Made by a program: the position numbers and the translations under genes
Shown: in pieces, positions 1 to 64,000 of the stretch
Layout of the letters: each line of letters starts with the position of its first letter
Numbering within the stretch: position 1 is the first letter of the stretch
Notes under the pieces: model-generated
The model's database searches: none
Seen by the model: the letters and a program-made list of their open reading frames with translations, nothing else
What the model was told of the DNA's origin: nothing
Source of the DNA: Rhodothermus marinus DSM 4252
GTDB lineage: Bacteria; Bacteroidota; Rhodothermia; Rhodothermales; Rhodothermaceae
Assembly: GCF_000024845.1 (NCBI RefSeq)
Contig: NC_013501.1
Location: 2,522,874-2,586,873 of the forward strand
Reading direction: 5' to 3'
DNA: 64,000 nt

Positions 1-668
1 GCCACCTCGAAGTCGCCGCTCATGCCCATCGACAGGTAGCGCAACTGGACGCGCGGATTGTTGCGGCGGTCATAGGTCTCGGCCAGCCGGCGCAGCAGCC
101 GGAACTGGGGTCGCACCGCTTCCGGATCTTCGGCAGGAGCCGCCAGCGTCATGAGTCCCACGATCTCCAGGTGCTCGAAAGGCGCCAGCGCGTCCAGAAA
201 GTCGTGGACGGCGTCGGGTTCGAGTCCGAATTTGGTCGGTTCGCCCGAGACGTTCACCTCCACGAAGCACGGCAGCACGCGATCGGCCATGGCCGCCCGG
301 CGTTCCAGTGTTTCGGCCAGCCGCAGGTTGTCCAGGCTGTGCAGCCAGTCAGCATGAGCCACCACGTCTCTGGCCTTGTTGCGTTGCAGGTGGCCGATCA
401 TGTGCCAGGTGACCTCCCCGCCTTCGATGCGTCCGGGCAGCACGGCCGCCTTGGCCACCAGCTCCTGCACCCGGTTTTCGCCGAAATGGCGCAGCCCGGC
501 CTCGTAGGCCGCCTGCACGACCGCGACCGGAAACGTCTTGGTCACGCCGATGAGCGTCACCTCGTCGGGGCTGCGTCCGGCCCGCCGACAGGCGCGTTCG
601 ATCCGCTCCTGAATCCAGGCCAGCCGCTCCCGGATGGCAGGCACGTCCAGAACCTGCTGCTCGGCCAT
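1..668 (-). CDS. YggS/PROSC-type PLP homeostasis protein (3' end beyond window)
   Basis: PLP-binding protein of the YggS/PROSC family, which carries pyridoxal 5'-phosphate and buffers vitamin B6 in the cytoplasm. 222 residues are visible from ATG at 668; the family is usually about 225-235 long, so only a few C-terminal residues are missing. The fold is the alanine-racemase-like barrel: IGVTKTFP places the PLP lysine at residue 44, followed by HFGENRVQE near 62-70, WHMIGHLQRNK near 88-98, and LSMGMSGDFEVA at the visible end, which holds the phosphate-binding serine/glycine. It is divergent from speE with a 126-nt gap. Family assignment is secure; the exact role is known only for the family. 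Confidence 0.93.
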   Translation of the reverse strand, partial: MAEQQVLDVPAIRERLAWIQERIERACRRAGRSPDEVTLIGVTKTFPVAVVQAAYEAGLRHFGENRVQELVAKAAVLPGRIEGGEVTWHMIGHLQRNKARDVVAHADWLHSLDNLRLAETLERRAAMADRVLPCFVEVNVSGEPTKFGLEPDAVHDFLDALAPFEHLEIVGLMTLAAPAEDPEAVRPQFRLLRRLAETYDRRNNPRVQLRYLSMGMSGDFEV

Positions 669-723
669 AGCTTGTCGGTTTTTGGTGTCTCGAATGTTCA
701 ATGCCGGGGAAAAGGTCCCTCCG

Positions 724-769
724 GCAGAAACCCGAAGGCTTATGCAGGGGTAGGCTATGCGGTTTCTGC
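724..769. promoter_or_regulatory. Inverted repeat in the yggS-like/speE divergent intergenic region
   Basis: GCAGAAACC (724-732) is repeated inverted as GGTTTCTGC (761-769), separated by 28 nt. It ends 25 nt before the speE start and could form a hairpin in a leader or serve as a split operator. No known polyamine or SAM riboswitch core was recognised in it. Function unknown. Confidence 0.3.
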
Positions 770-794
770 TCATGTGACGTAACCTGAAACAGGG

Positions 795-1685
795 ATGGCA
801 GAATTCGGGGCTGCTTCGGAGAACGAGCCGATCTGGTGGTACGAAACCGGCACCGACGACATCACGCTGGGCCTTCGCATGCGGCTGCTCCACCGCGAGC
901 GGACGCCCTATCAACTCCTGGAAATCTATGAGCATCCCTTCTTCGGGCGCGTGCTGGTGCTGGACGGCAATCTGCAGACCACGCAGGGCGACGAATTCAT
1001 CTATCATGAAATGCTCACGCACGTCCCGCTGCTGGGCGCGTTGCCGGCCAGCATGAACGACGCTTCGGTGTTGATCATCGGCGGAGGCGACGGCGGCACG
1101 CTGCGCGAAGTGCTGCGTCACGACTGGGTCCGACGCGTCGTCATGGTGGAAATCGACCAGGTGGTCATCGAGCGTTGCAGGGAATTCCTGGGCTTCAACG
1201 GCAACTACGACGATCCGCGGGTTACGCTGATCATCGGCGACGCGGCGCAGTACGTGGCCGAGGAAGCCGCACGCCAGCGGCCGTTCGATGCCATTCTGGT
1301 GGACTCCACCGACCCGGTCGGCCCGGGCGAGGTGCTTTTCACGCCGGAATTCATCCGCAACGCTTGGGCCTGTCTGAAGCCGGGCGGTGTGTTTGCCCGC
1401 CACCTGTGCATGCCGCTATTCGACGGCCCGATCGTGCGGGACGGCGTGGCCCGCCTGCGGCAGGTGTTTCCTCGCGTCGAAGTCTATCAGGCCACGATCT
1501 TCACCTACGTGGGCGCGCAGATGGCGTTCGTGGCCTGCACCAAAGACGGCCGGTCCGTACGCGAGCCCCAGCGCCTGCTGACGGGGCGTTACTACAATCC
1601 CGACGTGCACCGGGCCGCCTTCGCCCTGCCGACCTGGTGGGTGACCGAACTGATCGATGCCCCGGCGGCCGAAGCCGGACTGTGA
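795..1685 (+). CDS. speE: Polyamine aminopropyltransferase (spermidine synthase)
   Basis: Transfers the aminopropyl group of decarboxylated SAM to putrescine or a related diamine in the cytoplasm. The 296 residues match the family. An N-terminal beta region (WWYETGTDDITLGLRMR) is followed by LDGNLQTTQGDEFIYHEML, which contains the substrate-binding QTT/DE residues. The nucleotide-binding GGGDGG is near residues 96-101 and the catalytic-loop Asp is in VDSTDPVGPG near 168. ATG 795 is preceded by a weak AGGG. No speD or arginine decarboxylase gene lies in the window, so the actual polyamine product (thermophiles make long or branched ones) cannot be told from sequence. Confidence 0.93.
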   Translation: MAEFGAASENEPIWWYETGTDDITLGLRMRLLHRERTPYQLLEIYEHPFFGRVLVLDGNLQTTQGDEFIYHEMLTHVPLLGALPASMNDASVLIIGGGDGGTLREVLRHDWVRRVVMVEIDQVVIERCREFLGFNGNYDDPRVTLIIGDAAQYVAEEAARQRPFDAILVDSTDPVGPGEVLFTPEFIRNAWACLKPGGVFARHLCMPLFDGPIVRDGVARLRQVFPRVEVYQATIFTYVGAQMAFVACTKDGRSVREPQRLLTGRYYNPDVHRAAFALPTWWVTELIDAPAAEAGL

Positions 1686-1710
1686 CCGACGATCTGGTGT
1701 AAAAACAGAA

Positions 1711-1739
1711 AGGCCGGGCCTGCCAGCCCGGCCTTTTTT
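1711..1739. terminator. Bidirectional rho-independent terminator
   Basis: AGGCCGGGC / GCCCGGCCT stem followed by seven Ts on the plus strand and preceded by an A-run for the minus strand. It lies between the convergent speE and pntB genes and can serve both. Confidence 0.85.
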
Positions 1740-1761
1740 ATCGCGCCAGTGGACGATCTAC

Positions 1762-3222
1762 TTACAGGTTTTTGATTTCGTTAATCAACTTCACCAGCGA
1801 CTCCTTGGCATCGCCAAAGAGCATGCGCGTGTTGGGCAGGTAGAACAGTTCGTTCTCGATGCCCGAGTAGCCCGGCCGCAGGCTGCGCTTGAGCACGAGC
1901 ACGGTCTTGGCCTGATCGACGTTCAGGATCGGCATGCCGTAGATCGGGCTGTTTCTGTCGTAGCGGGCGGCCGGGTTCACCACGTCGTTGGCACCGATGA
2001 CCAGCGCCACGTCGGCCGTGGCGAACTCGTCGTTGATTTCGTCCATTTCGTAGAGCTGGTCGTAGGGCACGTTGGCCTCGGCCAGCAGCACGTTCATGTG
2101 TCCGGGCATGCGACCGGCGACGGGGTGAATGGCATACTTGACCTCCACGCCCCGTTCCTGCAGCAGGTCGGCCAGCTCGCGCACCTGGTGCTGCGCCTGC
2201 GCCACGGCCATCCCGTAGCCGGGTACGATGATCACCTTGTTGGCATAGGCCAGCAGGATGGCGGCATCTTCGAGGGTTGCTTCGTGGACGGTCTTGCCTT
2301 CGGCCGATGCCACTGCGGCACCGTCCCCGGCCTCGCCGCCGAAGCCGCCCAGCAGCACATTCAGCAGCGAACGGTTCATGGCCTCGCACATGATCCGGGT
2401 CAGGATCAACCCGGAAGCGCCCACCAGCGCCCCGCTGACAATCAGCGCCGTGTTATCCAGCACGAAGCCGGTGGCCGCCGCCGCCAGCCCCGAATAGGAG
2501 TTGAGCAGCGAAACCACGACGGGCATGTCGGCGCCGCCGATCGGGATCACCAGCAGCACGCCCAGTACGAGCGACAGTCCGGAAAGCACCACGACGCCCC
2601 ACACGACCGGATCGGCGACCGTCGGGAAGGCGTCGGCCCCGGCCACCACAAAGCCCATCGACACCAGGCTGCCCAGCGCCACCAGCAGCGTCAGCAGCCG
2701 CATGCCTGGAAAGATGACCGGGTTGCCCGTGATGTAGCCGCCCAGCTTGCCAAAGGCCACGAAGCTTCCGGAGAAGGTAACCAGACCGATCAGCACGCTG
2801 AGCACGATCGTGATGGCCTGAACCACGTCGAAAGGCACCTGCTCCACGGCCGGTAGCAGTGCGGCCAGCGCCATGCCAGAATTTTCGGGGATCAGGTAGC
2901 GGGCCACTTCGGCCGTGGCCACCAGCGCCGAGGCCAGTCCGCCGAACCCGTTGAAGGCGGCCACCAGCTCGGGCATGGCCGTCATCTCGACGCGCCGGGC
3001 CAGCACGGCTCCGATCGCACCGCCAATGACCAGCCCGGCGATCATCTCGACGGGTGTTACAATTTTGTGCAGAAACAACGTCGCCACGACGGCCAGCAAC
3101 ATGCCAAAAGCGGCCAGTTGATTGCCAGCGCGGGCCGTTTTGGGCGACTGCAGCCGCTTGAGCCCGAAGATGAACAGGGCCGCCGCGATCAGATACGTCA
3201 GGTCGATCAGTGTGGTCTTCAT
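1762..3222 (-). CDS. pntB: NAD(P) transhydrogenase subunit beta
   Basis: Membrane subunit of proton-translocating transhydrogenase, which uses the proton gradient to reduce NADP+ with NADH. 486 residues. The N-terminal half has many transmembrane helices, from LIDLTYLIAAALFIFGL at the start to about residue 260. The C-terminal domain III binds NADP(H): IIVPGYGMAVAQAQ and later VALVIGANDVVNPAA are the classic nucleotide-binding motifs. The ATG at 3222 has a good Shine-Dalgarno (CCGGAG). It is the last gene of a pntA1-pntA2-pntB operon. Confidence 0.96.
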   Translation of the reverse strand: MKTTLIDLTYLIAAALFIFGLKRLQSPKTARAGNQLAAFGMLLAVVATLFLHKIVTPVEMIAGLVIGGAIGAVLARRVEMTAMPELVAAFNGFGGLASALVATAEVARYLIPENSGMALAALLPAVEQVPFDVVQAITIVLSVLIGLVTFSGSFVAFGKLGGYITGNPVIFPGMRLLTLLVALGSLVSMGFVVAGADAFPTVADPVVWGVVVLSGLSLVLGVLLVIPIGGADMPVVVSLLNSYSGLAAAATGFVLDNTALIVSGALVGASGLILTRIMCEAMNRSLLNVLLGGFGGEAGDGAAVASAEGKTVHEATLEDAAILLAYANKVIIVPGYGMAVAQAQHQVRELADLLQERGVEVKYAIHPVAGRMPGHMNVLLAEANVPYDQLYEMDEINDEFATADVALVIGANDVVNPAARYDRNSPIYGMPILNVDQAKTVLVLKRSLRPGYSGIENELFYLPNTRMLFGDAKESLVKLINEIKNL

Positions 3223-3257
3223 GGGTGCTCCGGTCGATCGCAGTCTTCAGGATCCGT

Positions 3258-3578
3258 TCAGGAAACCGTGGCCGCTTCGGCCTTCTCCGCCTGAGCGGGC
3301 GCTCGCTGCTCGCGCGCCTTGAACATCTGCAACATCCGGTCGGTCACCAGAAAGCCGCCTACCACGTTGACCGTCGCGGCGATCAGCGCAACAAAGCCCA
3401 GCCATTTCGACCAGGTGCCGCCCACCATACCGGCCACCACCAGCGCCCCGACGATCGTGATGCCGCTGATGGCGTTCGAGCCAGACATGAGCGGCGTGTG
3501 CAGCGTCTGCGGCACCTTGCTGATGACCTCGAACCCCACAAAGGCGGCCAGTACGAAAATGATCAGATTGTCCAGCAT
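3258..3578 (-). CDS. pntAB: NAD(P) transhydrogenase subunit alpha 2 (membrane part)
   Basis: Small membrane subunit of the split-alpha transhydrogenase. 106 residues with three or four predicted helices (LIIFVLAAFVGFEVI; ISGITIVGALVVAGMV; WLGFVALIAATVNVVGGFLV) and the conserved TLHTPLMSGSNAISG. In E. coli this region is fused to the C-terminus of PntA; the separate gene is typical of Rhodospirillum, Thermus and related organisms. It sits 35 nt upstream of pntB and 39 nt downstream of pntAA. Confidence 0.93.
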   Translation of the reverse strand: MLDNLIIFVLAAFVGFEVISKVPQTLHTPLMSGSNAISGITIVGALVVAGMVGGTWSKWLGFVALIAATVNVVGGFLVTDRMLQMFKAREQRAPAQAEKAEAATVS

Positions 3579-3617
3579 GGCTGTTGTCGTGTTTTGACTC
3601 CGTTGTAAAACCCCGCT

Positions 3618-4751
3618 TCAGGCGGCCAGCAGCGCCCGCACGCGCTCGTTGACCACCTCGCCGTTGTAGGTTACGCAGGCTCCTTTGAAAATCTCATCCT
3701 CAAAATCGGGCTTGAACCCTTCGGGTGTGGCGAACTCCTGAATCATGGCCAGCAACGTCCGCGCGTACATCTGGCTGGCATGTACCGGCATTTCGGCGGG
3801 CAGGTTCAGCGGACCGACGATCTGCACGCCGTTGTGCACAACGGTTTCTCCGGGCTTTGTCAGCACACAGTTGCCTCCGCTGGGCGCCGCCAGGTCGATG
3901 ATGACCGTACCGGGCTGCATGGCCGCCACCGCCTCCTCGGTGATCAGTACCGGCGCCCGGCGGCCCGGCACCTGCGCCGTGGAAATCACCACGTCCGAGC
4001 GCCCGATGTGCGGCACCAGCAACTGCGCCTGCTGCCGCTGCTTTTCCTCGGCCAGCGCCTTCGCATAACCTGACACGTCCTGGGCATCAGGCACCTCGAA
4101 AGGCAACTCCAGAAACGTGGCGCCCAGACTCTGCACTTCCTCCTTGACCGCGTCGCGGATGTCGTAGGCCGACACACGCGCGCCCAGCCGCCGCGCCGTG
4201 GCAATGGCCTGCAGGCCGGCTACTCCGGCACCCAGCACGAGCACACTGGCCGGCCGCACCGTTCCGGCCGCCGTGGTCAGCAGCGGGAAGAACTTGGGCA
4301 GCAGGTTGGCCGCAATGAGCACCGCTTTGTAGCCGGCCACGGCTGCCATCGCCGAGAGCGCGTCCATCTTCTGCGCCCGCGAAATGCGCGGCACCAGTTC
4401 CATGGCCAGCGCCGTTACCCCCTGCCGGGCCAGTTTTTCAACGATCTCCGGGTGATCGAGCGGGCTCAGAAACCCGATGTACACGCTGCCCGAACGCAAC
4501 AGCGCGATCTCCGCTTCCGAGGGCGGCTGCACGTGCACCACCAGATCGGACGCCCAGGCTTCCTCCCGGGTCACGATCTGGGCTCCGGCTGCTTCGAATT
4601 CCGCGTCGGTAATGAACGCGCCGGTCCCCGCTCCTTTCTCCACCCGCACACTCATTCCCTGCTGCGTGAGGCGCTTTACGACATCGGGCACCAGTGCGAC
4701 CCGCCGTTCACCGGCGGCCGTTTCGGCCGGAACGCCAATCCGCAAAGCCAT
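3618..4751 (-). CDS. pntAA: NAD(P) transhydrogenase subunit alpha 1 (NAD-binding)
   Basis: Peripheral domain I of transhydrogenase, which binds NAD(H) on the cytoplasmic side. 377 residues, the usual length. The N-terminus MALRIGVPAETAAGERRVA is the alanine-dehydrogenase/PNT signature. VLVLGAGVAGLQAIATARRLGA near residues 170-190 is the Rossmann glycine motif. ATG 4751 is used. It is the first gene of the three-gene operon; a long hairpin at 4801-4853 separates it from serC upstream on the same strand. Confidence 0.95.
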   Translation of the reverse strand: MALRIGVPAETAAGERRVALVPDVVKRLTQQGMSVRVEKGAGTGAFITDAEFEAAGAQIVTREEAWASDLVVHVQPPSEAEIALLRSGSVYIGFLSPLDHPEIVEKLARQGVTALAMELVPRISRAQKMDALSAMAAVAGYKAVLIAANLLPKFFPLLTTAAGTVRPASVLVLGAGVAGLQAIATARRLGARVSAYDIRDAVKEEVQSLGATFLELPFEVPDAQDVSGYAKALAEEKQRQQAQLLVPHIGRSDVVISTAQVPGRRAPVLITEEAVAAMQPGTVIIDLAAPSGGNCVLTKPGETVVHNGVQIVGPLNLPAEMPVHASQMYARTLLAMIQEFATPEGFKPDFEDEIFKGACVTYNGEVVNERVRALLAA

Positions 4752-4800
4752 AAGATGTCAGACGGCTGGTTGGTTAAAAATTTATGACAGAAAACAGAAG

Positions 4801-4853
4801 GCCGCACGCCTTTTTCGGATCGCTGTAATAAACACCGAAAAAAGGCGTGCGGC
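4801..4853 (-). terminator. Long 19-bp hairpin between serC and pntAA
   Basis: A GCCGCACGCC... arm (4801-4819) pairs with ...GGCGTGCGGC (4835-4853), 19 nt each, with an internal T/A run and a 15-nt loop. On the minus strand it follows the serC stop by about 40 nt and precedes pntAA by 50 nt. It is most simply the serC terminator, although the T-tract after the stem is interrupted. Confidence 0.65.
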
Positions 4854-4891
4854 AATGCCTTTTCGACGGTTGATGAATGTATCACACAAAA

Positions 4892-6010
4892 TCAACCGTA
4901 TCTTTGCTCAAAATAGTCCATGAACGATACGAGTGCTTCGACGGCCTCGATCGGACAGGCGTTGTAAATCGACGCCCGCAATCCACCCACCGAGCGATGG
5001 CCCTTCAGTCCGATGAGACCGGCCTGTTTGGCTTCTGCTACAAAACGCTGTTCCAGTTCTTCGGTGGGCAGCCGGAACGTCACGTTCATCTTCGAGCGCG
5101 CGCCCGGTTCGGCCGTCCCACGATAGAAGTCGGTCCGATCGATGCGTTCGTAGAGCAAGGCCGCCTTGCGGTCGTTGATGGCCTCAATGGCCGGCAGCCC
5201 GCCCAGCCCTTCCAGCCAGCGCAGCACTTTCTCGACGATATAGACAGCAAAGACCGGCGGCGTGTTGAAGAGCTTGCCGGCGTGCGTGCCATAGTCGAGC
5301 ATGGTGGGCAGCGGCTGGTTGCGCCGCTGCAGGAAGTCGTCGCGAATGAGCACCACGGTCACGCCCGCCGGTCCCACGTTTTTCTGCGCGCCGGCATAGA
5401 TCAATCCATAGCGCTCCGGCGTGATGCGCCGGCTCAGAAAGTCGCTCGAAGCGTCGCACACCAGCGGCACTTCGGCTTCAGGCTCTGTCTGAAACTGCGT
5501 ACCGTAGATCGTATTGTTCGAGGTGAAGTGCAGGTAAGCCGCCTTCGGGTCCAGCTCCCAGGTGGACGGATCCGGAATGTAACTGAAGTTGCGGTCCTCG
5601 CTGCTGGCGGCCACCCGGGCATTGCCCAGGAATTTCGCCTCTTTGTAGGCTTTCTGGGCCCAGGCCCCGGTGATCAGGTAGTCGGCCGAGCCGTCTTTCG
5701 GAAGAAAATTCAGCGGCACCTGGTGAAACTGCAGCGAAGCGCCGCCCTGCAGAAAGAGTACATGCCACTCCTCGCCCAGCCCCAGTAGCTTGCGCAGCAA
5801 TGCCTTGGCCGAGGCGTCGATCTCCGCGTACTCGGGCGAGCGGTGGCTGATTTCCAGAATGGAGGTGCCCAGATTACGGTAAACGGGTAGTTCCTCTTTG
5901 ACTTCCAGCAGAACCGGCTCGGGCAGCACGGCCGGACCGGCCGAAAAGTTGTAGACCCGACCGCTTGCCGTGCGATAGACCGGGGTCTGAAGGGCTTCAG
6001 GCTGCGTCAT
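4892..6010 (-). CDS. serC: Phosphoserine aminotransferase
   Basis: PLP enzyme converting 3-phosphohydroxypyruvate and glutamate to phosphoserine in serine synthesis; it also acts in de novo PLP synthesis in some bacteria. 372 residues from ATG 6010. Key regions: YNFSAGPAVLPEPVL at the N-terminus; EISHRSPEYAEI; FLQGGASLQFHQVPLN (phosphate binding); YAGAQKNVGPAGVTVV with the PLP lysine. I chose ATG 6010 over GTG 6019 because GGAG sits 8 nt before it and the GTG overlaps the serA stop codon. It is in an operon with serA directly upstream. Confidence 0.95.
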   Translation of the reverse strand: MTQPEALQTPVYRTASGRVYNFSAGPAVLPEPVLLEVKEELPVYRNLGTSILEISHRSPEYAEIDASAKALLRKLLGLGEEWHVLFLQGGASLQFHQVPLNFLPKDGSADYLITGAWAQKAYKEAKFLGNARVAASSEDRNFSYIPDPSTWELDPKAAYLHFTSNNTIYGTQFQTEPEAEVPLVCDASSDFLSRRITPERYGLIYAGAQKNVGPAGVTVVLIRDDFLQRRNQPLPTMLDYGTHAGKLFNTPPVFAVYIVEKVLRWLEGLGGLPAIEAINDRKAALLYERIDRTDFYRGTAEPGARSKMNVTFRLPTEELEQRFVAEAKQAGLIGLKGHRSVGGLRASIYNACPIEAVEALVSFMDYFEQRYG

Positions 6011-6015
6011 GGCTG

Positions 6016-7236
6016 TCACTCCGGTTTTGTGGGTTCCAGGGGGATCAGTGAAACGGCCAGGACGTCCGGGAGTGCCGCAATGCGCTGCACGACGGCCTCG
6101 TCGGGACGTCCGTCGAACCGGATGCGCGCGCAGGCTGCCCGCGCACCGGCAAAGATCAGGTTCTCCATTTCCTGCACGTTCCAGTTGGCGCGGCGCACCT
6201 CGTCGAGCACCGAAGCCAGCACGCCGACCTTGTCCAGGTGACGCACGGTCAGCAGGTGCGTGGCCGGCGAATGCTCCTCAAGGTTGACGCAATTGGGTGC
6301 GTGGCCCGTTTCCAGATAGGTCTTGATAATGCGGACGACTTCATCGGCAATGGCCTCCTGCGCCTGCTTTGTCGAAGCGCCGATGTGATGTGTGAAGTAC
6401 ACCTGCGGATGACCGGCCAGCGGATGCGCAAACGAACCCGACTTGGCAGCGGGCTCCCCTTCCATCACGTCGAGCGCGGCCCGGATGCCGCGATGCTCCA
6501 GGGCCCACGCCAGCGCCTCTTCGTCGACCAGCGAACTCCGGCTGGTGTTGATGAAGTAGGCGCCCGGCTTCATGGCCTCGAAGAAGGCCCGGTTGGCCAG
6601 ATGCCGCGTCTCCGGCGCGGCGGCCAGGTGAATCGTCACGATGTCGGCCTCGGCCGCCACCTCCAGCGGGCTGTTTTTGCGGACGACGCCCAGCTCACGG
6701 GCCAGCTCGTCGGTCAGCGAGCGGCTCCAGGCCACCACGGGCATTTCGAAGGCATGAGCACGGCGGACGACCTCACGGCCGATGTGCCCCAGCCCGATCA
6801 CGCCCAGCGTCCGGCCCTTGAGCCCCCGTCCTTTGCTGTAGGCGGCCTTGTTCCAGCGGCCCTCGCGGGCGTCCAGCACATTTTCCGGAATGAAGCGATC
6901 CAGGGCCAGGATCAGTCCGAAGGTGAGTTCGGCCACGGCCACCGCGTTCTTGCCGGGGCAGTTGGCTACGAAGATCCCGCGATCGGAGGCCGCGCCCACG
7001 TCGATCGTATCGTAGCCGGCACCGGCCCGGATGATCAGTTCCAGCGCCGGCGCGGCCGCCATCATCTCGGCCGTCACGCGCGTGGAGCGCACGACAAGGA
7101 TCTCCGGATTTAAAGCAGAAAGCGCTTCCGATAAAGCCGCTTCTTTCAGCTCGGGGCGGTTGTGCACGGTAAGCCCCAACCCCCGAAGCGCTTCCAGACA
7201 GCGATCTTCCAGTTTGTCGGCCAGAAGTACCTGCAT
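6016..7236 (-). CDS. serA: D-3-phosphoglycerate dehydrogenase with ACT domain
   Basis: First committed step of serine synthesis: 3-phosphoglycerate to 3-phosphohydroxypyruvate with NAD+. 406 residues. N-terminal substrate domain; NAD-binding LGVIGLGHIGREVVRRA near residues 145-160; catalytic Arg in INTSRSSLVDE and catalytic His in VYFTHHIGAST; C-terminal ACT domain (LTVRHLDKVGVLASVLDEV) that in this family usually binds L-serine for feedback inhibition. This is the E. coli-like short form without the large intervening domain. Its stop lies just upstream of the serC start. Confidence 0.95.
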   Translation of the reverse strand: MQVLLADKLEDRCLEALRGLGLTVHNRPELKEAALSEALSALNPEILVVRSTRVTAEMMAAAPALELIIRAGAGYDTIDVGAASDRGIFVANCPGKNAVAVAELTFGLILALDRFIPENVLDAREGRWNKAAYSKGRGLKGRTLGVIGLGHIGREVVRRAHAFEMPVVAWSRSLTDELARELGVVRKNSPLEVAAEADIVTIHLAAAPETRHLANRAFFEAMKPGAYFINTSRSSLVDEEALAWALEHRGIRAALDVMEGEPAAKSGSFAHPLAGHPQVYFTHHIGASTKQAQEAIADEVVRIIKTYLETGHAPNCVNLEEHSPATHLLTVRHLDKVGVLASVLDEVRRANWNVQEMENLIFAGARAACARIRFDGRPDEAVVQRIAALPDVLAVSLIPLEPTKPE

Positions 7237-7253
7237 GGCTGTTTCCTCCGTTT

Positions 7254-8477
7254 TCAGTCAAATACGTGGATGAGCAACCCGCTGCGCAACTTGGGCTCGA
7301 ACCAGGTCGACTTGGGTGGCATCAGCAGCCCGGCATCGGAGACGGCTATCAGCTCTTCGATGCTGGTTGGGTACATGGCAATGGCCAGCGCCGCCTCGCC
7401 GCGGTCGACCATTTCTTTTAACGCGTGCAACCCTCGAATCCCTCCCACAAAGTCCAGATTGGGATCGGTACGCGGATCGGTAATGCCCAGAACGGGCTCC
7501 AGAATATGCTCGTTGAGTCGGGCCACATCTAACTGATCGGCCACGGTGCCACGCTGCGTGGGCGGCAGCTCCACCCGGTGCCAGCTACCGTCCAGGTACA
7601 GCGTGATGGTGCCTTTAGCCGGCGGAGTGGGATCCGCTACGTTCCGTTCCACCTTCATGCGCGCCTCCAGTGCCTGCAGAAACTCCTCCGGCGACATGGG
7701 CAGCCGGCGCACTACCCGGTGGTACGGCAGAATCTGAAGCTGGCTCATGGGAAAGAGCACGGCCGGGAAGATCTCGTACTCGGCCAGCCCCTCTCGTGGC
7801 GGCTCCTGCTCGCGCAGCACGGCAGCCGCCCGGGCCGCGGCGGCACACCGGTGATGGCCGTCGGCCACGTAAACGCGCTCCACCGCGCGAAACGCTTCCA
7901 GCAGCTCGGACGGATCCTCGATCTTCCAGACCGTATGCCGCACGCCGTCGTCCGCCACAAAATCATAGAGCGGAACCTCCTCTGTGATCCGCGCAACCAG
8001 TTCGTCGATGGCCGGCTGGTCCGGATAGGTCAGCATGACGGGCTCGGCGTGCGCCCGCTGCTCCAGGATGTGCCGGGTGCGGTCGGCCTCCTTGTCGGGG
8101 CGCGTTTTTTCGTGGCGCACGATCCGTCCGTCTTCGTAGGCCGCCACCGGCACGCAGCCGAACACGCCGGTCTGCACGTGGTCGCCCATCTGCTGCCGGT
8201 AGACGTAAAGCGTCGGCTCCGGGTCCTGCACGAATACAGGGCTTTCCCGAAACCGCCGCAGGTTTTCGGCACCCCTGGCGTAGACGGCGTCGTCGTGCTC
8301 GTCGGTACCCTCTGGCAGATCGATTTCGGGCCGGATCACATGGAGAAAGCTCCAGGGCTTACCGGCAGCCAGATGCCGGGCCTCTTCGGTATTGATCACG
8401 TCGTAAGGCGGCGAGGCCACCTCGGCGGCCTTCTCCGGCACCGGCCGCACCGCGCGAAAGGGATACAGCAGCGACAT
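7254..8477 (-). CDS. DUF1015 family protein next to serA-serC
   Basis: Conserved protein of unknown function, 407 residues from ATG 8477 (MSLLYPFRAVRPVPEKAAE, the usual DUF1015 N-terminus; the upstream in-frame extension is not family-like). Conserved stretches visible: SPPYDVINTEEA, HEKTRPDKEADRT, and VADGHHRCAAA at about residues 204-214. It ends 18 nt before serA starts on the same strand, so the three genes probably form one transcript DUF1015-serA-serC. The DGHHR sequence recalls the ParB/sulfiredoxin-like free serine kinases SerK and SbnI; that link is my inference. No signal peptide or membrane segment is seen. Confidence 0.85.
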   Translation of the reverse strand: MSLLYPFRAVRPVPEKAAEVASPPYDVINTEEARHLAAGKPWSFLHVIRPEIDLPEGTDEHDDAVYARGAENLRRFRESPVFVQDPEPTLYVYRQQMGDHVQTGVFGCVPVAAYEDGRIVRHEKTRPDKEADRTRHILEQRAHAEPVMLTYPDQPAIDELVARITEEVPLYDFVADDGVRHTVWKIEDPSELLEAFRAVERVYVADGHHRCAAAARAAAVLREQEPPREGLAEYEIFPAVLFPMSQLQILPYHRVVRRLPMSPEEFLQALEARMKVERNVADPTPPAKGTITLYLDGSWHRVELPPTQRGTVADQLDVARLNEHILEPVLGITDPRTDPNLDFVGGIRGLHALKEMVDRGEAALAIAMYPTSIEELIAVSDAGLLMPPKSTWFEPKLRSGLLIHVFD

Positions 8478-8625
8478 GGGTTCTACGGTCTTTGTTTTCC
8501 TTGTTTGCGTACTGGTAGAAATTAGAAACACGCTCTTTGAAAGTCGTGCGAATCATGCAGCGCTGGCCTTGAGATCTCGGGAAACCTCGTCGGCGCTGCC
8601 CACGTTAAAGGCCTCGGCTCAACAC

Positions 8626-8698
<73 letters not shown>

Positions 8699-8706
8699 CT
8701 ACGAAG

Positions 8707-8738
8707 GCGCCCGGTCGGTTACGACCGGGCGCTTTTTT
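8707..8738 (+). terminator. Rho-independent terminator after tRNA-fMet
   Basis: Perfect 11-bp stem GCGCCCGGTCG / CGACCGGGCGC with a 4-nt loop, followed by six Ts, 9 nt after the tRNA end. Confidence 0.92.
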
Positions 8739-8848
8739 ATTGTTTCTTCGCCGCTCGTTTTTCGCCGGTCCCCCTTAAGTCTTCCGCGCAACGGTCGATT
8801 CTACGAGGGACGACAACCCCCGTGTATCCTAACCAACCGTTACGTGCC

Positions 8849-9406
8849 ATGCATACCCTGCGACTGTTTACGGTGCTTTCGCTGCTGTTGACCTCCGCCT
8901 TCACCCTGTTTCCTGAAACGGAAACGGAAGTCACGCCCATTCAGCAGCTCTTTCTGATCAAGGAACTGAAGCCCGGTATTGCCCGCATCGGCGTGATCTG
9001 GGACAAAAACGCGGCCAATCGCGACGAGGTGTTGCCGCAGTTGCAGCGCGCCTCGGCGGCCACCGGCATCAAAGTGGTCGTGGCTGAGGTGGCCAGCCTG
9101 CAGGAAGTGGCGCCGCAGTTCCGCACGTTGCTTCGGGATCATCAGGTCGAAGCGCTCTGGGTGCTGGAAGAATCGGGCCTGCTCGGTCAGGCGGCGGCCC
9201 GTAGCTTCCTGATCAAAAACGCCACGCAGGCAGGTATGCCAGTCTTTGCGCCCTCTGAGACCTGGCTGAAAGAAGGCGCCTGCGTTACCTGGCGCAAAGA
9301 TGCCGAAGGGATCCGGCTGGTGGTGAACAAGGCGGTGGCCGAGGCGATGGGCATCACGATCCCGGCCAAGTACCAGGATCGCACGGCCTTCCTGGCCATG
9401 AACTGA
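8849..9406 (+). CDS. Short secreted ABC substrate-binding-like protein (single lobe)
   Basis: 185 residues from ATG 8849; an in-frame GTG at 8822 is possible. Signal peptide [20 protein letters not shown], then a region resembling one Rossmann-like lobe of ABC_sub_bind/DUF534 proteins ([61 protein letters not shown]). Full-length relatives are near 300-330 residues with two lobes; here only about one lobe remains, with an orderly end and a normal downstream gene. No ABC permease or ATPase is nearby. It is followed 34 nt later by a chemoreceptor gene, so it may be a periplasmic sensor partner rather than a transporter part. Confidence 0.75.
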
Positions 9407-9440
9407 CAAGTTCCACCAGAAGCGACAATCACAATCGGTC

Positions 9441-11327
9441 ATGGAACAGCTGCGGACCCATTCACTCCGGGCGCTGCTGACCCGAATGCGTCTGCGCCAG
9501 CGGTTTTTATTGCTGCTGGGCGGGCTGGCGGCGCTGACCTTTGTGGCCTTCTTTATATACGGTCAGTACAGCCTTCATGTAACCAAAAAGGAGTTCGCCC
9601 AGCGCGGGCATCTCTTGGCCCAGACGCTGGCCAGCCAGAACAGTCTGGCCCTGCTCATGCAGGATGAAGAAGGCCTCCATCAGGCGCTGGAGCAGACGAC
9701 GGCCTCGGGCTACGCCATCGCGGGCGCCTTCTTCAATCAGGAAGACAGTGCCGTAGCCGCGCAGAATCTGGAGACGTTGCGTCCGGAAGACACGGTGCCG
9801 CCCTCCGATACGACGGCCGAAGCACGTCTGCGCTGGAGCGAAACGCGAGCGGGCGTTCCGATACTGGTGGCTCAAGCGCCCGTCACGCTGGGCGACGGCC
9901 AGCACCTCGGACGTGTGCTGGTGGCCGTGCCCGCCGAAGCCGTACAGGCGCAGCAGCGCACCGGCTTCTGGCTGTCGATGCTGATCGCGGCTTTCATCAC
10001 GCTGGTAGCCTGGATCATCCTGGTGGTCGTCCAGCGCACCGTCGTGCGTCCGGTCGATCAGCTGCGTCAGGCCGCGCAGGCCGTCGAACGGGGCGATCTG
10101 AGCGCACGCGTCCACATCGAACAGCAGGACGAAATCGGCCAGCTGGCGGCCTCCTTCAACGCCATGGTCGAGGCCAGCCAGCGCAACATGGAGGCGCTGC
10201 GCGAGCAGCAGGAAGCCGCCGAAGCCGCCCGTAGTCAAGCCGAAGCGCTGCGCCGCCAGGCCGAAGAAACCAGCCAGCGCCTGCAGGAACGCTTCCGGCA
10301 GATCTCGCAGGTCATTGCCGCCGTCACGCGAGGCGATCTCACCCACCGGCTGGAGGTGCCCGACAATGACGAGGTGGGCGCCCTCATGCGCCAGATCAAC
10401 CAGATGATCGAAGACCTGACGGCGCTCGTGCGCGAGATCTACACCACCGGCAACGCGCTGGCCGAAGTCGCCCACAACGTTTCGACCTCGGCCGAGAAAA
10501 TGTCGGCCGGCGCCAGCAGCCAGGCCCAGCAGACCATGGAAGTGGCCACGGCCATCGAGGAGATGACGCAGACGATCGCCTCCTCCTCGAAAAGCGCGCA
10601 CGAGGCCAACCGTATGGCGCAGCGGGCCTCGGACCTGGCCGCCAGCGGCGAAGAGATCTTCCGCAAAACCACCGAGGGCATGCATCGCATTGCTTCCATC
10701 GTCAAAGATTCCACGCACAAGGTCACGGCCCTCGGGGAGTCCAGCGCGCAGATTGGCGAAATCATTCAGGTCATCAGCAGCATCGCCGACCAGACGAACC
10801 TGCTGGCGCTGAACGCCGCCATCGAAGCGGCCCGCGCCGGCGAGCAGGGACGCGGCTTTGCCGTGGTGGCCGACGAAGTGCGCAAGCTGGCCGAGCGCAC
10901 CACCAGCGCCACCAAGGAAATCGAACAGATGATCATCCGGATTCAGCAGAATACGGATGAGGTCGTCGACTCGATGACGAAAGGCAATGCCGAAGTCGAA
11001 GCCGGTCTGAAACTGGCCGACGAGGCCTCGCACGCCTTCGGCGCAATCCTTCAGGCCATCGATCAGATGGTGCTGATGATCAACCAGATCGCCTCGGCCA
11101 GCGAGCAGCAGTCGGCTACAAGCAGTCAGATTTCGCAGAGCGTCGAGGAGATTTCGTCGGTGTCCAACGAAGTCTCGCGGGCCACCTCGGAGCTGGCCGC
11201 CACGGCCAACGTGCTGAACCAGCACGTGCAGCAGATGCGCCAGCTCATCGAACGCTTCCGCATCCGGCAGGAAAGCGCCGCAACATCGAAGCAGGCCGTA
11301 GCCGCAATGACCGGAGACGGGCTGTAA
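9441..11327 (+). CDS. Methyl-accepting chemotaxis protein
   Basis: Transmembrane chemoreceptor of 628 residues that signals to CheA/CheW. TM1 near residues 20-42; periplasmic domain of about 130 residues (CHASE8-like, my reading); TM2 [20 protein letters not shown] near 177-196. A HAMP domain follows, then a coiled coil rich in Ala/Glu and a second HAMP-like unit (ITHRL-type [14 protein letters not shown], near 300). The MA signalling domain has hairpin tip [20 protein letters not shown] near 453-472. No C-terminal CheR-docking pentapeptide is seen. It is probably co-transcribed with the small secreted binding-like protein upstream. Confidence 0.95.
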
Positions 11328-11347
11328 CGACACGGGGGGAGGTTATC

Positions 11348-11381
11348 GGAAAGGCCGTCCGACTTCGCGGGCGGCCTTTCC
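11348..11381. terminator. Bidirectional terminator hairpin
   Basis: GGAAAGGCCG (11348-11357) pairs with CGGCCTTTCC (11372-11381) between the convergent chemoreceptor and PAP2 phosphatase genes. The T-run is inside the stem rather than after it. Confidence 0.7.
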
Positions 11382-11387
11382 GGTATT

Positions 11388-11977
11388 TCAGCGCCAGATT
11401 CGATGTACGGTCCAGGCCACGCCAGCTCCCAGCACCGCCCCGGCCAGCACGTCGGTAGGATAGTGCACCCCCTTCCAGACGCGCCCGACCGCCACACTGG
11501 TAGCCCAGACGTAAGCCGGCACGATCACATAGATGCGGGGCACTTCAAGACCCCAGGCCGTTGCCAGCGTAAAGGCCAGCGCCGCATGTCCCGACGGAAA
11601 CGCATGGGACGTGGGCGGATCGCCACGAGGCGCGATGTCGTCCCAGGCGTCAAACGGACGGTTTCGCCGGGCCAACGCCTTCAACCCGAAAACCAGCACG
11701 GTCGTGGCCGCCGTGGCCAGCGTCACCCGCTCGGCGGCCGGCCGCTCCAGCCGACCCGCCAGCACCCCGCCCCATGCCATCGCCGTCAGCCCGGCAAACA
11801 TCGGGTAGGCCGTGGCATCGATCGTCTCGAAGTAAGCTGAAGCGACGGGCCCATCCCAGCGGTACACAGTGCAGAGCAGCCGCAGCTCCAGCGCCGGACG
11901 ATCGCAGGCCGTCTGCGCCTGTGCGCTGGCCGTGATCAGGACGGCCAGCACCGTCCCCGACCACAGGCCACGCCGCT

Positions 11978-11981
<4 letters not shown>
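11388..11981 (-). CDS. PAP2-family membrane phosphatase
   Basis: 197-residue phosphatase of the PAP2/undecaprenyl-diphosphatase superfamily, acting on lipid phosphates at the membrane. Signal or first [25 protein letters not shown]. Motif C1 KALARRNRP at 101-109, C2 PSGH at 129-132, C3 with R167, H173 and D177; the usual Ser before R167 is Gly. Several hydrophobic helices alternate with the motifs. The start ATG overlaps the recA stop by 4 nt (ATGA), so it is translationally coupled to recA, an odd pairing with no evident functional link. The substrate (undecaprenyl diphosphate, phosphatidate or phosphatidylglycerophosphate) cannot be decided; pgsA in the same run makes the last one worth noting. 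Confidence 0.88.
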
Positions 11982-13021
<1,040 letters not shown>

Positions 13022-13052
13022 GATTGTTGCGCTTGATCAGATGGTTGTTGTT

Positions 13053-13081
13053 AAAGTAGAAAAATCTCGACCACTTGCCAA
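13053..13081 (-). promoter_or_regulatory. Candidate recA promoter
   Basis: On the minus strand TTGGCA (13076-13081), 17-nt spacer, TACTTT (13053-13058). This fits both a sigma-70 reading (5/6 and 4/6) and the Bacteroidota TAnnTT form. It lies 31 nt upstream of the recA ATG and after the cinA stop. Confidence 0.55.
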
Positions 13082-13109
13082 GATCTGCAACCGGAGCGAC
13101 ACCGGTCTG

Positions 13110-14381
13110 TCACCCGTACTGCGAAGCGGTCTTCGTGACCTTTTGTTGAAGCAAATGAAGGCGTAAAAGATCCAGGGCGGCGGCCGTTGCCCGTTGCTTG
13201 AAGCGTCGCCGTTCGTCTGGCAGGTAGTAGCATCGCGCAAACGCCGAGTGCGCATCGGCCAGGCCGATCCAGACGGTGCCGACCGGCTTGTCCGGGGTCC
13301 CGCCGGTCGGTCCGGCAATTCCTGTGGTCGAGAGTGCCACCTGGGCACCGAGCCGCTCGCGCACGCCCTGCGCCATCTGAATGGCCACGATTTCGCTGAC
13401 GGCTCCCTCGCGGGCCAGCACCTCGGAATCGACGCCCAGCACTTCGACCTTCACCGCGTTGTCGTAGGCCACCACCCCGCCCCGGAAGTACGTGGAAGCA
13501 CCGCTGACGCTGGTAATGCAGTCGGCCAGATGGCCGCCCGTGCAGCTCTCGGCCACGGCCACGGTAGCTCCCAGCTCCCGGAGCAACCGCCCCACTACGA
13601 CCTCCAGCGTCTCTTCGTCGAAACCCACGAAGCGCTCCCCGATCCGCTCCAGGATGAACGATTCCAGCGCCGCCAGCCGCTCTCGGGCGGCTTCGGCCGT
13701 CGGCGCTTCCACGGTCAGGCGCAGACGCACGCCGTAGGGTCCGGGCAGGTAGGCCAGCCGTGTATGTTCATCGAGCAGCGATTCCACTCCGGCCAGGCGC
13801 TGCTGCAGGTCCGACTCGCCGATGCCGGTCGTGATCAGCATGCGGTGCAGGATTGCCGGTCGTCCGGGCCGCTGCGCCAGACGCGGCAGCACCACCTCGC
13901 GCATCAGCGTCTGCAGTTCGTGCGGCACGCCGGGCAGCACCGCCACGATGCCTGCTTCGTCCTCCAGCCACAGGCCCGGAGCCGTACCCACCGGATTGGG
14001 AATCGGCTCGAAGCCCTCGGGCACAAGCGCCTGTACCCGGTTGCGCTCGGGCATGGCACGCCCCCGGCGCCTGAAGTGGGCTTCGATCTGCGCCAGCAGC
14101 TCCGGACGCAATTGCAGAGGGCGCCCCAGACAGTCGGCCAGCGCCTCACGTGTTCGGTCGTCGTGCGTGGGGCCCAGCCCCCCGCATACGATCACCACCT
14201 CAGCCTCGGCACGTGCCCGACGGAGCGCCCGGCAGATGGCCTCCGGATCGTCGCCGACCGCCTCGATACGCACCACGGTGATGCCGCGCCCTGTCAATTC
14301 GGCACCCAGCCAGGCCGCGTTCGTGTTGACCGTGGTGCCCGCAAGCAATTCGTCGCCGATGGTCAGTAAAACGGCTTTCAT
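13110..14381 (-). CDS. cinA: CinA family nicotinamide-nucleotide amidohydrolase
   Basis: 423 residues from ATG 14381 (MKAVLLTIGDELLAGTTVNT); the longer upstream frame runs into pyrE and is not family-like. N-terminal MoCF/COG1058 domain (CGGLGPTHDDRTREALA; VLPGVPHELQTLM) with ADP-ribose pyrophosphatase activity in characterised members. C-terminal CinA deamidase domain (VAVAESCTGGHLADCITSVSG; VGTVWIGLAD) that converts NMN to nicotinate mononucleotide. cinA directly before recA is a known arrangement in several bacteria. Starts 4 nt after the pyrE stop. Confidence 0.94.
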   Translation of the reverse strand: MKAVLLTIGDELLAGTTVNTNAAWLGAELTGRGITVVRIEAVGDDPEAICRALRRARAEAEVVIVCGGLGPTHDDRTREALADCLGRPLQLRPELLAQIEAHFRRRGRAMPERNRVQALVPEGFEPIPNPVGTAPGLWLEDEAGIVAVLPGVPHELQTLMREVVLPRLAQRPGRPAILHRMLITTGIGESDLQQRLAGVESLLDEHTRLAYLPGPYGVRLRLTVEAPTAEAARERLAALESFILERIGERFVGFDEETLEVVVGRLLRELGATVAVAESCTGGHLADCITSVSGASTYFRGGVVAYDNAVKVEVLGVDSEVLAREGAVSEIVAIQMAQGVRERLGAQVALSTTGIAGPTGGTPDKPVGTVWIGLADAHSAFARCYYLPDERRRFKQRATAAALDLLRLHLLQQKVTKTASQYG

Positions 14382-14385
14382 CGAT

Positions 14386-15039
14386 CTACTCGCTGTGGGC
14401 CTCCGACCAGCCATACGGATCGACCCGCCAGTCCTCCAGGACGGTCATCGCACGTTCGTCGAGCAGTCCATGCTCCCGTGCCACTTCCAGCAAAACGGAC
14501 AGGTTCGTCAGCGTATGCAGGGGGATTTCGGCCTGAGCGAAGCGCATTTCGGCCTCGGGAAAGCCGTAGGTGAAGATGGCAAGCACGGCAAGCACATGGG
14601 CATCGGCCGCCATGAGCGCTTCGGCGGCCGCGATCGACGAGCCGCCCGTGGAGATCAGATCTTCGATCAACACCACCTGCTGTCCCGGCTCCAGACGCCC
14701 TTCGATCTGACGCCCCTGTCCGTGCGCTTTCGGCCGGGCGCGCACGTACACCATGGGCAGCTCCATCCGGTCGGCCAGCCAGGCGGCATGCGGAATGCCG
14801 GCCGTGGCCGTGCCGGCAATCACGTCGGGCTCCAGCTCCCAGAACTCGATGATCTGGCGAAACCCTTCGGTGATGGTGCGCCGAAGATGCGGATAGCTGA
14901 TGAGCAGGCGGTTGTCGCAATAAATGGGTGCTTTCAGGCCGGAGGCCCAGGTGAAGGGCCGATCCGGCGAAAACGACACGGCGCCGATCGTCAGCAGCGC
15001 CGCCGCTACCTGTCGGGAAAGAGCCTCTTCAGGCGTCAT
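14386..15039 (-). CDS. pyrE: Orotate phosphoribosyltransferase
   Basis: Makes orotidine 5'-phosphate from orotate and PRPP in pyrimidine synthesis. 217 residues. FTWASGLKAPIYCDNRLLISYP near 28-50 is the N-terminal orotate-binding region; the flexible loop carries VRARPKAHGQGRQIEG with catalytic lysine; the PRPP-binding signature VVLIEDLISTGGSS is near 120-135. Overlaps the end of pgsA by 11 nt. No other pyr gene is nearby. Confidence 0.95.
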   Translation of the reverse strand: MTPEEALSRQVAAALLTIGAVSFSPDRPFTWASGLKAPIYCDNRLLISYPHLRRTITEGFRQIIEFWELEPDVIAGTATAGIPHAAWLADRMELPMVYVRARPKAHGQGRQIEGRLEPGQQVVLIEDLISTGGSSIAAAEALMAADAHVLAVLAIFTYGFPEAEMRFAQAEIPLHTLTNLSVLLEVAREHGLLDERAMTVLEDWRVDPYGWSEAHSE

Positions 15040-15622
15040 GGCGATACACGATGGTCTGTTTCCACATCCCCTGCACGTACCAGAGTCCGGTCAGCACTGT
15101 CAGCGCCACCAGGCCTACAAGCAGCCATAACGGCAGAGGTCCCTCCAGGATCTGCTCCGCATAATAGCCTACCGATCCCGGAAGCCGGCGCAGCACCAGC
15201 AACAGCAGCATCCCGATCAGAAAGACCAGCTGCACGGTGGTCTTGGTTTTCGCCAGCGGGAGCGTGCGCAGGCTCCGGCCACGTGCTTCGGCCCAGGTGC
15301 GCAATCCGGTTACCAGCAGATCGCGGGCCGCGATAATCCCGACGGCCCACCAGGGCACCTGTTCGGGCAGCAGAATGGCCAGACAAACAAACGTGCCCAG
15401 CACGAGCACCTTGTCGGCAAAAGGATCCAGGAACTGGCCCAGCCGCGAGCGCGCCCGGAAGCTGCGGGCCAGCTTGCCGTCCAGGTAGTCCGAAATGGCG
15501 GCGGCCACAAAAAGCCCCAGCGCGGCCAGCTGGCCGGTAAAGGTCCCGCCGAGCAGCAGCACCAGCAGGACCGGCGTCAGCGCAATGCGGGCAATGGTCA
15601 GGGCATTTGGCAGATGGCGCAT
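15029..15622 (-). CDS. pgsA: CDP-diacylglycerol-glycerol-3-phosphate 3-phosphatidyltransferase
   Basis: Integral membrane enzyme that makes phosphatidylglycerophosphate, precursor of phosphatidylglycerol. 197 residues with several membrane helices. The CDP-alcohol phosphotransferase signature D-G-x2-A-R-x8-G-x3-D-x3-D is present as DGKLARSFRARSRLGQFLDP followed by FADK, near 47-72. First gene of a minus-strand run into pyrE, cinA, recA and a PAP2 phosphatase. A candidate -7 element TATCTTAA (15653-15660) is 31 nt upstream of ATG 15622, with a perfect 14-bp palindrome at its -33 region. Confidence 0.93.
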   Translation of the reverse strand: MRHLPNALTIARIALTPVLLVLLLGGTFTGQLAALGLFVAAAISDYLDGKLARSFRARSRLGQFLDPFADKVLVLGTFVCLAILLPEQVPWWAVGIIAARDLLVTGLRTWAEARGRSLRTLPLAKTKTTVQLVFLIGMLLLLVLRRLPGSVGYYAEQILEGPLPLWLLVGLVALTVLTGLWYVQGMWKQTIVYRHDA

Positions 15623-15680
15623 AATGACAGCGAATCCCGATCTCTGCTCGCCTTAAGATACAAACCCGACGCGAAAATCG

Positions 15681-15694
15681 GTTCGTGCACGAAC
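15681..15694. promoter_or_regulatory. Perfect 14-bp palindrome, candidate operator between pgsA and dnaK
   Basis: GTTCGTGCACGAAC is a perfect palindrome located 21 nt upstream of a TATCTTAA element facing pgsA, immediately followed by GTTC. The position suits a regulator of the pgsA-recA run or of dnaK. No matching regulator is known to me. Confidence 0.45.
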
Positions 15695-15780
15695 GTTCAC
15701 CCCGGCCTCAGGTTCATGCAGCTTTACCGAAGACACGCGCCTGGCTGACATTCTGACGCACCCGGTGGCCCGGCACTGTT

Positions 15781-15806
15781 CTTGAGCAAAGGCCGGCACG
15801 GCATCT
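15781..15806 (+). promoter_or_regulatory. Weak heat-shock-type promoter candidate for dnaK
   Basis: CTTGAGC (15781-15787) and CGGCATCT (15799-15806) loosely resemble the sigma-32 pair CTTGAAA / CCCCATnT. No CIRCE (HrcA) element was found upstream of dnaK. A weak match only. Confidence 0.25.
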
Positions 15807-15850
15807 GAGTGGTGCAATTTGTCGGACCTTTAAAACCAGAGCAGCGAACG

Positions 15851-17773
<1,923 letters not shown>

Positions 17774-17832
17774 GCGCGCGTTCGTGCGGGCTGACCGCCG
17801 CGCGCTTACTTTGACATAGATGAAGTGTGCAG

Positions 17833-17866
17833 GCCCCGGTGGTGCAGGCCACCGGGGCTTTTGTTT
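17833..17866 (+). terminator. Terminator after dnaK
   Basis: GCCCCGGTGG (17833-17842) pairs with CCACCGGGGC (17849-17858), followed by TTTTGTTTT. 60 nt after the dnaK stop. Confidence 0.88.
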
Positions 17867-17908
17867 TCCGTCTCATATAGGCTCGCTGATTTACCCGTGC
17901 ATGAGGGT

Positions 17909-17929
17909 GTCCCGCCCCGTGTGGCGGAC
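17909..17929. repeat. Degenerate small palindrome, possible member of the 26-nt repeat family
   Basis: GTCC-CGCC and GGCG-GAC arms around CCGTGT, 20 nt before a clear copy of the repeat at 17950. Degenerate; could be chance. Confidence 0.3.
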
Positions 17930-17949
17930 GTGATCCGGCGGTTATGATA

Positions 17950-17975
17950 GGGCGGACACAATGGTCCGCCCCTAC
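17950..17975 (-). repeat. 26-nt palindromic repeat, copy 1
   Basis: Imperfect palindrome with arms GGGCGGA / TCCGCCC and a flanking CCTAC. Read on the minus strand it begins GTAGGGGCG and ends CGCCC, the same layout as the copies at 18003 and 35265. It lies in the 294-nt dnaK-tatD intergenic region. Confidence 0.65.
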
Positions 17976-18002
17976 GGGATAGGGGAAAACGTCAATGATC
18001 TG

Positions 18003-18028
18003 GTAGGAGCGCACCGCCGTGTGTGCCC
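18003..18028 (+). repeat. 26-nt palindromic repeat, copy 2
   Basis: Begins GTAGGAGCGCAC and ends GTGTGTGCCC, in opposite orientation to copy 1 and 27 nt from it. Same length and end bases as the other copies. Confidence 0.6.
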
Positions 18029-18067
18029 GTGCTTTCTCATATGCTCCATGATATTTGAGAAATCGTC

Positions 18068-18859
18068 TCAGTCCGCTGGCAGCCGGAAAAGCCGCCGGGC
18101 ATTTTCCGTGGTAACCCGCGCCACCTCTTCCAGCGGCACGCCCTTGACTTCGGCCAGCTTCTCGGCCACGTGGCGCACATAGGCCGGCTCGTTGCGCCTG
18201 CCGCGATGCGGCACCGGCGCCAGAAACGGGGCATCCGTTTCGAGCACCATCTGCTCCAGCGGTAGCGTGCGCACCAGCTCGGCCAGCCCGCTTTTTTTGA
18301 AGGTCAGAATCCCGCCGATGCCCAGCAGAAAACCCAGCTCGGCGGCCGCCTCAGCCACCCAGGCCGGTCCGGTAAAGCAGTGAAAAATGCCGCGCAACCG
18401 CTCCGGATGTGCACTGGCCGCCCGCTCCTCCCTGAGAATGCGCACCAGATCTTCCGACGCTTCCCGGTTGTGCAGAATCAACGGCAGATCTTTTTCGATG
18501 GCCAGGCGGATGTGCTTCCGGAAGAAAAACTGCTGTCGCTCATCGAAGGAGCGATCCCAGTAATAATCCAGGCCACTTTCGCCCACGGCCACCACCCGCG
18601 GGTCGTCACAGAGACGCACGATCTCCTCGAAGTCGGCTTCGGTGGCCGTACGCGTTTCCGAAGGGTGCAGCGCCGCCATGGCGTACACGCCCGGATAGCG
18701 GTCGCAGAGCGCCAGCGCCCGGTGCACCGACGGTACGTCGATGGCCGGCAGGACCATGGCCACCACGCCGGCCTCCCGGGCGCGGGCCACCACCTCGTCG
18801 CGATCTTCGTCGAACGCTTCCAGATACAGATGAACGTGCGTGTCGATCAGGGCAACCAT
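18068..18859 (-). CDS. tatD: TatD family metal-dependent hydrolase (DNase)
   Basis: 263 residues from ATG 18859 (MVALIDTHVHLYLEAFDEDRD). The upstream in-frame extension is not family-like. The metal ligands of the amidohydrolase barrel are visible: HVH near 8-10, GESGLDYYWD (Glu), LILHNREA (His), IFHCFTG (His) and ETDAPFLAPVPHRG (Asp). Members are Mg-dependent 3'-5' exonucleases or D-aminoacyl-tRNA-type hydrolases. Divergent from the sensor kinase gene with a 176-nt gap. Confidence 0.93.
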   Translation of the reverse strand: MVALIDTHVHLYLEAFDEDRDEVVARAREAGVVAMVLPAIDVPSVHRALALCDRYPGVYAMAALHPSETRTATEADFEEIVRLCDDPRVVAVGESGLDYYWDRSFDERQQFFFRKHIRLAIEKDLPLILHNREASEDLVRILREERAASAHPERLRGIFHCFTGPAWVAEAAAELGFLLGIGGILTFKKSGLAELVRTLPLEQMVLETDAPFLAPVPHRGRRNEPAYVRHVAEKLAEVKGVPLEEVARVTTENARRLFRLPAD

Positions 18860-18968
18860 GACGCTGCGTCCGGCTGATGGCAGGTGCTGCGCGAACGCAC
18901 AGACCCGGCGCAGGATCGGAATTCGGCGCACCTTTGACAGGCGCTTCAAATGCCGGAGACGGAACGGG

Positions 18969-18998
18969 TTGCCCTGCGCTCGAATCTTTGTAACTTGT
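18969..18998 (+). promoter_or_regulatory. Bacteroidota-type promoter for the sensor-kinase operon
   Basis: TTG (18969-18971), 19-nt spacer, TAACTTGT (18991-18998), close to the TTG-N19-TAnnTTTG consensus. About 37 nt before the GTG start at 19036. Confidence 0.5.
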
Positions 18999-19035
18999 AG
19001 CATCGATCTTCCTGGCACCCACCCGCCGAACCGAC

Positions 19036-21531
19036 GTGTCGTCTCTCCGCCGTCGTCTGGGCCTGAGCCTGCTGCCACTGGTGACGCTGGTGGCGCTGTG
19101 GCCGGTCGGCCGGATCCTTCATGACAGCTGGGAGGTGGTCCGGCTGACGGGACAGGTGCCCGAAGCGCCACCCGGTGGCTTCGACTGGGTGCACTGGGTG
19201 TCGGAAGAGGGGCGCATCGTGGCCGGCTACGTCTTCCCCGGTGGCCCGGCCGCCCGCGCCGGCATCCGGGAAGGCGACGTATTCTACCTGCTGGACTTCC
19301 AGCAATTTTTCAACCTGGAAGATCTCAAACAGGCCATCGACGGCCAGCCGCCCGGCAGCGTGCACACCTACGCGCTGTTTCGGGACGGCAATTATCTGGA
19401 AGCGCGCGTGCGCTTTACGCGCTATCCCACGTTTCTCTATCCCCTCTCGCCCTCGCTCTGGCAGTTTTCGCTCTGGGGCTTTGCGCTGGGAGCCTTTGTA
19501 CACGTGCTGGCGCTGCTGCTGCTGTTTCCGCTGGCCCGCCACGGCCGCCGCGCCCGCTTTTCGCTGCTGCTCATCTGCGTTTCGGCGCTCTGGTTCTTCA
19601 GCAACCTGGGCCGACTGCTGCAGGTGACCTTTCTGGGGCCGCCTTATCCCGACGGCCTGCAGGACCGGGTGTTTCAACTGCTGACGTTTACCGGTCTGGT
19701 CGGCTGGATCGGCTTTCCGGCGCTGCTGCTCCGGCAGATTGTCCATGACCTGCGCCTGCATCGCCCGGCCTTCTACCATCGCATCGGGCACGTGCCACCG
19801 CTGGTCCTGGCCGCTGCCGTGGTGCTGACGACCTTCCACCCCGGTGCATTGCCGTTCACACTGGAAGCCCTGATTGCGCCGATTCTGTTCTACGTCTGCT
19901 GCTACGTGGGGCTGGCCGCCGGCCTGATCCTGCTGCTTGGCACCGGCCGAAGCACCACTTCCGAAAGCTGGAATCGTTCGGGCAGCTGGCTGACGCTGGC
20001 CTTCTCGGTGCTGCTGGGTCTTTCGGTGCTGGACGTGGTGCCGCTGTTCGGGCTGGTCACCGACAGCATGGTGGGCTGGGTCATCGTCGGTGCCCAGCTC
20101 CTTGCGCTTGCCCCGATCGGGCTGGTCTCGCTGGCCACGCTCAAGCTGGGCAAGGTGGATCTGGTGCTGGAGCGCACGCTCGTGTACGGGACCGTGCTGG
20201 GCGCCATCTTCCTGGCCTTTGTTGGCGGCATGTCGCTGATGGAACCCCTGCTGGCCCGGATGAACACCCCCTGGCAGGTGGTGGGCGGCCTGTATGTCGT
20301 GCTCCTGCTCGTGTTTTTCGAGCGGTTGGCCCACTGGTTACGCCGCGAACTGCCCGCCTTCTTTTCGACGGAGCGCCAGCGCACGCGCCAGCTGCTCAGC
20401 CATTTCCAGGAGCAGATGACCCAGCTTTTCAGCTTCGAGGCGCTGGCGCGACGGACGGTCGAGGTCGTAGCCGAGGCGTTTCGGGTACGCTCCGTACGCA
20501 TCTTTTTCCGTCCAGACGAATCGTTGCCCTGGTTTTCGGCCGCCTACCATCCGGAGCCCCCGTATCTGACCGAACGCATCGTGGAAGCGATCTGGCCGCA
20601 TTTTCGGGAGGAAGGACGCATCTGGGCCCGCAATCCCGAACTGAGCGAAGCCCGCCTGCCGCAGGAACTGCAGGCCCTCCTCGAAAGCCGGCATGTGGCC
20701 CTGGTCATTCCCATCATCGCCGAACAGCGCCCGCTGGGATTGCTTGCCCTGGGCCCGCGACGCAACCGCCACGAATTTTACAATCTGGAAGATCTGGACC
20801 TGCTGCGTATGCTCGGCGGCCAGCTGGCGCTGGCCATCGAACGCCTCTACCTGGTCGAACGCGAGCGGGCCCTGATCCGCCAGAATGCCGAAGCGCAACT
20901 GGTCGCCCTGCGCGCCCAGATCAATCCGCACTTTCTGTTCAATGCGCTCAACACCATTGCTGCGCTGATCAACGAGCACCCGGAAAAGGCCGAAGCCGTG
21001 GTCGAGCACCTGGCCGCGATTTTCCGCCACACCCTGAACACAGGCGGGCGGTCGTTCGTCTCGCTGGACGAAGAACTGCAGCTCGTGAGGCACTACCTGG
21101 AAATCGAGCGGGCACGCTTCGGGGAGAAGCTTTCGGTCGCCATCGAATGGCCCGCCGAGCTGAGCGCGTTCCCTGTTCCGGCGTTTGCGGTGCAGACGCT
21201 GGCCGAAAACGCCGTCAAACATGGCCTGGAGAAACTACGCACCGGCGGTGCCGTTCAGATCCGGGCCCGGCGCCTCGAAGATGGGCTGGTTGAAATCCTG
21301 GTTGCCGACACCGGCGCAGGCATCCCGTGGCTCTGGGAGCAGAACGGACAGCCCGGAGAAGGCCCCCTGCCCTTTTTCGGACTGGGCCTGCGCAACGTCA
21401 TGGCCCGGCTGGAACAACTCTACGGGCGCCGCGATCTGCTTCGCTTCGAAAGCGCACCGGGACAGGGCACCCGCGTGCGCCTGCTGCTCCCGCCGGTTCC
21501 TCAGCCCGAACCGACTTCGCCCGTGAATTAA
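19036..21531 (+). CDS. LytS/YehU-type sensor histidine kinase with PDZ and GAF domains
   Basis: Membrane sensor kinase of 831 residues; GTG start at 19036. First TM near 9-27, then a PDZ-like domain near 50-115 (VFPGGPAARAGIREGDVFYL) that probably lies outside the cytoplasm. Seven or eight further TM helices follow (about 140-440), then a GAF domain (about 465-610). The His_kinase domain has phospho-acceptor His near 632 in INPHFLFNALN, and a HATPase_c domain has ENAVKHGL and GLGLRNV. The LytTR regulator follows 15 nt later and is its evident partner. PDZ plus multi-TM plus GAF is an unusual input arrangement. Confidence 0.92.
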   Translation: MSSLRRRLGLSLLPLVTLVALWPVGRILHDSWEVVRLTGQVPEAPPGGFDWVHWVSEEGRIVAGYVFPGGPAARAGIREGDVFYLLDFQQFFNLEDLKQAIDGQPPGSVHTYALFRDGNYLEARVRFTRYPTFLYPLSPSLWQFSLWGFALGAFVHVLALLLLFPLARHGRRARFSLLLICVSALWFFSNLGRLLQVTFLGPPYPDGLQDRVFQLLTFTGLVGWIGFPALLLRQIVHDLRLHRPAFYHRIGHVPPLVLAAAVVLTTFHPGALPFTLEALIAPILFYVCCYVGLAAGLILLLGTGRSTTSESWNRSGSWLTLAFSVLLGLSVLDVVPLFGLVTDSMVGWVIVGAQLLALAPIGLVSLATLKLGKVDLVLERTLVYGTVLGAIFLAFVGGMSLMEPLLARMNTPWQVVGGLYVVLLLVFFERLAHWLRRELPAFFSTERQRTRQLLSHFQEQMTQLFSFEALARRTVEVVAEAFRVRSVRIFFRPDESLPWFSAAYHPEPPYLTERIVEAIWPHFREEGRIWARNPELSEARLPQELQALLESRHVALVIPIIAEQRPLGLLALGPRRNRHEFYNLEDLDLLRMLGGQLALAIERLYLVERERALIRQNAEAQLVALRAQINPHFLFNALNTIAALINEHPEKAEAVVEHLAAIFRHTLNTGGRSFVSLDEELQLVRHYLEIERARFGEKLSVAIEWPAELSAFPVPAFAVQTLAENAVKHGLEKLRTGGAVQIRARRLEDGLVEILVADTGAGIPWLWEQNGQPGEGPLPFFGLGLRNVMARLEQLYGRRDLLRFESAPGQGTRVRLLLPPVPQPEPTSPVN

Positions 21532-21546
21532 ATTTCCCGAAATGCC

Positions 21547-22374
21547 ATGCTTCGCATCCTGATCGTGGACGACGAACCACCGGCCCGACGCCGATTGCGC
21601 AAACTGCTCGAGCCGCTGCGGGCTTCCGGCCGGGTGGCGGCCATCGAGGAGGCGGCCGACGGCGTCGAGGCCCTCGAAAAACTACAGCAGCAGACGTTCG
21701 ATCTGTTGCTGCTCGACGTGCGCATGCCGGAGCTGGACGGCTTCGAAGTACTCGAACGCATCGATCCGAATCGGCGGCCGTTCGTCGTCTTTACGACGGC
21801 CTACGACGACTACGCGCTGAAAGCGTTCGAGGCGCACGCCATCGACTACCTGCTCAAGCCGATCAACCAGGAGCGCCTGCTGGAAGCCGTCGCCCGCGTC
21901 GAGCAACTGCAGACCACCGCCCAGCTCCGGGAGCAGGAAGAACGTCTGTCCAGATTGCTGGACTGGCTCGAATCGCAACAGCAACAGGCAGCGCCCGCCC
22001 CTGGACCCGCAACGTCGTATCTCGAACAACTGTCCGTTAGCTATCGGGATCGCATCCTGATCATTCCCGTCACCCGACTGGTCTCCGCCGAAATTCATGA
22101 CGGCATTACGCGGCTGTATGTGCTGGAGGAAGAGCCCGGGGCACCGCCACGGTTGCGCCAGCACGTGGTCAGCTACACGCTGGATCAACTGGAAGCCCGC
22201 CTGAACCCGCACGATTTCATGCGGGTGCATCGCTCGGCGATCGTCCAGCTCCGACACATCCGGGAGCTGATCCCCTGGTTCAGCGGCCGCTACAAACTGA
22301 AGCTGACCGGAGACCACGAGGTGATCGCCAGCCGCGAACGGTCCAAACTGCTCAAAGAACGGCTTGTACTCTGA
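21547..22374 (+). CDS. LytTR-family response regulator
   Basis: 275-residue transcription regulator. Receiver domain 1-120 with acidic pocket VDDE (8-11), phospho-acceptor Asp57 in LLLLDVRMPELDG, Thr in VVFTTAYDDYA and Lys in DYLLKPI. After a Gln-rich linker, a LytTR DNA-binding domain occupies about 155-272 (DRILIIPVTRLVSAEIHDG; MRVHRSAIVQLRHI). Second gene of the five-gene unit; SpoIID-like gene begins 3 nt later. Its targets are unknown; LytTR sites are pairs of short direct repeats that I could not place with confidence. Confidence 0.94.
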   Translation: MLRILIVDDEPPARRRLRKLLEPLRASGRVAAIEEAADGVEALEKLQQQTFDLLLLDVRMPELDGFEVLERIDPNRRPFVVFTTAYDDYALKAFEAHAIDYLLKPINQERLLEAVARVEQLQTTAQLREQEERLSRLLDWLESQQQQAAPAPGPATSYLEQLSVSYRDRILIIPVTRLVSAEIHDGITRLYVLEEEPGAPPRLRQHVVSYTLDQLEARLNPHDFMRVHRSAIVQLRHIRELIPWFSGRYKLKLTGDHEVIASRERSKLLKERLVL

Positions 22375-22377
22375 GCC

Positions 22378-23742
22378 ATGCTACGAGGCCTCCCCATCCT
22401 GCTGCTTCTGATCGGCGCGGTGCGGACGCCGGCCGCCCAACCGGTCGATACGCTCCGCGTGCAACTGTTCACCGGGTTTCAACCCGACGTGGTCGCCGTC
22501 GAGCCCACCGCCGCGGCCCGGATCTATGCGGAAGACTTCGCGCGCCCCCTGCTGCGTCTGCCCGCCGGGGCTATGCTGCTGGTGGATCGCCGGGGCGATG
22601 AACTGCGCCTGCGCACGTCCCAGGGGACGATCTTCGCCCGGTGGATCCGCATCTACCCGGAGGAAGGCGGGCACCTGCGCCTGACCGCCCGGCGCCCCGG
22701 CCAGACGTCCGGTCCGTTCACCTACCCCGGCTGGATCCAGATTGCCCCCGATCCTTCCGGCCTGCAGGTCCTCAATCACGTCGCCCTCGAAGACTACGTG
22801 GCGGCCGTGCTGGCCCGCGAGCACCACTTCGACGATCTGGAAAGCACCAAGGCGCTGGCCGTAGCCATCCGCACCTACACGCTGCGTCGTCTGCAAACGA
22901 GCGACACGCTGCTGGATCACGCCGCCCACCAGATGTACGAGGGGATCGATCGGGTCACGCCGCTCATCCGCGAGGCCGTCGATCAGACGCGCGGTGAGGT
23001 GCTGACCTATCAGGGTGAATTGATCGAAGCGGTCTATTTTGCCGCCAGCGGCGGCCACACCGCCAACAACGAAGAGGTGTGGGATGGCGTCCCCCAGCCT
23101 TATCTACGCGGCCAGCCGGATCCGTACGACCGCAACGCCCCCTTCCAGCACTGGGAGGCTTCCGTCCCCCGACAGCGCCTGCTGGAAATTCTTTCCCGGA
23201 AATACGGCACGCGCATCACCGGCTTTCGCATCGGCTCGCACAGCCAGGACGGCCGCGTCGCCACGATCGAGCTGCTCCGCGAGCGCGGCGATCCGCTGAC
23301 GATCCGTGCCAACGAGTTCCGGTTGCTGGTCAACGCGCACTTCGGTCGCCACACGCTGCGCAGCACCTTCTTCACCGCCCGACGTCAGGGCGACATCTAT
23401 CATTTCGAGGGCAAGGGCTTCGGGCACGGCGTGGGCCTCAGCCAGTACGGCGCGCTGGAGATGTCCCGTCAGGGCTATTCGTACCGGGACATCCTGGCGT
23501 TTTACTACCCGGACACCGAACTGCACCGTTACGAGGCCGGGGCGTTGCTGGCCGCCGGTTCGCCTCCGGAACCCGGGCGGCCCGACGACTTTGCGCCCCC
23601 ACTGGCCCGCACCCCCGCCGCCTCGCCCGAGTCGACCGCTCCGGCCGCTTCAGGCGCAACGCGCCCCGTGGTCGCGGTCGGCTGGAGCGCTACGCCCGCT
23701 CGGACGGTCGAACGTCCCACCCGTCGTCGGATCGGCTGGTAG
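22378..23742 (+). CDS. Secreted SpoIID/LytB-domain protein
   Basis: 454 residues. Signal peptide MLRGLPILLLLIGAVRTPAA. SpoIID domain about 125-380: LEDYVAAVLAREHHFDDLES (catalytic Glu in the family), AIRTYTLRRL, YFAASGGHTANNEEVW, and FGHGVGLSQYGALEM. In spore formers SpoIID is a lytic transglycosylase of denuded glycan; in non-sporulating bacteria the role is cell-wall remodelling, by inference. The C-terminus is a Pro/Ala-rich tail ending RPTRRRIGW. Starts 3 nt after the regulator gene. Confidence 0.9.
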   Translation: MLRGLPILLLLIGAVRTPAAQPVDTLRVQLFTGFQPDVVAVEPTAAARIYAEDFARPLLRLPAGAMLLVDRRGDELRLRTSQGTIFARWIRIYPEEGGHLRLTARRPGQTSGPFTYPGWIQIAPDPSGLQVLNHVALEDYVAAVLAREHHFDDLESTKALAVAIRTYTLRRLQTSDTLLDHAAHQMYEGIDRVTPLIREAVDQTRGEVLTYQGELIEAVYFAASGGHTANNEEVWDGVPQPYLRGQPDPYDRNAPFQHWEASVPRQRLLEILSRKYGTRITGFRIGSHSQDGRVATIELLRERGDPLTIRANEFRLLVNAHFGRHTLRSTFFTARRQGDIYHFEGKGFGHGVGLSQYGALEMSRQGYSYRDILAFYYPDTELHRYEAGALLAAGSPPEPGRPDDFAPPLARTPAASPESTAPAASGATRPVVAVGWSATPARTVERPTRRRIGW

Positions 23743-23743
23743 T

Positions 23744-25786
23744 ATGCGACGCGTTCTGTTCTGGCTCGCGCTGGGCCTGAGTCTGTGGCTCCGGAATGCT
23801 CTGGCGCAGGAGCGTCCGTTGCCGCGCTTCCGCACGCAGCAGGACAGCCTCACCGTCTTTCAGTTGCCGCCCGTGCTGGTCGAAGCCACGCGCGGATTTA
23901 CGGCCCCATGGGGCGAGGCGCTTCCCCTGCTCACGCTGGAGCGCCGGCCGCCCGAGGTGCAATTCCGTCCGGCACTGACGCTGACCGAGACGTTGCGCGA
24001 ACTGCCCGGTCTCTGGCTCAACGATCGCCAGAACTATGCGCTGGGCGAGCGGCTGCTCGTGCGCAGTGCCGGCTGGCAGGCCGCCTTCGGCGTGCGCGGC
24101 GTGCAGGTCGTGCTCGACGGCATTCCGCTGACCATGCCCGACGGCCAGGCCGTGCTCGACCCGGTCGATCCGGCTTTCATCCGCCGTGCCGAGCTGCTGC
24201 GCGGCCCGGCCGCGCTGTTCTGGGGCAACGGCAGCGCCGGGGCCCTGGTGCTCTCGACCTGGCCCGAGCCGATTCGCCCCGGTCTGCGCGTTCGTCTGCT
24301 GGGGGGCAGCTATGGCCTGCGTCGTCTGGGCGGCGAGGCCGTGCTGCGCGCCGGCCCGCACGCGCTGGCCTTCCACGCCTCGCACCTGGAGCAGGAAGGC
24401 TACCGGGCCCATAGCCAGACCCGTCTGAGCCGTTTCGGTCTGCAGGCCGGCGTTCGGCTGGACGCCCGCACGCGCCTGCGGGTCACGCTGGCCGGCTCCT
24501 GGCTGAATGCCCGGCATCCGGGCGCCCTGACGGCCGACGAACTGGACCGCGATCCACGCCAGGCCAGTGCCCGCTACGTGGCCACCCGTGCCGGCAAAGA
24601 CAGCCGGCAGGGGCAGCTCGGCGCGACCTTCGTCCACCGGCTGCCCGAAGGCTGGCTGACGTTCACCACCTTCGCGCTGGTGCGCCATCTGGACAATCCT
24701 CTGCCCTTTGCCTACATCCGCCTGCGGCGCCAGGCCGCCGGAATACGCACGACCTGGACGCAGGAGCGCGGCCGCTGGCGCACCGGCCTTGGACTCGACG
24801 TCACGCTGCAGGACGACGACCGCCAGAACTTTCCCAACGACAACGGCCGCCCCGGCACGCCGCGCCTGCTTGACCAGCGCGAGCGCGTCGGTGAACTGGC
24901 GCTGTTCGGTCTGGCGCGCTATGCCTTCACGCCGCGCCTGCAGGCGCTCGCCGGCCTGCGCCTGAGCTACCTGCACTTCGCCCTGACCGACTACCTGCTC
25001 ACCAACGGCGACCAGTCCGGCCGCCGCACGTTCAGCGTCTGGACGCCCACGCTGGGCGTGGTTTACCGGGTGGCGTCCGGCACGCAGCTTTTTGCCACGC
25101 TGGGCACGGCCTTCGAGTCGCCCACCACGACCGAACTGGTCAACCGTCCGGACGGCCGGGGCGGTTTCAATCCCGAGCTGGACCCGCAGTACCTCTACGG
25201 CATCGAGCTGGGCGGCCGCCGCCGGGAAAGCACCCTCCAGGCCGATCTGACGCTGTTCTACCAGTGGGTGCGCGGCCGCATCATCCCCTTCCAGCTCGAA
25301 GGCGACGGCCGCACCTTCTACCGCAACGCCGGCCGCACGCGCCAGTACGGAATCGAACTCTGGCTGCAGGCACGGCTGACGCCGGCGCTACAGGCCCGGC
25401 TGGCCTACACGGGCGCCCGCTATCGGTTCGAGGAAGCCGAGCTCCGGGGCAAGCGCCTGCCCGGCCTGCCCGAACAGCGCCTTGCGCTCACGCTGCAATA
25501 CCGGAGAGGACCGCTCTGGCTGGAGACGACCGGCACGGCCGTGGGTCCCTGCTATGCCGACGATGCCAACACCGTGCGCGTGGACGGCTACGTCACGGTG
25601 GACGTTACGCTGGGACTGGCGCGCTCGCTGCTGCCCGGATTTGACGTGCAACCGTTCGTCTCCGTGCAGAATGTGCTGGACCGACGCTACGTGGGCTCCG
25701 TCGTGGTCAACGCAGGTGGCGGCCGCTATTTCGAACCCGCCGCCGGCCGCAGCGTTCGCTTCGGGCTGAATCTGCGCACCCCCTGA
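23744..25786 (+). CDS. TonB-dependent outer membrane receptor
   Basis: 680 residues from ATG 23744, one base after the SpoIID stop. Signal peptide ending near ALAQ (22). Plug domain about 55-170 (LRELPGLWLNDRQNYALGERLLVR; VQVVLDGIPLTMPDGQ; AELLRGPAALFWGNGSAGA), then a 22-strand-type barrel rich in Arg/Leu/Tyr alternation. No N-terminal carboxypeptidase-like domain and no SusD partner. The position in an operon with a sensor kinase pair suggests regulated uptake of a siderophore, cofactor or oligomer, but the substrate is not visible. Confidence 0.9.
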   Translation: MRRVLFWLALGLSLWLRNALAQERPLPRFRTQQDSLTVFQLPPVLVEATRGFTAPWGEALPLLTLERRPPEVQFRPALTLTETLRELPGLWLNDRQNYALGERLLVRSAGWQAAFGVRGVQVVLDGIPLTMPDGQAVLDPVDPAFIRRAELLRGPAALFWGNGSAGALVLSTWPEPIRPGLRVRLLGGSYGLRRLGGEAVLRAGPHALAFHASHLEQEGYRAHSQTRLSRFGLQAGVRLDARTRLRVTLAGSWLNARHPGALTADELDRDPRQASARYVATRAGKDSRQGQLGATFVHRLPEGWLTFTTFALVRHLDNPLPFAYIRLRRQAAGIRTTWTQERGRWRTGLGLDVTLQDDDRQNFPNDNGRPGTPRLLDQRERVGELALFGLARYAFTPRLQALAGLRLSYLHFALTDYLLTNGDQSGRRTFSVWTPTLGVVYRVASGTQLFATLGTAFESPTTTELVNRPDGRGGFNPELDPQYLYGIELGGRRRESTLQADLTLFYQWVRGRIIPFQLEGDGRTFYRNAGRTRQYGIELWLQARLTPALQARLAYTGARYRFEEAELRGKRLPGLPEQRLALTLQYRRGPLWLETTGTAVGPCYADDANTVRVDGYVTVDVTLGLARSLLPGFDVQPFVSVQNVLDRRYVGSVVVNAGGGRYFEPAAGRSVRFGLNLRTP

Positions 25787-25789
25787 GCC

Positions 25790-26395
25790 ATGGGCAAGAA
25801 GCAAAAGGTGCAGGCGGGCGTCCTACCCGTGCGCCAGCAGAACGGTCGGATCGACGTGCTGCTGATCACCTCGCGCACGGTGGGCCGCTGGATCCTGCCC
25901 AAAGGCAACGTCAAACGGCACCAGACGCCCATCGAAGCAGCCCGCCAGGAGGCCTACGAGGAGGCCGGCATCCGGGGACGCATCGATCCGGAGCCGCTGG
26001 GCCGCTACCTGCACGGCCGCCCCGGCGATCAGCGCTGGGTGGAGGTCTATCTGATGACGGTCGAAGAAGAACTGGACGACTGGCCCGAGCGGCACGAGCG
26101 CACCCGACGCTGGATGCCGCTGGACGAAGCCCGACAGGTGATCTATGAAGACGGGCTCCGGGCGCTGCTCGACCGCCTGCCCGACGAGCTGGCCCGCCGC
26201 CAACAGGGACGCAAGCTGAGCCCCCGGGCCTCGCGCCTGCTGGTGGTGCTGTTGCTGCTGGCCTCACTGGCACTGGCCTTCGGCGGCACGTACTATCTGG
26301 CGCGGTTGCTTGCCCGTCCCGAAGTCCAGCAGCGCCTGCAGGAACTGGAACGCCAGGAGGATCCCGCTCCTTCGTCCGACTCCGTCCGTTTTTAA
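25790..26395 (+). CDS. Nudix hydrolase with C-terminal membrane anchor
   Basis: 201 residues, starting 3 nt after the TonB receptor gene. Nudix fold in 1-135, closest in look to the diphosphoinositol/diadenosine polyphosphate group (WILPKGNVKRHQ; AYEEAGI). The Nudix box departs from GX5EX7REUXEEXGU: the first Glu is Gln (HQTPIEAA) and the Arg before the core Glu is Gln (RQEAYEEAG); the core E-EE is kept. A C-terminal TM segment RLLVVLLLLASLALAFGGTYYL (about 152-172) is unusual for the family, followed by a Gln/Glu-rich tail. Activity is plausible but unproven. Confidence 0.85.
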   Translation: MGKKQKVQAGVLPVRQQNGRIDVLLITSRTVGRWILPKGNVKRHQTPIEAARQEAYEEAGIRGRIDPEPLGRYLHGRPGDQRWVEVYLMTVEEELDDWPERHERTRRWMPLDEARQVIYEDGLRALLDRLPDELARRQQGRKLSPRASRLLVVLLLLASLALAFGGTYYLARLLARPEVQQRLQELERQEDPAPSSDSVRF

Positions 26396-26499
26396 CAGCC
26401 ACTCGCTGCAGAATTCACGGGGGCCAAACGTGGCCGTCCGGCGTGCGTTGTAGTTTCCGGGAGCCTTTTCAAAACAGGAAAACAATCGGTTAAGCACTC

Positions 26500-27957
26500 A
26501 TGAGCCAGCCACAGGAAAAATACCGGGTCACGATTGCCTACGGCGACGGGATCGGTCCGGAAATCATGCGGGCCACGCTGGCCGTGCTCGAAGCGGCCGG
26601 GGCTCCGCTGGAATACGACGTCATCGAAATCGGCGAAAAAGTCTATCGCCAGGGCATTACGTCCGGCATCCCGGACGAAGCCTGGGAGGTGCTGCGCCGC
26701 AACCGGGTCTTCCTTAAGGCGCCGATCACCACGCCGCAGGGTGGCGGCTACAAGAGCCTGAACGTAACGATCCGCAAGGCACTGGGGTTGTTCGCCAACA
26801 TCCGCCCCACCAAGTCGCTGCATCCTTACGTCGAGACGCCCTACCCCGACATCGACCTGGTGATCGTCCGCGAAAACGAAGAAGATCTGTACGCGGCCAT
26901 CGAGCACCGGCAAACCACCGAGGTGGTGCAGGCGCTCAAGCTGGTCACGCGCCCGGGCAGCGAGGGCATCATCCGCTACGCCTTCGAATATGCCCGCGCC
27001 TACGGCCGTCGGAAGGTCACCTGCATGTCGAAAGACAACATTCTGAAGCTGACCGACGGCCTGTTCCACAAAATCTTTGAGGAGATCGCCGCCGAGTACC
27101 CGGACATCGAAGCCGAGCATCGCATCATCGACATCGGCGCGGCGCTTGTGGCCGCCCGGCCGGAGACGCTCGACGTGATCGTCACGCTGAACCTGTACGG
27201 CGACATTCTGTCGGACATTGCCGCGCAGGTGGCCGGTTCGGTGGGACTGGGCGGTTCGGCCAACGTGGGCACGCACGCGGCCATGTTCGAGGCCATCCAC
27301 GGCTCGGCGCCCGACATTGCCGGCAAGGACATCGCCAACCCGTCGGGCCTGCTCAACGCCGCCGTTATGATGCTCGTGCATCTGGGGCTGGCCGACATCG
27401 CCGCCCGGATCGAAAACGCCTGGCTGCGCACGATCGAGGACGGCATCCACACGGCCGACATCTACCGTCCGGGCAAAAGCAAAAAGAAAGTCGGTACGCA
27501 GGCGTTCGCCGAGGCCGTCATCGCCCGGCTGGGTCAGGAGCCCCAGCATCTGAAGCCGGTCCACTTCCGCAAACCGGGCGTCTCCGTCGAGATTCGTCCC
27601 ACGCCGCGCCAGCCCAAGCAGCTCGTGGGCGTGGACGTGTTCATCGACTGGGACGAGGCCGGACGCGATCCGAACGTACTGGGGCGAAAGCTCGAAGCCC
27701 TGGCCGGCGAGGCCTTCCGCCTGCGCGTGATCACCAACCGGGGCGTAAAGGTCTATCCCGGCGGCCTGCCCGAGACGTTCTGCACGGACCACTGGCGCTG
27801 CCGCTTCGTGGCGGCCGAAGAAGGAGGTACGGTCACGCCTGCCCAGATTCTGGAACTGCTGCGCCGCATTCACGAAGCCGGCCTGGAGTTCATCAAGACC
27901 GAGCACCTGTACACGTTCGACGGGCAGCGCGGCTTTTCGCTGGCCCAGGCGGAGTGA
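26500..27957 (+). CDS. icd: Isocitrate dehydrogenase, Thermus-type long form
   Basis: TCA-cycle enzyme oxidising isocitrate to 2-oxoglutarate, probably NADP-dependent. 485 residues: catalytic domain 1-340 and a C-terminal extension of about 140 residues as in Thermus thermophilus IDH. Seen: YGDGIGPEIM at 14-23; ANIRPTKSLHP; VIVRENEEDLYAAIEH; NLYGDILSDIAAQVAGSVG (metal Asp residues); HGSAPDIAGKDIANPSG. The 104-nt upstream gap holds no clear promoter. Confidence 0.93.
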   Translation: MSQPQEKYRVTIAYGDGIGPEIMRATLAVLEAAGAPLEYDVIEIGEKVYRQGITSGIPDEAWEVLRRNRVFLKAPITTPQGGGYKSLNVTIRKALGLFANIRPTKSLHPYVETPYPDIDLVIVRENEEDLYAAIEHRQTTEVVQALKLVTRPGSEGIIRYAFEYARAYGRRKVTCMSKDNILKLTDGLFHKIFEEIAAEYPDIEAEHRIIDIGAALVAARPETLDVIVTLNLYGDILSDIAAQVAGSVGLGGSANVGTHAAMFEAIHGSAPDIAGKDIANPSGLLNAAVMMLVHLGLADIAARIENAWLRTIEDGIHTADIYRPGKSKKKVGTQAFAEAVIARLGQEPQHLKPVHFRKPGVSVEIRPTPRQPKQLVGVDVFIDWDEAGRDPNVLGRKLEALAGEAFRLRVITNRGVKVYPGGLPETFCTDHWRCRFVAAEEGGTVTPAQILELLRRIHEAGLEFIKTEHLYTFDGQRGFSLAQAE

Positions 27958-28106
27958 TGCGAGTTCCCGGGCATCATGGCGCGCGGCATCCCCTGCGCCC
28001 CGTCCCCGACTGAAAGCCCGAACGCCTCCCGGCACCGGATCGGGTTCGGCCCGTGCGGGGGAACGCCATCCGATCCCGGCTTCTTTCCATCAGGACGCAG
28101 CCGACG

Positions 28107-28961
28107 TTATGCTTCGCGCAGCAAAGCGAGGGCGCGGTCCGGATAGTCCGTGATCAGGCCGTCCACGCCCAGACGCAAAAGGCGCTGCATATCGCGCACG
28201 CGGTTGACGGTCCAGGGAATCAGGCGCATGCCGCGGGCGTGGACCTCGGCCACCAGCTTTGCCGTGATCAGGCGATAGTCGGGGCCGTACACCTCCGGCA
28301 CGAACCCCAGCCGCGCCAGCTGGTCTGCCAGCGGCCGGCGATCGTGGTGCTCCACCAGCAGCGACAGCGCCAGCTCCGGAAACAGTCGCCGGGCCACCTG
28401 CAGCACGCGCACGTCGAACGACATCAGGGTGGTTCGCGCCGTCACGCCACAGGCTGCCACGACGGCCTGCACCCGCCGCACGAACGTCTCCGGATCGGGC
28501 TGATACTTCCCCTCCCACTCCGGCCGCGACTTGATCTCGATGCTGTAGCGCACCGGTGGGCGGCCCAGTTCGGCCGCGTACGCCTCAGACCAACGCAGCA
28601 CATCTTCCAGCCGGGGTTTGGGAGCGGGCACCGGCTCCTGCTGCGGAAAGCGCGGATGCCGTCGGCTGCCGCAGTCGAAGCGGGCGATCTCCGCGTAGGT
28701 CATCCGGTACAGGTTGTAGCGCCGGAAGGGCCGTACGGGACGCCCGGACGGCTCCCGGCACAGCGTGGCGGAAAACCAGGGCTCATGCGATACGACCACC
28801 GTGCCGTCGCCCGCAATCACCACATCCATCTCCAGCGCATCCACCCCCAGCTCAATGGCCCGGGCAAAAGCCGGCCACGTGTTCTCCGGGCGCAACCCTC
28901 TGGCTCCTCGGTGCCCCAGAATGTCCGGCCGCGCCCGCGTTTCTGTGAAGCCTGTCTCCAT
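28107..28961 (-). CDS. Glycerophosphodiester phosphodiesterase
   Basis: 284 residues from ATG 28961; an in-frame TTG at 28976 would add five. GDPD TIM-barrel: LGHRGARGLRPENTWPAF (catalytic His and Arg), GVDALEMDVVIAGDGTVVVSHE (metal-binding Glu/Asp and second catalytic His), YSIEIKSRPEW, and VNRVRDMQRLLRLGVDGLITDYP at the end. Cytoplasmic, as no signal peptide is seen. Hydrolyses glycerophosphodiesters to glycerol 3-phosphate and an alcohol. Convergent with icd across a 149-nt gap in which I see no clear terminator; divergent from gyrA. Confidence 0.92.
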   Translation of the reverse strand: METGFTETRARPDILGHRGARGLRPENTWPAFARAIELGVDALEMDVVIAGDGTVVVSHEPWFSATLCREPSGRPVRPFRRYNLYRMTYAEIARFDCGSRRHPRFPQQEPVPAPKPRLEDVLRWSEAYAAELGRPPVRYSIEIKSRPEWEGKYQPDPETFVRRVQAVVAACGVTARTTLMSFDVRVLQVARRLFPELALSLLVEHHDRRPLADQLARLGFVPEVYGPDYRLITAKLVAEVHARGMRLIPWTVNRVRDMQRLLRLGVDGLITDYPDRALALLREA

Positions 28962-29137
28962 TTCGCGCAAATGCAAATTTGCCAGAACTTTCCCCTCTCA
29001 AAAAATGAGAACTTTTTTCATCTTATGCGTTCGCTTCACCGGGTCGTTTTTCCTATTTTAGGATGTTTCCCGGCGGAAAAAGCCCGCTGCGATCGCATCG
29101 TTCTCAATCGGTTCGACATCAACCATATTCATCAGAA

Positions 29138-31699
29138 ATGGAAGCAGAAAAACCTCGCATTATTCCTGTCAATATTGAGGAGGAAATGAAATCCTCCTAC
29201 ATCGACTATTCCATGTCGGTGATTGTGGGCCGGGCGTTGCCGGACGTACGCGACGGGCTCAAGCCGGTTCATCGCCGCGTGCTTTACGGCATGTACGAGC
29301 TCGGCCTGACGGCCAGCGCCCCTTACAAGAAAAGCGCCCGTATCGTCGGCGAGGTGCTCGGTAAGTACCACCCGCACGGCGACGCGGCCGTCTACGACAC
29401 GATGGTGCGTATGGCGCAGGACTTCGCCATGCGCTATCCGCTGGTCGACGGCCAGGGCAACTTCGGCTCGATCGACGGCGACAGTCCCGCCGCCATGCGC
29501 TACACGGAGGCGCGCCTGACGCGCCTGGCCGAAGAAATGCTGCGGGACATCGACAAGGACACCGTCGATTTTCAGGACAACTTCGACGGCTCCCTGAAGG
29601 AGCCGGTCGTGTTGCCGGCCGCCCTGCCCAATCTGATCGTCAACGGCGCCGACGGCATCGCTGTGGGCATGGCCACCAAGATCCCTCCGCACAACCTGGG
29701 CGAGGCCGTCGATGCGCTCGTGGCCATGATCGACAACCCGGACATCTCGCTGGACGAGCTGCTGAAGCATCTTCCGGCACCGGACTTCCCCACGGGCGGC
29801 ATCATCTATGGCTACAGCGGGGTGAAAGAGGCCTACGCGACCGGCCGCGGCCGCATCCTGATCCGCGCACGCATCCACGAAGAGGAGATCCGGCCGGGCC
29901 GCATGGCGCTCGTCATCACGGAAATCCCCTATCAGGTCAACAAAAGCAGCCTGATCGAGAAGATCGCGCATCTGGTGCGGGAGCGCCGCATTGACGGCAT
30001 CACAGACATCCGGGATGAAAGCGACCGCGAAGGCCTGCGCGTCGTGCTGGAGCTGCGCAAAGACGCCGTGCCGCTGGTCATTCAGAACCAGCTCTACAAG
30101 TACACGCCCTGCCAGCAGACCTTCGGCGTGAACATGGTGGCGCTGGTGAACGGCCGGCCGCGCACGCTCACGCTCAAAGAACTGATGCGCCATTACCTGG
30201 ATCACCGGCACGAGGTCGTAACGCGGCGCACCCGCTTCGAACTGCGTAAGGCCGAGGAGCGTGCCCACATCCTGGAAGGCCTCAAGATCGCGCTCGATCA
30301 CCTCGACCTCGTCATCAACATCATTCGCTATTCGGCCGACCCGGACGAAGCGCGCCAGCGCCTCATGGAAGGCGTGCTGCCTGAACGGCTCACGCCGGAG
30401 CAACGGGAGCGGCTGGGGTTGCCCGTCGAGCAGATTTCGCATTTCACGCTCACCGAGGCGCAGGCCAATGCGATCCTTGCCCTCCGACTGAGCCGCCTGA
30501 CCGGCCTCGAGCGCCAGAAGCTCGAAGAAGAATACCGGGCGCTGCTCCAGGAAATCGAGCGCCTGCGGAGCATCCTGGCCAGCGAGCCGTTGCGCTGGCA
30601 GATCATCCGGGAAGAGCTGCTCGAGCTGAAGCAGAAGTATGCCGACGCGCGGCGTACGGAGATCGACTATGCGGGCGGCGGCGACTTTGCCATCGAGGAC
30701 CTGATCGAAGACGAGCAGGTGGTGGTCACGCTGTCGCACCAGGGACTGATCAAACGCACGCCGGTTCACATCTACCGGCAACAGGGCCGCGGCGGCGTCG
30801 GCATGAAGGCCAGCGGCATGCGCGAAGACGACTACATCGAACACCTGTTCGCCTGCAAGAACCACGATTACCTGCTCTTTTTCACGGACCACGGCCGCTG
30901 CTACTGGCTGCGCGTTTACGACATCCCGGAGGGCAGCCGCACCAGCCTCGGCCGCTCCATTCGCAACCTGATCCAGATTGCGCCCGACGATCGCGTGCGC
31001 GCCGTGCTGAACATCCGCAAGGAGGACTTCGAAAATCCGGAATTCCTGCGCACGCACTACGTGCTGATGGCCACGCGCCAGGGTCTTGTCAAGAAGACGG
31101 AGCTGGAAGCCTTCAGCCGTCCGCGGGCCGACGGCATCATCGCCATTGCCTTTGCTGAAGGGGACGAGCTGATCGAAGCGGTGCTGACCGACGGCCGGGC
31201 GCACGTGCTGCTGGCCTCGTCGGGCGGACGCGTCGTGCGCTTCGATGAATCGGACGTGCGGCCGATGGGCCGCAACACGCGCGGCGTACGGGGCATTGCG
31301 CTGGAGACCGGCGAACAGGTCGTGGGCATGGTGGCCGTCTCGCCCGAAGCCTCGCCCTGCATTCTGTCGATCAGCGCCAACGGCTACGGCAAGCGCACGC
31401 CGCTGGAAGAGTATCCCGTCCACCGGCGGGGCGGCAAGGGCGTCTGGACCATGAAGATCACGCCGCGTACGGGCCGACTCATCGCCATCAAGGCCGTGCA
31501 GGACACCGACGATCTGATGATCATCACCCAGAACGGCCTGATGATCCGCATCCACGTGGCCGACATCAGCCGTATGGGTCGGCACACCCAGGGCGTCCGG
31601 CTGATCCAGCTCAAGCCCGGCGATGCCATTGCCGACGTGACACGCCTGGTCACCGAAGCCCAGGAAGACGAAGCGGCCGCCGCACCGGCCATCGCCTGA
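29138..31699 (+). CDS. gyrA: DNA gyrase subunit A
   Basis: 853 residues from ATG 29138 ([20 protein letters not shown]). Catalytic Tyr in [12 protein letters not shown]; quinolone-resistance region [17 protein letters not shown] with Ala at 83 (Ser in E. coli, same numbering) and Asp87 kept. The coiled coil and C-terminal six-bladed beta-pinwheel are complete. The GyrA box at 549-555 reads QGRGGVG instead of the usual basic QRRGGKG. The upstream frame (29063) is not conserved-looking. Upstream, TTC (29030-29032) and TATTTTAG (29054-29061) form a poor promoter candidate. Confidence 0.97.
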
Positions 31700-31701
31700 G
31701 G

Positions 31702-31732
31702 TTGCCGACATCCGGCTTCCAAACTATCTTTA
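31702..31732 (+). promoter_or_regulatory. Bacteroidota-type promoter overlapping the gyrA terminator
   Basis: TTG (31702-31704), 20-nt spacer, TATCTTTA (31725-31732), a 7/8 match to TAnnTTTG. It points to the 80-residue membrane protein gene at 31794; the start site would fall in the terminator stem. Confidence 0.45.
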
Positions 31733-31764
31733 ACGGCGTCGCTCCTGCGGGCGACGCCGTTTTC
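31732..31764 (+). terminator. Terminator after gyrA
   Basis: Perfect 11-bp stem AACGGCGTCGC / GCGACGCCGTT with an 8-nt loop, followed by TTCTGT (four Ts including the stem end), 33 nt after the gyrA stop. Confidence 0.75.
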
Positions 31765-31793
31765 TGTATAATAGCCAGTCCATTAAAAGCACC

Positions 31794-32036
31794 ATGGAAC
31801 AGCAGCACAGACCGGTGCCCATCTGGCAATGGGTACTGATTCAATTGGCCGAAAGCATTCCGCTTCTTAACATTCTGTTCATGCTGGTGCTGGCTTTCCT
31901 GGGCGGCGTGCACCCCTGCATCCGCAACTATGCCCGGGCCTTTCTGCTAATTCTGTCAGCCATTATACTGCTGATTGTAATAATTCTCCTGATAGCTCTG
32001 GTGCAGCAGTCGGACAGCTCCGCTGTTGAAGCCTGA
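31794..32036 (+). CDS. Small two-helix membrane protein, unknown function
   Basis: 80 residues. Two hydrophobic helices, about 12-38 ([20 protein letters not shown]) and 48-68 ([20 protein letters not shown]), joined by a short loop [10 protein letters not shown] do not recognise a named family. It has its own candidate promoter at 31702 and a terminator directly after it (32043), so it is likely a real single-gene unit. The AT content is somewhat higher than in neighbouring genes. Confidence 0.72.
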
Positions 32037-32042
32037 ACATCA

Positions 32043-32076
32043 GAAAAGGCCGGCCCCGGATGGGACCGGCCTTTTC
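32043..32076. terminator. Bidirectional terminator
   Basis: AAAAGGCCGG (32044-32053) pairs with CCGGCCTTTT (32066-32075). It serves the small membrane protein gene (+) and the lysine aminotransferase gene (-), whose stop is at 32114. Confidence 0.85.
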
Positions 32077-32113
32077 CAGTGGTGTGGATCGTATGCGTTC
32101 AGGAGGTCGGCTG

Positions 32114-33457
32114 CTAACGGGCCACGTACTCCAGTGCCCGGCGCAACCGGCGAAGCCCTTCGTCGATCTCGGCTTCCGTGATGATCAGCGGCGGACGGAA
32201 GCGGATCGAGCGCTCGCCACAGCCCAGCACCAGAACGCCCTCTTCCAGGCTCCGCTGGCGCACGGCATCCCGGAAGGCCGGGGTGGGCAGATCGAAGGCA
32301 CACATGAGCCCGCGCCCGCGCACGTTGGTCATGAACGGCAGCGCCTCGGCCATCTCCTCCAGCCGACGCAGCAGGTAGGCGCCCACCCGGGCGGCATTTT
32401 CCACAAGCCGATCTTCTTCGATGATTTCCAGAATCCGATCGAAGCGGACCATGTCGGCCAGGTTGCCGCCCCAGGTGGAGTTCAGTCGGCTCGACACATG
32501 GAAGACGTTGTCTTCCACTTCGTCCAGCCGCCGCCCGGCCAGAATGCCGCACACCTGGGTCTTTTTGCCAAAGGCAATGATGTCGGGCTGCACACCGAGC
32601 ACCTGATGCGCCCAGAAGGCACCCGTGATGCCGACGCCCGTCTGCACCTCGTCGAAGATCAGCAACGCGTCGTTTTCGTCGGCCAGCTCCCGGAGCGCCT
32701 TCAGGAACTCGGGCCGGAAGTGATTGTCGCCGCCTTCGGCCTGAATGGGCTCGATGATGATGCAGGCGATGTCGTCTTTGTATTCGTAAAAGTACTGCTT
32801 GGCCTGGCGAATGGCCAGTTGCTCCAGCTCGATCGTGCGCTCCAGGTTTTCCTCGGTGAGCGGGAACGTGAGTTTCGGATTGATGACGCGCGGCCAGTCG
32901 AACTTCGGGAAATACTGGGTCTTGCGCGGATCGAAGGTGTTCGTCAGCGAAAGCGTATAGCCGGTGCGCCCGTGGAACGCCTGGTCGAAGTGCAGCACCC
33001 GGTGGCCCACTTCGCGACGGTAGCCTTTCCGGAAGTTTTTGCGGACTTTCCAGTCGAAGGCCGCCTTGAGCGCATTCTCCACGGCCAGCGCGCCGCCGTC
33101 GATGAAAAAGGCATAAGGCAGGTAATCCGGAATGCCCACCCGCTCGAAGGTCTGGACGAATCGGGCCATGTGCACTGTGTAGATGTCCGAGTTCGTCACC
33201 TTGTTCAGGGCGGCCTCCATCAGGCGCTTCTTGAAGTCCTCGTCGCCGAGCATTTTGGGATGATTCATCCCGACCGCGCTCGAGGCAAAAAAGCCGAAAA
33301 AGTCGATCAACTCACGGCCGGTAAGCTGATCGTACAGATGCACCCCCTGACTCCGCTCCATGTCGAGCACGATCGGCAACCCGTCGGTCAGCAGGTGGCG
33401 GGCCAGGATGGGCCGCACCATTTCCGGAGTAATCTGCTGCATGGTCACATGCTCCAT
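32114..33457 (-). CDS. lat: L-lysine 6-aminotransferase
   Basis: PLP class-III aminotransferase that converts lysine to alpha-aminoadipate semialdehyde (cyclising to piperideine carboxylate). 447 residues from ATG 33457, which has a strong Shine-Dalgarno (AGGGAG, 7-8 nt before); the extended frame to 33517 lacks one. Landmarks: [61 protein letters not shown] with the PLP lysine near 298-299, as in M. tuberculosis [16 protein letters not shown]. No aminoadipate semialdehyde dehydrogenase is adjacent. A plain 4-aminobutyrate or ornithine aminotransferase is less likely from the motif set. Confidence 0.85.
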
Positions 33458-33664
33458 AAGGCACTCCCTTCCGTTTTCCACGACGTTGTTTTTTGCAAAA
33501 TACGAAAACCGAAACATCCAGACGGGCGCGTAAAGCCGGGAAAACTTGAAAGATCAACGAAAGCGGCATCGGGCCCGGGCCACGCGCTCACGGGATCATT
33601 TCGATGGCTGTCGGGTAGCCTTTCCCCGATTTGGATGGGTTGCACTTTTCCGGAAATACAGACC

Positions 33665-34651
33665 ATGGCCCAGCAGCACACCGAGTCGCCGCGTCGTCGC
33701 TACCTTCCGGGCGAGATCGAACTGAAGCGCGTGCCCAAGGAGCCCCTCTTTCCTGAGGGGGACGGCGGTTTCTTCGAACTGCCCGTGGTGGATCCGCCGC
33801 CGGTGACGAACGAGCGGGGGCGGCGTCCCGCCTGGCTCCGGGCCAAGCTGCCTTACGGCCCCACCTACCGGCGCGTGCTGGACATTGTCGAAACGCACCG
33901 GCTGCACACGGTCTGCCAGAGCGCCCGCTGCCCGAACATGGGCGAGTGCTGGACGGCCGGCACCGCCACGTTCATGATCCTCGGAAACGTCTGCACGCGC
34001 TCGTGCGGCTTCTGCGCGGTCAAGACCGGCCGCCCGGATCCACTGGACTGGGATGAGCCGCGTCGCGTGGCCGAAGCGGTACGCCTGATGGGCATCCGGC
34101 ACGCCGTGGTCACCTCGGTCGATCGCGACGACCTGGAAGACGGCGGCGCCGCGCTGTTCGCCGAGACGATCCGCCAGATCCGGGCGCTCAACCCGGGCGT
34201 GACCGTCGAAGTGCTAATCCCGGACTTTCAGGGCAACTGGGACGCCCTGCAGCTGGTGCTCGACGAACGCCCGGACATCCTCAACCACAACGTCGAGACG
34301 GTGCCGCGCCTGTATCGCCGCGTGCGTCCCCAGGCCCGCTACGAGCGCTCGCTGGAACTGCTGTGGCGGGCCAAGCAGGCCGGCCTCCGCACCAAGAGCG
34401 GAATCATGGTGGGGCTGGGCGAGACCAAGGAAGAAGTGCTGGCCGTGATGGACGACTTTGCCCGCATTCGGCTCGACATCATGACGATCGGTCAGTACCT
34501 GCAACCCACCCGCATGCACCTGCCCGTCGAAGAATTCGTGCACCCGGACGTATTCCGCTGGTACAAAGAAATGGGCGAAGCCAAGGGGATTGGCCACGTC
34601 GAAAGCGGCCCCCTGGTCCGCTCCTCCTACCACGCCGAGCGGCACGTGTAG
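33665..34651 (+). CDS. lipA: Lipoyl synthase
   Basis: Radical SAM enzyme inserting two sulfurs into octanoyl groups on lipoyl domains. 328 residues from ATG 33665. Auxiliary cluster cysteines C84, C89 and C95 ([12 protein letters not shown]), radical SAM cysteines C110, C114 and C117 (CTRSCGFC), and C-terminal RSSYHAE with the serine that ligates the auxiliary cluster. The N-terminus carries about 30 extra residues ([20 protein letters not shown]). Convergent with the antitoxin-like gene, only 9 nt between stops. No lipB in the window. Confidence 0.96.
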
Positions 34652-34660
34652 TCGGCCGGC

Positions 34661-34885
34661 TCAGCGTTTTCTGGACCGGCTGTTCATCCGGGGCGCGGCG
34701 TCCGGCTCCAGTCGGTCCACCAGCTCCTGCCACCGGGCCGGATCGAGCAGGACGGCCACGGCCTTTCCCTGTCGCTGCACGATCACCGGCCCCTGGGCCA
34801 GCCGCTGCTTCAACGCATCCGTCGCCTGCAGGCGAATCCTGGAAATGGCTACGGTATCTGCCGATGCTACGCGCGTGCGCCTCAT
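34661..34885 (-). CDS. Phd/YefM-like antitoxin, no adjacent toxin
   Basis: 74 residues. Resembles the Phd/YefM N-terminal fold: short DNA-binding start (VAISRIRLQATDALKQRLAQ) then the typical strand GPVIVQRQGKAVAVLLDPARWQELVDRLE. The C-terminal toxin-binding tail is short and basic (PRMNSRSRKR). No RelE, Doc, PIN or other toxin gene is on either side; neighbours are lipA and a DUF2892 protein. So it is an orphan antitoxin or a stand-alone regulator. Family call moderate. Confidence 0.65.
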   Translation of the reverse strand: MRRTRVASADTVAISRIRLQATDALKQRLAQGPVIVQRQGKAVAVLLDPARWQELVDRLEPDAAPRMNSRSRKR

Positions 34886-34987
34886 CGTTCCCGTTCAATA
34901 ATCTCTGGCTTTAACGCGACGTATTACGCCCGAGCGATCGATTTTTGCCATCCGTTACCAGTTTATTACGCACCATTTCAGGCACTT

Positions 34988-35005
34988 CCTGTACCTTGTT
35001 ACAGG
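34988..35005. promoter_or_regulatory. Small inverted repeat upstream of the DUF2892 gene
   Basis: CCTGTA (34988-34993) and TACAGG (35000-35005) flank CCTTGT, 30 nt before the ATG at 35035. Could be an operator or leader hairpin. Weak. Confidence 0.25.
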
Positions 35006-35034
35006 TTGTCATTACAGAACAGACACCACCTGCC

Positions 35035-35247
35035 ATGAAACGCAACGTCGGCACCATCGACCGGGTCCTCCGCGTCGTGATCGCGCTGGTGATCGGCGTG
35101 CTGCTGATCACCGGACAGCTCAGCGGTGCGCTGGCCGTCATTCTGGGCATTGTAGCGCTTATCCTGCTGGTAACCGGCCTGGCCGGAAGCTGTCCGCTGT
35201 ACGCGGCCCTCGGTTTTTCCACCTGTCCGCGAAAGGCCAGCGGTTAG
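35035..35247 (+). CDS. DUF2892 (YgaP-type) small membrane protein
   Basis: 70 residues from ATG 35035: MKRNVGTIDRVLRVVIALVI, the typical DUF2892 start, then two TM helices (VIALVIGVLLITG; ALAVILGIVALILLVTGLAG) and a C-terminal SCPLYAALGFSTC with the conserved C-x-L-Y-x-x-x-G. In some proteins the domain follows a rhodanese domain; here it stands alone. Role unknown. Between the orphan antitoxin (divergent) and an SCP2 gene (convergent). Confidence 0.88.
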   Translation: MKRNVGTIDRVLRVVIALVIGVLLITGQLSGALAVILGIVALILLVTGLAGSCPLYAALGFSTCPRKASG

Positions 35248-35264
35248 CGTTTCCCGGAAAAGGC

Positions 35265-35290
35265 GGGGCGCACACAGGGTGCGCCCCTGC
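35265..35290 (-). repeat. 26-nt palindromic repeat, copy 3, with adjoining hairpin
   Basis: GGGGCGCAC / GTGCGCCCC arms around ACAGG, flanked by TGC. On the minus strand it starts GCAGGGGCGCAC and ends GTGTGCGCCCC, matching copies 1 and 2. Directly after it, CCCCTGC (35284-35290) pairs with GCAGGGG (35304-35310). It lies between the convergent DUF2892 and SCP2 genes and may also act as a terminator. Confidence 0.6.
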
Positions 35291-35330
35291 AGACTGGGCC
35301 TGCGCAGGGGTATGCGTTGCCTTCCGGAGC

Positions 35331-35663
35331 TTATCCCATCCGGAAAAGGGACTGGAATTTCATGGCCATCGGGAGCGAGCCGCTCACCTTGAGCTTGCCC
35401 ATCATCATGAGCGACATGGGGTTGGCCTCGCCGTTGTTGATCTTGAGCCAGTTCTCGGCCGAGGTGGTGACGGTGACCGTCGGATTCTCGTGCTTGCCCT
35501 CCTTGATCTCCAGCGTACCGTCCTTGATCACCATGTAGTATTCGCCCCCACCCTCGCCGGTCAGGTTGAGCTGCACGACGCCCTCGACACCCGCGGCCTG
35601 GTCGGGGAGAAACCGCTCCTTGTAGGATTCGAGCACTTCGGGAATGCTGGTGTACTTCGGCAT
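35331..35663 (-). CDS. SCP2 sterol/lipid-carrier domain protein
   Basis: 110 residues, a single SCP2 domain (GVVQLNLTGEGGGEYYMVIKDG; NPTVTVTTSAENWLKINNGEANPMSLMMMGKLKVSG). The family binds fatty acyl chains, acyl-CoAs or sterols in a hydrophobic cavity. Cytoplasmic. It follows the racemase-like CaiB gene by 30 nt on the same strand, so a carrier role in the acyl-CoA pathway of this region is likely. No enzymatic residue set is expected. Confidence 0.9.
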   Translation of the reverse strand: MPKYTSIPEVLESYKERFLPDQAAGVEGVVQLNLTGEGGGEYYMVIKDGTLEIKEGKHENPTVTVTTSAENWLKINNGEANPMSLMMMGKLKVSGSLPMAMKFQSLFRMG

Positions 35664-35693
35664 GGCTGCTTTCGGGTTTGGTGAAAGATTTTT

Positions 35694-36899
35694 TCAATCA
35701 GGGCTGGAAAAATCGGCACCGAACGCCCCTTCGGCGGCCAGCGCCTCGATTTCTTCTGAAGTAAACCCTGCTTCCTGCAGCACCTCGCGGGTGTGCGCGC
35801 CCAGCGGCGGGCCGGCATGCCGGTAGGTCGGCGGCGTGCGCGAAAACTGCACGGGAAAGCCCACCTGTCGCTGGGGCGGGGCATCCGGCCGCGGCACGTC
35901 GACGATCAGTCCACGTGCCCGGACCTGCGGGTGCTGCGCCATTTCGTCGAGCGTCAGCACGGGCTCGACGCACACGTCGCGTTCGGCAAAGACCGCCTGC
36001 CATTCGGCCAGCGTCCGCGAGGCGATCACCTGCTGGATTTCCTTTTTGAGCCGCTGCTGGACGGCTGCATCCCATACGTTGTAGCCGTAGGGTGCCAGAT
36101 CCGGCCGGCCGATCGCTGCACAGAAGCCCTCCCAGAATTTCGGCTCCAGTCCGGCCACGGCCAGGTAGCGGCCGTCGCGCGTGCGGTAGCAGTCGTAGAA
36201 GCTGCCGCCGTTGAGCGGCTCGGTTTCGTAGCCGGGACGATGTCCGGCGCCCAGCAGACCACTGACGGCCAGTCCGTTGAAGGCGATCGTCGTATCGAGC
36301 AGCGCCAGGTCCAGGTACTGTCCCTCACCGGTGCGCTGGCGGTGCACGACGGCCGCCAGGATGGCCAACGCGGCAAAAAGCCCCCCGGCCACGTCGGCCA
36401 GCGGCACGCCGGAAGGTACCGGCCCCACTTCGCGACGGCCGCTGTGGCTCAGCAGACCGGAGAGCGCCTGATAGTTCAGGTCGTGTCCGGCCCGCTCGCG
36501 GTAGGGTCCGGTCTGCCCGTAGCCCGTAACGGAGCAGTAAATCAGCGCCGGATTTTCAGCCGCCAGCGTTTCGTAGTCCAGCCCCAGCCGCTGCATGACG
36601 CCTGGTCGGAAGCCTTCCACCACGATGTCGTAGTGGTGGACGAGCCGGCGTACCACCGAAGCGGCCTGCGGGTGCTTCAGATCGAGCGCCACCGAGCGCT
36701 TGGAACGATGGACCCAGGCGTAGCCGGCCGAAGTGCCGGTGTCGTCGTAAGGGGGCGCCAGGCGCATCAGGTCGGGCCGGTCGGGCGACTCGATGCGCAC
36801 CACGTCGGCGCCCAGGTCGGCCAGCAGGAGCGTCGCGTACGGCCCGGGCAACAGCGTGGTGAAGTCCAGCACACGAAGCGAACGCAGCGGCCCTGGCAT
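35694..36899 (-). CDS. CaiB/BaiF family protein, alpha-methylacyl-CoA racemase-like
   Basis: 401 residues from ATG 36899 (MPGPLRSLRVLDFTTLLPGP). The class-III CoA-transferase fold is shared by true CoA transferases and by alpha-methylacyl-CoA racemase (AMACR). The sequence around the active Asp, AGHDLNYQALSGLLS, is close to the AMACR form (GHDINY). FRPGVMQRLGLDYETL and VPLADVAGGLFAALAIL are further family blocks. I favour a racemase acting on 2-methyl-branched acyl-CoAs, but a formyl- or succinyl-CoA transferase cannot be excluded. It follows the TetR gene by 5 nt and precedes SCP2. Confidence 0.8.
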   Translation of the reverse strand: MPGPLRSLRVLDFTTLLPGPYATLLLADLGADVVRIESPDRPDLMRLAPPYDDTGTSAGYAWVHRSKRSVALDLKHPQAASVVRRLVHHYDIVVEGFRPGVMQRLGLDYETLAAENPALIYCSVTGYGQTGPYRERAGHDLNYQALSGLLSHSGRREVGPVPSGVPLADVAGGLFAALAILAAVVHRQRTGEGQYLDLALLDTTIAFNGLAVSGLLGAGHRPGYETEPLNGGSFYDCYRTRDGRYLAVAGLEPKFWEGFCAAIGRPDLAPYGYNVWDAAVQQRLKKEIQQVIASRTLAEWQAVFAERDVCVEPVLTLDEMAQHPQVRARGLIVDVPRPDAPPQRQVGFPVQFSRTPPTYRHAGPPLGAHTREVLQEAGFTSEEIEALAAEGAFGADFSSPD

Positions 36900-36904
36900 G
36901 GCTT

Positions 36905-37516
36905 CTACGTGTTGAGCGAGGCCGACACGCTGCGGCCGGCGCCCTGCAGGCTCTGCAGCACCAGCGGGGTCAGCCAGGCCGCCACAGCCTCCGGGTCTTC
37001 CTCGCCGGTCAGGCGCTGCCAGCAGTAGACGCCCTGCACCAGTCCGAGACACGCCCGCGCCGCCACGTCCGGCTCGGTAGTCGCCACAAAAACGCCCTGC
37101 TCGATGCCCTCGGCAACCACTTCGCTCCAGCAGGTCTCGTACTGCCGGAGCAACGCCTGCAGGTCGATCGCGAGCACCTCCTGCAGCGCTTCCCGGCCTT
37201 CGCACTGCAACAGCAGCCAGCTCTCATGCTCGGCGGCCAGGCTTTGCAGGTGCTGCGCGATCAGGCGGGCCAGCTTTGCCGCGGGCGCATCGTTGCTCGA
37301 GACAATCTCGCGGGCCTGCGCCAGCAGGCGTCGGAGCGGCGTTTCGACGACCGCCCGCACCAGATCGTCTCTGCTGGCCACGTAGTAGTACAGCGCGCCC
37401 CGGGGCACGCCCAGCTCGTCGGCCACGTCCTGCAACCGCGTCTGCTGCAGCCCCTTGCGTCGGAATACCCGGGCCGCCGCCCGGTAGATTTCCGCTTCGC
37501 GCCGGCTTCGTTCCAT
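36905..37516 (-). CDS. TetR family transcription regulator
   Basis: 203 residues. N-terminal TetR helix-turn-helix, about 10-55 (IYRAAARVFRRKGLQQTRLQ; DVADELGVPRGALYYYVASR), and a ligand-binding C-terminal domain of the TetR_C type seen in FadR/AcrR-like regulators of acyl-CoA catabolism. First gene of a TetR-CaiB-SCP2 unit. Two 14-nt palindromes (41989-42002 and 42921-42934) at promoters of nearby catabolic genes are its best candidate operators; the ligand would then be an acyl-CoA. That link is inference. Confidence 0.9.
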   Translation of the reverse strand: MERSRREAEIYRAAARVFRRKGLQQTRLQDVADELGVPRGALYYYVASRDDLVRAVVETPLRRLLAQAREIVSSNDAPAAKLARLIAQHLQSLAAEHESWLLLQCEGREALQEVLAIDLQALLRQYETCWSEVVAEGIEQGVFVATTEPDVAARACLGLVQGVYCWQRLTGEEDPEAVAAWLTPLVLQSLQGAGRSVSASLNT

Positions 37517-37545
37517 CGCTCCTGTTCGAGTTTGCTCCCGGAGTA

Positions 37546-37579
37546 CCGGCCGGGTCCGGCCTGGACCGAACCCGGCCGG
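37546..37579 (-). terminator. Hairpin between TonB receptor and TetR genes
   Basis: CCGGCCGGGT (37546-37555) pairs with ACCCGGCCGG (37570-37579). On the minus strand it follows the TonB receptor stop (37593) by 13 nt. There is no T-run, so it may be a processing or attenuation hairpin. Confidence 0.5.
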
Positions 37580-37592
37580 ACGGGATTGTGGT

Positions 37593-40274
37593 TCAGCGGC
37601 CGCCCACCGTATAGGTCAGGCGCGTGGTGATCAGCCGCCCCATCTTGGGGGCGCCGATGTACTCGCGGTGCTCGTTGTTCAGCACGTTCTGCGCCAGCAC
37701 GTCGATGCGCAGGCCGGGCGTGAGCCCACGCAGATCGTAGCCCAGCCCGAGGTCGAGCAGGAAGTAGCTATCGACGGTGCCCGAGAAGATCCCCGAACGC
37801 ACCTCGAACTTGTCCACGTAGCGCCCGGCCAGGTTGACCGACAGCCCGGACGGATCCGTGTATTCGACCCCGCCGGCCACCTTGTAACGCGGCGCGTTCA
37901 TCGAGATCTCCCGACCGGTGCCCGGCTCGCCCAGCTCTTCGTCGTCGAAGAAGTTGTCGCTCACCCACGAGAAATTCCCGAACAGCGCCCAGCGTGCATT
38001 GGGCGTCCACTGCACGGCCACATCGGCCCCGTAGTAGTCCACATCACCGAAGTTCACGTAGGTGAGCAGCAGCTCGGGCTTGCGATTCGGATCGAAGTTT
38101 TCCACCGGTTCGATCAGGCCGATCGGGTTGGCCGCCAGACTCGCCGCCGCCTGCTGGTAAATTCCGGCCAGCGTCTGCCGATCCAGTCCGTAAGCGGCCA
38201 GCTCCTCGTCGGTAAAGGCATTCATGATGGCCGCTGCCAGATCGCCCGCCACACCGGGTGCCACCACCAGCGGCGTAAAGGGCTGCAACTCGCTGATAAA
38301 GTTCTTTTTGCGCGTGTAGTACAGGTCGATCGTCACCAGCAACTGGTTGGCGAACAACCCCTTGTAGCCCAGCTCGTAGGAGTTCGTGATCGTCTGACGG
38401 GCGGCCGGAACTTTCTCCAGGCTCGTGAGCACTTCGCCCGCCGTGCTGACCATCAACCCCGACGAAAAACCCTGAATCTGGCTGGCCTTGCTGAGCAGCA
38501 GCGAGCGCAGGGCGGCCAACGGTGCCCCCTCTGCTGTAAGGCCCGCCGTCACGGCCTGGTAGGCCACGGCCAGTGGAATACCCACGCCGGGCCAGGCGCG
38601 AATGCCGGGAATGAAGCTGGAAGTCTGCACCTGGCTTGGGAAGGTCCAGCCATCGACGGCACCGACCCCGCGCACGCCAAACGGCCCGCGGTCTTCGATG
38701 AACAGGTCCAGGAAGAGGTTCACGCCGGGCGGGGTCGTGAAGGCGCGGTTGTAGGTGGTGCGGAAGCTGTGCGTGGGCGAGGGCTTGAAGACGAGCGCCA
38801 CGCGCGGCGAAAACTGCGTTTTCTGAATTACATCGTCGTAGTCCAGCCGCCCGGCCAGCACCACGTCGAGCTGCTCGGTCAGGCGCGTCTCGGACTGCAC
38901 GTAGCCGCCGACCTCGTTCGTCTCGTCGCGTCCTTCGAAGCGGCCGTGGATCGTGCCGCCCGTGCGGGGCACCGTGCGCCGGTAGTCGGCCCCCACGATA
39001 AAGCTCTGGCGGTCGTCCAGCACGCTGAAGCTGTACTGCGCCTGCGCGGCCATCAGGAACGACTTTTCGTAGACCTCGACCGGCGTCCGCACAAAGTGCG
39101 TGTTGCCGGCATCATTCTGCGTGTAGAACACCTGCCCGAAGAAGCCGCCGGCCTGCAGCCGGAGCTGGCCGAAGTAGTTGGCAAAGTTGTCCGTGGCGTT
39201 CTCTCCGGTGTTGGCCAGAACCATCTGTTTGATCGAGGAATAGCCGCCGCTGGCCGTCAGCGTGGTCTGCGGTCCCAGTCGGTACTGGAGCGTACCGTAG
39301 ACGTACCCCTGCCAGGTATCGTAATCGCGACCACCCCAGCGCGGGTGAATGGCCTCAAGCAGCTCGCGATCGTGCGGATCGTTCGGGTCCAGTTTCCAGT
39401 CCTCGCCCTGGCTATAGTAGCCCACGATCTTGTAGCCCAACCGGTCGTCGATGACGCCCGCATGCCGGAGCGCCCCCTGAATGATCGAGCGCTCGCCGCC
39501 GCCGAGCATCACCGACGTGCCCGGATAGGTCAGCGGATCCTTCGTGATGAAATGAATCACACCCTGCTCCACGCCGGCCCCGTAGAGTGCCGAGTTGGGA
39601 CCCCGCACGACTTCGATCCGGGCCAGGTCGATCGGCGCGATGGGCATCGACGAAAACTCGTTGATGGCCAGGCTGGGCGTGGTGGCCTGTCGGTAGTCGA
39701 CCAGCGCGTAGGTTTTGGCCACGAAGACCGAATTGAAGCCGCGCAGCGACACCTGGAAACGATTCAGGCTGGACTGTGAAATGTCCACGCCCGGCGTATA
39801 GCGCAGCGCGGCGGCCGTCGCATGGGTGGCCGTCTGCTCCAGATCGCGCGCGTCGAGTACCGAGATCGACGCGGGCGACTCCAGCACTTTTTCCTGACGG
39901 CGCGAGGCCGTCACCACCACGGGGTTCAGGCCGAGTTCGACCGGCGCCAGCGCCAGATCGACCGTTACCGTGGCACCGGCCGTCAGCGTGACCGTACGTT
40001 GGGCCTCGGCATAGCCGACAAAGCGGGCCACCACCTCGTAGGTGCCGGCCGGCAGGTCCTCCAGCCGGTAGCGGCCCTCCAGATCGGTAGCGGCTCCCCG
40101 AAAAGCCGTCGTCTCACCGGCTCGGTAGAGCACCACGTTGGCGCCGGGCAGCGGCTCGCCGCTTTCGGCGTCGGTCACCCGGCCCTGCAGCGTGGCCGTC
40201 GATTGCGCGGCCGCCAGACCGGGAAGGAGCACCAGCGCGGCCAGCAACCAGAGGCGCATGAGCATGTGGGGCAT
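37593..40274 (-). CDS. TonB-dependent receptor with carboxypeptidase-D-like N-domain
   Basis: 893 residues from ATG 40274 (MPHMLMRLWLLAALVLLPGL...AAAQ signal peptide); a GTG at 40307 would add 11. CarboxypepD_reg-like domain about 28-105 (LQGRVTDAESGEPLPGANVV; AGTYEVVARFVGY), plug about 125-240 (DLEQTATHATAAALRYTPGV; IEVVRGPNSALYGAGVEQGV), then barrel. SusC-like N-terminus but no SusD partner beside it. It is next to acyl-CoA ligase and TetR genes, so its substrate may be a lipid, terpenoid or aromatic acid, by context only. Confidence 0.9.
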   Translation of the reverse strand: MPHMLMRLWLLAALVLLPGLAAAQSTATLQGRVTDAESGEPLPGANVVLYRAGETTAFRGAATDLEGRYRLEDLPAGTYEVVARFVGYAEAQRTVTLTAGATVTVDLALAPVELGLNPVVVTASRRQEKVLESPASISVLDARDLEQTATHATAAALRYTPGVDISQSSLNRFQVSLRGFNSVFVAKTYALVDYRQATTPSLAINEFSSMPIAPIDLARIEVVRGPNSALYGAGVEQGVIHFITKDPLTYPGTSVMLGGGERSIIQGALRHAGVIDDRLGYKIVGYYSQGEDWKLDPNDPHDRELLEAIHPRWGGRDYDTWQGYVYGTLQYRLGPQTTLTASGGYSSIKQMVLANTGENATDNFANYFGQLRLQAGGFFGQVFYTQNDAGNTHFVRTPVEVYEKSFLMAAQAQYSFSVLDDRQSFIVGADYRRTVPRTGGTIHGRFEGRDETNEVGGYVQSETRLTEQLDVVLAGRLDYDDVIQKTQFSPRVALVFKPSPTHSFRTTYNRAFTTPPGVNLFLDLFIEDRGPFGVRGVGAVDGWTFPSQVQTSSFIPGIRAWPGVGIPLAVAYQAVTAGLTAEGAPLAALRSLLLSKASQIQGFSSGLMVSTAGEVLTSLEKVPAARQTITNSYELGYKGLFANQLLVTIDLYYTRKKNFISELQPFTPLVVAPGVAGDLAAAIMNAFTDEELAAYGLDRQTLAGIYQQAAASLAANPIGLIEPVENFDPNRKPELLLTYVNFGDVDYYGADVAVQWTPNARWALFGNFSWVSDNFFDDEELGEPGTGREISMNAPRYKVAGGVEYTDPSGLSVNLAGRYVDKFEVRSGIFSGTVDSYFLLDLGLGYDLRGLTPGLRIDVLAQNVLNNEHREYIGAPKMGRLITTRLTYTVGGR

Positions 40275-40325
40275 GGTCGTTTTCACAGGTTGGTTAACGG
40301 TGTTCACTTCCGGCGTTTATGAATC

Positions 40326-40347
40326 GTCCTGATTCGATCCTCAGGAC
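40326..40347 (-). promoter_or_regulatory. Small hairpin after the acyl-CoA ligase gene
   Basis: GTCCTGA (40326-40332) pairs with TCAGGAC (40341-40347) with an 8-nt loop, 8 nt beyond the ligase stop and 52 nt before the TonB receptor ATG. There is no T-tract; it could be a weak terminator or an operator for the receptor gene. Confidence 0.3.
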
Positions 40348-40354
40348 TGGTGCT

Positions 40355-41932
40355 TCACGACAATCCGGCAATCTCACGTTCGCGCTTGACCAGTTCCCGC
40401 CGCAGGATCTTACCCGACAGCGTCTTGGGAATCTGATCGACGAATTCCACGCGCCGGATCTTCTTGTACGGCGCCACCCGCTCGGCCACGTAGGCCATCA
40501 GTTCTTCGGCCGTGGCCTGCATGCCGGGCTTGAGCACCACGTAGGCCTTGGGCACCTCACCCGCCTCTTCGTCGGGGCTCGGCACGACGGCCACGTCGGC
40601 CACGGCCGGATGCCCCTGCAGGATCTCCTCCAGCTCGGCCGGGGCCACCTGATAGCCCTTGTACTTGATCAGCTCCTTGACGCGATCGACGATGTACAGG
40701 TAGCCGTCCTGGTCCACACGGGCCACGTCGCCCGTGTGCAGCCAGCCCTCCTCGTCGAGCGTGTCGCGCGTGGCCTGCAGATTCTTCCAGTAGCCCTTCA
40801 TGACCTGCGGGCCGCGGATCCACAGCTCGCCCGTTTCGCCCTCGGGCACGTCTTCGTGCGTGGCCACATCGACGATCCGGAATTCCGTGTTCGGCACGGC
40901 CACGCCCACCGACGAGAGCTTAATCGGAAAGCCGCGGGGCGTGAAGTGCGTCACCGGACTCGTTTCGGTCATGCCATAGCCCTGCCGCACCGTCACGTTC
41001 AGCCGCTCGGCGCACTGGCGGGCCACCGGCTCGGGCAGCGGGGCCGCACCGGAGTTGACGTAGCGCAGGCTGGAGAGATCGTACCGGTCCACCAGCGGAT
41101 GTTTGGCCAGCGCCAGGATGATGGGCGGCACCAGAAAGGCCGTGGTGATCCGGTAGCGCTGGAGCAATTCCAGAAACTGCTCCAGATCGAAACGCGGCAT
41201 GGTCACCACCGTGGCCCCCGCATGCAGCGCCATGCTCATGATGACCGTCATGCCGTAGATGTGGTAAAACGGCAGAATGCCGATGAGCACTTCGTCGTCC
41301 TCAAACTGCTCGACGGCCAGCGTCTGGGCGATGTTCGCCACGATGTTGTAGTGCGTGAGCATGACGCCCTTGGGACGCCCCGTGGTGCCGCTCGAGTACG
41401 GCAGCACGACGAGGTCTTCGCGCGGGTTGATGTCCACGGCCGGCGGTTCGGTCCCGTGCTGCAGCAGTTCGGCCAGCGGCGTGGCCCCGTCGGCTTCGCC
41501 GATCACGATCACCTCCTCCACACCGGCGCGTTCGGCCGCCGCCCGCGCATTCTCCAGAAACAGCGGGAACGTCACCAGAAATCGCGCCCCGGCGTCTTCC
41601 AGCTGGTGCGCCAGTTCATCGACCGTGTAGAGCGGGTTGACCGTCGTCGTGATGCCACCGGCCATCGCCACCCCGTAGAAGACCACGGCGTACTCCGGCA
41701 GGTTGGGACTGTAGAGGGCCAGCAAGTCGCCCTTGCGGAAACCCCGGGCGGCCAGTCCGGCCGCAAAGGCGCGCGCCTGCTCGCGGAGCTGCGCGTAGGT
41801 GAGCGTGTGTCCGGTCAGCCCTTCGATGAGCGCCGGCTTGTCCGGATGTTCGTCCACCCGCCGAAAAACCATCTCCGGCAGCGGGATTTCCGGAATTTCC
41901 ACATCGGGAAACGGGCTGCGGTAGATATGCAT
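40355..41932 (-). CDS. Acyl-CoA ligase (4-coumarate-CoA ligase-like)
   Basis: 525-residue ANL enzyme that activates a carboxylic acid with ATP and CoA. P-loop VVLPYSSGTTGRPKGVM; A5 motif QGYGMTETSPVTHF; A7/A8 GELWIRGPQVMKGYWKN and HTGDVARVDQDGYLYIVDR; hinge and catalytic Lys in GKILRRELVKRE. Overall look is 4CL/fatty-acyl-CoA synthetase rather than acetyl-CoA synthetase. Start ATG 41932. It is preceded by one of the two candidate TetR operators. Probably the entry enzyme of the pathway encoded around it. Confidence 0.9.
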   Translation of the reverse strand: MHIYRSPFPDVEIPEIPLPEMVFRRVDEHPDKPALIEGLTGHTLTYAQLREQARAFAAGLAARGFRKGDLLALYSPNLPEYAVVFYGVAMAGGITTTVNPLYTVDELAHQLEDAGARFLVTFPLFLENARAAAERAGVEEVIVIGEADGATPLAELLQHGTEPPAVDINPREDLVVLPYSSGTTGRPKGVMLTHYNIVANIAQTLAVEQFEDDEVLIGILPFYHIYGMTVIMSMALHAGATVVTMPRFDLEQFLELLQRYRITTAFLVPPIILALAKHPLVDRYDLSSLRYVNSGAAPLPEPVARQCAERLNVTVRQGYGMTETSPVTHFTPRGFPIKLSSVGVAVPNTEFRIVDVATHEDVPEGETGELWIRGPQVMKGYWKNLQATRDTLDEEGWLHTGDVARVDQDGYLYIVDRVKELIKYKGYQVAPAELEEILQGHPAVADVAVVPSPDEEAGEVPKAYVVLKPGMQATAEELMAYVAERVAPYKKIRRVEFVDQIPKTLSGKILRRELVKREREIAGLS

Positions 41933-41988
41933 GGCGAATTTTTTTCGCTGGTTGAAAGCGATTCCTTCAGCAAAGCTTCACTATAAAA

Positions 41989-42002
41989 TAAACGCGCGTT
42001 CA
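41989..42002. promoter_or_regulatory. Candidate TetR operator, site 1
   Basis: TAAACGCGCGTTCA; on the minus strand TGAACGCGCGTTTA. Differs from a perfect TGAACG-nn-CGTTCA palindrome at one base. It lies 57 nt upstream of the acyl-CoA ligase ATG and matches site 2 at 42921. Confidence 0.55.
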
Positions 42003-42040
42003 CGCTTGTGCAAACCCATTCGGAAGGAACCACCGACCGT

Positions 42041-42880
42041 TCAGACAAAAAGATCGGGCATCAATTCGCCCACGGACGGATCGACGGCATAGCGGGTGAA
42101 GTCCGTCACGCCCACCTGACGCAGTACGTCTTCGTCGATGAAGAAATTTCCGGTGCACCGGCGGCTGGGCTGCGTCAGGATCACGTGCGCTGCGTCGGCC
42201 ACGATCTCGGGCTTGCGGGAACGCCTTACCATTTCCTCGCCGCCCAGCAGATTCCGCACGGCCGCCGTCGCGATCGTCGTGCGCGGCCAGAGCGCATTGA
42301 CGGCCACACCGGCTTCCCGGAACTCCTCGGCCAGGCCCAGCACGCACATCGACATGCCGTACTTCGAAAGCGTGTAAGCCAGGTGCGGCGCAAACCAGCG
42401 CGGCTCCAGCTTCAGCGGCGGCGACAGCACCAGAATATGCGGATTTTCGGCCTTCATCAGGTGCGGCAGACAGGCCTGCGAGCAGGCAAACGTGGCGCGT
42501 ACGTTCACCTGGTGCATCAGATCGAAGCGCTTCATGGGCGTCTCGAGCGTGCCGGCCAGGTAGATCGCGCTGGCATTGTTGACGAGGATGTCGATCCCCC
42601 CGAAATGGGCCACGGCCTGCTCCACGGCCTGCTGAATCTGCTCCTCGAAGCGCACATCAACCGGAATCGGCAGCGCCTCGCCTCCGGCCACCCGAATCTC
42701 CTCGGCCGCCGTGTAGATCGTGCCCGGCAGCTTCGGATGCGGTTCGACGGTCTTGGCCGCAATTACGATACGCGCGCCGTCGCGCGCCGCCCGCAGCGCA
42801 ATCGCCTTGCCGATGCCGCGACTGGCGCCGGTGATGAACAGCACCTTTCCTTTCAGCGATCCGCCGGTTACAAACGCCAT
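42041..42880 (-). CDS. HSDL2-like short-chain dehydrogenase
   Basis: 279-residue SDR. Rossmann motif [22 protein letters not shown] near 13-34, NNAS in ILVNNASAIYL, and the Y-x3-K pair in AYTLSKYGMSM. The serine of the catalytic triad is in LVLSPPLKL. The C-terminal part (RCTGNFFIDEDVLRQVGVTDFTRY) matches HSDL2, a peroxisomal SDR that in animals is fused to an SCP2 domain; here no SCP2 domain is attached. Divergent from the enoyl-CoA hydratase operon across a 77-nt gap holding operator site 2. Confidence 0.88.
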   Translation of the reverse strand: MAFVTGGSLKGKVLFITGASRGIGKAIALRAARDGARIVIAAKTVEPHPKLPGTIYTAAEEIRVAGGEALPIPVDVRFEEQIQQAVEQAVAHFGGIDILVNNASAIYLAGTLETPMKRFDLMHQVNVRATFACSQACLPHLMKAENPHILVLSPPLKLEPRWFAPHLAYTLSKYGMSMCVLGLAEEFREAGVAVNALWPRTTIATAAVRNLLGGEEMVRRSRKPEIVADAAHVILTQPSRRCTGNFFIDEDVLRQVGVTDFTRYAVDPSVGELMPDLFV

Positions 42881-42892
42881 CGTGCTTCCGAC

Positions 42893-42923
42893 TTTATTTC
42901 ACGGTTTGTCCATAGTATATTGA
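42893..42923 (+). promoter_or_regulatory. Candidate promoter of the acyl-CoA catabolic operon
   Basis: TTT (42893-42895), 20-nt spacer, TATATTGA (42916-42923). The -7 element overlaps the first bases of the palindrome at 42921, the geometry of a repressor-controlled promoter. Confidence 0.4.
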
Positions 42924-42934
42924 ACGAGCGTTCA
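42921..42934. promoter_or_regulatory. Candidate TetR operator, site 2
   Basis: TGAACGAGCGTTCA, a palindrome of two 6-bp arms (TGAACG/CGTTCA) around AG. It lies between the divergent HSDL2-like SDR and enoyl-CoA hydratase genes, overlapping the start region of the latter. Confidence 0.6.
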
Positions 42935-42957
42935 TTCTCGCAATCCCCGAAACGATC

Positions 42958-43752
42958 ATGCAGGAAGCCGTCCACGAAGAACTGCTCTTTGAATACGACG
43001 GGCCGGTGGCCGTGTTGACGCTGAACCGACCCGAACGGCGCAATGCGCTCAACCGTACGCTGGAAAAAGCGCTGCACGAAGCGTTGCTGCGCGTGCGGGA
43101 CGATCCCGACATCCGGGCCGTGGTGCTGACCGGCGCCGGTCCGGACTTCTGCTCGGGGGCCGACCTGAGTTCGTTTCAGGAGATCCCCTCCCCGGCTTTC
43201 GTCCGCCGCCACCTGCTGCAGGTCTATGGCCCCATCGTCGAGTTGATGACCTCCATCGAAAAGCCAATCCTCGGAGCCATCAACGGCACGGCGGCCGGGG
43301 CCGGCTGCTCGCTGGCGCTGGCCTGCGATCTGCGCATCATGGCCGACGACGCCAGCCTGATGCTGGCCTTCAGCAACATCGGGCTAGTGCCCGACATGGG
43401 CGCCACGTTTCTGCTGGTACGGCTGGTGGGCTACGCGCGGGCTTTCGAGATGGCGGCCGAAGGCCAGCGCATTCCGGCCGGCCGCTGCCTCTCGTGGGGG
43501 CTGGCCAACCGCGTGGTGCCGGCCGACCGCCTGCAGGAAGAAGCCCGACGCTGGGCCCGCGAACTGGCCGCCCGTCCCACGCTGGCGCTGGGACTGACCA
43601 AGACGGCGCTGCACTACGCGCTCACGGCTACGCTGCGCGAGGCGATCGCCTACGAAGCCCTGCTCCAGCAGCAGTGCATCCAGAGCCACGACCACCGCGA
43701 GGGCATTCAGGCCTTCCTCGAAAAACGTCCTCCTGTATTTACCGGAAGCTGA
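42958..43752 (+). CDS. Enoyl-CoA hydratase/isomerase family protein
   Basis: 264-residue crotonase-fold protein. AVLTLNRPERRNALNRTLEK at the N-terminus; oxyanion-hole sites GPDFCSGADLSSF and NGTAAGAGCSLALACDLRI. The active-site stretch reads AFSNIGLVPDMGATFLL, a form common in PaaG-like isomerases and related hydratases; the first catalytic Glu of classical crotonase appears to be Asn here. Hydratase versus isomerase is therefore open. First gene of a six-gene plus-strand operon (42958-49990). Confidence 0.88.
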   Translation: MQEAVHEELLFEYDGPVAVLTLNRPERRNALNRTLEKALHEALLRVRDDPDIRAVVLTGAGPDFCSGADLSSFQEIPSPAFVRRHLLQVYGPIVELMTSIEKPILGAINGTAAGAGCSLALACDLRIMADDASLMLAFSNIGLVPDMGATFLLVRLVGYARAFEMAAEGQRIPAGRCLSWGLANRVVPADRLQEEARRWARELAARPTLALGLTKTALHYALTATLREAIAYEALLQQQCIQSHDHREGIQAFLEKRPPVFTGS

Positions 43753-43755
43753 GCC

Positions 43756-45177
43756 ATGGAACTCTGGAAACGGACGGCGCTCGAGCTGGGCCGACTGATC
43801 GCCCGCCGGGAAGTGCGGGCCGTCGAGGTGGTCACGCACTTTCTGGAGCGCATCGAAGCGCTGAATCCTGCGATCAACGCCGTCGTGACGCTCGACGCCG
43901 ACGGGGCGCTGGCCGCCGCCCGCATGGTGGACGAACGGCTGGATCGCGGCGAGACGTTCGGACCGCTGGCGGGCGTGCCCGTCACGATCAAAGACCTGAC
44001 CGAAACGAAGGGCCTGCGCACCACCTACGGCTCGGCGCTGCTGCGCGACCACGTGCCGGACGTCGATGCCGTGCTCGTCGAGCGCCTGCGGCGGGCCGGG
44101 CTGCCCATCCTGGGTAAGACGAACACCCCGGAATTCGGCGGCAAATTCGACACCGAAAACCGTCTGTTCGGCGCCACGCGCAACCCCTGGAAGCTCGACC
44201 ACAGCCCGGGCGGTTCCTCGGGTGGAGCGGCCGCCCAGGTGGCTGCCGGGCTCGGTCCGATCGCCCACGGCAACGACGGCGGCGGTTCGATTCGCGTACC
44301 GGCCTCCTGCTGCGGGGTGTTCGGTCTCAAGCCCCAGTTCGGGCGCGTCCCCTTCTGGCCGCGTCAGGATAGCTGGGCCACACTGAACCACGAAGGGCCG
44401 ATCGCCCGGAGCGTGCGCGACGCGGCGGCGCTGCTGGACCTCATGGCCGGACCGGACCCGCGCGATCCCTACAGCCTGCCGGGTCCGGTGCCGTCGTTTC
44501 TGGATGCCTGCGAGGGCGACGTCCGGGGCCTCCGCGTGGCCTGGAGTCCCACGCCCGGCTACGGTCGCATCGATCCCGAGGTGCAGGCGCTCTGCGAGGC
44601 AGCCGCGCGCACCTTCGAAGACCTGGGCTGCCACGTCGAAGAAGCCTCGGCCGGACTGGACTTCCCCGCCGAGGCGTTTCTGGGCATCATCGTACCCCGT
44701 ATGGTGACCCAGCTCGAACGCGACCTGCCGCCGGGCTTCGTCGAGCAGCTCGACCCCATGCTGGCCGTCTTTCTTCCCTACGCCGACCAGCTTTCGGCCC
44801 GCGACGTAGCCCGCGCCGAGTTTGCCCGCCTGCAGCTCTACGACCGCGTGGAAGCCTTCCTGCAGCGGTACGACCTCTGGCTGCTGCCCGTCATGGCCGC
44901 GCCTCCGCATCGCTCCGGCGCGTTCGGTCCCACGGAAATCGCCGGACGGCCGGTGGACAGTCCGCTGGAGCCGTTCTTCACGTTTCCGTTCAACCTGACC
45001 GGACACCCGGCCGCCAGCGTGCCCGCCGGTTTCACCCGCGACGGCCTGCCCGTCGGCCTTCAGATTGTCGGCCGCCGCTTTGCCGAAACCACCGTTCTGC
45101 GTGCGGCGGCCTGCTACGAAGCGGCCCGTCCCTGGGCCGACCGCTGGCCTGAAATTGCGGAGCAATCCTCCAGGTAA
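43756..45177 (+). CDS. Amidase-signature family hydrolase
   Basis: 473 residues. The Ser-cisSer-Lys triad is visible: Lys in [13 protein letters not shown] near 78-80, cis-Ser and nucleophile in [19 protein letters not shown] near 153-171. Hydrolyses amides or, rarely, esters. Not the GatA subunit by context, as gatB and gatC are absent. Starts 3 nt after the hydratase gene, so it belongs to the operon; an amide or amino-acid conjugate of the acid substrate is one way to explain its presence (inference). Confidence 0.9.
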
Positions 45178-45179
45178 CC

Positions 45180-45980
45180 ATGAGCGAAACGCGTTCGTCC
45201 TTCACCGCCGACCTGCACGGCAAGGTGGCCCTCGTCACCGGCGCAAGCCGGGGCATCGGTCGGGCCATTGCCGAAGCCTACGCGGCCGCCGGTGCCCGTG
45301 TGGTGCTGGCCGCCCGCAAGTCGGAAGGGCTCGAAGCGGCGGCCGAAGCCATCCGACAGCAAGGCGGCGAAGCGCTGGCCGTCCCCACCCACACCGGGCG
45401 CCCGGACGAGGTGGAAACGCTGGTGGCGCGCGCCGTCGACACCTTCGGCGGCATCGACATCCTGGTCAACAATGCCGCCACCAACCCGCACTTCGGGCCG
45501 ATCCTGACGGCCGAACCCTCCCACTGGGACAAGACCTTCGAGGTGAACGTCAAGGGTTATTTCTACACGGCCCGCGCCTGCCATCCGCACATGAAGCGGC
45601 GGGGCGGCGGCAAGATCATCAACGTGGCCTCGATCGCCGGGGTACGGCCGCAGCCGGGCATGGGCGTCTATTGCGTTACGAAGGCGGCCGTGCTCATGCT
45701 GACCGAAGTGCTGGCGGCCGAGCTGGCGTCCGACAACATCCAGGTCAATGCGATCGTGCCCGGCTTCATCCGCACGCGTTTCAGCCGGGTGCTCTGGGAG
45801 ACGCCCGCCCTGCACGACGCCATTGTGCAGCAGATTCCCCAGCGCCGCATGGCCGAGCCCGAAGAACTCGTCGGCCTGGCGCTGTTTCTCGCTTCGAGCG
45901 CGTCGGACTACATGACGGGCGCGGCGCTTCCGATCGACGGTGGTCTTCTGATCGGCTATCCATCCATGCCCCTGCCATGA
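45180..45980 (+). CDS. Short-chain dehydrogenase, DHRS4/FabG-like
   Basis: 266-residue [23 protein letters not shown] near 17-36, NNAATNP, catalytic serine in [10 protein letters not shown]-x3-K in [12 protein letters not shown], and C-terminal [16 protein letters not shown]. Probably NADP(H)-dependent oxidation or reduction of a hydroxy/keto acyl-CoA. Starts 2 nt after the amidase stop and overlaps the following dehydrogenase by 4 nt (ATGA). Confidence 0.92.
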
Positions 45981-47170
45981 GCACGCAAGCCCTACCCGGT
46001 CCCCTGCTTGTCGAGGTACAGTCGTTCCTCGAAAGCCGCGTCTATCCGCTGGAGCGGCGGCTGCTGCGCGAGGGATTGCACGCGCTCACCGACGAACTGG
46101 AGGCCCTTCGTGCCGAGGTGAAAGCACGGGGCTGGTGGTGTCCGCCGCTGCCCCGACGGCTGGGCGGCATGGGGCTGTCGCTCACCGAATTCGCCCACCT
46201 GAGCGAGCGCCTGGGCCGCACGCCGCTGGGCCATTACCTGTTCAACTGCCAGGCGCCCGACATCGGCAACATGGAGCTGCTGCTGGCGCACGGCACGCCG
46301 GAGCAGCAGGAGCGCTTCCTGCTTCCGCTGGTGCAGGGCAAAATCCGGAGCTGCTTTGCGATGACCGAGCCGGAGCACGCCGGCTCCAATCCGGTCTGGC
46401 TCAGCACGACGGCCCGCCGCGAAGGGGATCACTACGTGCTCGACGGCCACAAGTGGTTCGTCACGGGCGCCGACGGGGCCGCCTTTGCCATCGTCATGGC
46501 CGTGACCAATCCCGAAGCCGAGCGGCCGCACGAACGGGCCAGCCTGCTGATCGTCCCCACCGACACGCCGGGCTTTCTGCACGTGCGCCGGCTGCCGGTT
46601 ATGGGCGAACTCGGCGAAGGATGGATGAGCCATTCCGAAGTGCGCTTCGAGCGGTGCCGCGTCCCGATGCACTACCGGCTGGGCCCCGAAGGCGCCGGCT
46701 TTGCACTGGCCCAGGAGCGGCTGGGTCCCGGACGAATCCATCATGCCATGCGCTGGATCGGCATCTGCGAGCGGGCGCTGGAGCTGATGTGCCGTCATGC
46801 CCTGCGTCGCGAACTGGCGCCCGGCCACATGCTGGCCGACCAGCAGGTGGTTCGCCACGCCATCGCCGACAGCCGGGCCGAGATCGAAGCCGCCCGCCAT
46901 CTGGTACTGGCCACGGCCGAAAAGATCGAGCAGGCCGGATCCCATGCGGCCCGCGCCGACATCTCGCTGCTCAAGTTCTACGTGGCGGGGGTGCTGCAGC
47001 GGGTGCTCGACCGGGCGCTGCAGGTGCACGGCGCGCTGGGCATGACCGACGACACGATCCTGGCCTTCTGGTACCGTCACGAACGGGCCGCCCGCATCTA
47101 CGACGGCCCGGACGAAGTGCACCGCGACCTGGTAGCCCGCCTGGAGCTCCGCCGCTACGTGGAACGCTGA
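45977..47170 (+). CDS. Acyl-CoA dehydrogenase, ACAD10/11-like
   Basis: 397 residues from ATG 45977. FAD-dependent acyl-CoA dehydrogenase fold: N-terminal helices, [13 protein letters not shown] flavin-binding block, [15 protein letters not shown], and C-terminal helices. The active-site segment reads [13 protein letters not shown], like animal ACAD10/11 (DGPDEVH) rather than the YEGTSEIQ of classical enzymes. In ACAD10/11 and bacterial LvaC such enzymes process 4-phospho-acyl-CoAs made by an APH-type kinase; such a kinase is encoded two genes on (48875). Substrate inferred, not shown. Confidence 0.9.
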
Positions 47171-47183
47171 CCGACCATCTGCC

Positions 47184-48860
47184 ATGTTCGTGCAGGAACC
47201 ACCACGACTGGACAACACCTACGAAGCCGACAGCCTGCTGCGCGGCTATCTGGCGCGGGCGCTACCTGCCGAGGTGCTGCGCGAGATCGAGCCGGAACTG
47301 CAGGAACTGGGCACGCTGGCCGGCGGTCCGCTCTACCACCTGCAGCTCGAAGATCGCACCAGCGAACCCGTCCACATCCCCTGGAGCGCCTGGGGCGAAC
47401 GCATCGACGAGATTCGCCTGACGCGCGTCTGGCAGGAGGCAGAACCGCTGGCGGTTCGCTTCGGGCTGGTCGCTACGGCCTACGAGCAGCGCTACGGCGC
47501 GTTTTCGCGCATCCATCAGTTTGCCAAGGTGTACCTGTTCGCCCCTTCGACCGACATCTACGCCTGTCCGCTGGCCATGACCGACGGCGCCGCCCGTACG
47601 CTCCTCGACAGCGGCAACCGGCGCCTGATCGAGCGGGCCCTGCCCCACCTGACCAGCCGCAACCCCGCCACCTTCTGGACCAGTGGCCAGTGGATGACCG
47701 AGTTGACGGGCGGCTCGGACGTCGGCAGCAGCCAGACCGTGGCCCGCCCCGAGCCGGACGGCACCTGGCACCTCTACGGCCGCAAGTGGTTCGTCTCGGC
47801 CATTACGTCTCAAATGGCGCTCATCCTGGCCCGCCCCGAGGGCAATCCCCCCGGCGGTCGGGGCTTGGCGCTGTTCTATGCCGAACTCCGGGATGAACGG
47901 GGCCGTCCCCGGGGGTTTCAGATCCTGCGTCTGAAGGACAAGCTGGGCACGCGCAAGCTTCCCACCGCCGAAGTGTTGCTGGAAGGGCTGCCGGCCGAGC
48001 CGGTGGCGGGACTGACGCACGGCACGCGGACCATCGCCCCCATGCTGAACGTCACGCGCACCTGGAACGCCATCACGGCTGCTGCCCTCATGCGGCGCGG
48101 CCTCCTGCTGGCTCGCGACTATGCCCGGCGACGCGTCGCCTTTGGCCGGCCGCTGGCCGAGCACCCGCTGCACCTCGACACGCTGGCCGGACTGCAGGCC
48201 GAAACGGCCGCTGCCTTCCACCTGGCCTTCTGCGTGGCCGAACTTATGGGCCGCGTCGAAACGGACGAGGCTTCCGACGACGAGCGCGCACTATTGCGAC
48301 TGCTGACCCCGGTGGCCAAGCTGACCACGGCGCGCCAGGCCGTAGCCGTCCTCAGCGAAGTGCTCGAAGCCTTCGGCGGCGCCGGCTACGTCGAAGACAC
48401 GGGGCTGCCCGTGCTGCTACGCGACGCCCAGGTGCTGCCCATCTGGGAGGGCACCACGAACGTGCTGGCGCTCGACGTACTCCGGGCGCTCGAAGACATC
48501 GGCGGCCTGCAACCCCTGCACAAAGCCTTCGACGTCTGGCTGCAGGATGTGCCCGAGTCGCTGGTGCCCCTGGCCCGTGAGGCCCGGGCCGCTCTGCAGG
48601 CGGCCGACGCCTGGCTGACCGAAACCGCCGCCGACCCCGAGCGCCTTCAGGCCGACGCCCGCCGCTTTGCGCTCACGCTCGGACGGAGCACGGCGCTGGC
48701 GCTCCTGCTGCGCCAGGCCGCCTGGAGCCGGACGCGCGGCGACGACCGCCCGGCCGCTGCTGCCCGACGTTTTGCCCGACACGGCGTCAACCTGCTTCCC
48801 ACCGGCACGCCCCCTGCGGACAGCCGAATGCTGGCGCTGGACGAGCCGCCGGTATCATAG
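47184..48860 (+). CDS. Acyl-CoA dehydrogenase, AidB/ACDH-11-like
   Basis: 558 residues, the long ACAD subtype with an extra N-terminal domain as in AidB and nematode ACDH-11. Blocks: FWTSGQWMTELTGGSDVGSS (flavin contact), YGRKWFVSAITSQMALILAR, NVTRTWNAITAAALMRRGL, and WEGTTNVLALDVLRAL with the catalytic-region Glu. The family handles medium to long or branched chains; DNA-repair claims for AidB are separate. Thirteen nucleotides separate it from the previous dehydrogenase gene. Confidence 0.9.
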   Translation: MFVQEPPRLDNTYEADSLLRGYLARALPAEVLREIEPELQELGTLAGGPLYHLQLEDRTSEPVHIPWSAWGERIDEIRLTRVWQEAEPLAVRFGLVATAYEQRYGAFSRIHQFAKVYLFAPSTDIYACPLAMTDGAARTLLDSGNRRLIERALPHLTSRNPATFWTSGQWMTELTGGSDVGSSQTVARPEPDGTWHLYGRKWFVSAITSQMALILARPEGNPPGGRGLALFYAELRDERGRPRGFQILRLKDKLGTRKLPTAEVLLEGLPAEPVAGLTHGTRTIAPMLNVTRTWNAITAAALMRRGLLLARDYARRRVAFGRPLAEHPLHLDTLAGLQAETAAAFHLAFCVAELMGRVETDEASDDERALLRLLTPVAKLTTARQAVAVLSEVLEAFGGAGYVEDTGLPVLLRDAQVLPIWEGTTNVLALDVLRALEDIGGLQPLHKAFDVWLQDVPESLVPLAREARAALQAADAWLTETAADPERLQADARRFALTLGRSTALALLLRQAAWSRTRGDDRPAAAARRFARHGVNLLPTGTPPADSRMLALDEPPVS

Positions 48861-48874
48861 AAACATGCTCGCCT

Positions 48875-49990
48875 GTGGCTGTCTTCGAGCAGACACAGGG
48901 ACTGCCCCTACACCTGGAGAAATCCAACCAACTGGACATGCACGCCGCGTCCGAACTGGCCGAAGTCCGTCCTGAAGCCCGCTTCGACGAAGCCCGGCTG
49001 GCCGCCTTTCTGCGCGGCAAGCTGCCCGGCACCGAACGGCCGCTGCGCGTGTGGCAGTTCACGGGCGGCGCGGCCAATCTGACCTACCTGCTTGACTACG
49101 GCACCCATCAGTATGTGCTCCGACGCTCGCCGCCTGGTCCGCTGCCCCGCGGCGGACACGACATGCGGCGCGAATACACGGTGCTCTCGCGCCTCTGGCG
49201 GGCCTATCCGCCGGCACCCCGTGCCTTTCTGTTCTGCGACGATCCCGAGATCGTGGGCACACCGTTTTTCGTGATGGAACGACGGCACGGGGTCGTCGTG
49301 CGCACCGAGCTGCCCGAGGCATTTCGGACGCACCCCGACGCACCACGCCGGATGGCTCTGGCGCTCGTCGATGCGCTGGCCGACCTGCATGCCGTGGACT
49401 TCCGGGCCATCGGCCTGGCCGACCTGGGCCGTCCCGAAGGGTTTATCGAGCGCCAGATCGAAGGCTGGTGGAAGCGCTGGGAAGCCGCCCGTACGATGGA
49501 TCTGCCCGACCTGGCGGCCGTCTATGAGTGGCTGCGGGCCAACCGCCCCGCCCGGTCCGAGGCAACGCTGGTGCACAACGACTACAAGCTCGACAACGTA
49601 ATGTTCGACCCGGCCGACCCGGGCCGCCTGGTGGCCGTCTTCGACTGGGACATGTGCACGCTGGGCGATCCGCTGAGCGATCTGGGCGCGCTGCTGGCCT
49701 ACTGGGTGCGGCCGGACGACCCGCCCGTCTTTCGCGCGCTCACCACCATGCCGCTGGACGAACGCTTCCCCACGCGGGATGAACTGGTGGCCCGCTATGC
49801 GGCACGAAGCGGCCGGCCGCTTTCCGACGTGCGTTTCTACCACGTGCTCGGCCTCTACCGCGTCACGGTCATCGTGGCCCAGCTCCATGCCCGTTTCGTG
49901 CGGGGGCTGAGCCGCGATCCCCGCTATGCCGCGCTCGGCCGGGCCCTGCCCGCCCTGGCCCGCGCCGCCCGCACCGTGGCCGAGGCGTGA
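48875..49990 (+). CDS. APH-type phosphotransferase, ACAD10/11 kinase-domain-like (LvaA-like)
   Basis: 371 residues from GTG 48875; ATG 48938 (MHAASELAEVRPEARFDEAR) is an alternative and aligns better with the family start. Aminoglycoside-phosphotransferase fold: FTGGAANLTYLLDYG nucleotide loop, catalytic loop LVHNDYKLDNVMFDP with Asp, metal-binding Asp in VAVFDWDMCTLGDPLSDLG. This signature is that of the ACAD10/11 kinase domain and of LvaA, which phosphorylate the 4-hydroxyl of acyl-CoAs. Last gene of the operon. Confidence 0.87.
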   Translation: MAVFEQTQGLPLHLEKSNQLDMHAASELAEVRPEARFDEARLAAFLRGKLPGTERPLRVWQFTGGAANLTYLLDYGTHQYVLRRSPPGPLPRGGHDMRREYTVLSRLWRAYPPAPRAFLFCDDPEIVGTPFFVMERRHGVVVRTELPEAFRTHPDAPRRMALALVDALADLHAVDFRAIGLADLGRPEGFIERQIEGWWKRWEAARTMDLPDLAAVYEWLRANRPARSEATLVHNDYKLDNVMFDPADPGRLVAVFDWDMCTLGDPLSDLGALLAYWVRPDDPPVFRALTTMPLDERFPTRDELVARYAARSGRPLSDVRFYHVLGLYRVTVIVAQLHARFVRGLSRDPRYAALGRALPALARAARTVAEA

Positions 49991-50004
49991 GGCGCCTGAT
50001 AAAA

Positions 50005-50036
50005 AAGCCCGGGTCCGTCGATGCAGACCCGGGCTT
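50005..50036 (-). terminator. Minus-strand terminator after the leader-peptide gene
   Basis: AAGCCCGGGTC (50005-50015) pairs with GACCCGGGCTT (50026-50036). On the minus strand it is followed by a run of six Ts (50001-50006), 24 nt after the stop of the small gene at 50060. On the plus strand it has no T-tail but may still help end the catabolic operon. Confidence 0.85.
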
Positions 50037-50059
50037 CCAGCTTCACAGCAGGCGCACGC

Positions 50060-50200
50060 TCAGGAGAACACAAACCCTCCAGCCGTGTGCTCCTCCAACC
50101 GACCCACCCGCTCCAGACGCGGCGCCTCAAACTCCCGACGAACACGCTCCCGCTGATCCTCCCGAACCTGCTCCCGCTTATTCTCAGCTTCGTATCGCAT
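50060..50200 (-). CDS. 46-residue peptide with lasso-peptide-type leader motif
   Basis: Small gene not normally called: ATG 50200, stop TGA 50060, preceded by a near-perfect Shine-Dalgarno (AAGGAGG, 5 nt before ATG) and followed by its own terminator. Residues 1-23 are highly charged (RYEAENKREQVREDQRERV). Residues 24-39, FEAPRLERVGRLEEHT, fit the lasso-peptide leader pattern Y/F-x2-P-x-L-x3-G-x5-T that binds the RRE domain of the maturation machinery. After T39 only AGGFVFS remains, too short for a known lasso core. No lasso cyclase, RRE or protease gene is in the window. It lies 43 nt downstream of the T9SS-type protein gene on the same strand. Gene reality likely; RiPP role inferred. Confidence 0.75.
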   Translation of the reverse strand: MRYEAENKREQVREDQRERVRREFEAPRLERVGRLEEHTAGGFVFS

Positions 50201-50242
50201 AACGCCCTCCTTCGGTTTGATTTCTTGTTATGCCTCTATAGC

Positions 50243-52030
50243 TCAGCGCAACAACGTCACCAGCCGATGCGCCACCCGACGCGTGCCGTCGCCCTCCAAC
50301 ACCTCCACCCGCATCACATACGTCCCGCTCGGCAATCCCGAACCGGCCAACCACCGCACCGCATGCACCCCCGCCGAAAACTCCCCACCGGCCAACCGCG
50401 CCACCTCTCGACCCAGCACATCGTACACCGCCACCGACACCCGCGAAGCCTCCGGCAACATCAACCGCAACGCCGTCTCCCCTCGGAACGGATTCGGCAA
50501 CGGACCCTCCAGCGCAAAACGCGTCGGCTTCAGCTCAAAGGCCACCGTCGGGTCCAGATTCGCCACCAGCAAGCCGCCCGGCTCCGACGGACACGTCGAA
50601 TACACCTCCGCAAAGTAGGTCCCCGTCGGCACGTTCGGATCCACCTGCTGGAAAACCACCTCCACGGTCGTCGGCGGGCTAAAGCCCGCGTCCAGCACGT
50701 ACGGCCCCATGCCCGTGCCGCTGAACGTCTCGCCGCCGGTGCCCTGCACCGACACCACCGAGAGATTGTTCAGCAAGGTGAAAAGAATCTGTTCGATGCC
50801 GTCGGGCGAGTAGAACGTGGCAATTCCCTGGTTGCCCGACACCCGCTCCGACTGAATCACCGCCGGCGTGCACACCGACGGCTGCATCACCCGGATTTCG
50901 GCCGCGCAGGTGGTGCTGATGAGTCCATCCGACACCGTGAAAACGGCGTTGAAGACACCGGTGGCCGAAGGTGTCCATTCAAACAGGGCCGTCTGCGGCG
51001 CTGCACCGAGCGCCGGGTTCGGCGTCAGGGTAGCGCCGGCCGGCAGATGGACGGCCGAGATCGATACGGTATTGCCGTCGGCATCGCCTGTGGCGTCGTC
51101 GCCCGTGATCAGGATACTGACCGGGTCACCCAGATTCACCGTCAGTGGCGAGGGAGGATCCAGCGTACAGGTTGGTAACTGGTTGCCCTCGCCTTCGATG
51201 CGGAAAATGAAATCCAGCGCCGTCCACGCTTTGGGCGTGCTCTGCTCAGGGTCCACGCCGGGATCGTACTCTTCGATAATCACCTGCACCGCCCACTGCG
51301 AACCGTCCGGGAAGCGCGTTGCATCGGTGTTGTTCCAGGAGATTACGCCGGTTTCCGGATCGATCGACAGCACCGAAAGCGGCAGGCGGTAAATGCCCGA
51401 TTCGGTCGGGGTGGCAAATCGGAAGCGGAGCAGGTCGCCGTCCGGGTTCGTGTACGAGATCGAGTAGGTAGCCGGATTGCCACGGGGAATGCCGACAAAC
51501 GCACCGCCGCTGACCACGGCCGAGGCATTGCTTCCGTCGGCCAGCACGCGGGCCTTGAAGCGAAAAGCGGCATCACTGGCATTGCGCAAAAAGTCGGGCC
51601 GACAGCAACCCCGGATCTGTACGTCATAGGCGCCGGCCGCCGGGTAGCGATGCACGATCACGGCCCGGAGCGCCACCCAGTCGTCCTCGGGCGCGTCGTT
51701 GAAGCCGATCACCTCGAACAGCTCCGTCGGATCGTCCCCATAGAGGGTACCATCCCCGAGATCTACCCATCCTTCCTCGGAGAGCTGCACCCAATCGCCC
51801 ACGTCCGGCTCATTGCCGTCAAGCATGTACAAGTTCGTTCCCAGCGTGGCATAGCGCCAGAATTCAATCACCACGATGCGCACTTCGCCGGCGCTTCCAG
51901 TCGCCTCAGCATAGAGCGTGGCCCCGCGAAGATGCGAGGCCTGCGCTCGGATACCCCAGAGCAAATTGCTCAGAAGAAGCAGCCATCCAATCTGATAAGT
52001 TCGACAGTGAACATTGTAGCGGCACTTCAT
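50243..52030 (-). CDS. Large secreted protein with T9SS-type C-terminal sorting domain
   Basis: 595 residues; ATG 52030 has a strong Shine-Dalgarno (GGAGG, 4-5 nt). Signal peptide up to about residue 31 (ending RAQA, then SHLRGATLY). Several beta-rich, Ig/cadherin-like segments follow (about 35-200, 200-300 with SIDPETGVISWNN, 310-400 with LFEWTPSATGVFNAVFTVSD). The C-terminal domain (about 515-595: PNPFRGETALRLMLPEASRV; VAVYDVLGREVARLAGGEFS; GTYVMRVEV) is the type-A T9SS sorting signal that is removed during export. Paired Cys residues suggest disulfides. Function unknown; adhesin or surface-layer role is possible. 59 nt after the next T9SS-type gene upstream. Confidence 0.87.
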   Translation of the reverse strand: MKCRYNVHCRTYQIGWLLLLSNLLWGIRAQASHLRGATLYAEATGSAGEVRIVVIEFWRYATLGTNLYMLDGNEPDVGDWVQLSEEGWVDLGDGTLYGDDPTELFEVIGFNDAPEDDWVALRAVIVHRYPAAGAYDVQIRGCCRPDFLRNASDAAFRFKARVLADGSNASAVVSGGAFVGIPRGNPATYSISYTNPDGDLLRFRFATPTESGIYRLPLSVLSIDPETGVISWNNTDATRFPDGSQWAVQVIIEEYDPGVDPEQSTPKAWTALDFIFRIEGEGNQLPTCTLDPPSPLTVNLGDPVSILITGDDATGDADGNTVSISAVHLPAGATLTPNPALGAAPQTALFEWTPSATGVFNAVFTVSDGLISTTCAAEIRVMQPSVCTPAVIQSERVSGNQGIATFYSPDGIEQILFTLLNNLSVVSVQGTGGETFSGTGMGPYVLDAGFSPPTTVEVVFQQVDPNVPTGTYFAEVYSTCPSEPGGLLVANLDPTVAFELKPTRFALEGPLPNPFRGETALRLMLPEASRVSVAVYDVLGREVARLAGGEFSAGVHAVRWLAGSGLPSGTYVMRVEVLEGDGTRRVAHRLVTLLR

Positions 52031-52043
52031 GGGTCCTCCGGCG

Positions 52044-52055
52044 CATCAATTGATG
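52044..52055. promoter_or_regulatory. 12-bp palindrome in the leader of the secreted-protein gene
   Basis: CATCAATTGATG is a perfect palindrome 14 nt upstream of the ATG at 52030, just before the Shine-Dalgarno. It is AT-richer than its surroundings. It may be an operator or an RNA element; no known match. Confidence 0.25.
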
Positions 52056-52088
52056 ATTGATTTCGGGGAAGTTATCAAAAACAGGGCA

Positions 52089-53777
52089 CTATTTCCGCAC
52101 CATGATTGCATGAATTCTTCGCTTCTCGTTTCCTTCCAGTATCACCCAGTACATTCCCGATCCGGTTGCCGGCGTCCAGACGATTCGATGCAACCCGCCT
52201 GGCAGGATTCCATCCACCAGCCGTGCCACCTCACGGCCCAGCAGGTCATAGACGGCCAGCCGCACGCGGGCCGGTCGGGCAAGCTGCACCGGGATCGTTA
52301 CCGACGCACCAGCCGGGTTGGGATAAGGCGGGAGCAGTTGTACGGTAGCCTCCGGAGCGGTCGGTAGCACGGCCGTTTCGGTCAGCACGCGGGGGCGTCC
52401 GCTGGCCATGTTGACCAGCCCTTCGTAGGTGCGCGTCTGCGTCGAGGTAATCGCCGTCAGCCGGACGTACCAGTAGCTGGAGTCCGGCGACGGCTCCTGA
52501 TCGGTGTAGTAGCCACCGCCCATGAGCTGCACGACCAGGCTGCGCACGGGAGTGTTCGGGTCGAAAATCAGGGCAAACGTGGGATCGGCCTGGATGGAAT
52601 CGGCCAGCGCCTGCACGCCACGGTCGAGCAGCGTGCTCACCGCCTGGTCGCTGTCGATGAACGGCTCGGGCACCGCCGGAATGGTGCCCAGCCCTTCGCC
52701 GCTCAACACCGACGTCGTGGCTCCCAGCGGATCGACGCGCACCTGAATGCGCCGCGACTGCGCGGACGAGTAGAACTCGTAGATCCACGTGTAGGCTCTT
52801 CCGGAGCGGCGGGGACTGTTGGCGGCCACCAGGCCGATCAGGTAGGCATCGGCGGCCCGCGCCTGCGCCGAATCGCGGGCCAGCGCCAGCCGCTCGCGGG
52901 CCGTAGCCAGCGTAAAGGCGTGCATTTCCAGCGTAATGCCGGTAGCGTCGGTGTCGTTCAGCGTGACCGGATCGGGCGCGCCGTCGCCATCGGCATCGTA
53001 GTAGCCCAGCGCTTCGATCTCAAGCTGCGCCAGATTTCGGTAGCGCACGGCGACCGGCCAGTAGGTGCCGGAGCGGACGTACTCGACCTGATAGGTGCCC
53101 GAAGTACCGGAAATGACGGTTGCCGCCGCCACATCCCAGGCGGCCACGGTCTGCGTGAAGCTCTGGAGCAGAAAGACCACCGTGAAATCGCGCTCGTCCT
53201 GCACGGCGGGCGTTTCGGCCTCAAAGACCGGACGGCCCAGTCCCGTGGCTTCGGCCTGCGCCAGCAACGTCCGCAGCGTACGCGCCTGCGCGGTGGACGG
53301 CCACGCCCGCTTGGCCGCCGGCGTTGCGATCGTGCCCGCCACCTGCAGCGACCCGATCGTGGCAGCCGTCGTGTAGCGCAGCACGTACGGCGCCGTCATG
53401 GAGCGATCCTTCGCATTCTGCACGGCAAACACCAGCCAGGTGTAGTCCGTCTCCGCCTCGTGCGTAACGGTATAGACGACCAGATTCGGGCACGTCTGGC
53501 CGGCACCGACCGAAGGGCAATCGGTCCGGTTGGGCGTCTCCGGTATCAGATCCACCCGGCGAATGCGCACGGCCCGCCGGGGCTCAAACAGAAAGGCCGT
53601 GTTGAAGTCGGTCTGCTGCGAAACCGCATCGTTGAAATAGAACCGGACTTCCGCCTCCAGCGGTACCCTGGCCGTTCCCGAAGCCGGCTCGGAGCGCTCC
53701 ACGAAGAAAGGCTGCGCGCGCAGCGTCGGACTGCTACTCAGAGCGAAAAGCGCCAGACAGAACAGATACTTTCGCAT
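52089..53777 (-). CDS. Secreted protein with SbsA-like Ig domain and T9SS-type sorting domain
   Basis: 562 residues from ATG 53777 (MRKYLFCLALFALSSSPTLRAQ signal peptide). An SbsA-type Ig-like N-domain (SEPASGTARVPLEAEVRFYF) about 25-135 is followed by an unclassified middle of about 340 residues with a DADGDGAPDP calcium-loop-like stretch. The C-terminal T9SS sorting domain is about 485-562 (PNPAGASVTIPVQLARPAR; LAVYDLLGREVARLVDG; GMYWVILEG). Same strand and spacing as the following secreted-protein gene, so probably one transcript. Function unknown. Confidence 0.85.
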   Translation of the reverse strand: MRKYLFCLALFALSSSPTLRAQPFFVERSEPASGTARVPLEAEVRFYFNDAVSQQTDFNTAFLFEPRRAVRIRRVDLIPETPNRTDCPSVGAGQTCPNLVVYTVTHEAETDYTWLVFAVQNAKDRSMTAPYVLRYTTAATIGSLQVAGTIATPAAKRAWPSTAQARTLRTLLAQAEATGLGRPVFEAETPAVQDERDFTVVFLLQSFTQTVAAWDVAAATVISGTSGTYQVEYVRSGTYWPVAVRYRNLAQLEIEALGYYDADGDGAPDPVTLNDTDATGITLEMHAFTLATARERLALARDSAQARAADAYLIGLVAANSPRRSGRAYTWIYEFYSSAQSRRIQVRVDPLGATTSVLSGEGLGTIPAVPEPFIDSDQAVSTLLDRGVQALADSIQADPTFALIFDPNTPVRSLVVQLMGGGYYTDQEPSPDSSYWYVRLTAITSTQTRTYEGLVNMASGRPRVLTETAVLPTAPEATVQLLPPYPNPAGASVTIPVQLARPARVRLAVYDLLGREVARLVDGILPGGLHRIVWTPATGSGMYWVILEGNEKRRIHAIMVRK

Positions 53778-53875
53778 GGCGGCAACGCGACCAGGTTTTC
53801 GTTGCCGCAAAGAAAGGAAACCGGCCTCGCAGATACTATGGCGATCTGGCGCAAACTATGCGCGGGTGCCTTTGC

Positions 53876-54220
53876 TCAACAGGGCTGCTGGCCGAAGATC
53901 AGCTCCAGTTCCCCCTCCGGCGGATGATCCAGCCGCTCGGCGGGGAATTCCCGGTAGATGCGCCCGGCATATTCGAAAGGGCCGCAGGAAAAATAGTAGT
54001 CGTGCGTACCAGGCCTCCGATACAGCACCATGCCTTCCGGCCGTCCCAGCGTGTGATAGAAGCGCTCGAACCGATGCAGAAAGACCTCGACCCGACGCCG
54101 GCGCACTTCGTCGTCGGAGAAACGGATATGGTACCAGTAACGTGCGCCCGCACGGGACGGCCGCGATGTGCCCGAGCGAGCTCGTTCCGGTGTCGGCGAT
54201 GCGGCAGAAACAGACATCAT
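53876..54220 (-). CDS. Hypothetical protein, 114 residues
   Basis: No family recognised. A Ser/Arg-rich, probably disordered start (about 1-26) is followed by a compact, Arg/Phe/Tyr-rich domain: RYWYHIRFSDDEVRRRRVEV, FLHRFERFYHTLGRPEGMVL, YYFSCGPFEYAGRIYREFP. No signal peptide or TM. AAGGGGGG precedes the tandem ATG ATG, so the second ATG (54217) may be used. It lies between moaA and the secreted-protein genes, same strand. Confidence 0.7.
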   Translation of the reverse strand: MMSVSAASPTPERARSGTSRPSRAGARYWYHIRFSDDEVRRRRVEVFLHRFERFYHTLGRPEGMVLYRRPGTHDYYFSCGPFEYAGRIYREFPAERLDHPPEGELELIFGQQPC

Positions 54221-54319
54221 CCCCCCTTAGCAGCGTTACGTAGCTTCGCCTTCATCGGGGGGATCGACCGGATTGCGCCGAACTTAAGCCGTTAGGGAGC
54301 CGCAACAACGTGAAAAGTT

Positions 54320-55411
54320 TCAGCCACCGATGGTGATCATCGGCCGATTGGGCATGCGCGCCAGGTTGTACATGCCGGCATGGCGGGCGTGCTTGCGTCC
54401 GACGGCCGCGCTGATCAGCGCCAGCAGCTCTTCGTCGCTGGCGCCCCGGCGCATGGCATCGCGCAGGCTGACCTCAGCCCGGCCGAACAGGCACACCTTC
54501 AGGCTACCGTCGGCCGTAATGCGCAGCCGGTTGCACCCCTCGCAGAAAGGCTCGGTCATCGACGCGATGAAGCCCAGGCGCCCCTGGTGGCCGGGAATGC
54601 GGAACAGCCTCGCCGTGCCGTGCGGATCGAATGCGATGGGTTCGAGTGGATAGCGGGCTTCGATGCGGGCGCGCATCTCGGCGGCCGGTACGAGCTGCGC
54701 GTCGTTCCAGCCGTTGCCGTCGAAGGGCATGAACTCGATGAAGCGCACCTCGACGGGCCGGTCTTTCGTCCAGGCGGCAAAGTCCAGCAGCTCATCCTCG
54801 TTGAAGCCCCGGAGCACGACGCAGTTCACCTTGAGCGGGCGGTAGCCCCGCGCAATGGCCAGATCGATGGCGCGCAGCACCTGCTCGAAGCCTTTGCGGC
54901 GCGTGAGGATTTCGAAGCGCTCGGGCCGCAGCGTGTCGAGGCTGATGTTGAGCTGGGTCAGACCGGCCGCCTGCAGGCGGTCGAGTTTTTTGGGGAGCAG
55001 CAGACCGTTCGTGGTCATGGCCAGCGCCCGGAGCCCCGGAAGGCGAGCCAGCTCGGCCACGATACGCTCGATCCCTTTGCGCAGCAGCGGCTCGCCGCCG
55101 GTCAGCCGGATCTTCGTCACGCCCTGCGACACAAACAGGCGGGCCAGTCGGATGATTTCCTCGTCGGTCAGCAGATGCTCGGGCGGCGTCCAGTCCAATC
55201 CCTCTTCCGGCATGCAGTAGCGGCAGCGCAGGTTGCAGTGTTCGATGAGCGAAATGCGCAGATAGGTGTGGCGCCGGCCAAAGCCATCGGTGAGCACGTC
55301 CGCTTCCGAGCGCGCCGGATCGTATGTGAGGCCGAAGTCTTCCGGAACCCGGGCGGGGTCTTCCGCCTGGTTCACGGCCTCGGCGGGTAGAATCGGAAGC
55401 GAATAGACCAT
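54320..55411 (-). CDS. moaA: GTP 3',8-cyclase
   Basis: Radical SAM enzyme of molybdopterin synthesis. 363 residues from ATG 55411, about 30 longer than E. coli MoaA because of an N-terminal extension (1-45). The first cluster is ligated by C59, C63 and C66 (CNLRCRYC). The second cluster is in [20 protein letters not shown]. The conserved C-terminal GG required for activity is present (MITIGG). No other moa or moe gene is in the window. Confidence 0.95.
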
Positions 55412-55445
55412 GACCGCCGCCTGCTGATGAAGCCCCGGGCCTGCT

Positions 55446-55477
55446 TTCAATTACTCAAAAACTGGCGACAAAAGCAA
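55446..55477 (-). promoter_or_regulatory. Possible moaA promoter
   Basis: On the minus strand TTG (55475-55477), 21-nt spacer, TAATTGAA (55446-55453), in the 68-nt gap between the GntR and moaA genes. Moderate match to the Bacteroidota consensus. Confidence 0.35.
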
Positions 55478-55479
55478 GC

Positions 55480-56292
55480 TCAGGAGCCGAGCGGTTTTAA
55501 AAAGACCGGTTCAAATTCGCGCAAAGGCATCCCTTCTTCTGGCGGAATGCGGCGCCGGCTGTCGCGCTCCAGCACCAGTTCGTAAACGATCCGATCGCTC
55601 CGGTAAAAGCGCTGCTGGAAGTACACCACCTTATTGCCGCTGGTGCACGAAGTGCGGTCGATGCGGAGCAGTGCCGTTCCCTCGGGCACCCGAAGCAGCC
55701 GGGCCACGTCGGCCTCGGCGTTGACCGCTGCGATGCGATAGTAGCCGCGCACGATCGGGATGCCCAGCGCTTCCAGAATACGGTAGATCGTTTCGTGCTC
55801 CAGATCTCTGCCCTCCAGAAACTGCGCGTAGAACGGCGTCAGCCAGGTGCGATCGAACGCGACCGGTTCGTCGTTGCCCAGCCGCAGGCGGTCCAACCGC
55901 ACCACCGTGGCCCCTTCGGCCACACCCAGACGGCTGGCCACCTCGGCCGAGGCCGGCTCCGACGCAAAATGCACGACCTGCGAGCGGGCCTGGAGCCCGG
56001 CCCGGGCCATGTCTTCGGCAAAGTCGGTCAAACGTACCAGTCCCTGCTGGATGTGTGCCGGTTGCTTCACAAAAGAGCCGACGCCCTGGCAGCGATAGAT
56101 CAAGCCCTCGTGTTCCAGTGTCTGCAGCGCCCGCCGCACCGTGATACGGCTCACACCGAAACGCCGACTCAACTCGTGCTCGGACGGCAGCCGATCCTGG
56201 GGCTTGTAAACGCCCTGCTCGATCTGCTCCCGCAGCCAGTCGCTGAGCTGCTGATGGCGGGGTTTTCCTGGTTGGAGCATGCGCGTTGCCAT
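55480..56292 (-). CDS. GntR-family regulator with UTRA domain (HutC type)
   Basis: 270 residues. N-terminal winged helix about 12-78 (LPSEHELSRRFGVSRITVRR; ALQTLEHEGLIYRCQGVGSF) and a C-terminal UTRA effector domain about 95-260 with the chorismate-lyase-like fold (VVRLDRLRLGNDEPVAFDRT; YFQQRFYRSDRIVYELVLER). HutC-type regulators bind small metabolites such as amino sugars, histidine products or alkylphosphonates. No catabolic operon is adjacent, so the target is unknown. Divergent from ndk. Confidence 0.93.
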   Translation of the reverse strand: MATRMLQPGKPRHQQLSDWLREQIEQGVYKPQDRLPSEHELSRRFGVSRITVRRALQTLEHEGLIYRCQGVGSFVKQPAHIQQGLVRLTDFAEDMARAGLQARSQVVHFASEPASAEVASRLGVAEGATVVRLDRLRLGNDEPVAFDRTWLTPFYAQFLEGRDLEHETIYRILEALGIPIVRGYYRIAAVNAEADVARLLRVPEGTALLRIDRTSCTSGNKVVYFQQRFYRSDRIVYELVLERDSRRRIPPEEGMPLREFEPVFLKPLGS

Positions 56293-56363
56293 CTGTGATC
56301 GCTCAAATTAACGACAGAAAACGACTACGCGGGCTTGAACGCGTTTTTTCACCGGCAATTTCC

Positions 56364-56393
56364 TTTGAAACCACCGCTTTCCCTGTATCTTTG
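56364..56393 (+). promoter_or_regulatory. Bacteroidota consensus promoter of ndk
   Basis: TTTG (56364-56367), 18-nt spacer, TATCTTTG (56386-56393), a perfect TAnnTTTG. It lies 42 nt upstream of the ndk ATG. This is the clearest phylum-type promoter in the window. Confidence 0.75.
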
Positions 56394-56434
56394 GGCGCAC
56401 CTTTTCCTCAAGAACCAGACCTGAATGCCTGACC

Positions 56435-56857
56435 ATGGAACAGACGCTGGCGATTCTCAAGCCCGACTGTGTGCGACGGGGCCTCATCGGCGAGGTCATC
56501 CGCCGGATCGAAGCAGCCGGCTTTCGCATCCGCGCCATGAAAATGGTGCACCTGACCAAAAAGGAAGCCGAGGGCTTCTACGCGGTGCACCGGGGCCGGC
56601 CGTTCTTCGACGAACTGACGACGTTCATGTCGAGCGGCCCCTGCGTGCCGATGGTGCTGGAGAAAGAAAACGCCGTGGCCGACTTCCGGGCACTTATCGG
56701 CGCGACCGACCCGGCCGAGGCGGCCGAGGGCACCATCCGGCGCGAATTTGCCGAATCCAAGGGTCAGAACATCGTGCACGGCTCCGACTCGGTCGAAAAT
56801 GCCCGCATTGAAATCAACTTTTTCTTCCCGTCGATCGAGCTGGTGGATCGCAGCTAA
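56435..56857 (+). CDS. ndk: Nucleoside diphosphate kinase
   Basis: 140 residues, standard length. [20 protein letters not shown], the catalytic histidine in [16 protein letters not shown] near 116-118, and the nucleotide-binding KALIG-type region ([20 protein letters not shown]). Balances NTP pools by gamma-phosphate transfer. Its last 59 nt are overlapped in another frame by the signal-peptide region of the next gene. Confidence 0.97.
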
Positions 56858-58091
56858 CGGGCTGCTCCTGAGTCTGCTGGTGCTGGCGGGCTGCTTCACC
56901 TCGGTGCCTTCCGCACGGGTGCGAACGGGCACCGAAGTGCTGGTGGCCCGCCATTTCGATCTGTTGCGAGGGAAACGCGTCGGCCTGATCGCCAACCACA
57001 CGGCCCGCATCGACACGATGCACCTGATCGACCGGCTGATGGCCGAGCCCGAGGTGCATCTGGTGGCGCTGTTTGCCCCGGAGCACGGCCTGCGGGGCAC
57101 GGCCGCTGCGGGCGAGGAGATCCGGGACGGCCGCGACGTGCGTACGGGCCTTCCGGTTTACAGCCTCTACGGCGCCACACGCAAACCGACGCCGGAAATG
57201 CTGGCCGGCCTCGACGTGCTCGTGTTCGACCTGCAAGACGTGGGTGCCCGCTGCTACACGTACATCTCGACGCTGGGGCTGGCCATGCAGGCCGCCGCCG
57301 AAGCCGGTATCCCCTTCATCGTGCTCGACCGCCCCAACCCGCTCGGCGGCGAGCTGATTTCGGGCTTCGTACTGGAGCCGGAGCAGGCGTCGTTCGTGGG
57401 ACTCTACCCGATCCCGCTGGTCTATGGCCTGACGATCGGCGAGCTGGCCCGCATGATTCAGGGCGAGCGCCTGCTACCGGGCCTGGAGCGCCTGGAGCTG
57501 ATCGTCGTGCCGCTGGAGGGATGGCGCCGCACCATGCAGTGGCCCGATACCGGCCTGCCCTGGCGGCCGCCCAGCCCCAACCTGCCCACGTTCGAAGCGG
57601 CGCTGGCCTATCCGGGCACCGTCTTCTTTGAGGCGGTCGATGGCAGCGAGGGCCGCGGCACCGACGCGCCGTTTCTGCAGGTGGGTACTCCCTGGGCCAA
57701 CGCACGGGCGCTGGCCGACACGCTCAACGCCCGCGGGCTGCCCGGCGTGCGCTTCGAGCCGGTCACGTTCACGCCACGGCCACGCCCGGGCGCCCCGCAT
57801 CCCCGCTACGAAGGCCGGCCACTGCACGGCGTGCGCCTGCACATTACCGACCGCCAGACGTTCCGGCCGGTCGTCACCGGCATCCACCTGTTGCACGCGT
57901 TTTACCACCAGGCACCGCCGTCCTTCCGGAATGCGTTCATCCAACGACCGGACTGGCTGGCCCGACTGGCCGGCACCGAGCGCCTTTACGAATTGCTTCG
58001 GAACGGTGCTACCCCAGAGACGATCGTGGCCAGCTGGGAAAAAGAAGTGGAAGCGTTCCGGCAACGACGCCGGCCCTATCTGCTTTACTGA
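56799..58091 (+). CDS. NamZ-like exo-beta-N-acetylmuramidase lipoprotein (DUF1343)
   Basis: 430 residues from ATG 56799; no better start gives a signal peptide. Lipoprotein signal [16 protein letters not shown]... with lipobox LAGC and Cys32. The DUF1343 body shows [49 protein letters not shown] and LDRPNPLGG. Relatives (NamZ) remove terminal MurNAc from peptidoglycan fragments. The gene starts inside ndk (59-nt overlap, other frame), and its stop overlaps the convergent DUF3098 stop by 7 nt. Confidence 0.88.
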
Positions 58092-58348
58092 TCGCGCTTC
58101 GACGCGCGCGGCCGCCAGAGAATGGCCCAGATCACTTCCAGATAGCCGGCCACAATGATAATCGGCGCGACATTACGCGACCAGAAGCCGTCCAGTTCGT
58201 GCTCGATGGCCATGATGGCAAAACCCACCACGACCAGCGCAACGCCGATCAACAGCATATGATAGTTTCGACGCGAAAACACCATGGGCCGGCTGCTTGA
58301 AGCGGCCGGACGCGTGCCGGTTCGGGTAGCGGTGCGTGGACGAGCCAT
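58085..58348 (-). CDS. DUF3098 family membrane protein
   Basis: 87 residues from ATG 58348, preceded by GGAAG 8 nt upstream; the longer frame to 58405 lacks this. A basic, Thr/Arg-rich N-terminus (ARPRTATRTGTRPAASSSRP) is followed by two TM helices (NYHMLLIGVALVVVGFAIMA; VAPIIIVAGYLEVIWAIL). DUF3098 is typical of Bacteroidota and often sits near ftsX. Function unknown. Confidence 0.85.
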   Translation of the reverse strand: MARPRTATRTGTRPAASSSRPMVFSRRNYHMLLIGVALVVVGFAIMAIEHELDGFWSRNVAPIIIVAGYLEVIWAILWRPRASKRDQ

Positions 58349-58437
58349 CCTGCTTTCTTCCGGTTTGCTGCTCGGCGAACCTGAAGGCGTCCGTTCAGGT
58401 TCCACCCTGCGATGTACTTGCCAACCGTCCGGCGGCC

Positions 58438-59871
58438 ATGCGTTTCGTTCACCTGCTGTACGTCGCCCTGCTGGTAGCCCTGAGCACGACCGGCCTGCAT
58501 GCGCCGGCCTCCCTCGAAGCCCGTCTGGAGGACGTTCGGGCCACCCTTTCTACCGAACAGGCCTTCTGGGGCCTGTACGTTGCCGACGTGGAAAGCGGCC
58601 GGGTGCTGGTGGCGCAGAACGCCGAGCAGGGGCTGCTTCCGGCCTCCACGCACAAGTTGCTCACCACGGCGGCTGCCCTGGATCTGCTGGGACCGGACTA
58701 CCGCTACCAGACCGTCCTGTACTTTGTCGGTCAGGTGGACGGCGCCACGCTGCGCGGCGATCTGATCCTGCGCGGCTCGGGCGATCCCACCTTCGGTAGC
58801 CCCTCCTGGCCGGGCCCCGACCCGCTCCGAACCTGGGCGCAGGAGCTGGCCCGCATGGGCATTCGCCGCATTGAAGGCCGTCTTATCGGCGACGACAACC
58901 GCTTCGACGACCGCCCCTACGCGGACGGCTGGGACATCGACTACGTAACCACGCAGATCAACCTGGGCCTGGGTTTTGCCGTCGGGGGCCTGTCGTACCA
59001 CGACAACATCGTACGGCTGCACATGCAGGCCACGCGGCCGGGCGCACCGCTGGCGTTCACGCAGGAGCCCTTCGACTATCTGACCATCGAGAACCGGGCC
59101 TACACGGCCGCCCGACGTTACGGCGAGGCCATCCGGATCGAGCGGGCGTTCGCCTCCGAGCAGGTGCGGCTGACCGGTTCGGTCCCGGCCACGTACCGGG
59201 GTACGATCGAACTGCCCGTCGCCAATCCGACCCGCTACGCGCTGGCGGCCTTCCGCCATTACCTGGAGCAGGCGGGCATCACCGTGGCGGCCGAGTTGTT
59301 CGACGTGGACGAACTCCCTGCACCACCTCGCTACGACCGCCGCCACGCCCTGCTCGTACACTTTTCACCCCCGCTGGCCGAGATCGTGCGCGTCATCAAT
59401 CACCGAAGCCACAACTTTTACGCGGAGCAGGTCTTCCGGACGCTCAGCCCGGACGGCTCGGCCGAAGGGGCTGCCCGGCGCATCCGTGCCTTTCTGCAGC
59501 GCCAGGGCATCGATACACGCGGGCTGACCATTCGGGACGGTTCGGGCCTTTCCCGCAAGAACCTGGTTCCTCCGGCCGTGCTGGGCCAGTTGCTGGTGGC
59601 CATGCAGCACCACCCGAACCGTGACGCCTTCGTGGCCTCACTCCCACAGGGCGGCACGCGTAGATCGACCCTAGAAGACAGGCTGCGCGACGTTCCGGTC
59701 CGTGCGAAAACCGGATCGCTGCTGCACGTGCGCACGCTGAGCGGGTATCTGACCACCCGCGACGGCCACACGCTGGCCTTTGCCCTGATGGCGAACAACT
59801 TCACCACACCGTCCTCCCGGATCGTGCGCACGCTCGACGAAATGGTCCGTACGCTGCACACCGCCCCCTGA
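58438..59871 (+). CDS. dacB: D-alanyl-D-alanine carboxypeptidase/endopeptidase, PBP4 type
   Basis: 477 residues from ATG 58438 (MRFVHLLYVALLVALSTTGL signal peptide). Peptidase family S13 motifs: S70-T-H-K73 (SxxK), SHN in INHRSHNFYAEQVF (SxN), and KTG in VRAKTGSLLHVRTL. Domain II/III insertions are present between the first two motifs. Periplasmic trimming or cleavage of peptidoglycan cross-links. Followed after 3 nt by the mreD-like gene. Confidence 0.93.
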   Translation: MRFVHLLYVALLVALSTTGLHAPASLEARLEDVRATLSTEQAFWGLYVADVESGRVLVAQNAEQGLLPASTHKLLTTAAALDLLGPDYRYQTVLYFVGQVDGATLRGDLILRGSGDPTFGSPSWPGPDPLRTWAQELARMGIRRIEGRLIGDDNRFDDRPYADGWDIDYVTTQINLGLGFAVGGLSYHDNIVRLHMQATRPGAPLAFTQEPFDYLTIENRAYTAARRYGEAIRIERAFASEQVRLTGSVPATYRGTIELPVANPTRYALAAFRHYLEQAGITVAAELFDVDELPAPPRYDRRHALLVHFSPPLAEIVRVINHRSHNFYAEQVFRTLSPDGSAEGAARRIRAFLQRQGIDTRGLTIRDGSGLSRKNLVPPAVLGQLLVAMQHHPNRDAFVASLPQGGTRRSTLEDRLRDVPVRAKTGSLLHVRTLSGYLTTRDGHTLAFALMANNFTTPSSRIVRTLDEMVRTLHTAP

Positions 59872-59874
59872 GTC

Positions 59875-60375
59875 ATGCCGACGCTGCTGCTTTCTTCCAC
59901 CCAGCTTGTCCGCATCCTGCGCACGACCCTGCTGGGGGTGCTGGTAGTGGTGCTGCAGTGGCTGGTGCTGAACCGACTGCGCCTCTGGGGTGCCTACCCG
60001 GACGCGGTCCTGCTGTTTGTAGCCTACCTCGGATTGACCTACGGGCGTCGCGCAGGACTGATCGGAGGCTTTCTCTGTGGCTTTTTGCTGGACGCACTGC
60101 TCGATAGCTGGGGCCTGCATGCCCTGGCCAAAAGCCTGATGGGCTTTTTGATTGGCCTGTTCGCCCTCGAAGAGCCAGAGGCCTTTCGGCCAACGCCGGG
60201 CCAGGCGTTTCTGGGGGGCCTAGTGCTGGCGCTGGTACACAACGGCCTGTTTGTGGCCTTGCTGGCGCTTGCAGCCGGCACCCGCACCGCCTTCATGCTG
60301 GAAGCGCTCTGGCTGGGCAGCGCCCTGTACACGGCCTTCCTGAGCGTACTCGTCGTGCTCGTTCGTACGGATTGA
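59875..60375 (+). CDS. mreD: MreD-like rod-shape membrane protein
   Basis: 166 residues with five or six TM helices (LLGVLVVVLQWLVLNRL; PDAVLLFVAYLGLTYG; GLIGGFLCGFLLDALLDSWG; FLGGLVLALVHNGLFVALL). The PD-x5-V and GF-x2-G-x2-L-D pattern is that of MreD, partner of MreC in the elongasome. mreB and mreC are not adjacent, which is unusual; the gene is coupled to a peptidoglycan carboxypeptidase instead. Family call fair. Confidence 0.75.
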   Translation: MPTLLLSSTQLVRILRTTLLGVLVVVLQWLVLNRLRLWGAYPDAVLLFVAYLGLTYGRRAGLIGGFLCGFLLDALLDSWGLHALAKSLMGFLIGLFALEEPEAFRPTPGQAFLGGLVLALVHNGLFVALLALAAGTRTAFMLEALWLGSALYTAFLSVLVVLVRTD

Positions 60376-60400
60376 ACCGTCAAAAACAACCAGAGGAACT

Positions 60401-61294
60401 ATGTCTGCCGTTGCTGTGATCGGACTGGGGCGGATGGGACAGCCCATCGCCTGCAATCTGTTGAAAGCTGGCTACGAGGTCGTCGTTTACAACCGCACGC
60501 CGGAAAAAGCCGAAGCGCTGGTAAGCGAGGGGGCGCGGCTCGCCTCTACGCCGGGCGAAGCCGCCCGCACCACTGGCCTGGTACTGACCATGGTGGCCGA
60601 TGATGCGGCGCTGGAAGCCGTCGTGGAAGGGCCTGACGGCCTGCTGGCGCATCTGCCGGCCGGCGGGATCCATGTAGCCATGAGCACTATCAGTCCCGAG
60701 CTGTCGGCAAGTCTGACCCGCCGACACCAGGAGCGCGGTCAGTTTTTTGTCGGGGCGCCCGTCTTCGGCCGCCCTGATGCGGCTGCGGCCGCCCGGCTCC
60801 GGATTGTGGCCGCCGGTCCGACCGAGGCAATCGAGCGTTGCCGCCCGGTTCTCGAAGTGCTGGGAAGTCAGCTCTTTGTGGTGGGGGCAGAGCCGGCGCA
60901 GGCCCATCTGGTGAAGCTGGCCGGCAATTTTCTGCTGGCCTCCATGCTGGAAGCCCTCAGTGAAGCATTTGCGCTTACGCGCAAGGCCGGGCTGGACCCA
61001 CAGCAGTTTTTCGAGATCATCGACGCGCTGTTCGGCTCTCCGATCTATCACGCCTACGGTCAGCTGATCGCTTCACAGCGCTATACGCCCCCGGGTTTTA
61101 CGATACGGCTGGGTCTGAAGGATGTGCGCCTGGCCCGTCAGGCGGCCCATGCGCTGCAGGTGCCCATGCCGCTGGCTTCACTGGTGGAAAACCATCTGAT
61201 CGAAGCGCTCGCTGCCGGGCTGCAGGAGGTCGACTGGGCCGCGCTGGCCGAGATCGCTGCCCGCCATGCCGGCCTGCCGCCGGCCAGCGCTTAG
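60401..61294 (+). CDS. 3-hydroxyisobutyrate dehydrogenase-family oxidoreductase
   Basis: 297-residue beta-hydroxyacid dehydrogenase. NAD(P)-binding VAVIGLGRMGQPIACNLLKA with NRT after the second strand, which points to NADP. Substrate block AMSTISPELS, GAPVFGRPDAA, and catalytic Lys in HLVKLAGNFLL near 170. More like glyoxylate/succinic semialdehyde reductases (GLYR) than valine-pathway enzymes, judging by VFGRPDAA. Good Shine-Dalgarno (AGAGG) 5 nt before ATG 60401. Its stop overlaps the thrA stop by 3-4 nt (TTAG), tail to tail. Confidence 0.9.
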   Translation: MSAVAVIGLGRMGQPIACNLLKAGYEVVVYNRTPEKAEALVSEGARLASTPGEAARTTGLVLTMVADDAALEAVVEGPDGLLAHLPAGGIHVAMSTISPELSASLTRRHQERGQFFVGAPVFGRPDAAAAARLRIVAAGPTEAIERCRPVLEVLGSQLFVVGAEPAQAHLVKLAGNFLLASMLEALSEAFALTRKAGLDPQQFFEIIDALFGSPIYHAYGQLIASQRYTPPGFTIRLGLKDVRLARQAAHALQVPMPLASLVENHLIEALAAGLQEVDWAALAEIAARHAGLPPASA

Positions 61295-63762
61295 CGCATC
61301 TGCTCCAGCGCGCGCCGCAGGTCCGACACGATCCCGGCCGCCGTGACCTCCGGACCGGCCCCCGGCCCGCGCACCACCAGCGGCGTGCGGCAGTAGTAGG
61401 CCGTCGTAAAGGCGATCAGGTTGTCGGTGCCCTGCAGGTTGTAAAAGGGCGAGTCGGGTCCGATGGCCTGCACGCCGACGGCCAGGCGGCCGTCTTCGAT
61501 CCGCCCGATGTAGTGCAGGCGGCGTCCTTCGCGCCGGGCTTCTTCGACGCGCTCGCGCCAGTAGGCATCCTGTTCGCCCAGCCGCGCCAGAAATTCCTCC
61601 AGCGGTACTTCGCGCAGCTCGTCCGGCACCAGCGGCTGCACTTCCACGTCGCTGCGCTCGACGGGCAGGCCCGCTTCTCGTGCCAGGATGAGCAGCTTGC
61701 GCGCCACGTCTTCGCCCGAGAGGTCGTCGCGCGGATCGGGCTCGGTATAACCGGCCGCGCGGGCTGCCCGCACCGCTTCGGAGAAAGGCACCCCTTCGGC
61801 CATCTGGTTGAACAGATAGGCCAGCGTGCCCGAGAAGACCCCTTCGATCCGGCGCACGCTGTCGCCGGCCAGCAGCAGATCCTGCAACGTGGCGATGACC
61901 GGGAGTCCGGCCCCGACGGTGGTCTCGTAGCGATAGGGCACGCGGCGCTCGCGGGCAATCTCACGCAGGCGTCGGTAGAATTCGTACGACAGCGTATTGG
62001 CCCGTTTGTTGGGCGTGACGACCGCCACGCCGGCCATGAGCAGGTCCGGGTACCGGCGGGCCACCTCTTCGGAAGCTGTTGCATCGACCACCACGAGGCG
62101 ACGCGGCCGCTCGGTGGTCAGGAGTTGCACCAGCCGGTCCAGGTCCATGGGCTCCCCTTCGGCACGCAGCCGCTCGCGCGCTTCGTTCCAGGGAGTGCCG
62201 GCCGGCTGCCAGAGCATGCGTTCGGCGGTTGCCAGACCGGCCAGTCGGAGTTCAAGCCCTTCTTCTTCTTTCAATTGTGGAATCTGGCGGGCCAGCATGT
62301 CCAGCAGCGTCCCTCCGATCACGCCGGTCCCGATCAGGAACAGATGCGCTCGCATCGTGCGCAGGATGAACGTCTCGTGCAGGGCCTGCACGGCCCGCTG
62401 GGCATCCCGCTGGGCGATGACGGCCGAGATGTTCGTCTCGGCGGCTCCCTGCGCAATCGCCAGCACGTTCACGTTGGCCTGCCCGAGCGCCGAGAACATG
62501 CGTCCGGCCAGTCCCGGCTGGTGGCGCATGCGATCGCCCACCACGGAAACCGTCGCGCATTCGGGCACAAGGTAGATGCGCCGGATGCGACCGGTCTCCA
62601 GTTCGAAGGCGAACGTGCGCCGGAGCACGTCCAGCGCCGTCTCGGCATCGGCGGCCCGCACGCCCAGACAGAGACTCTGCTCGCTCGAAGCCTGCGAGAC
62701 CAGCAATACGTTGATTTTATGCTCGGCCAGCGCCTGGAATGCCCGTCCCGTAAGTCCCGGTGCACCCAGCATACCGGACCCTTCGAGCATGAGCACGGCC
62801 ACGTCCCGAATGGCCGTCACAGCCCGGACGTACCATGGCGGCGGCGGGGCCTCGGCCGTGATCAGCGTGCCAGGGGCCGCCGGATTCAGCGTGTTGCGAA
62901 TGCGCAGCGGAATTCCTTTCGCCTGCAGCGGCTCCATGGTGCGCGGGTGCAGCACCTTGGCGCCAAAATAGGCCATCTCAGCCGCTTCCCGGTAGCTCAG
63001 GTGCGGTAGCACAAACGCCTCGGGTACCAGGCGGGGATCGGCCGACATCACGCCATCGACGTCGGTCCAGATCACCACCAGCTCGGCATCCAGCGCCGCT
63101 CCCAGAATGGTGGCCGTATAGTCGCTCCCAGAACGTCCCAGTGTGGTCGTCACACCCTCCGGTGTGGACCCGATAAAGCCGGTGACCACCACGATCTGGT
63201 CTTCGGGGATGGCGGCAAAGCGTTCGCGAATCAGGCGGTTGGTGGTGGCGAAGTCAACGTTGGCTTCTCCGAAGGTGTCGTCCGTGCGGATCAGCTCGGT
63301 AGCTTCGAGCGCGATGGCCTCGCTGCCGGCTGCCCGGAAGGCGGCCGCCACCAGCGGCGCCGAAAGCCGCTCGCCGAAGCTGATGATCGCGTCCCGCGTT
63401 CGGGGCGTACACTCGCGCAGCAGGTACAGGCCGTCGAGCAGTTCGGTCAGCGCCTGCCAGTGCGCGTTGAGCTGGGCTTCGAGCGCCGTTCGTTCTTCCG
63501 GGAGCACGAGTGCTTCCAGCACCTCCTGATGCCGCTGGCGAAGCGCCTCGATCGTCGTGCGGTGGGCGCCGGTGCGGGCCAGGGCCGCGTCGATGCAGCC
63601 CAGCAGCTGGTCGGTCACACCACCCAGTGCCGAGACCACCACGACGCGCCGAGCCGTTTCCGGCTCGGCCTGCACGAGCTGTACCACGCGCCGGATGCGG
63701 TCGGCCGTGGCTACCGATGTACCCCCGAACTTATGGACCCGAACGGGACGCGCTGCGGTCAT
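61291..63762 (-). CDS. thrA: Bifunctional aspartokinase/homoserine dehydrogenase
   Basis: 823 residues catalysing the first and third steps of threonine/methionine synthesis. Aspartokinase domain 1-290 (VHKFGGTSVATADRIRRVVQ; TTLGRSGSDYTATILGAALD). Two ACT regulatory units about 310-465. Homoserine dehydrogenase about 470-823 (LFLIGTGVIGGTLLDML; VVTPNKRANT; VFSGTLAYLFNQM; AGYTEPDPRDDLSGEDVARK). The ACT units imply threonine feedback. No thrB/thrC downstream and no leader peptide seen upstream. Confidence 0.97.
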   Translation of the reverse strand: MTAARPVRVHKFGGTSVATADRIRRVVQLVQAEPETARRVVVVSALGGVTDQLLGCIDAALARTGAHRTTIEALRQRHQEVLEALVLPEERTALEAQLNAHWQALTELLDGLYLLRECTPRTRDAIISFGERLSAPLVAAAFRAAGSEAIALEATELIRTDDTFGEANVDFATTNRLIRERFAAIPEDQIVVVTGFIGSTPEGVTTTLGRSGSDYTATILGAALDAELVVIWTDVDGVMSADPRLVPEAFVLPHLSYREAAEMAYFGAKVLHPRTMEPLQAKGIPLRIRNTLNPAAPGTLITAEAPPPPWYVRAVTAIRDVAVLMLEGSGMLGAPGLTGRAFQALAEHKINVLLVSQASSEQSLCLGVRAADAETALDVLRRTFAFELETGRIRRIYLVPECATVSVVGDRMRHQPGLAGRMFSALGQANVNVLAIAQGAAETNISAVIAQRDAQRAVQALHETFILRTMRAHLFLIGTGVIGGTLLDMLARQIPQLKEEEGLELRLAGLATAERMLWQPAGTPWNEARERLRAEGEPMDLDRLVQLLTTERPRRLVVVDATASEEVARRYPDLLMAGVAVVTPNKRANTLSYEFYRRLREIARERRVPYRYETTVGAGLPVIATLQDLLLAGDSVRRIEGVFSGTLAYLFNQMAEGVPFSEAVRAARAAGYTEPDPRDDLSGEDVARKLLILAREAGLPVERSDVEVQPLVPDELREVPLEEFLARLGEQDAYWRERVEEARREGRRLHYIGRIEDGRLAVGVQAIGPDSPFYNLQGTDNLIAFTTAYYCRTPLVVRGPGAGPEVTAAGIVSDLRRALEQMR

Positions 63763-63903
63763 CGTCGTACCGTTAAATTTTGAACAGTTTAGTCGTGGAA
63801 TTTACAATGAGCCCCGGCGCTTTCCGTTTTAAAGACGCATTAAATCGTTGAAAGCGCTTTGCATCGGAAGCCGTGAAAAAACGGCGCAGGAGCGCGCCGG
63901 ACG

Positions 63904-63933
63904 TTGACGCGGGCGGAGCTTTTTTCGTAAGAT
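63904..63933 (+). promoter_or_regulatory. Promoter of tRNA-Ala
   Basis: TTGACG (63904-63909), 18-nt spacer, TAAGAT (63928-63933), a sigma-70-type pair 22 nt before the tRNA. Spacing and position suit a stable-RNA promoter. Confidence 0.55.
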
Positions 63934-63955
63934 GGCGTTCCAGCGATCGCAACGT

Positions 63956-64000
63956 GGGGCCATAGCTCAGTTGGTAGAGCGCCACAATGGCATTGTGGAG
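63956..64000 (+). tRNA. tRNA-Ala (anticodon GGC), 3' part beyond window
   Basis: 45 nt visible: acceptor strand GGGGCCA, D arm AGCTCAGTTGGTAGAGC, anticodon stem CCACA/TGTGG with loop ATGGCAT, giving anticodon GGC. The sequence ends just after the anticodon stem. Confidence 0.92.

Follow-up and report, generated by a model that had tools for sequence, protein, structure and literature searches.

The 64,000-nt stretch of the Rhodothermus marinus DSM 4252 genome analyzed here (the window) carries a 46-codon open reading frame on its minus strand, 42 nt downstream from the stop codon of a gene for a protein with a type IX secretion system (T9SS) sorting domain (Table 1). The reading frame, its near-perfect Shine–Dalgarno sequence, the lasso-type leader motif at residues 24–39 and the seven residues that follow Thr39 all stand as a preliminary description of this DNA had given them. 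That description did not mention the T9SS partner, a second (573-aa) T9SS protein in the window, or the cyclase-free NTase–B2–kinase–RRE set found elsewhere in the genome. It also spoke of a dedicated terminator; the hairpin is indeed strong (−28.2 kcal/mol, z = −5.6), but "dedicated" is only partly right because it also sits between convergent genes.

Table 1. Features of the peptide gene and its T9SS neighbors, in window coordinates
Feature	Position	Strand	Basis or remark
Mini-precursor peptide gene, MRYEAENKREQVREDQRERVRREFEAPRLERVGRLEEHTAGGFVFS	50060..50200	-	46 codons + stop; homologues, dN/dS
Shine–Dalgarno AAGGAGG	50206..50212	-	5 nt 5' of peptide ATG
Intrinsic terminator, hairpin + T6	50001..50036	-	between convergent genes
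Lasso-type leader motif FEAPRLERVGRLEEHT, residues 24–39	50084..50131	-	presumed RRE-binding segment; Thr at −2 position
Predicted core GGFVFS, residues 41–46, conserved C-terminal Ser	50063..50080	-	alignment; putative cleavage site
T9SS partner protein, 595 aa, putative Ig domain + T9SS type A sorting domain	50243..52030	-	
Pre-CTD module, ~100 aa, within T9SS partner	50534..50872	-	also in partners of the LTD and beta-helix types at other peptide loci
573-aa T9SS protein	52089..53810	-	full-length homologues directly 3' of peptide gene in G012 (two loci), G027, G074

Six-frame translation of the window contains one match to the strict motif [YF]xxPxLxxxGxxxxxT, where a first-order Markov model predicts 0.1. 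The NCBIfam model lasso_leader_L3 (NF033521) scores the peptide at 17 bits (E = 0.0045), just below its 19-bit cut-off, and Pfam gave no match to it. Homologues were found in six of seven Rhodothermus genomes (G000–G006, G000 being that of the window), with eight members at two types of locus: the window type (G000 and G005) and a type 3' of a gene for a lamin-tail-domain (LTD) protein (G000, G001, G002, G004, G005 and G006). The same searches of Rhodothermus genomes returned no peptide homologue in G003. Positions M1, R21, R22, P27, R28, L29, G33, L35, T39, G41, F43, F45 and S46 are invariant in the eight-member alignment, and position 24 holds either F or Y. For the final 25 codons, dN/dS was 0.06–0.43 where dS was unsaturated, which indicates that these genes are under purifying selection. 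The preliminary description had named homologues that keep the motif, and a ratio away from 1, as its own checks; both came out in its favor, with the short tail conserved too. A chance ORF is ruled out by the aligned homologues, the dN/dS values and the motif count relative to expectation, and on these comparative grounds the 46-residue ORF is confirmed as a real, overlooked gene.

The core had been called vestigial. Few parts of the alignment are as well conserved as the tail, GxFxFS-stop, whose terminal Ser is invariant; this tail is therefore not vestigial. PMC10368454 places Thr second to last in the leaders of lasso precursors; if cut one residue past Thr on that basis, the peptides would yield the cores GGFVFS, GSFNFS, GGFRFS, GVFSFS, GVFVFS and GSFDFS. 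Rhodothermus cores are thus about six residues long and have no Asp or Glu at ring positions 7–9. A minor match in the window's own genome (C1:3030130) was discarded as frame noise, having neither motif nor tail, and a scan of genome contigs with A2 gave matches confined to Rhodothermus; in A1, conservation was too low in every stretch for such a scan.

In every Rhodothermus case the gene 5' of the peptide encodes a T9SS-type C-terminal domain; five partners tested against TIGR04183 scored 20.4–27.6 bits (cut-off 23). With 55 matches to TIGR04183 across the genome (E ≤ 0.05), a T9SS neighbor is not expected by chance. Within the genus, the peptide lies 3' of every LTD- or window-type partner gene that has downstream sequence present. 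One further partner copy in G005 (contig C227) runs into the contig end, and neither T9SS partner was found in G003. The idea that every T9SS gene carries such a peptide was rejected, as no further member lies downstream of 53 other T9SS matches. Partners with quite different N-termini have in common a pre-CTD module before the sorting domain; it is 35%–45% identical among the window, LTD and G012A types and weaker in others, and no Pfam model reaches its cut-off on the window's copy.

Profile and context searches extended the family beyond the genus, within a single order. In G012, G074, G092, G026 and G027, a peptide gene lies 25–330 nt 3' of a gene with a T9SS-type C-terminus, on the same strand. 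The peptides end in TAGTFTFGVAAAS and TGDVTFTFGTAPMS at the two G012 loci, in TRWVSMGVS and TTAERMFTFGIPSS at the two G074 loci, in TAGQYQWS in G092 (where the T9SS tail of the neighbor was read by eye) and in AGSINLWDKK at the T9SS-linked G027 locus. G026 has two loci, whose longer cores are GPGLGTEDAVIFAPGGDPTDDPS and GPGMTGTQDAVIFQMGGDPSDDPS. The weakest of these matches had E near 0.02, in one genome, and are credible because of the common genomic context. Overall, 10 of 11 locus types are T9SS-linked, with the peptide on the same strand and just downstream (six genera, five families). C-terminal Ser is present in nine of those 10, on differing tails in the four other genera represented by G012, G026, G074 and G092; these are counts of locus types found by homology to this peptide family in one order, not independent random samples. 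The leader had been described as an orphan, which holds as to enzymes but not as to neighbors: a T9SS cargo gene is a fixed one, in Rhodothermus and four other families. In G027, in G074 and at each of the two G012 loci, the peptide gene is directly followed by one for a full-length homologue of the window's 573-aa T9SS protein, and the three window genes therefore recur together elsewhere, in another gene order.

Three individual loci deserve mention. The eleventh locus type is a second G027 peptide (ending in RLQIHTGSMNDYDRLGMPPVRVR; contig C23, L235 5218–5388), which has no T9SS or enzyme neighbor. The two G026 peptides (L232 7056–7247 and L233 8046–8225), both T9SS-linked, carry Glu/Asp at core positions 7–9, which could allow a lasso ring to close; the flanks examined yielded no cyclase. 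In G092 (L231 377–1695), the peptide gene is followed by a Sua5-like gene, one that also borders the stand-alone B2 set of Rhodothermus.

The RRE and B2 genes of the genome all lie outside the window, as the claim that the window holds no maturation genes implied. The genome has two RRE matches (RRE_S and RRE_R) and one B2 match, and its cyclase lies in a rhodolasso cluster. RRE_S (C1:1839207–1839479) belongs to a set ∼730 kb from the peptide (C1:1839207–1842077) that also encodes an HprK-like kinase, the B2 (NF033537) and an NTP_transf_5 protein (NTase); neither a cyclase nor a motif-bearing precursor was found in the 19 kb examined there. Catalytic motifs are kept in its kinase (LHA with the His, GKS, DD) and B2 (FCMK, GHAW, DPR). 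The rhodolasso cluster (C1:1098449–1104636) encodes an HprK-like kinase, the cyclase (NF033535), three precursors (two matching the rhodolasso model NF033534), an ABC transporter and RRE_R. It has no B2, the genome's only one being ∼740 kb away in the cyclase-free set, and the same split recurs in all seven Rhodothermus genomes. These results bear out three parts of the earlier proposal: the small gene is real and has a lasso-type leader, its core is very short, and the genome encodes candidate enzymes at other sites.

The cyclase-free set is intact in five Rhodothermus genomes. G003, the one genome that lacks both the peptide and the T9SS partners, retains only its RRE and B2; the kinase is missing, the NTase is in pieces (L124 8691–9592, next to B2), and the rhodolasso cluster is present. 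G001 also has RRE and B2 only, with no stand-alone kinase or NTase, and yet carries one divergent peptide; the kinase of its rhodolasso cluster is the only one found. The only physical linkage of peptide and enzymes that we saw is in G027, whose 10.5-kb contig with the peptide unit also encodes a B2 and an RRE with 42% identity to RRE_S; no cyclase or kinase match was found on that contig, and the G027 peptides do not end in Ser.

The leader fits the lasso-precursor pattern [YFW]xxPx[LIVAF]...G.....T in both motif and spacing, and it is conserved. The rest of a lasso system is lacking at the locus: there is no lariat-length core with Asp/Glu at 7–9 (only the G026 homologues carry such residues) and no cyclase, B1 or B2 beside the precursor, the RRE and B2 being far from the window and the cyclase in the rhodolasso cluster. 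NF033521 describes a similar leader signature and is silent on core and context. Rhodolasso precursors (NF033534) have the same leader spacing, in the same genome, and an RRE and HprK-like kinase in their cluster, but they have a WxxP leader and a core of 20 or more residues that does not end in Ser, and they are clustered with a cyclase. Paeninodin-like lasso systems (PadeK/ThcoK/SyanK, PsmK/PsmN; PMC9266682) resemble ours in the [YFW]xxPxL...T leader, RRE, B2, NTP-transferase, an HprK-like kinase and, as its known or presumed target, a C-terminal Ser, whereas here the set has no cyclase, the core no ring acceptor, and the precursor lies outside the cluster. In lasso precursors, the C-terminal Ser is a target of phosphorylation by PadeK-type kinases, and PsmN can add a hexose to it (PMC9266682); a C-terminal Ser is invariant in the eight Rhodothermus members.

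Another parallel is with the linear polyphosphorylated peptides (LPP), RiPPs of Bacillota that have an RRE, an HprK-like kinase and an NTP-transferase without a cyclase (PMC13381572). The cyclase-free set of Rhodothermus, which we link to the peptide only provisionally, likewise has a discrete RRE, and in both cases the leader is of the aromatic-xxP kind and a lasso system occurs in the same genome. LPP systems differ in using an SpI-type leader peptidase, where the set here has B2, and an MsbA-like exporter. Their precursor lies in the cluster and its long core is phosphorylated at S3; here the precursor is unlinked, and its core of about six residues has a C-terminal Ser. The T9SS partner is new relative to LPP. 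Which RRE is used in LPP depends on whether the leader carries W or Y (PMC13381572). Two RRE types are kept in all seven Rhodothermus genomes, as are two leader types in the genus, WxxP in rhodolasso cluster precursors and F/YxxP in the mini-precursor family. At the pocket positions N33 and D70 of LppB, RRE_S has Asn and Gln and RRE_R has Asp at N33; the leader of the window's peptide carries Phe, offering no hydroxyl to D70.

We lean, with little more than even confidence, toward the peptide being a leader-guided, linear, cyclase-independent RiPP-like precursor that forms a unit with its T9SS cargo partner, is cut in trans by RRE/B2 and works with that partner. The PqqD-type RRE would capture the F/Y-xxPxL leader, the HPr-kinase-like enzyme and NTP-transferase would modify the C-terminal Ser (a phosphate, then possibly a sugar or nucleotide), and the RRE would hand the leader to the B2 cysteine peptidase for a cut one residue past Thr39, releasing approximately GGFVFS. 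The candidate enzymes would be those of the cyclase-free set. No macrolactam ring is expected from a core that lacks Asp/Glu at positions 7–9. What was observed directly is the conservation of gene, leader and tail, the pairing with T9SS genes and the presence of the enzyme set in the genome. RRE binding, cleavage, Ser modification and a surface role with the partner we infer from sequence; the C-terminal Ser is probably modified. The precursor model draws on the conserved motif, tail and Ser, purifying selection, the cyclase-free set with its kept catalytic motifs, the G027 linkage, the literature parallels, the terminal Ser at nine of the 10 T9SS-linked locus types, and the joint absence from G003 of peptide, T9SS partners and kinase, with a broken NTase. 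Against it count the G001 peptide without a stand-alone kinase or NTase, Rhodothermus enzymes unlinked from the peptide genes, the mixed RRE pocket residues (Asn at LppB N33, Gln at D70), and the absence of an export route for the product from the model. Conservation of B2 is not specific evidence because the rhodolasso cluster, which has no B2, also needs the only one.

On another reading, the rhodolasso cluster takes the peptide as an additional substrate, to be cyclised or exported there. One paralogue lies 2.3 kb from the cluster's RRE in G000 and G002, promiscuity can occur among lasso RREs from outside Bacillota (PMC13381572), no kinase but the cluster's was found in G001, and the cores of the G026 homologues are longer, with Glu/Asp at ring positions. 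We nevertheless consider this unlikely: the Rhodothermus cores are about six residues long and lack Asp/Glu at 7–9, the cluster's own precursors are WxxP and the mini-precursor family F/YxxP, G003 has the cluster without the peptide, and the peptides of G001, G004, G005 and G006 are not near it.

A conserved leader motif, a very short core and unlinked enzymes would also fit a leader that stays unprocessed and serves as a decoy or regulator, sitting in the RRE and so adjusting lasso maturation to the expression of T9SS cargo; this would leave unexplained both the conserved tail with its C-terminal Ser and the recurrence of that Ser on differing tails in G012, G026, G074 and G092, and we hold it to be quite improbable. 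More doubtful again is a small T9SS accessory, a chaperone or beta-strand donor for the partner, with only an incidental likeness to RiPP leaders. The constant T9SS neighbor with its common pre-CTD module and the tails of alternating hydrophobics (FVF, FTF, YQW) speak for such a role, and the motif spacing, which including the Thr fits lasso leaders, and the RRE and B2 on the peptide's contig in G027 speak against it; we know of no T9SS helper of this kind.

Returning to the precursor reading, the recurrent position after T9SS cargo genes points to modified peptides of a new, secretion-coupled kind. A tentative extension, which we think on balance unlikely, is a T9SS-coupled RiPP of Rhodothermales, in which a B2-trimmed peptide, phosphorylated or glycosylated at Ser, may work with or be joined to the upstream-encoded T9SS surface protein. 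Machinery of the RRE/B2/kinase type is known from secondary-metabolite clusters, and such coupling would link its lasso-type form to surface-protein display. Rhodothermus mini-precursors are tied to surface-protein secretion genes rather than to enzymes, with the T9SS tie seen in five families of one order. If the precursor reading is right, leader-guided peptide modification would become a component of T9SS biology, the cyclase-free RRE–B2–kinase–NTase set would gain a testable substrate, and genome miners should seek precursors away from clusters. In the open full-text literature (most subscription papers lie outside this scope), we found no paper that links T9SS to RiPPs and none of relevance to Rhodothermus lasso peptides.

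Finally, homologues of the 573-aa T9SS protein are 28%–47% identical, with the G074 copy reading as two ORFs. An AlphaFold model built from a five-row alignment was poor (pLDDT 58), and Foldseek gave low TM-scores, many of them to Ig-like or beta-rich proteins, and a match to the T9SS CTD of 8gl6. YWP, DPD and other residues are invariant across the family.
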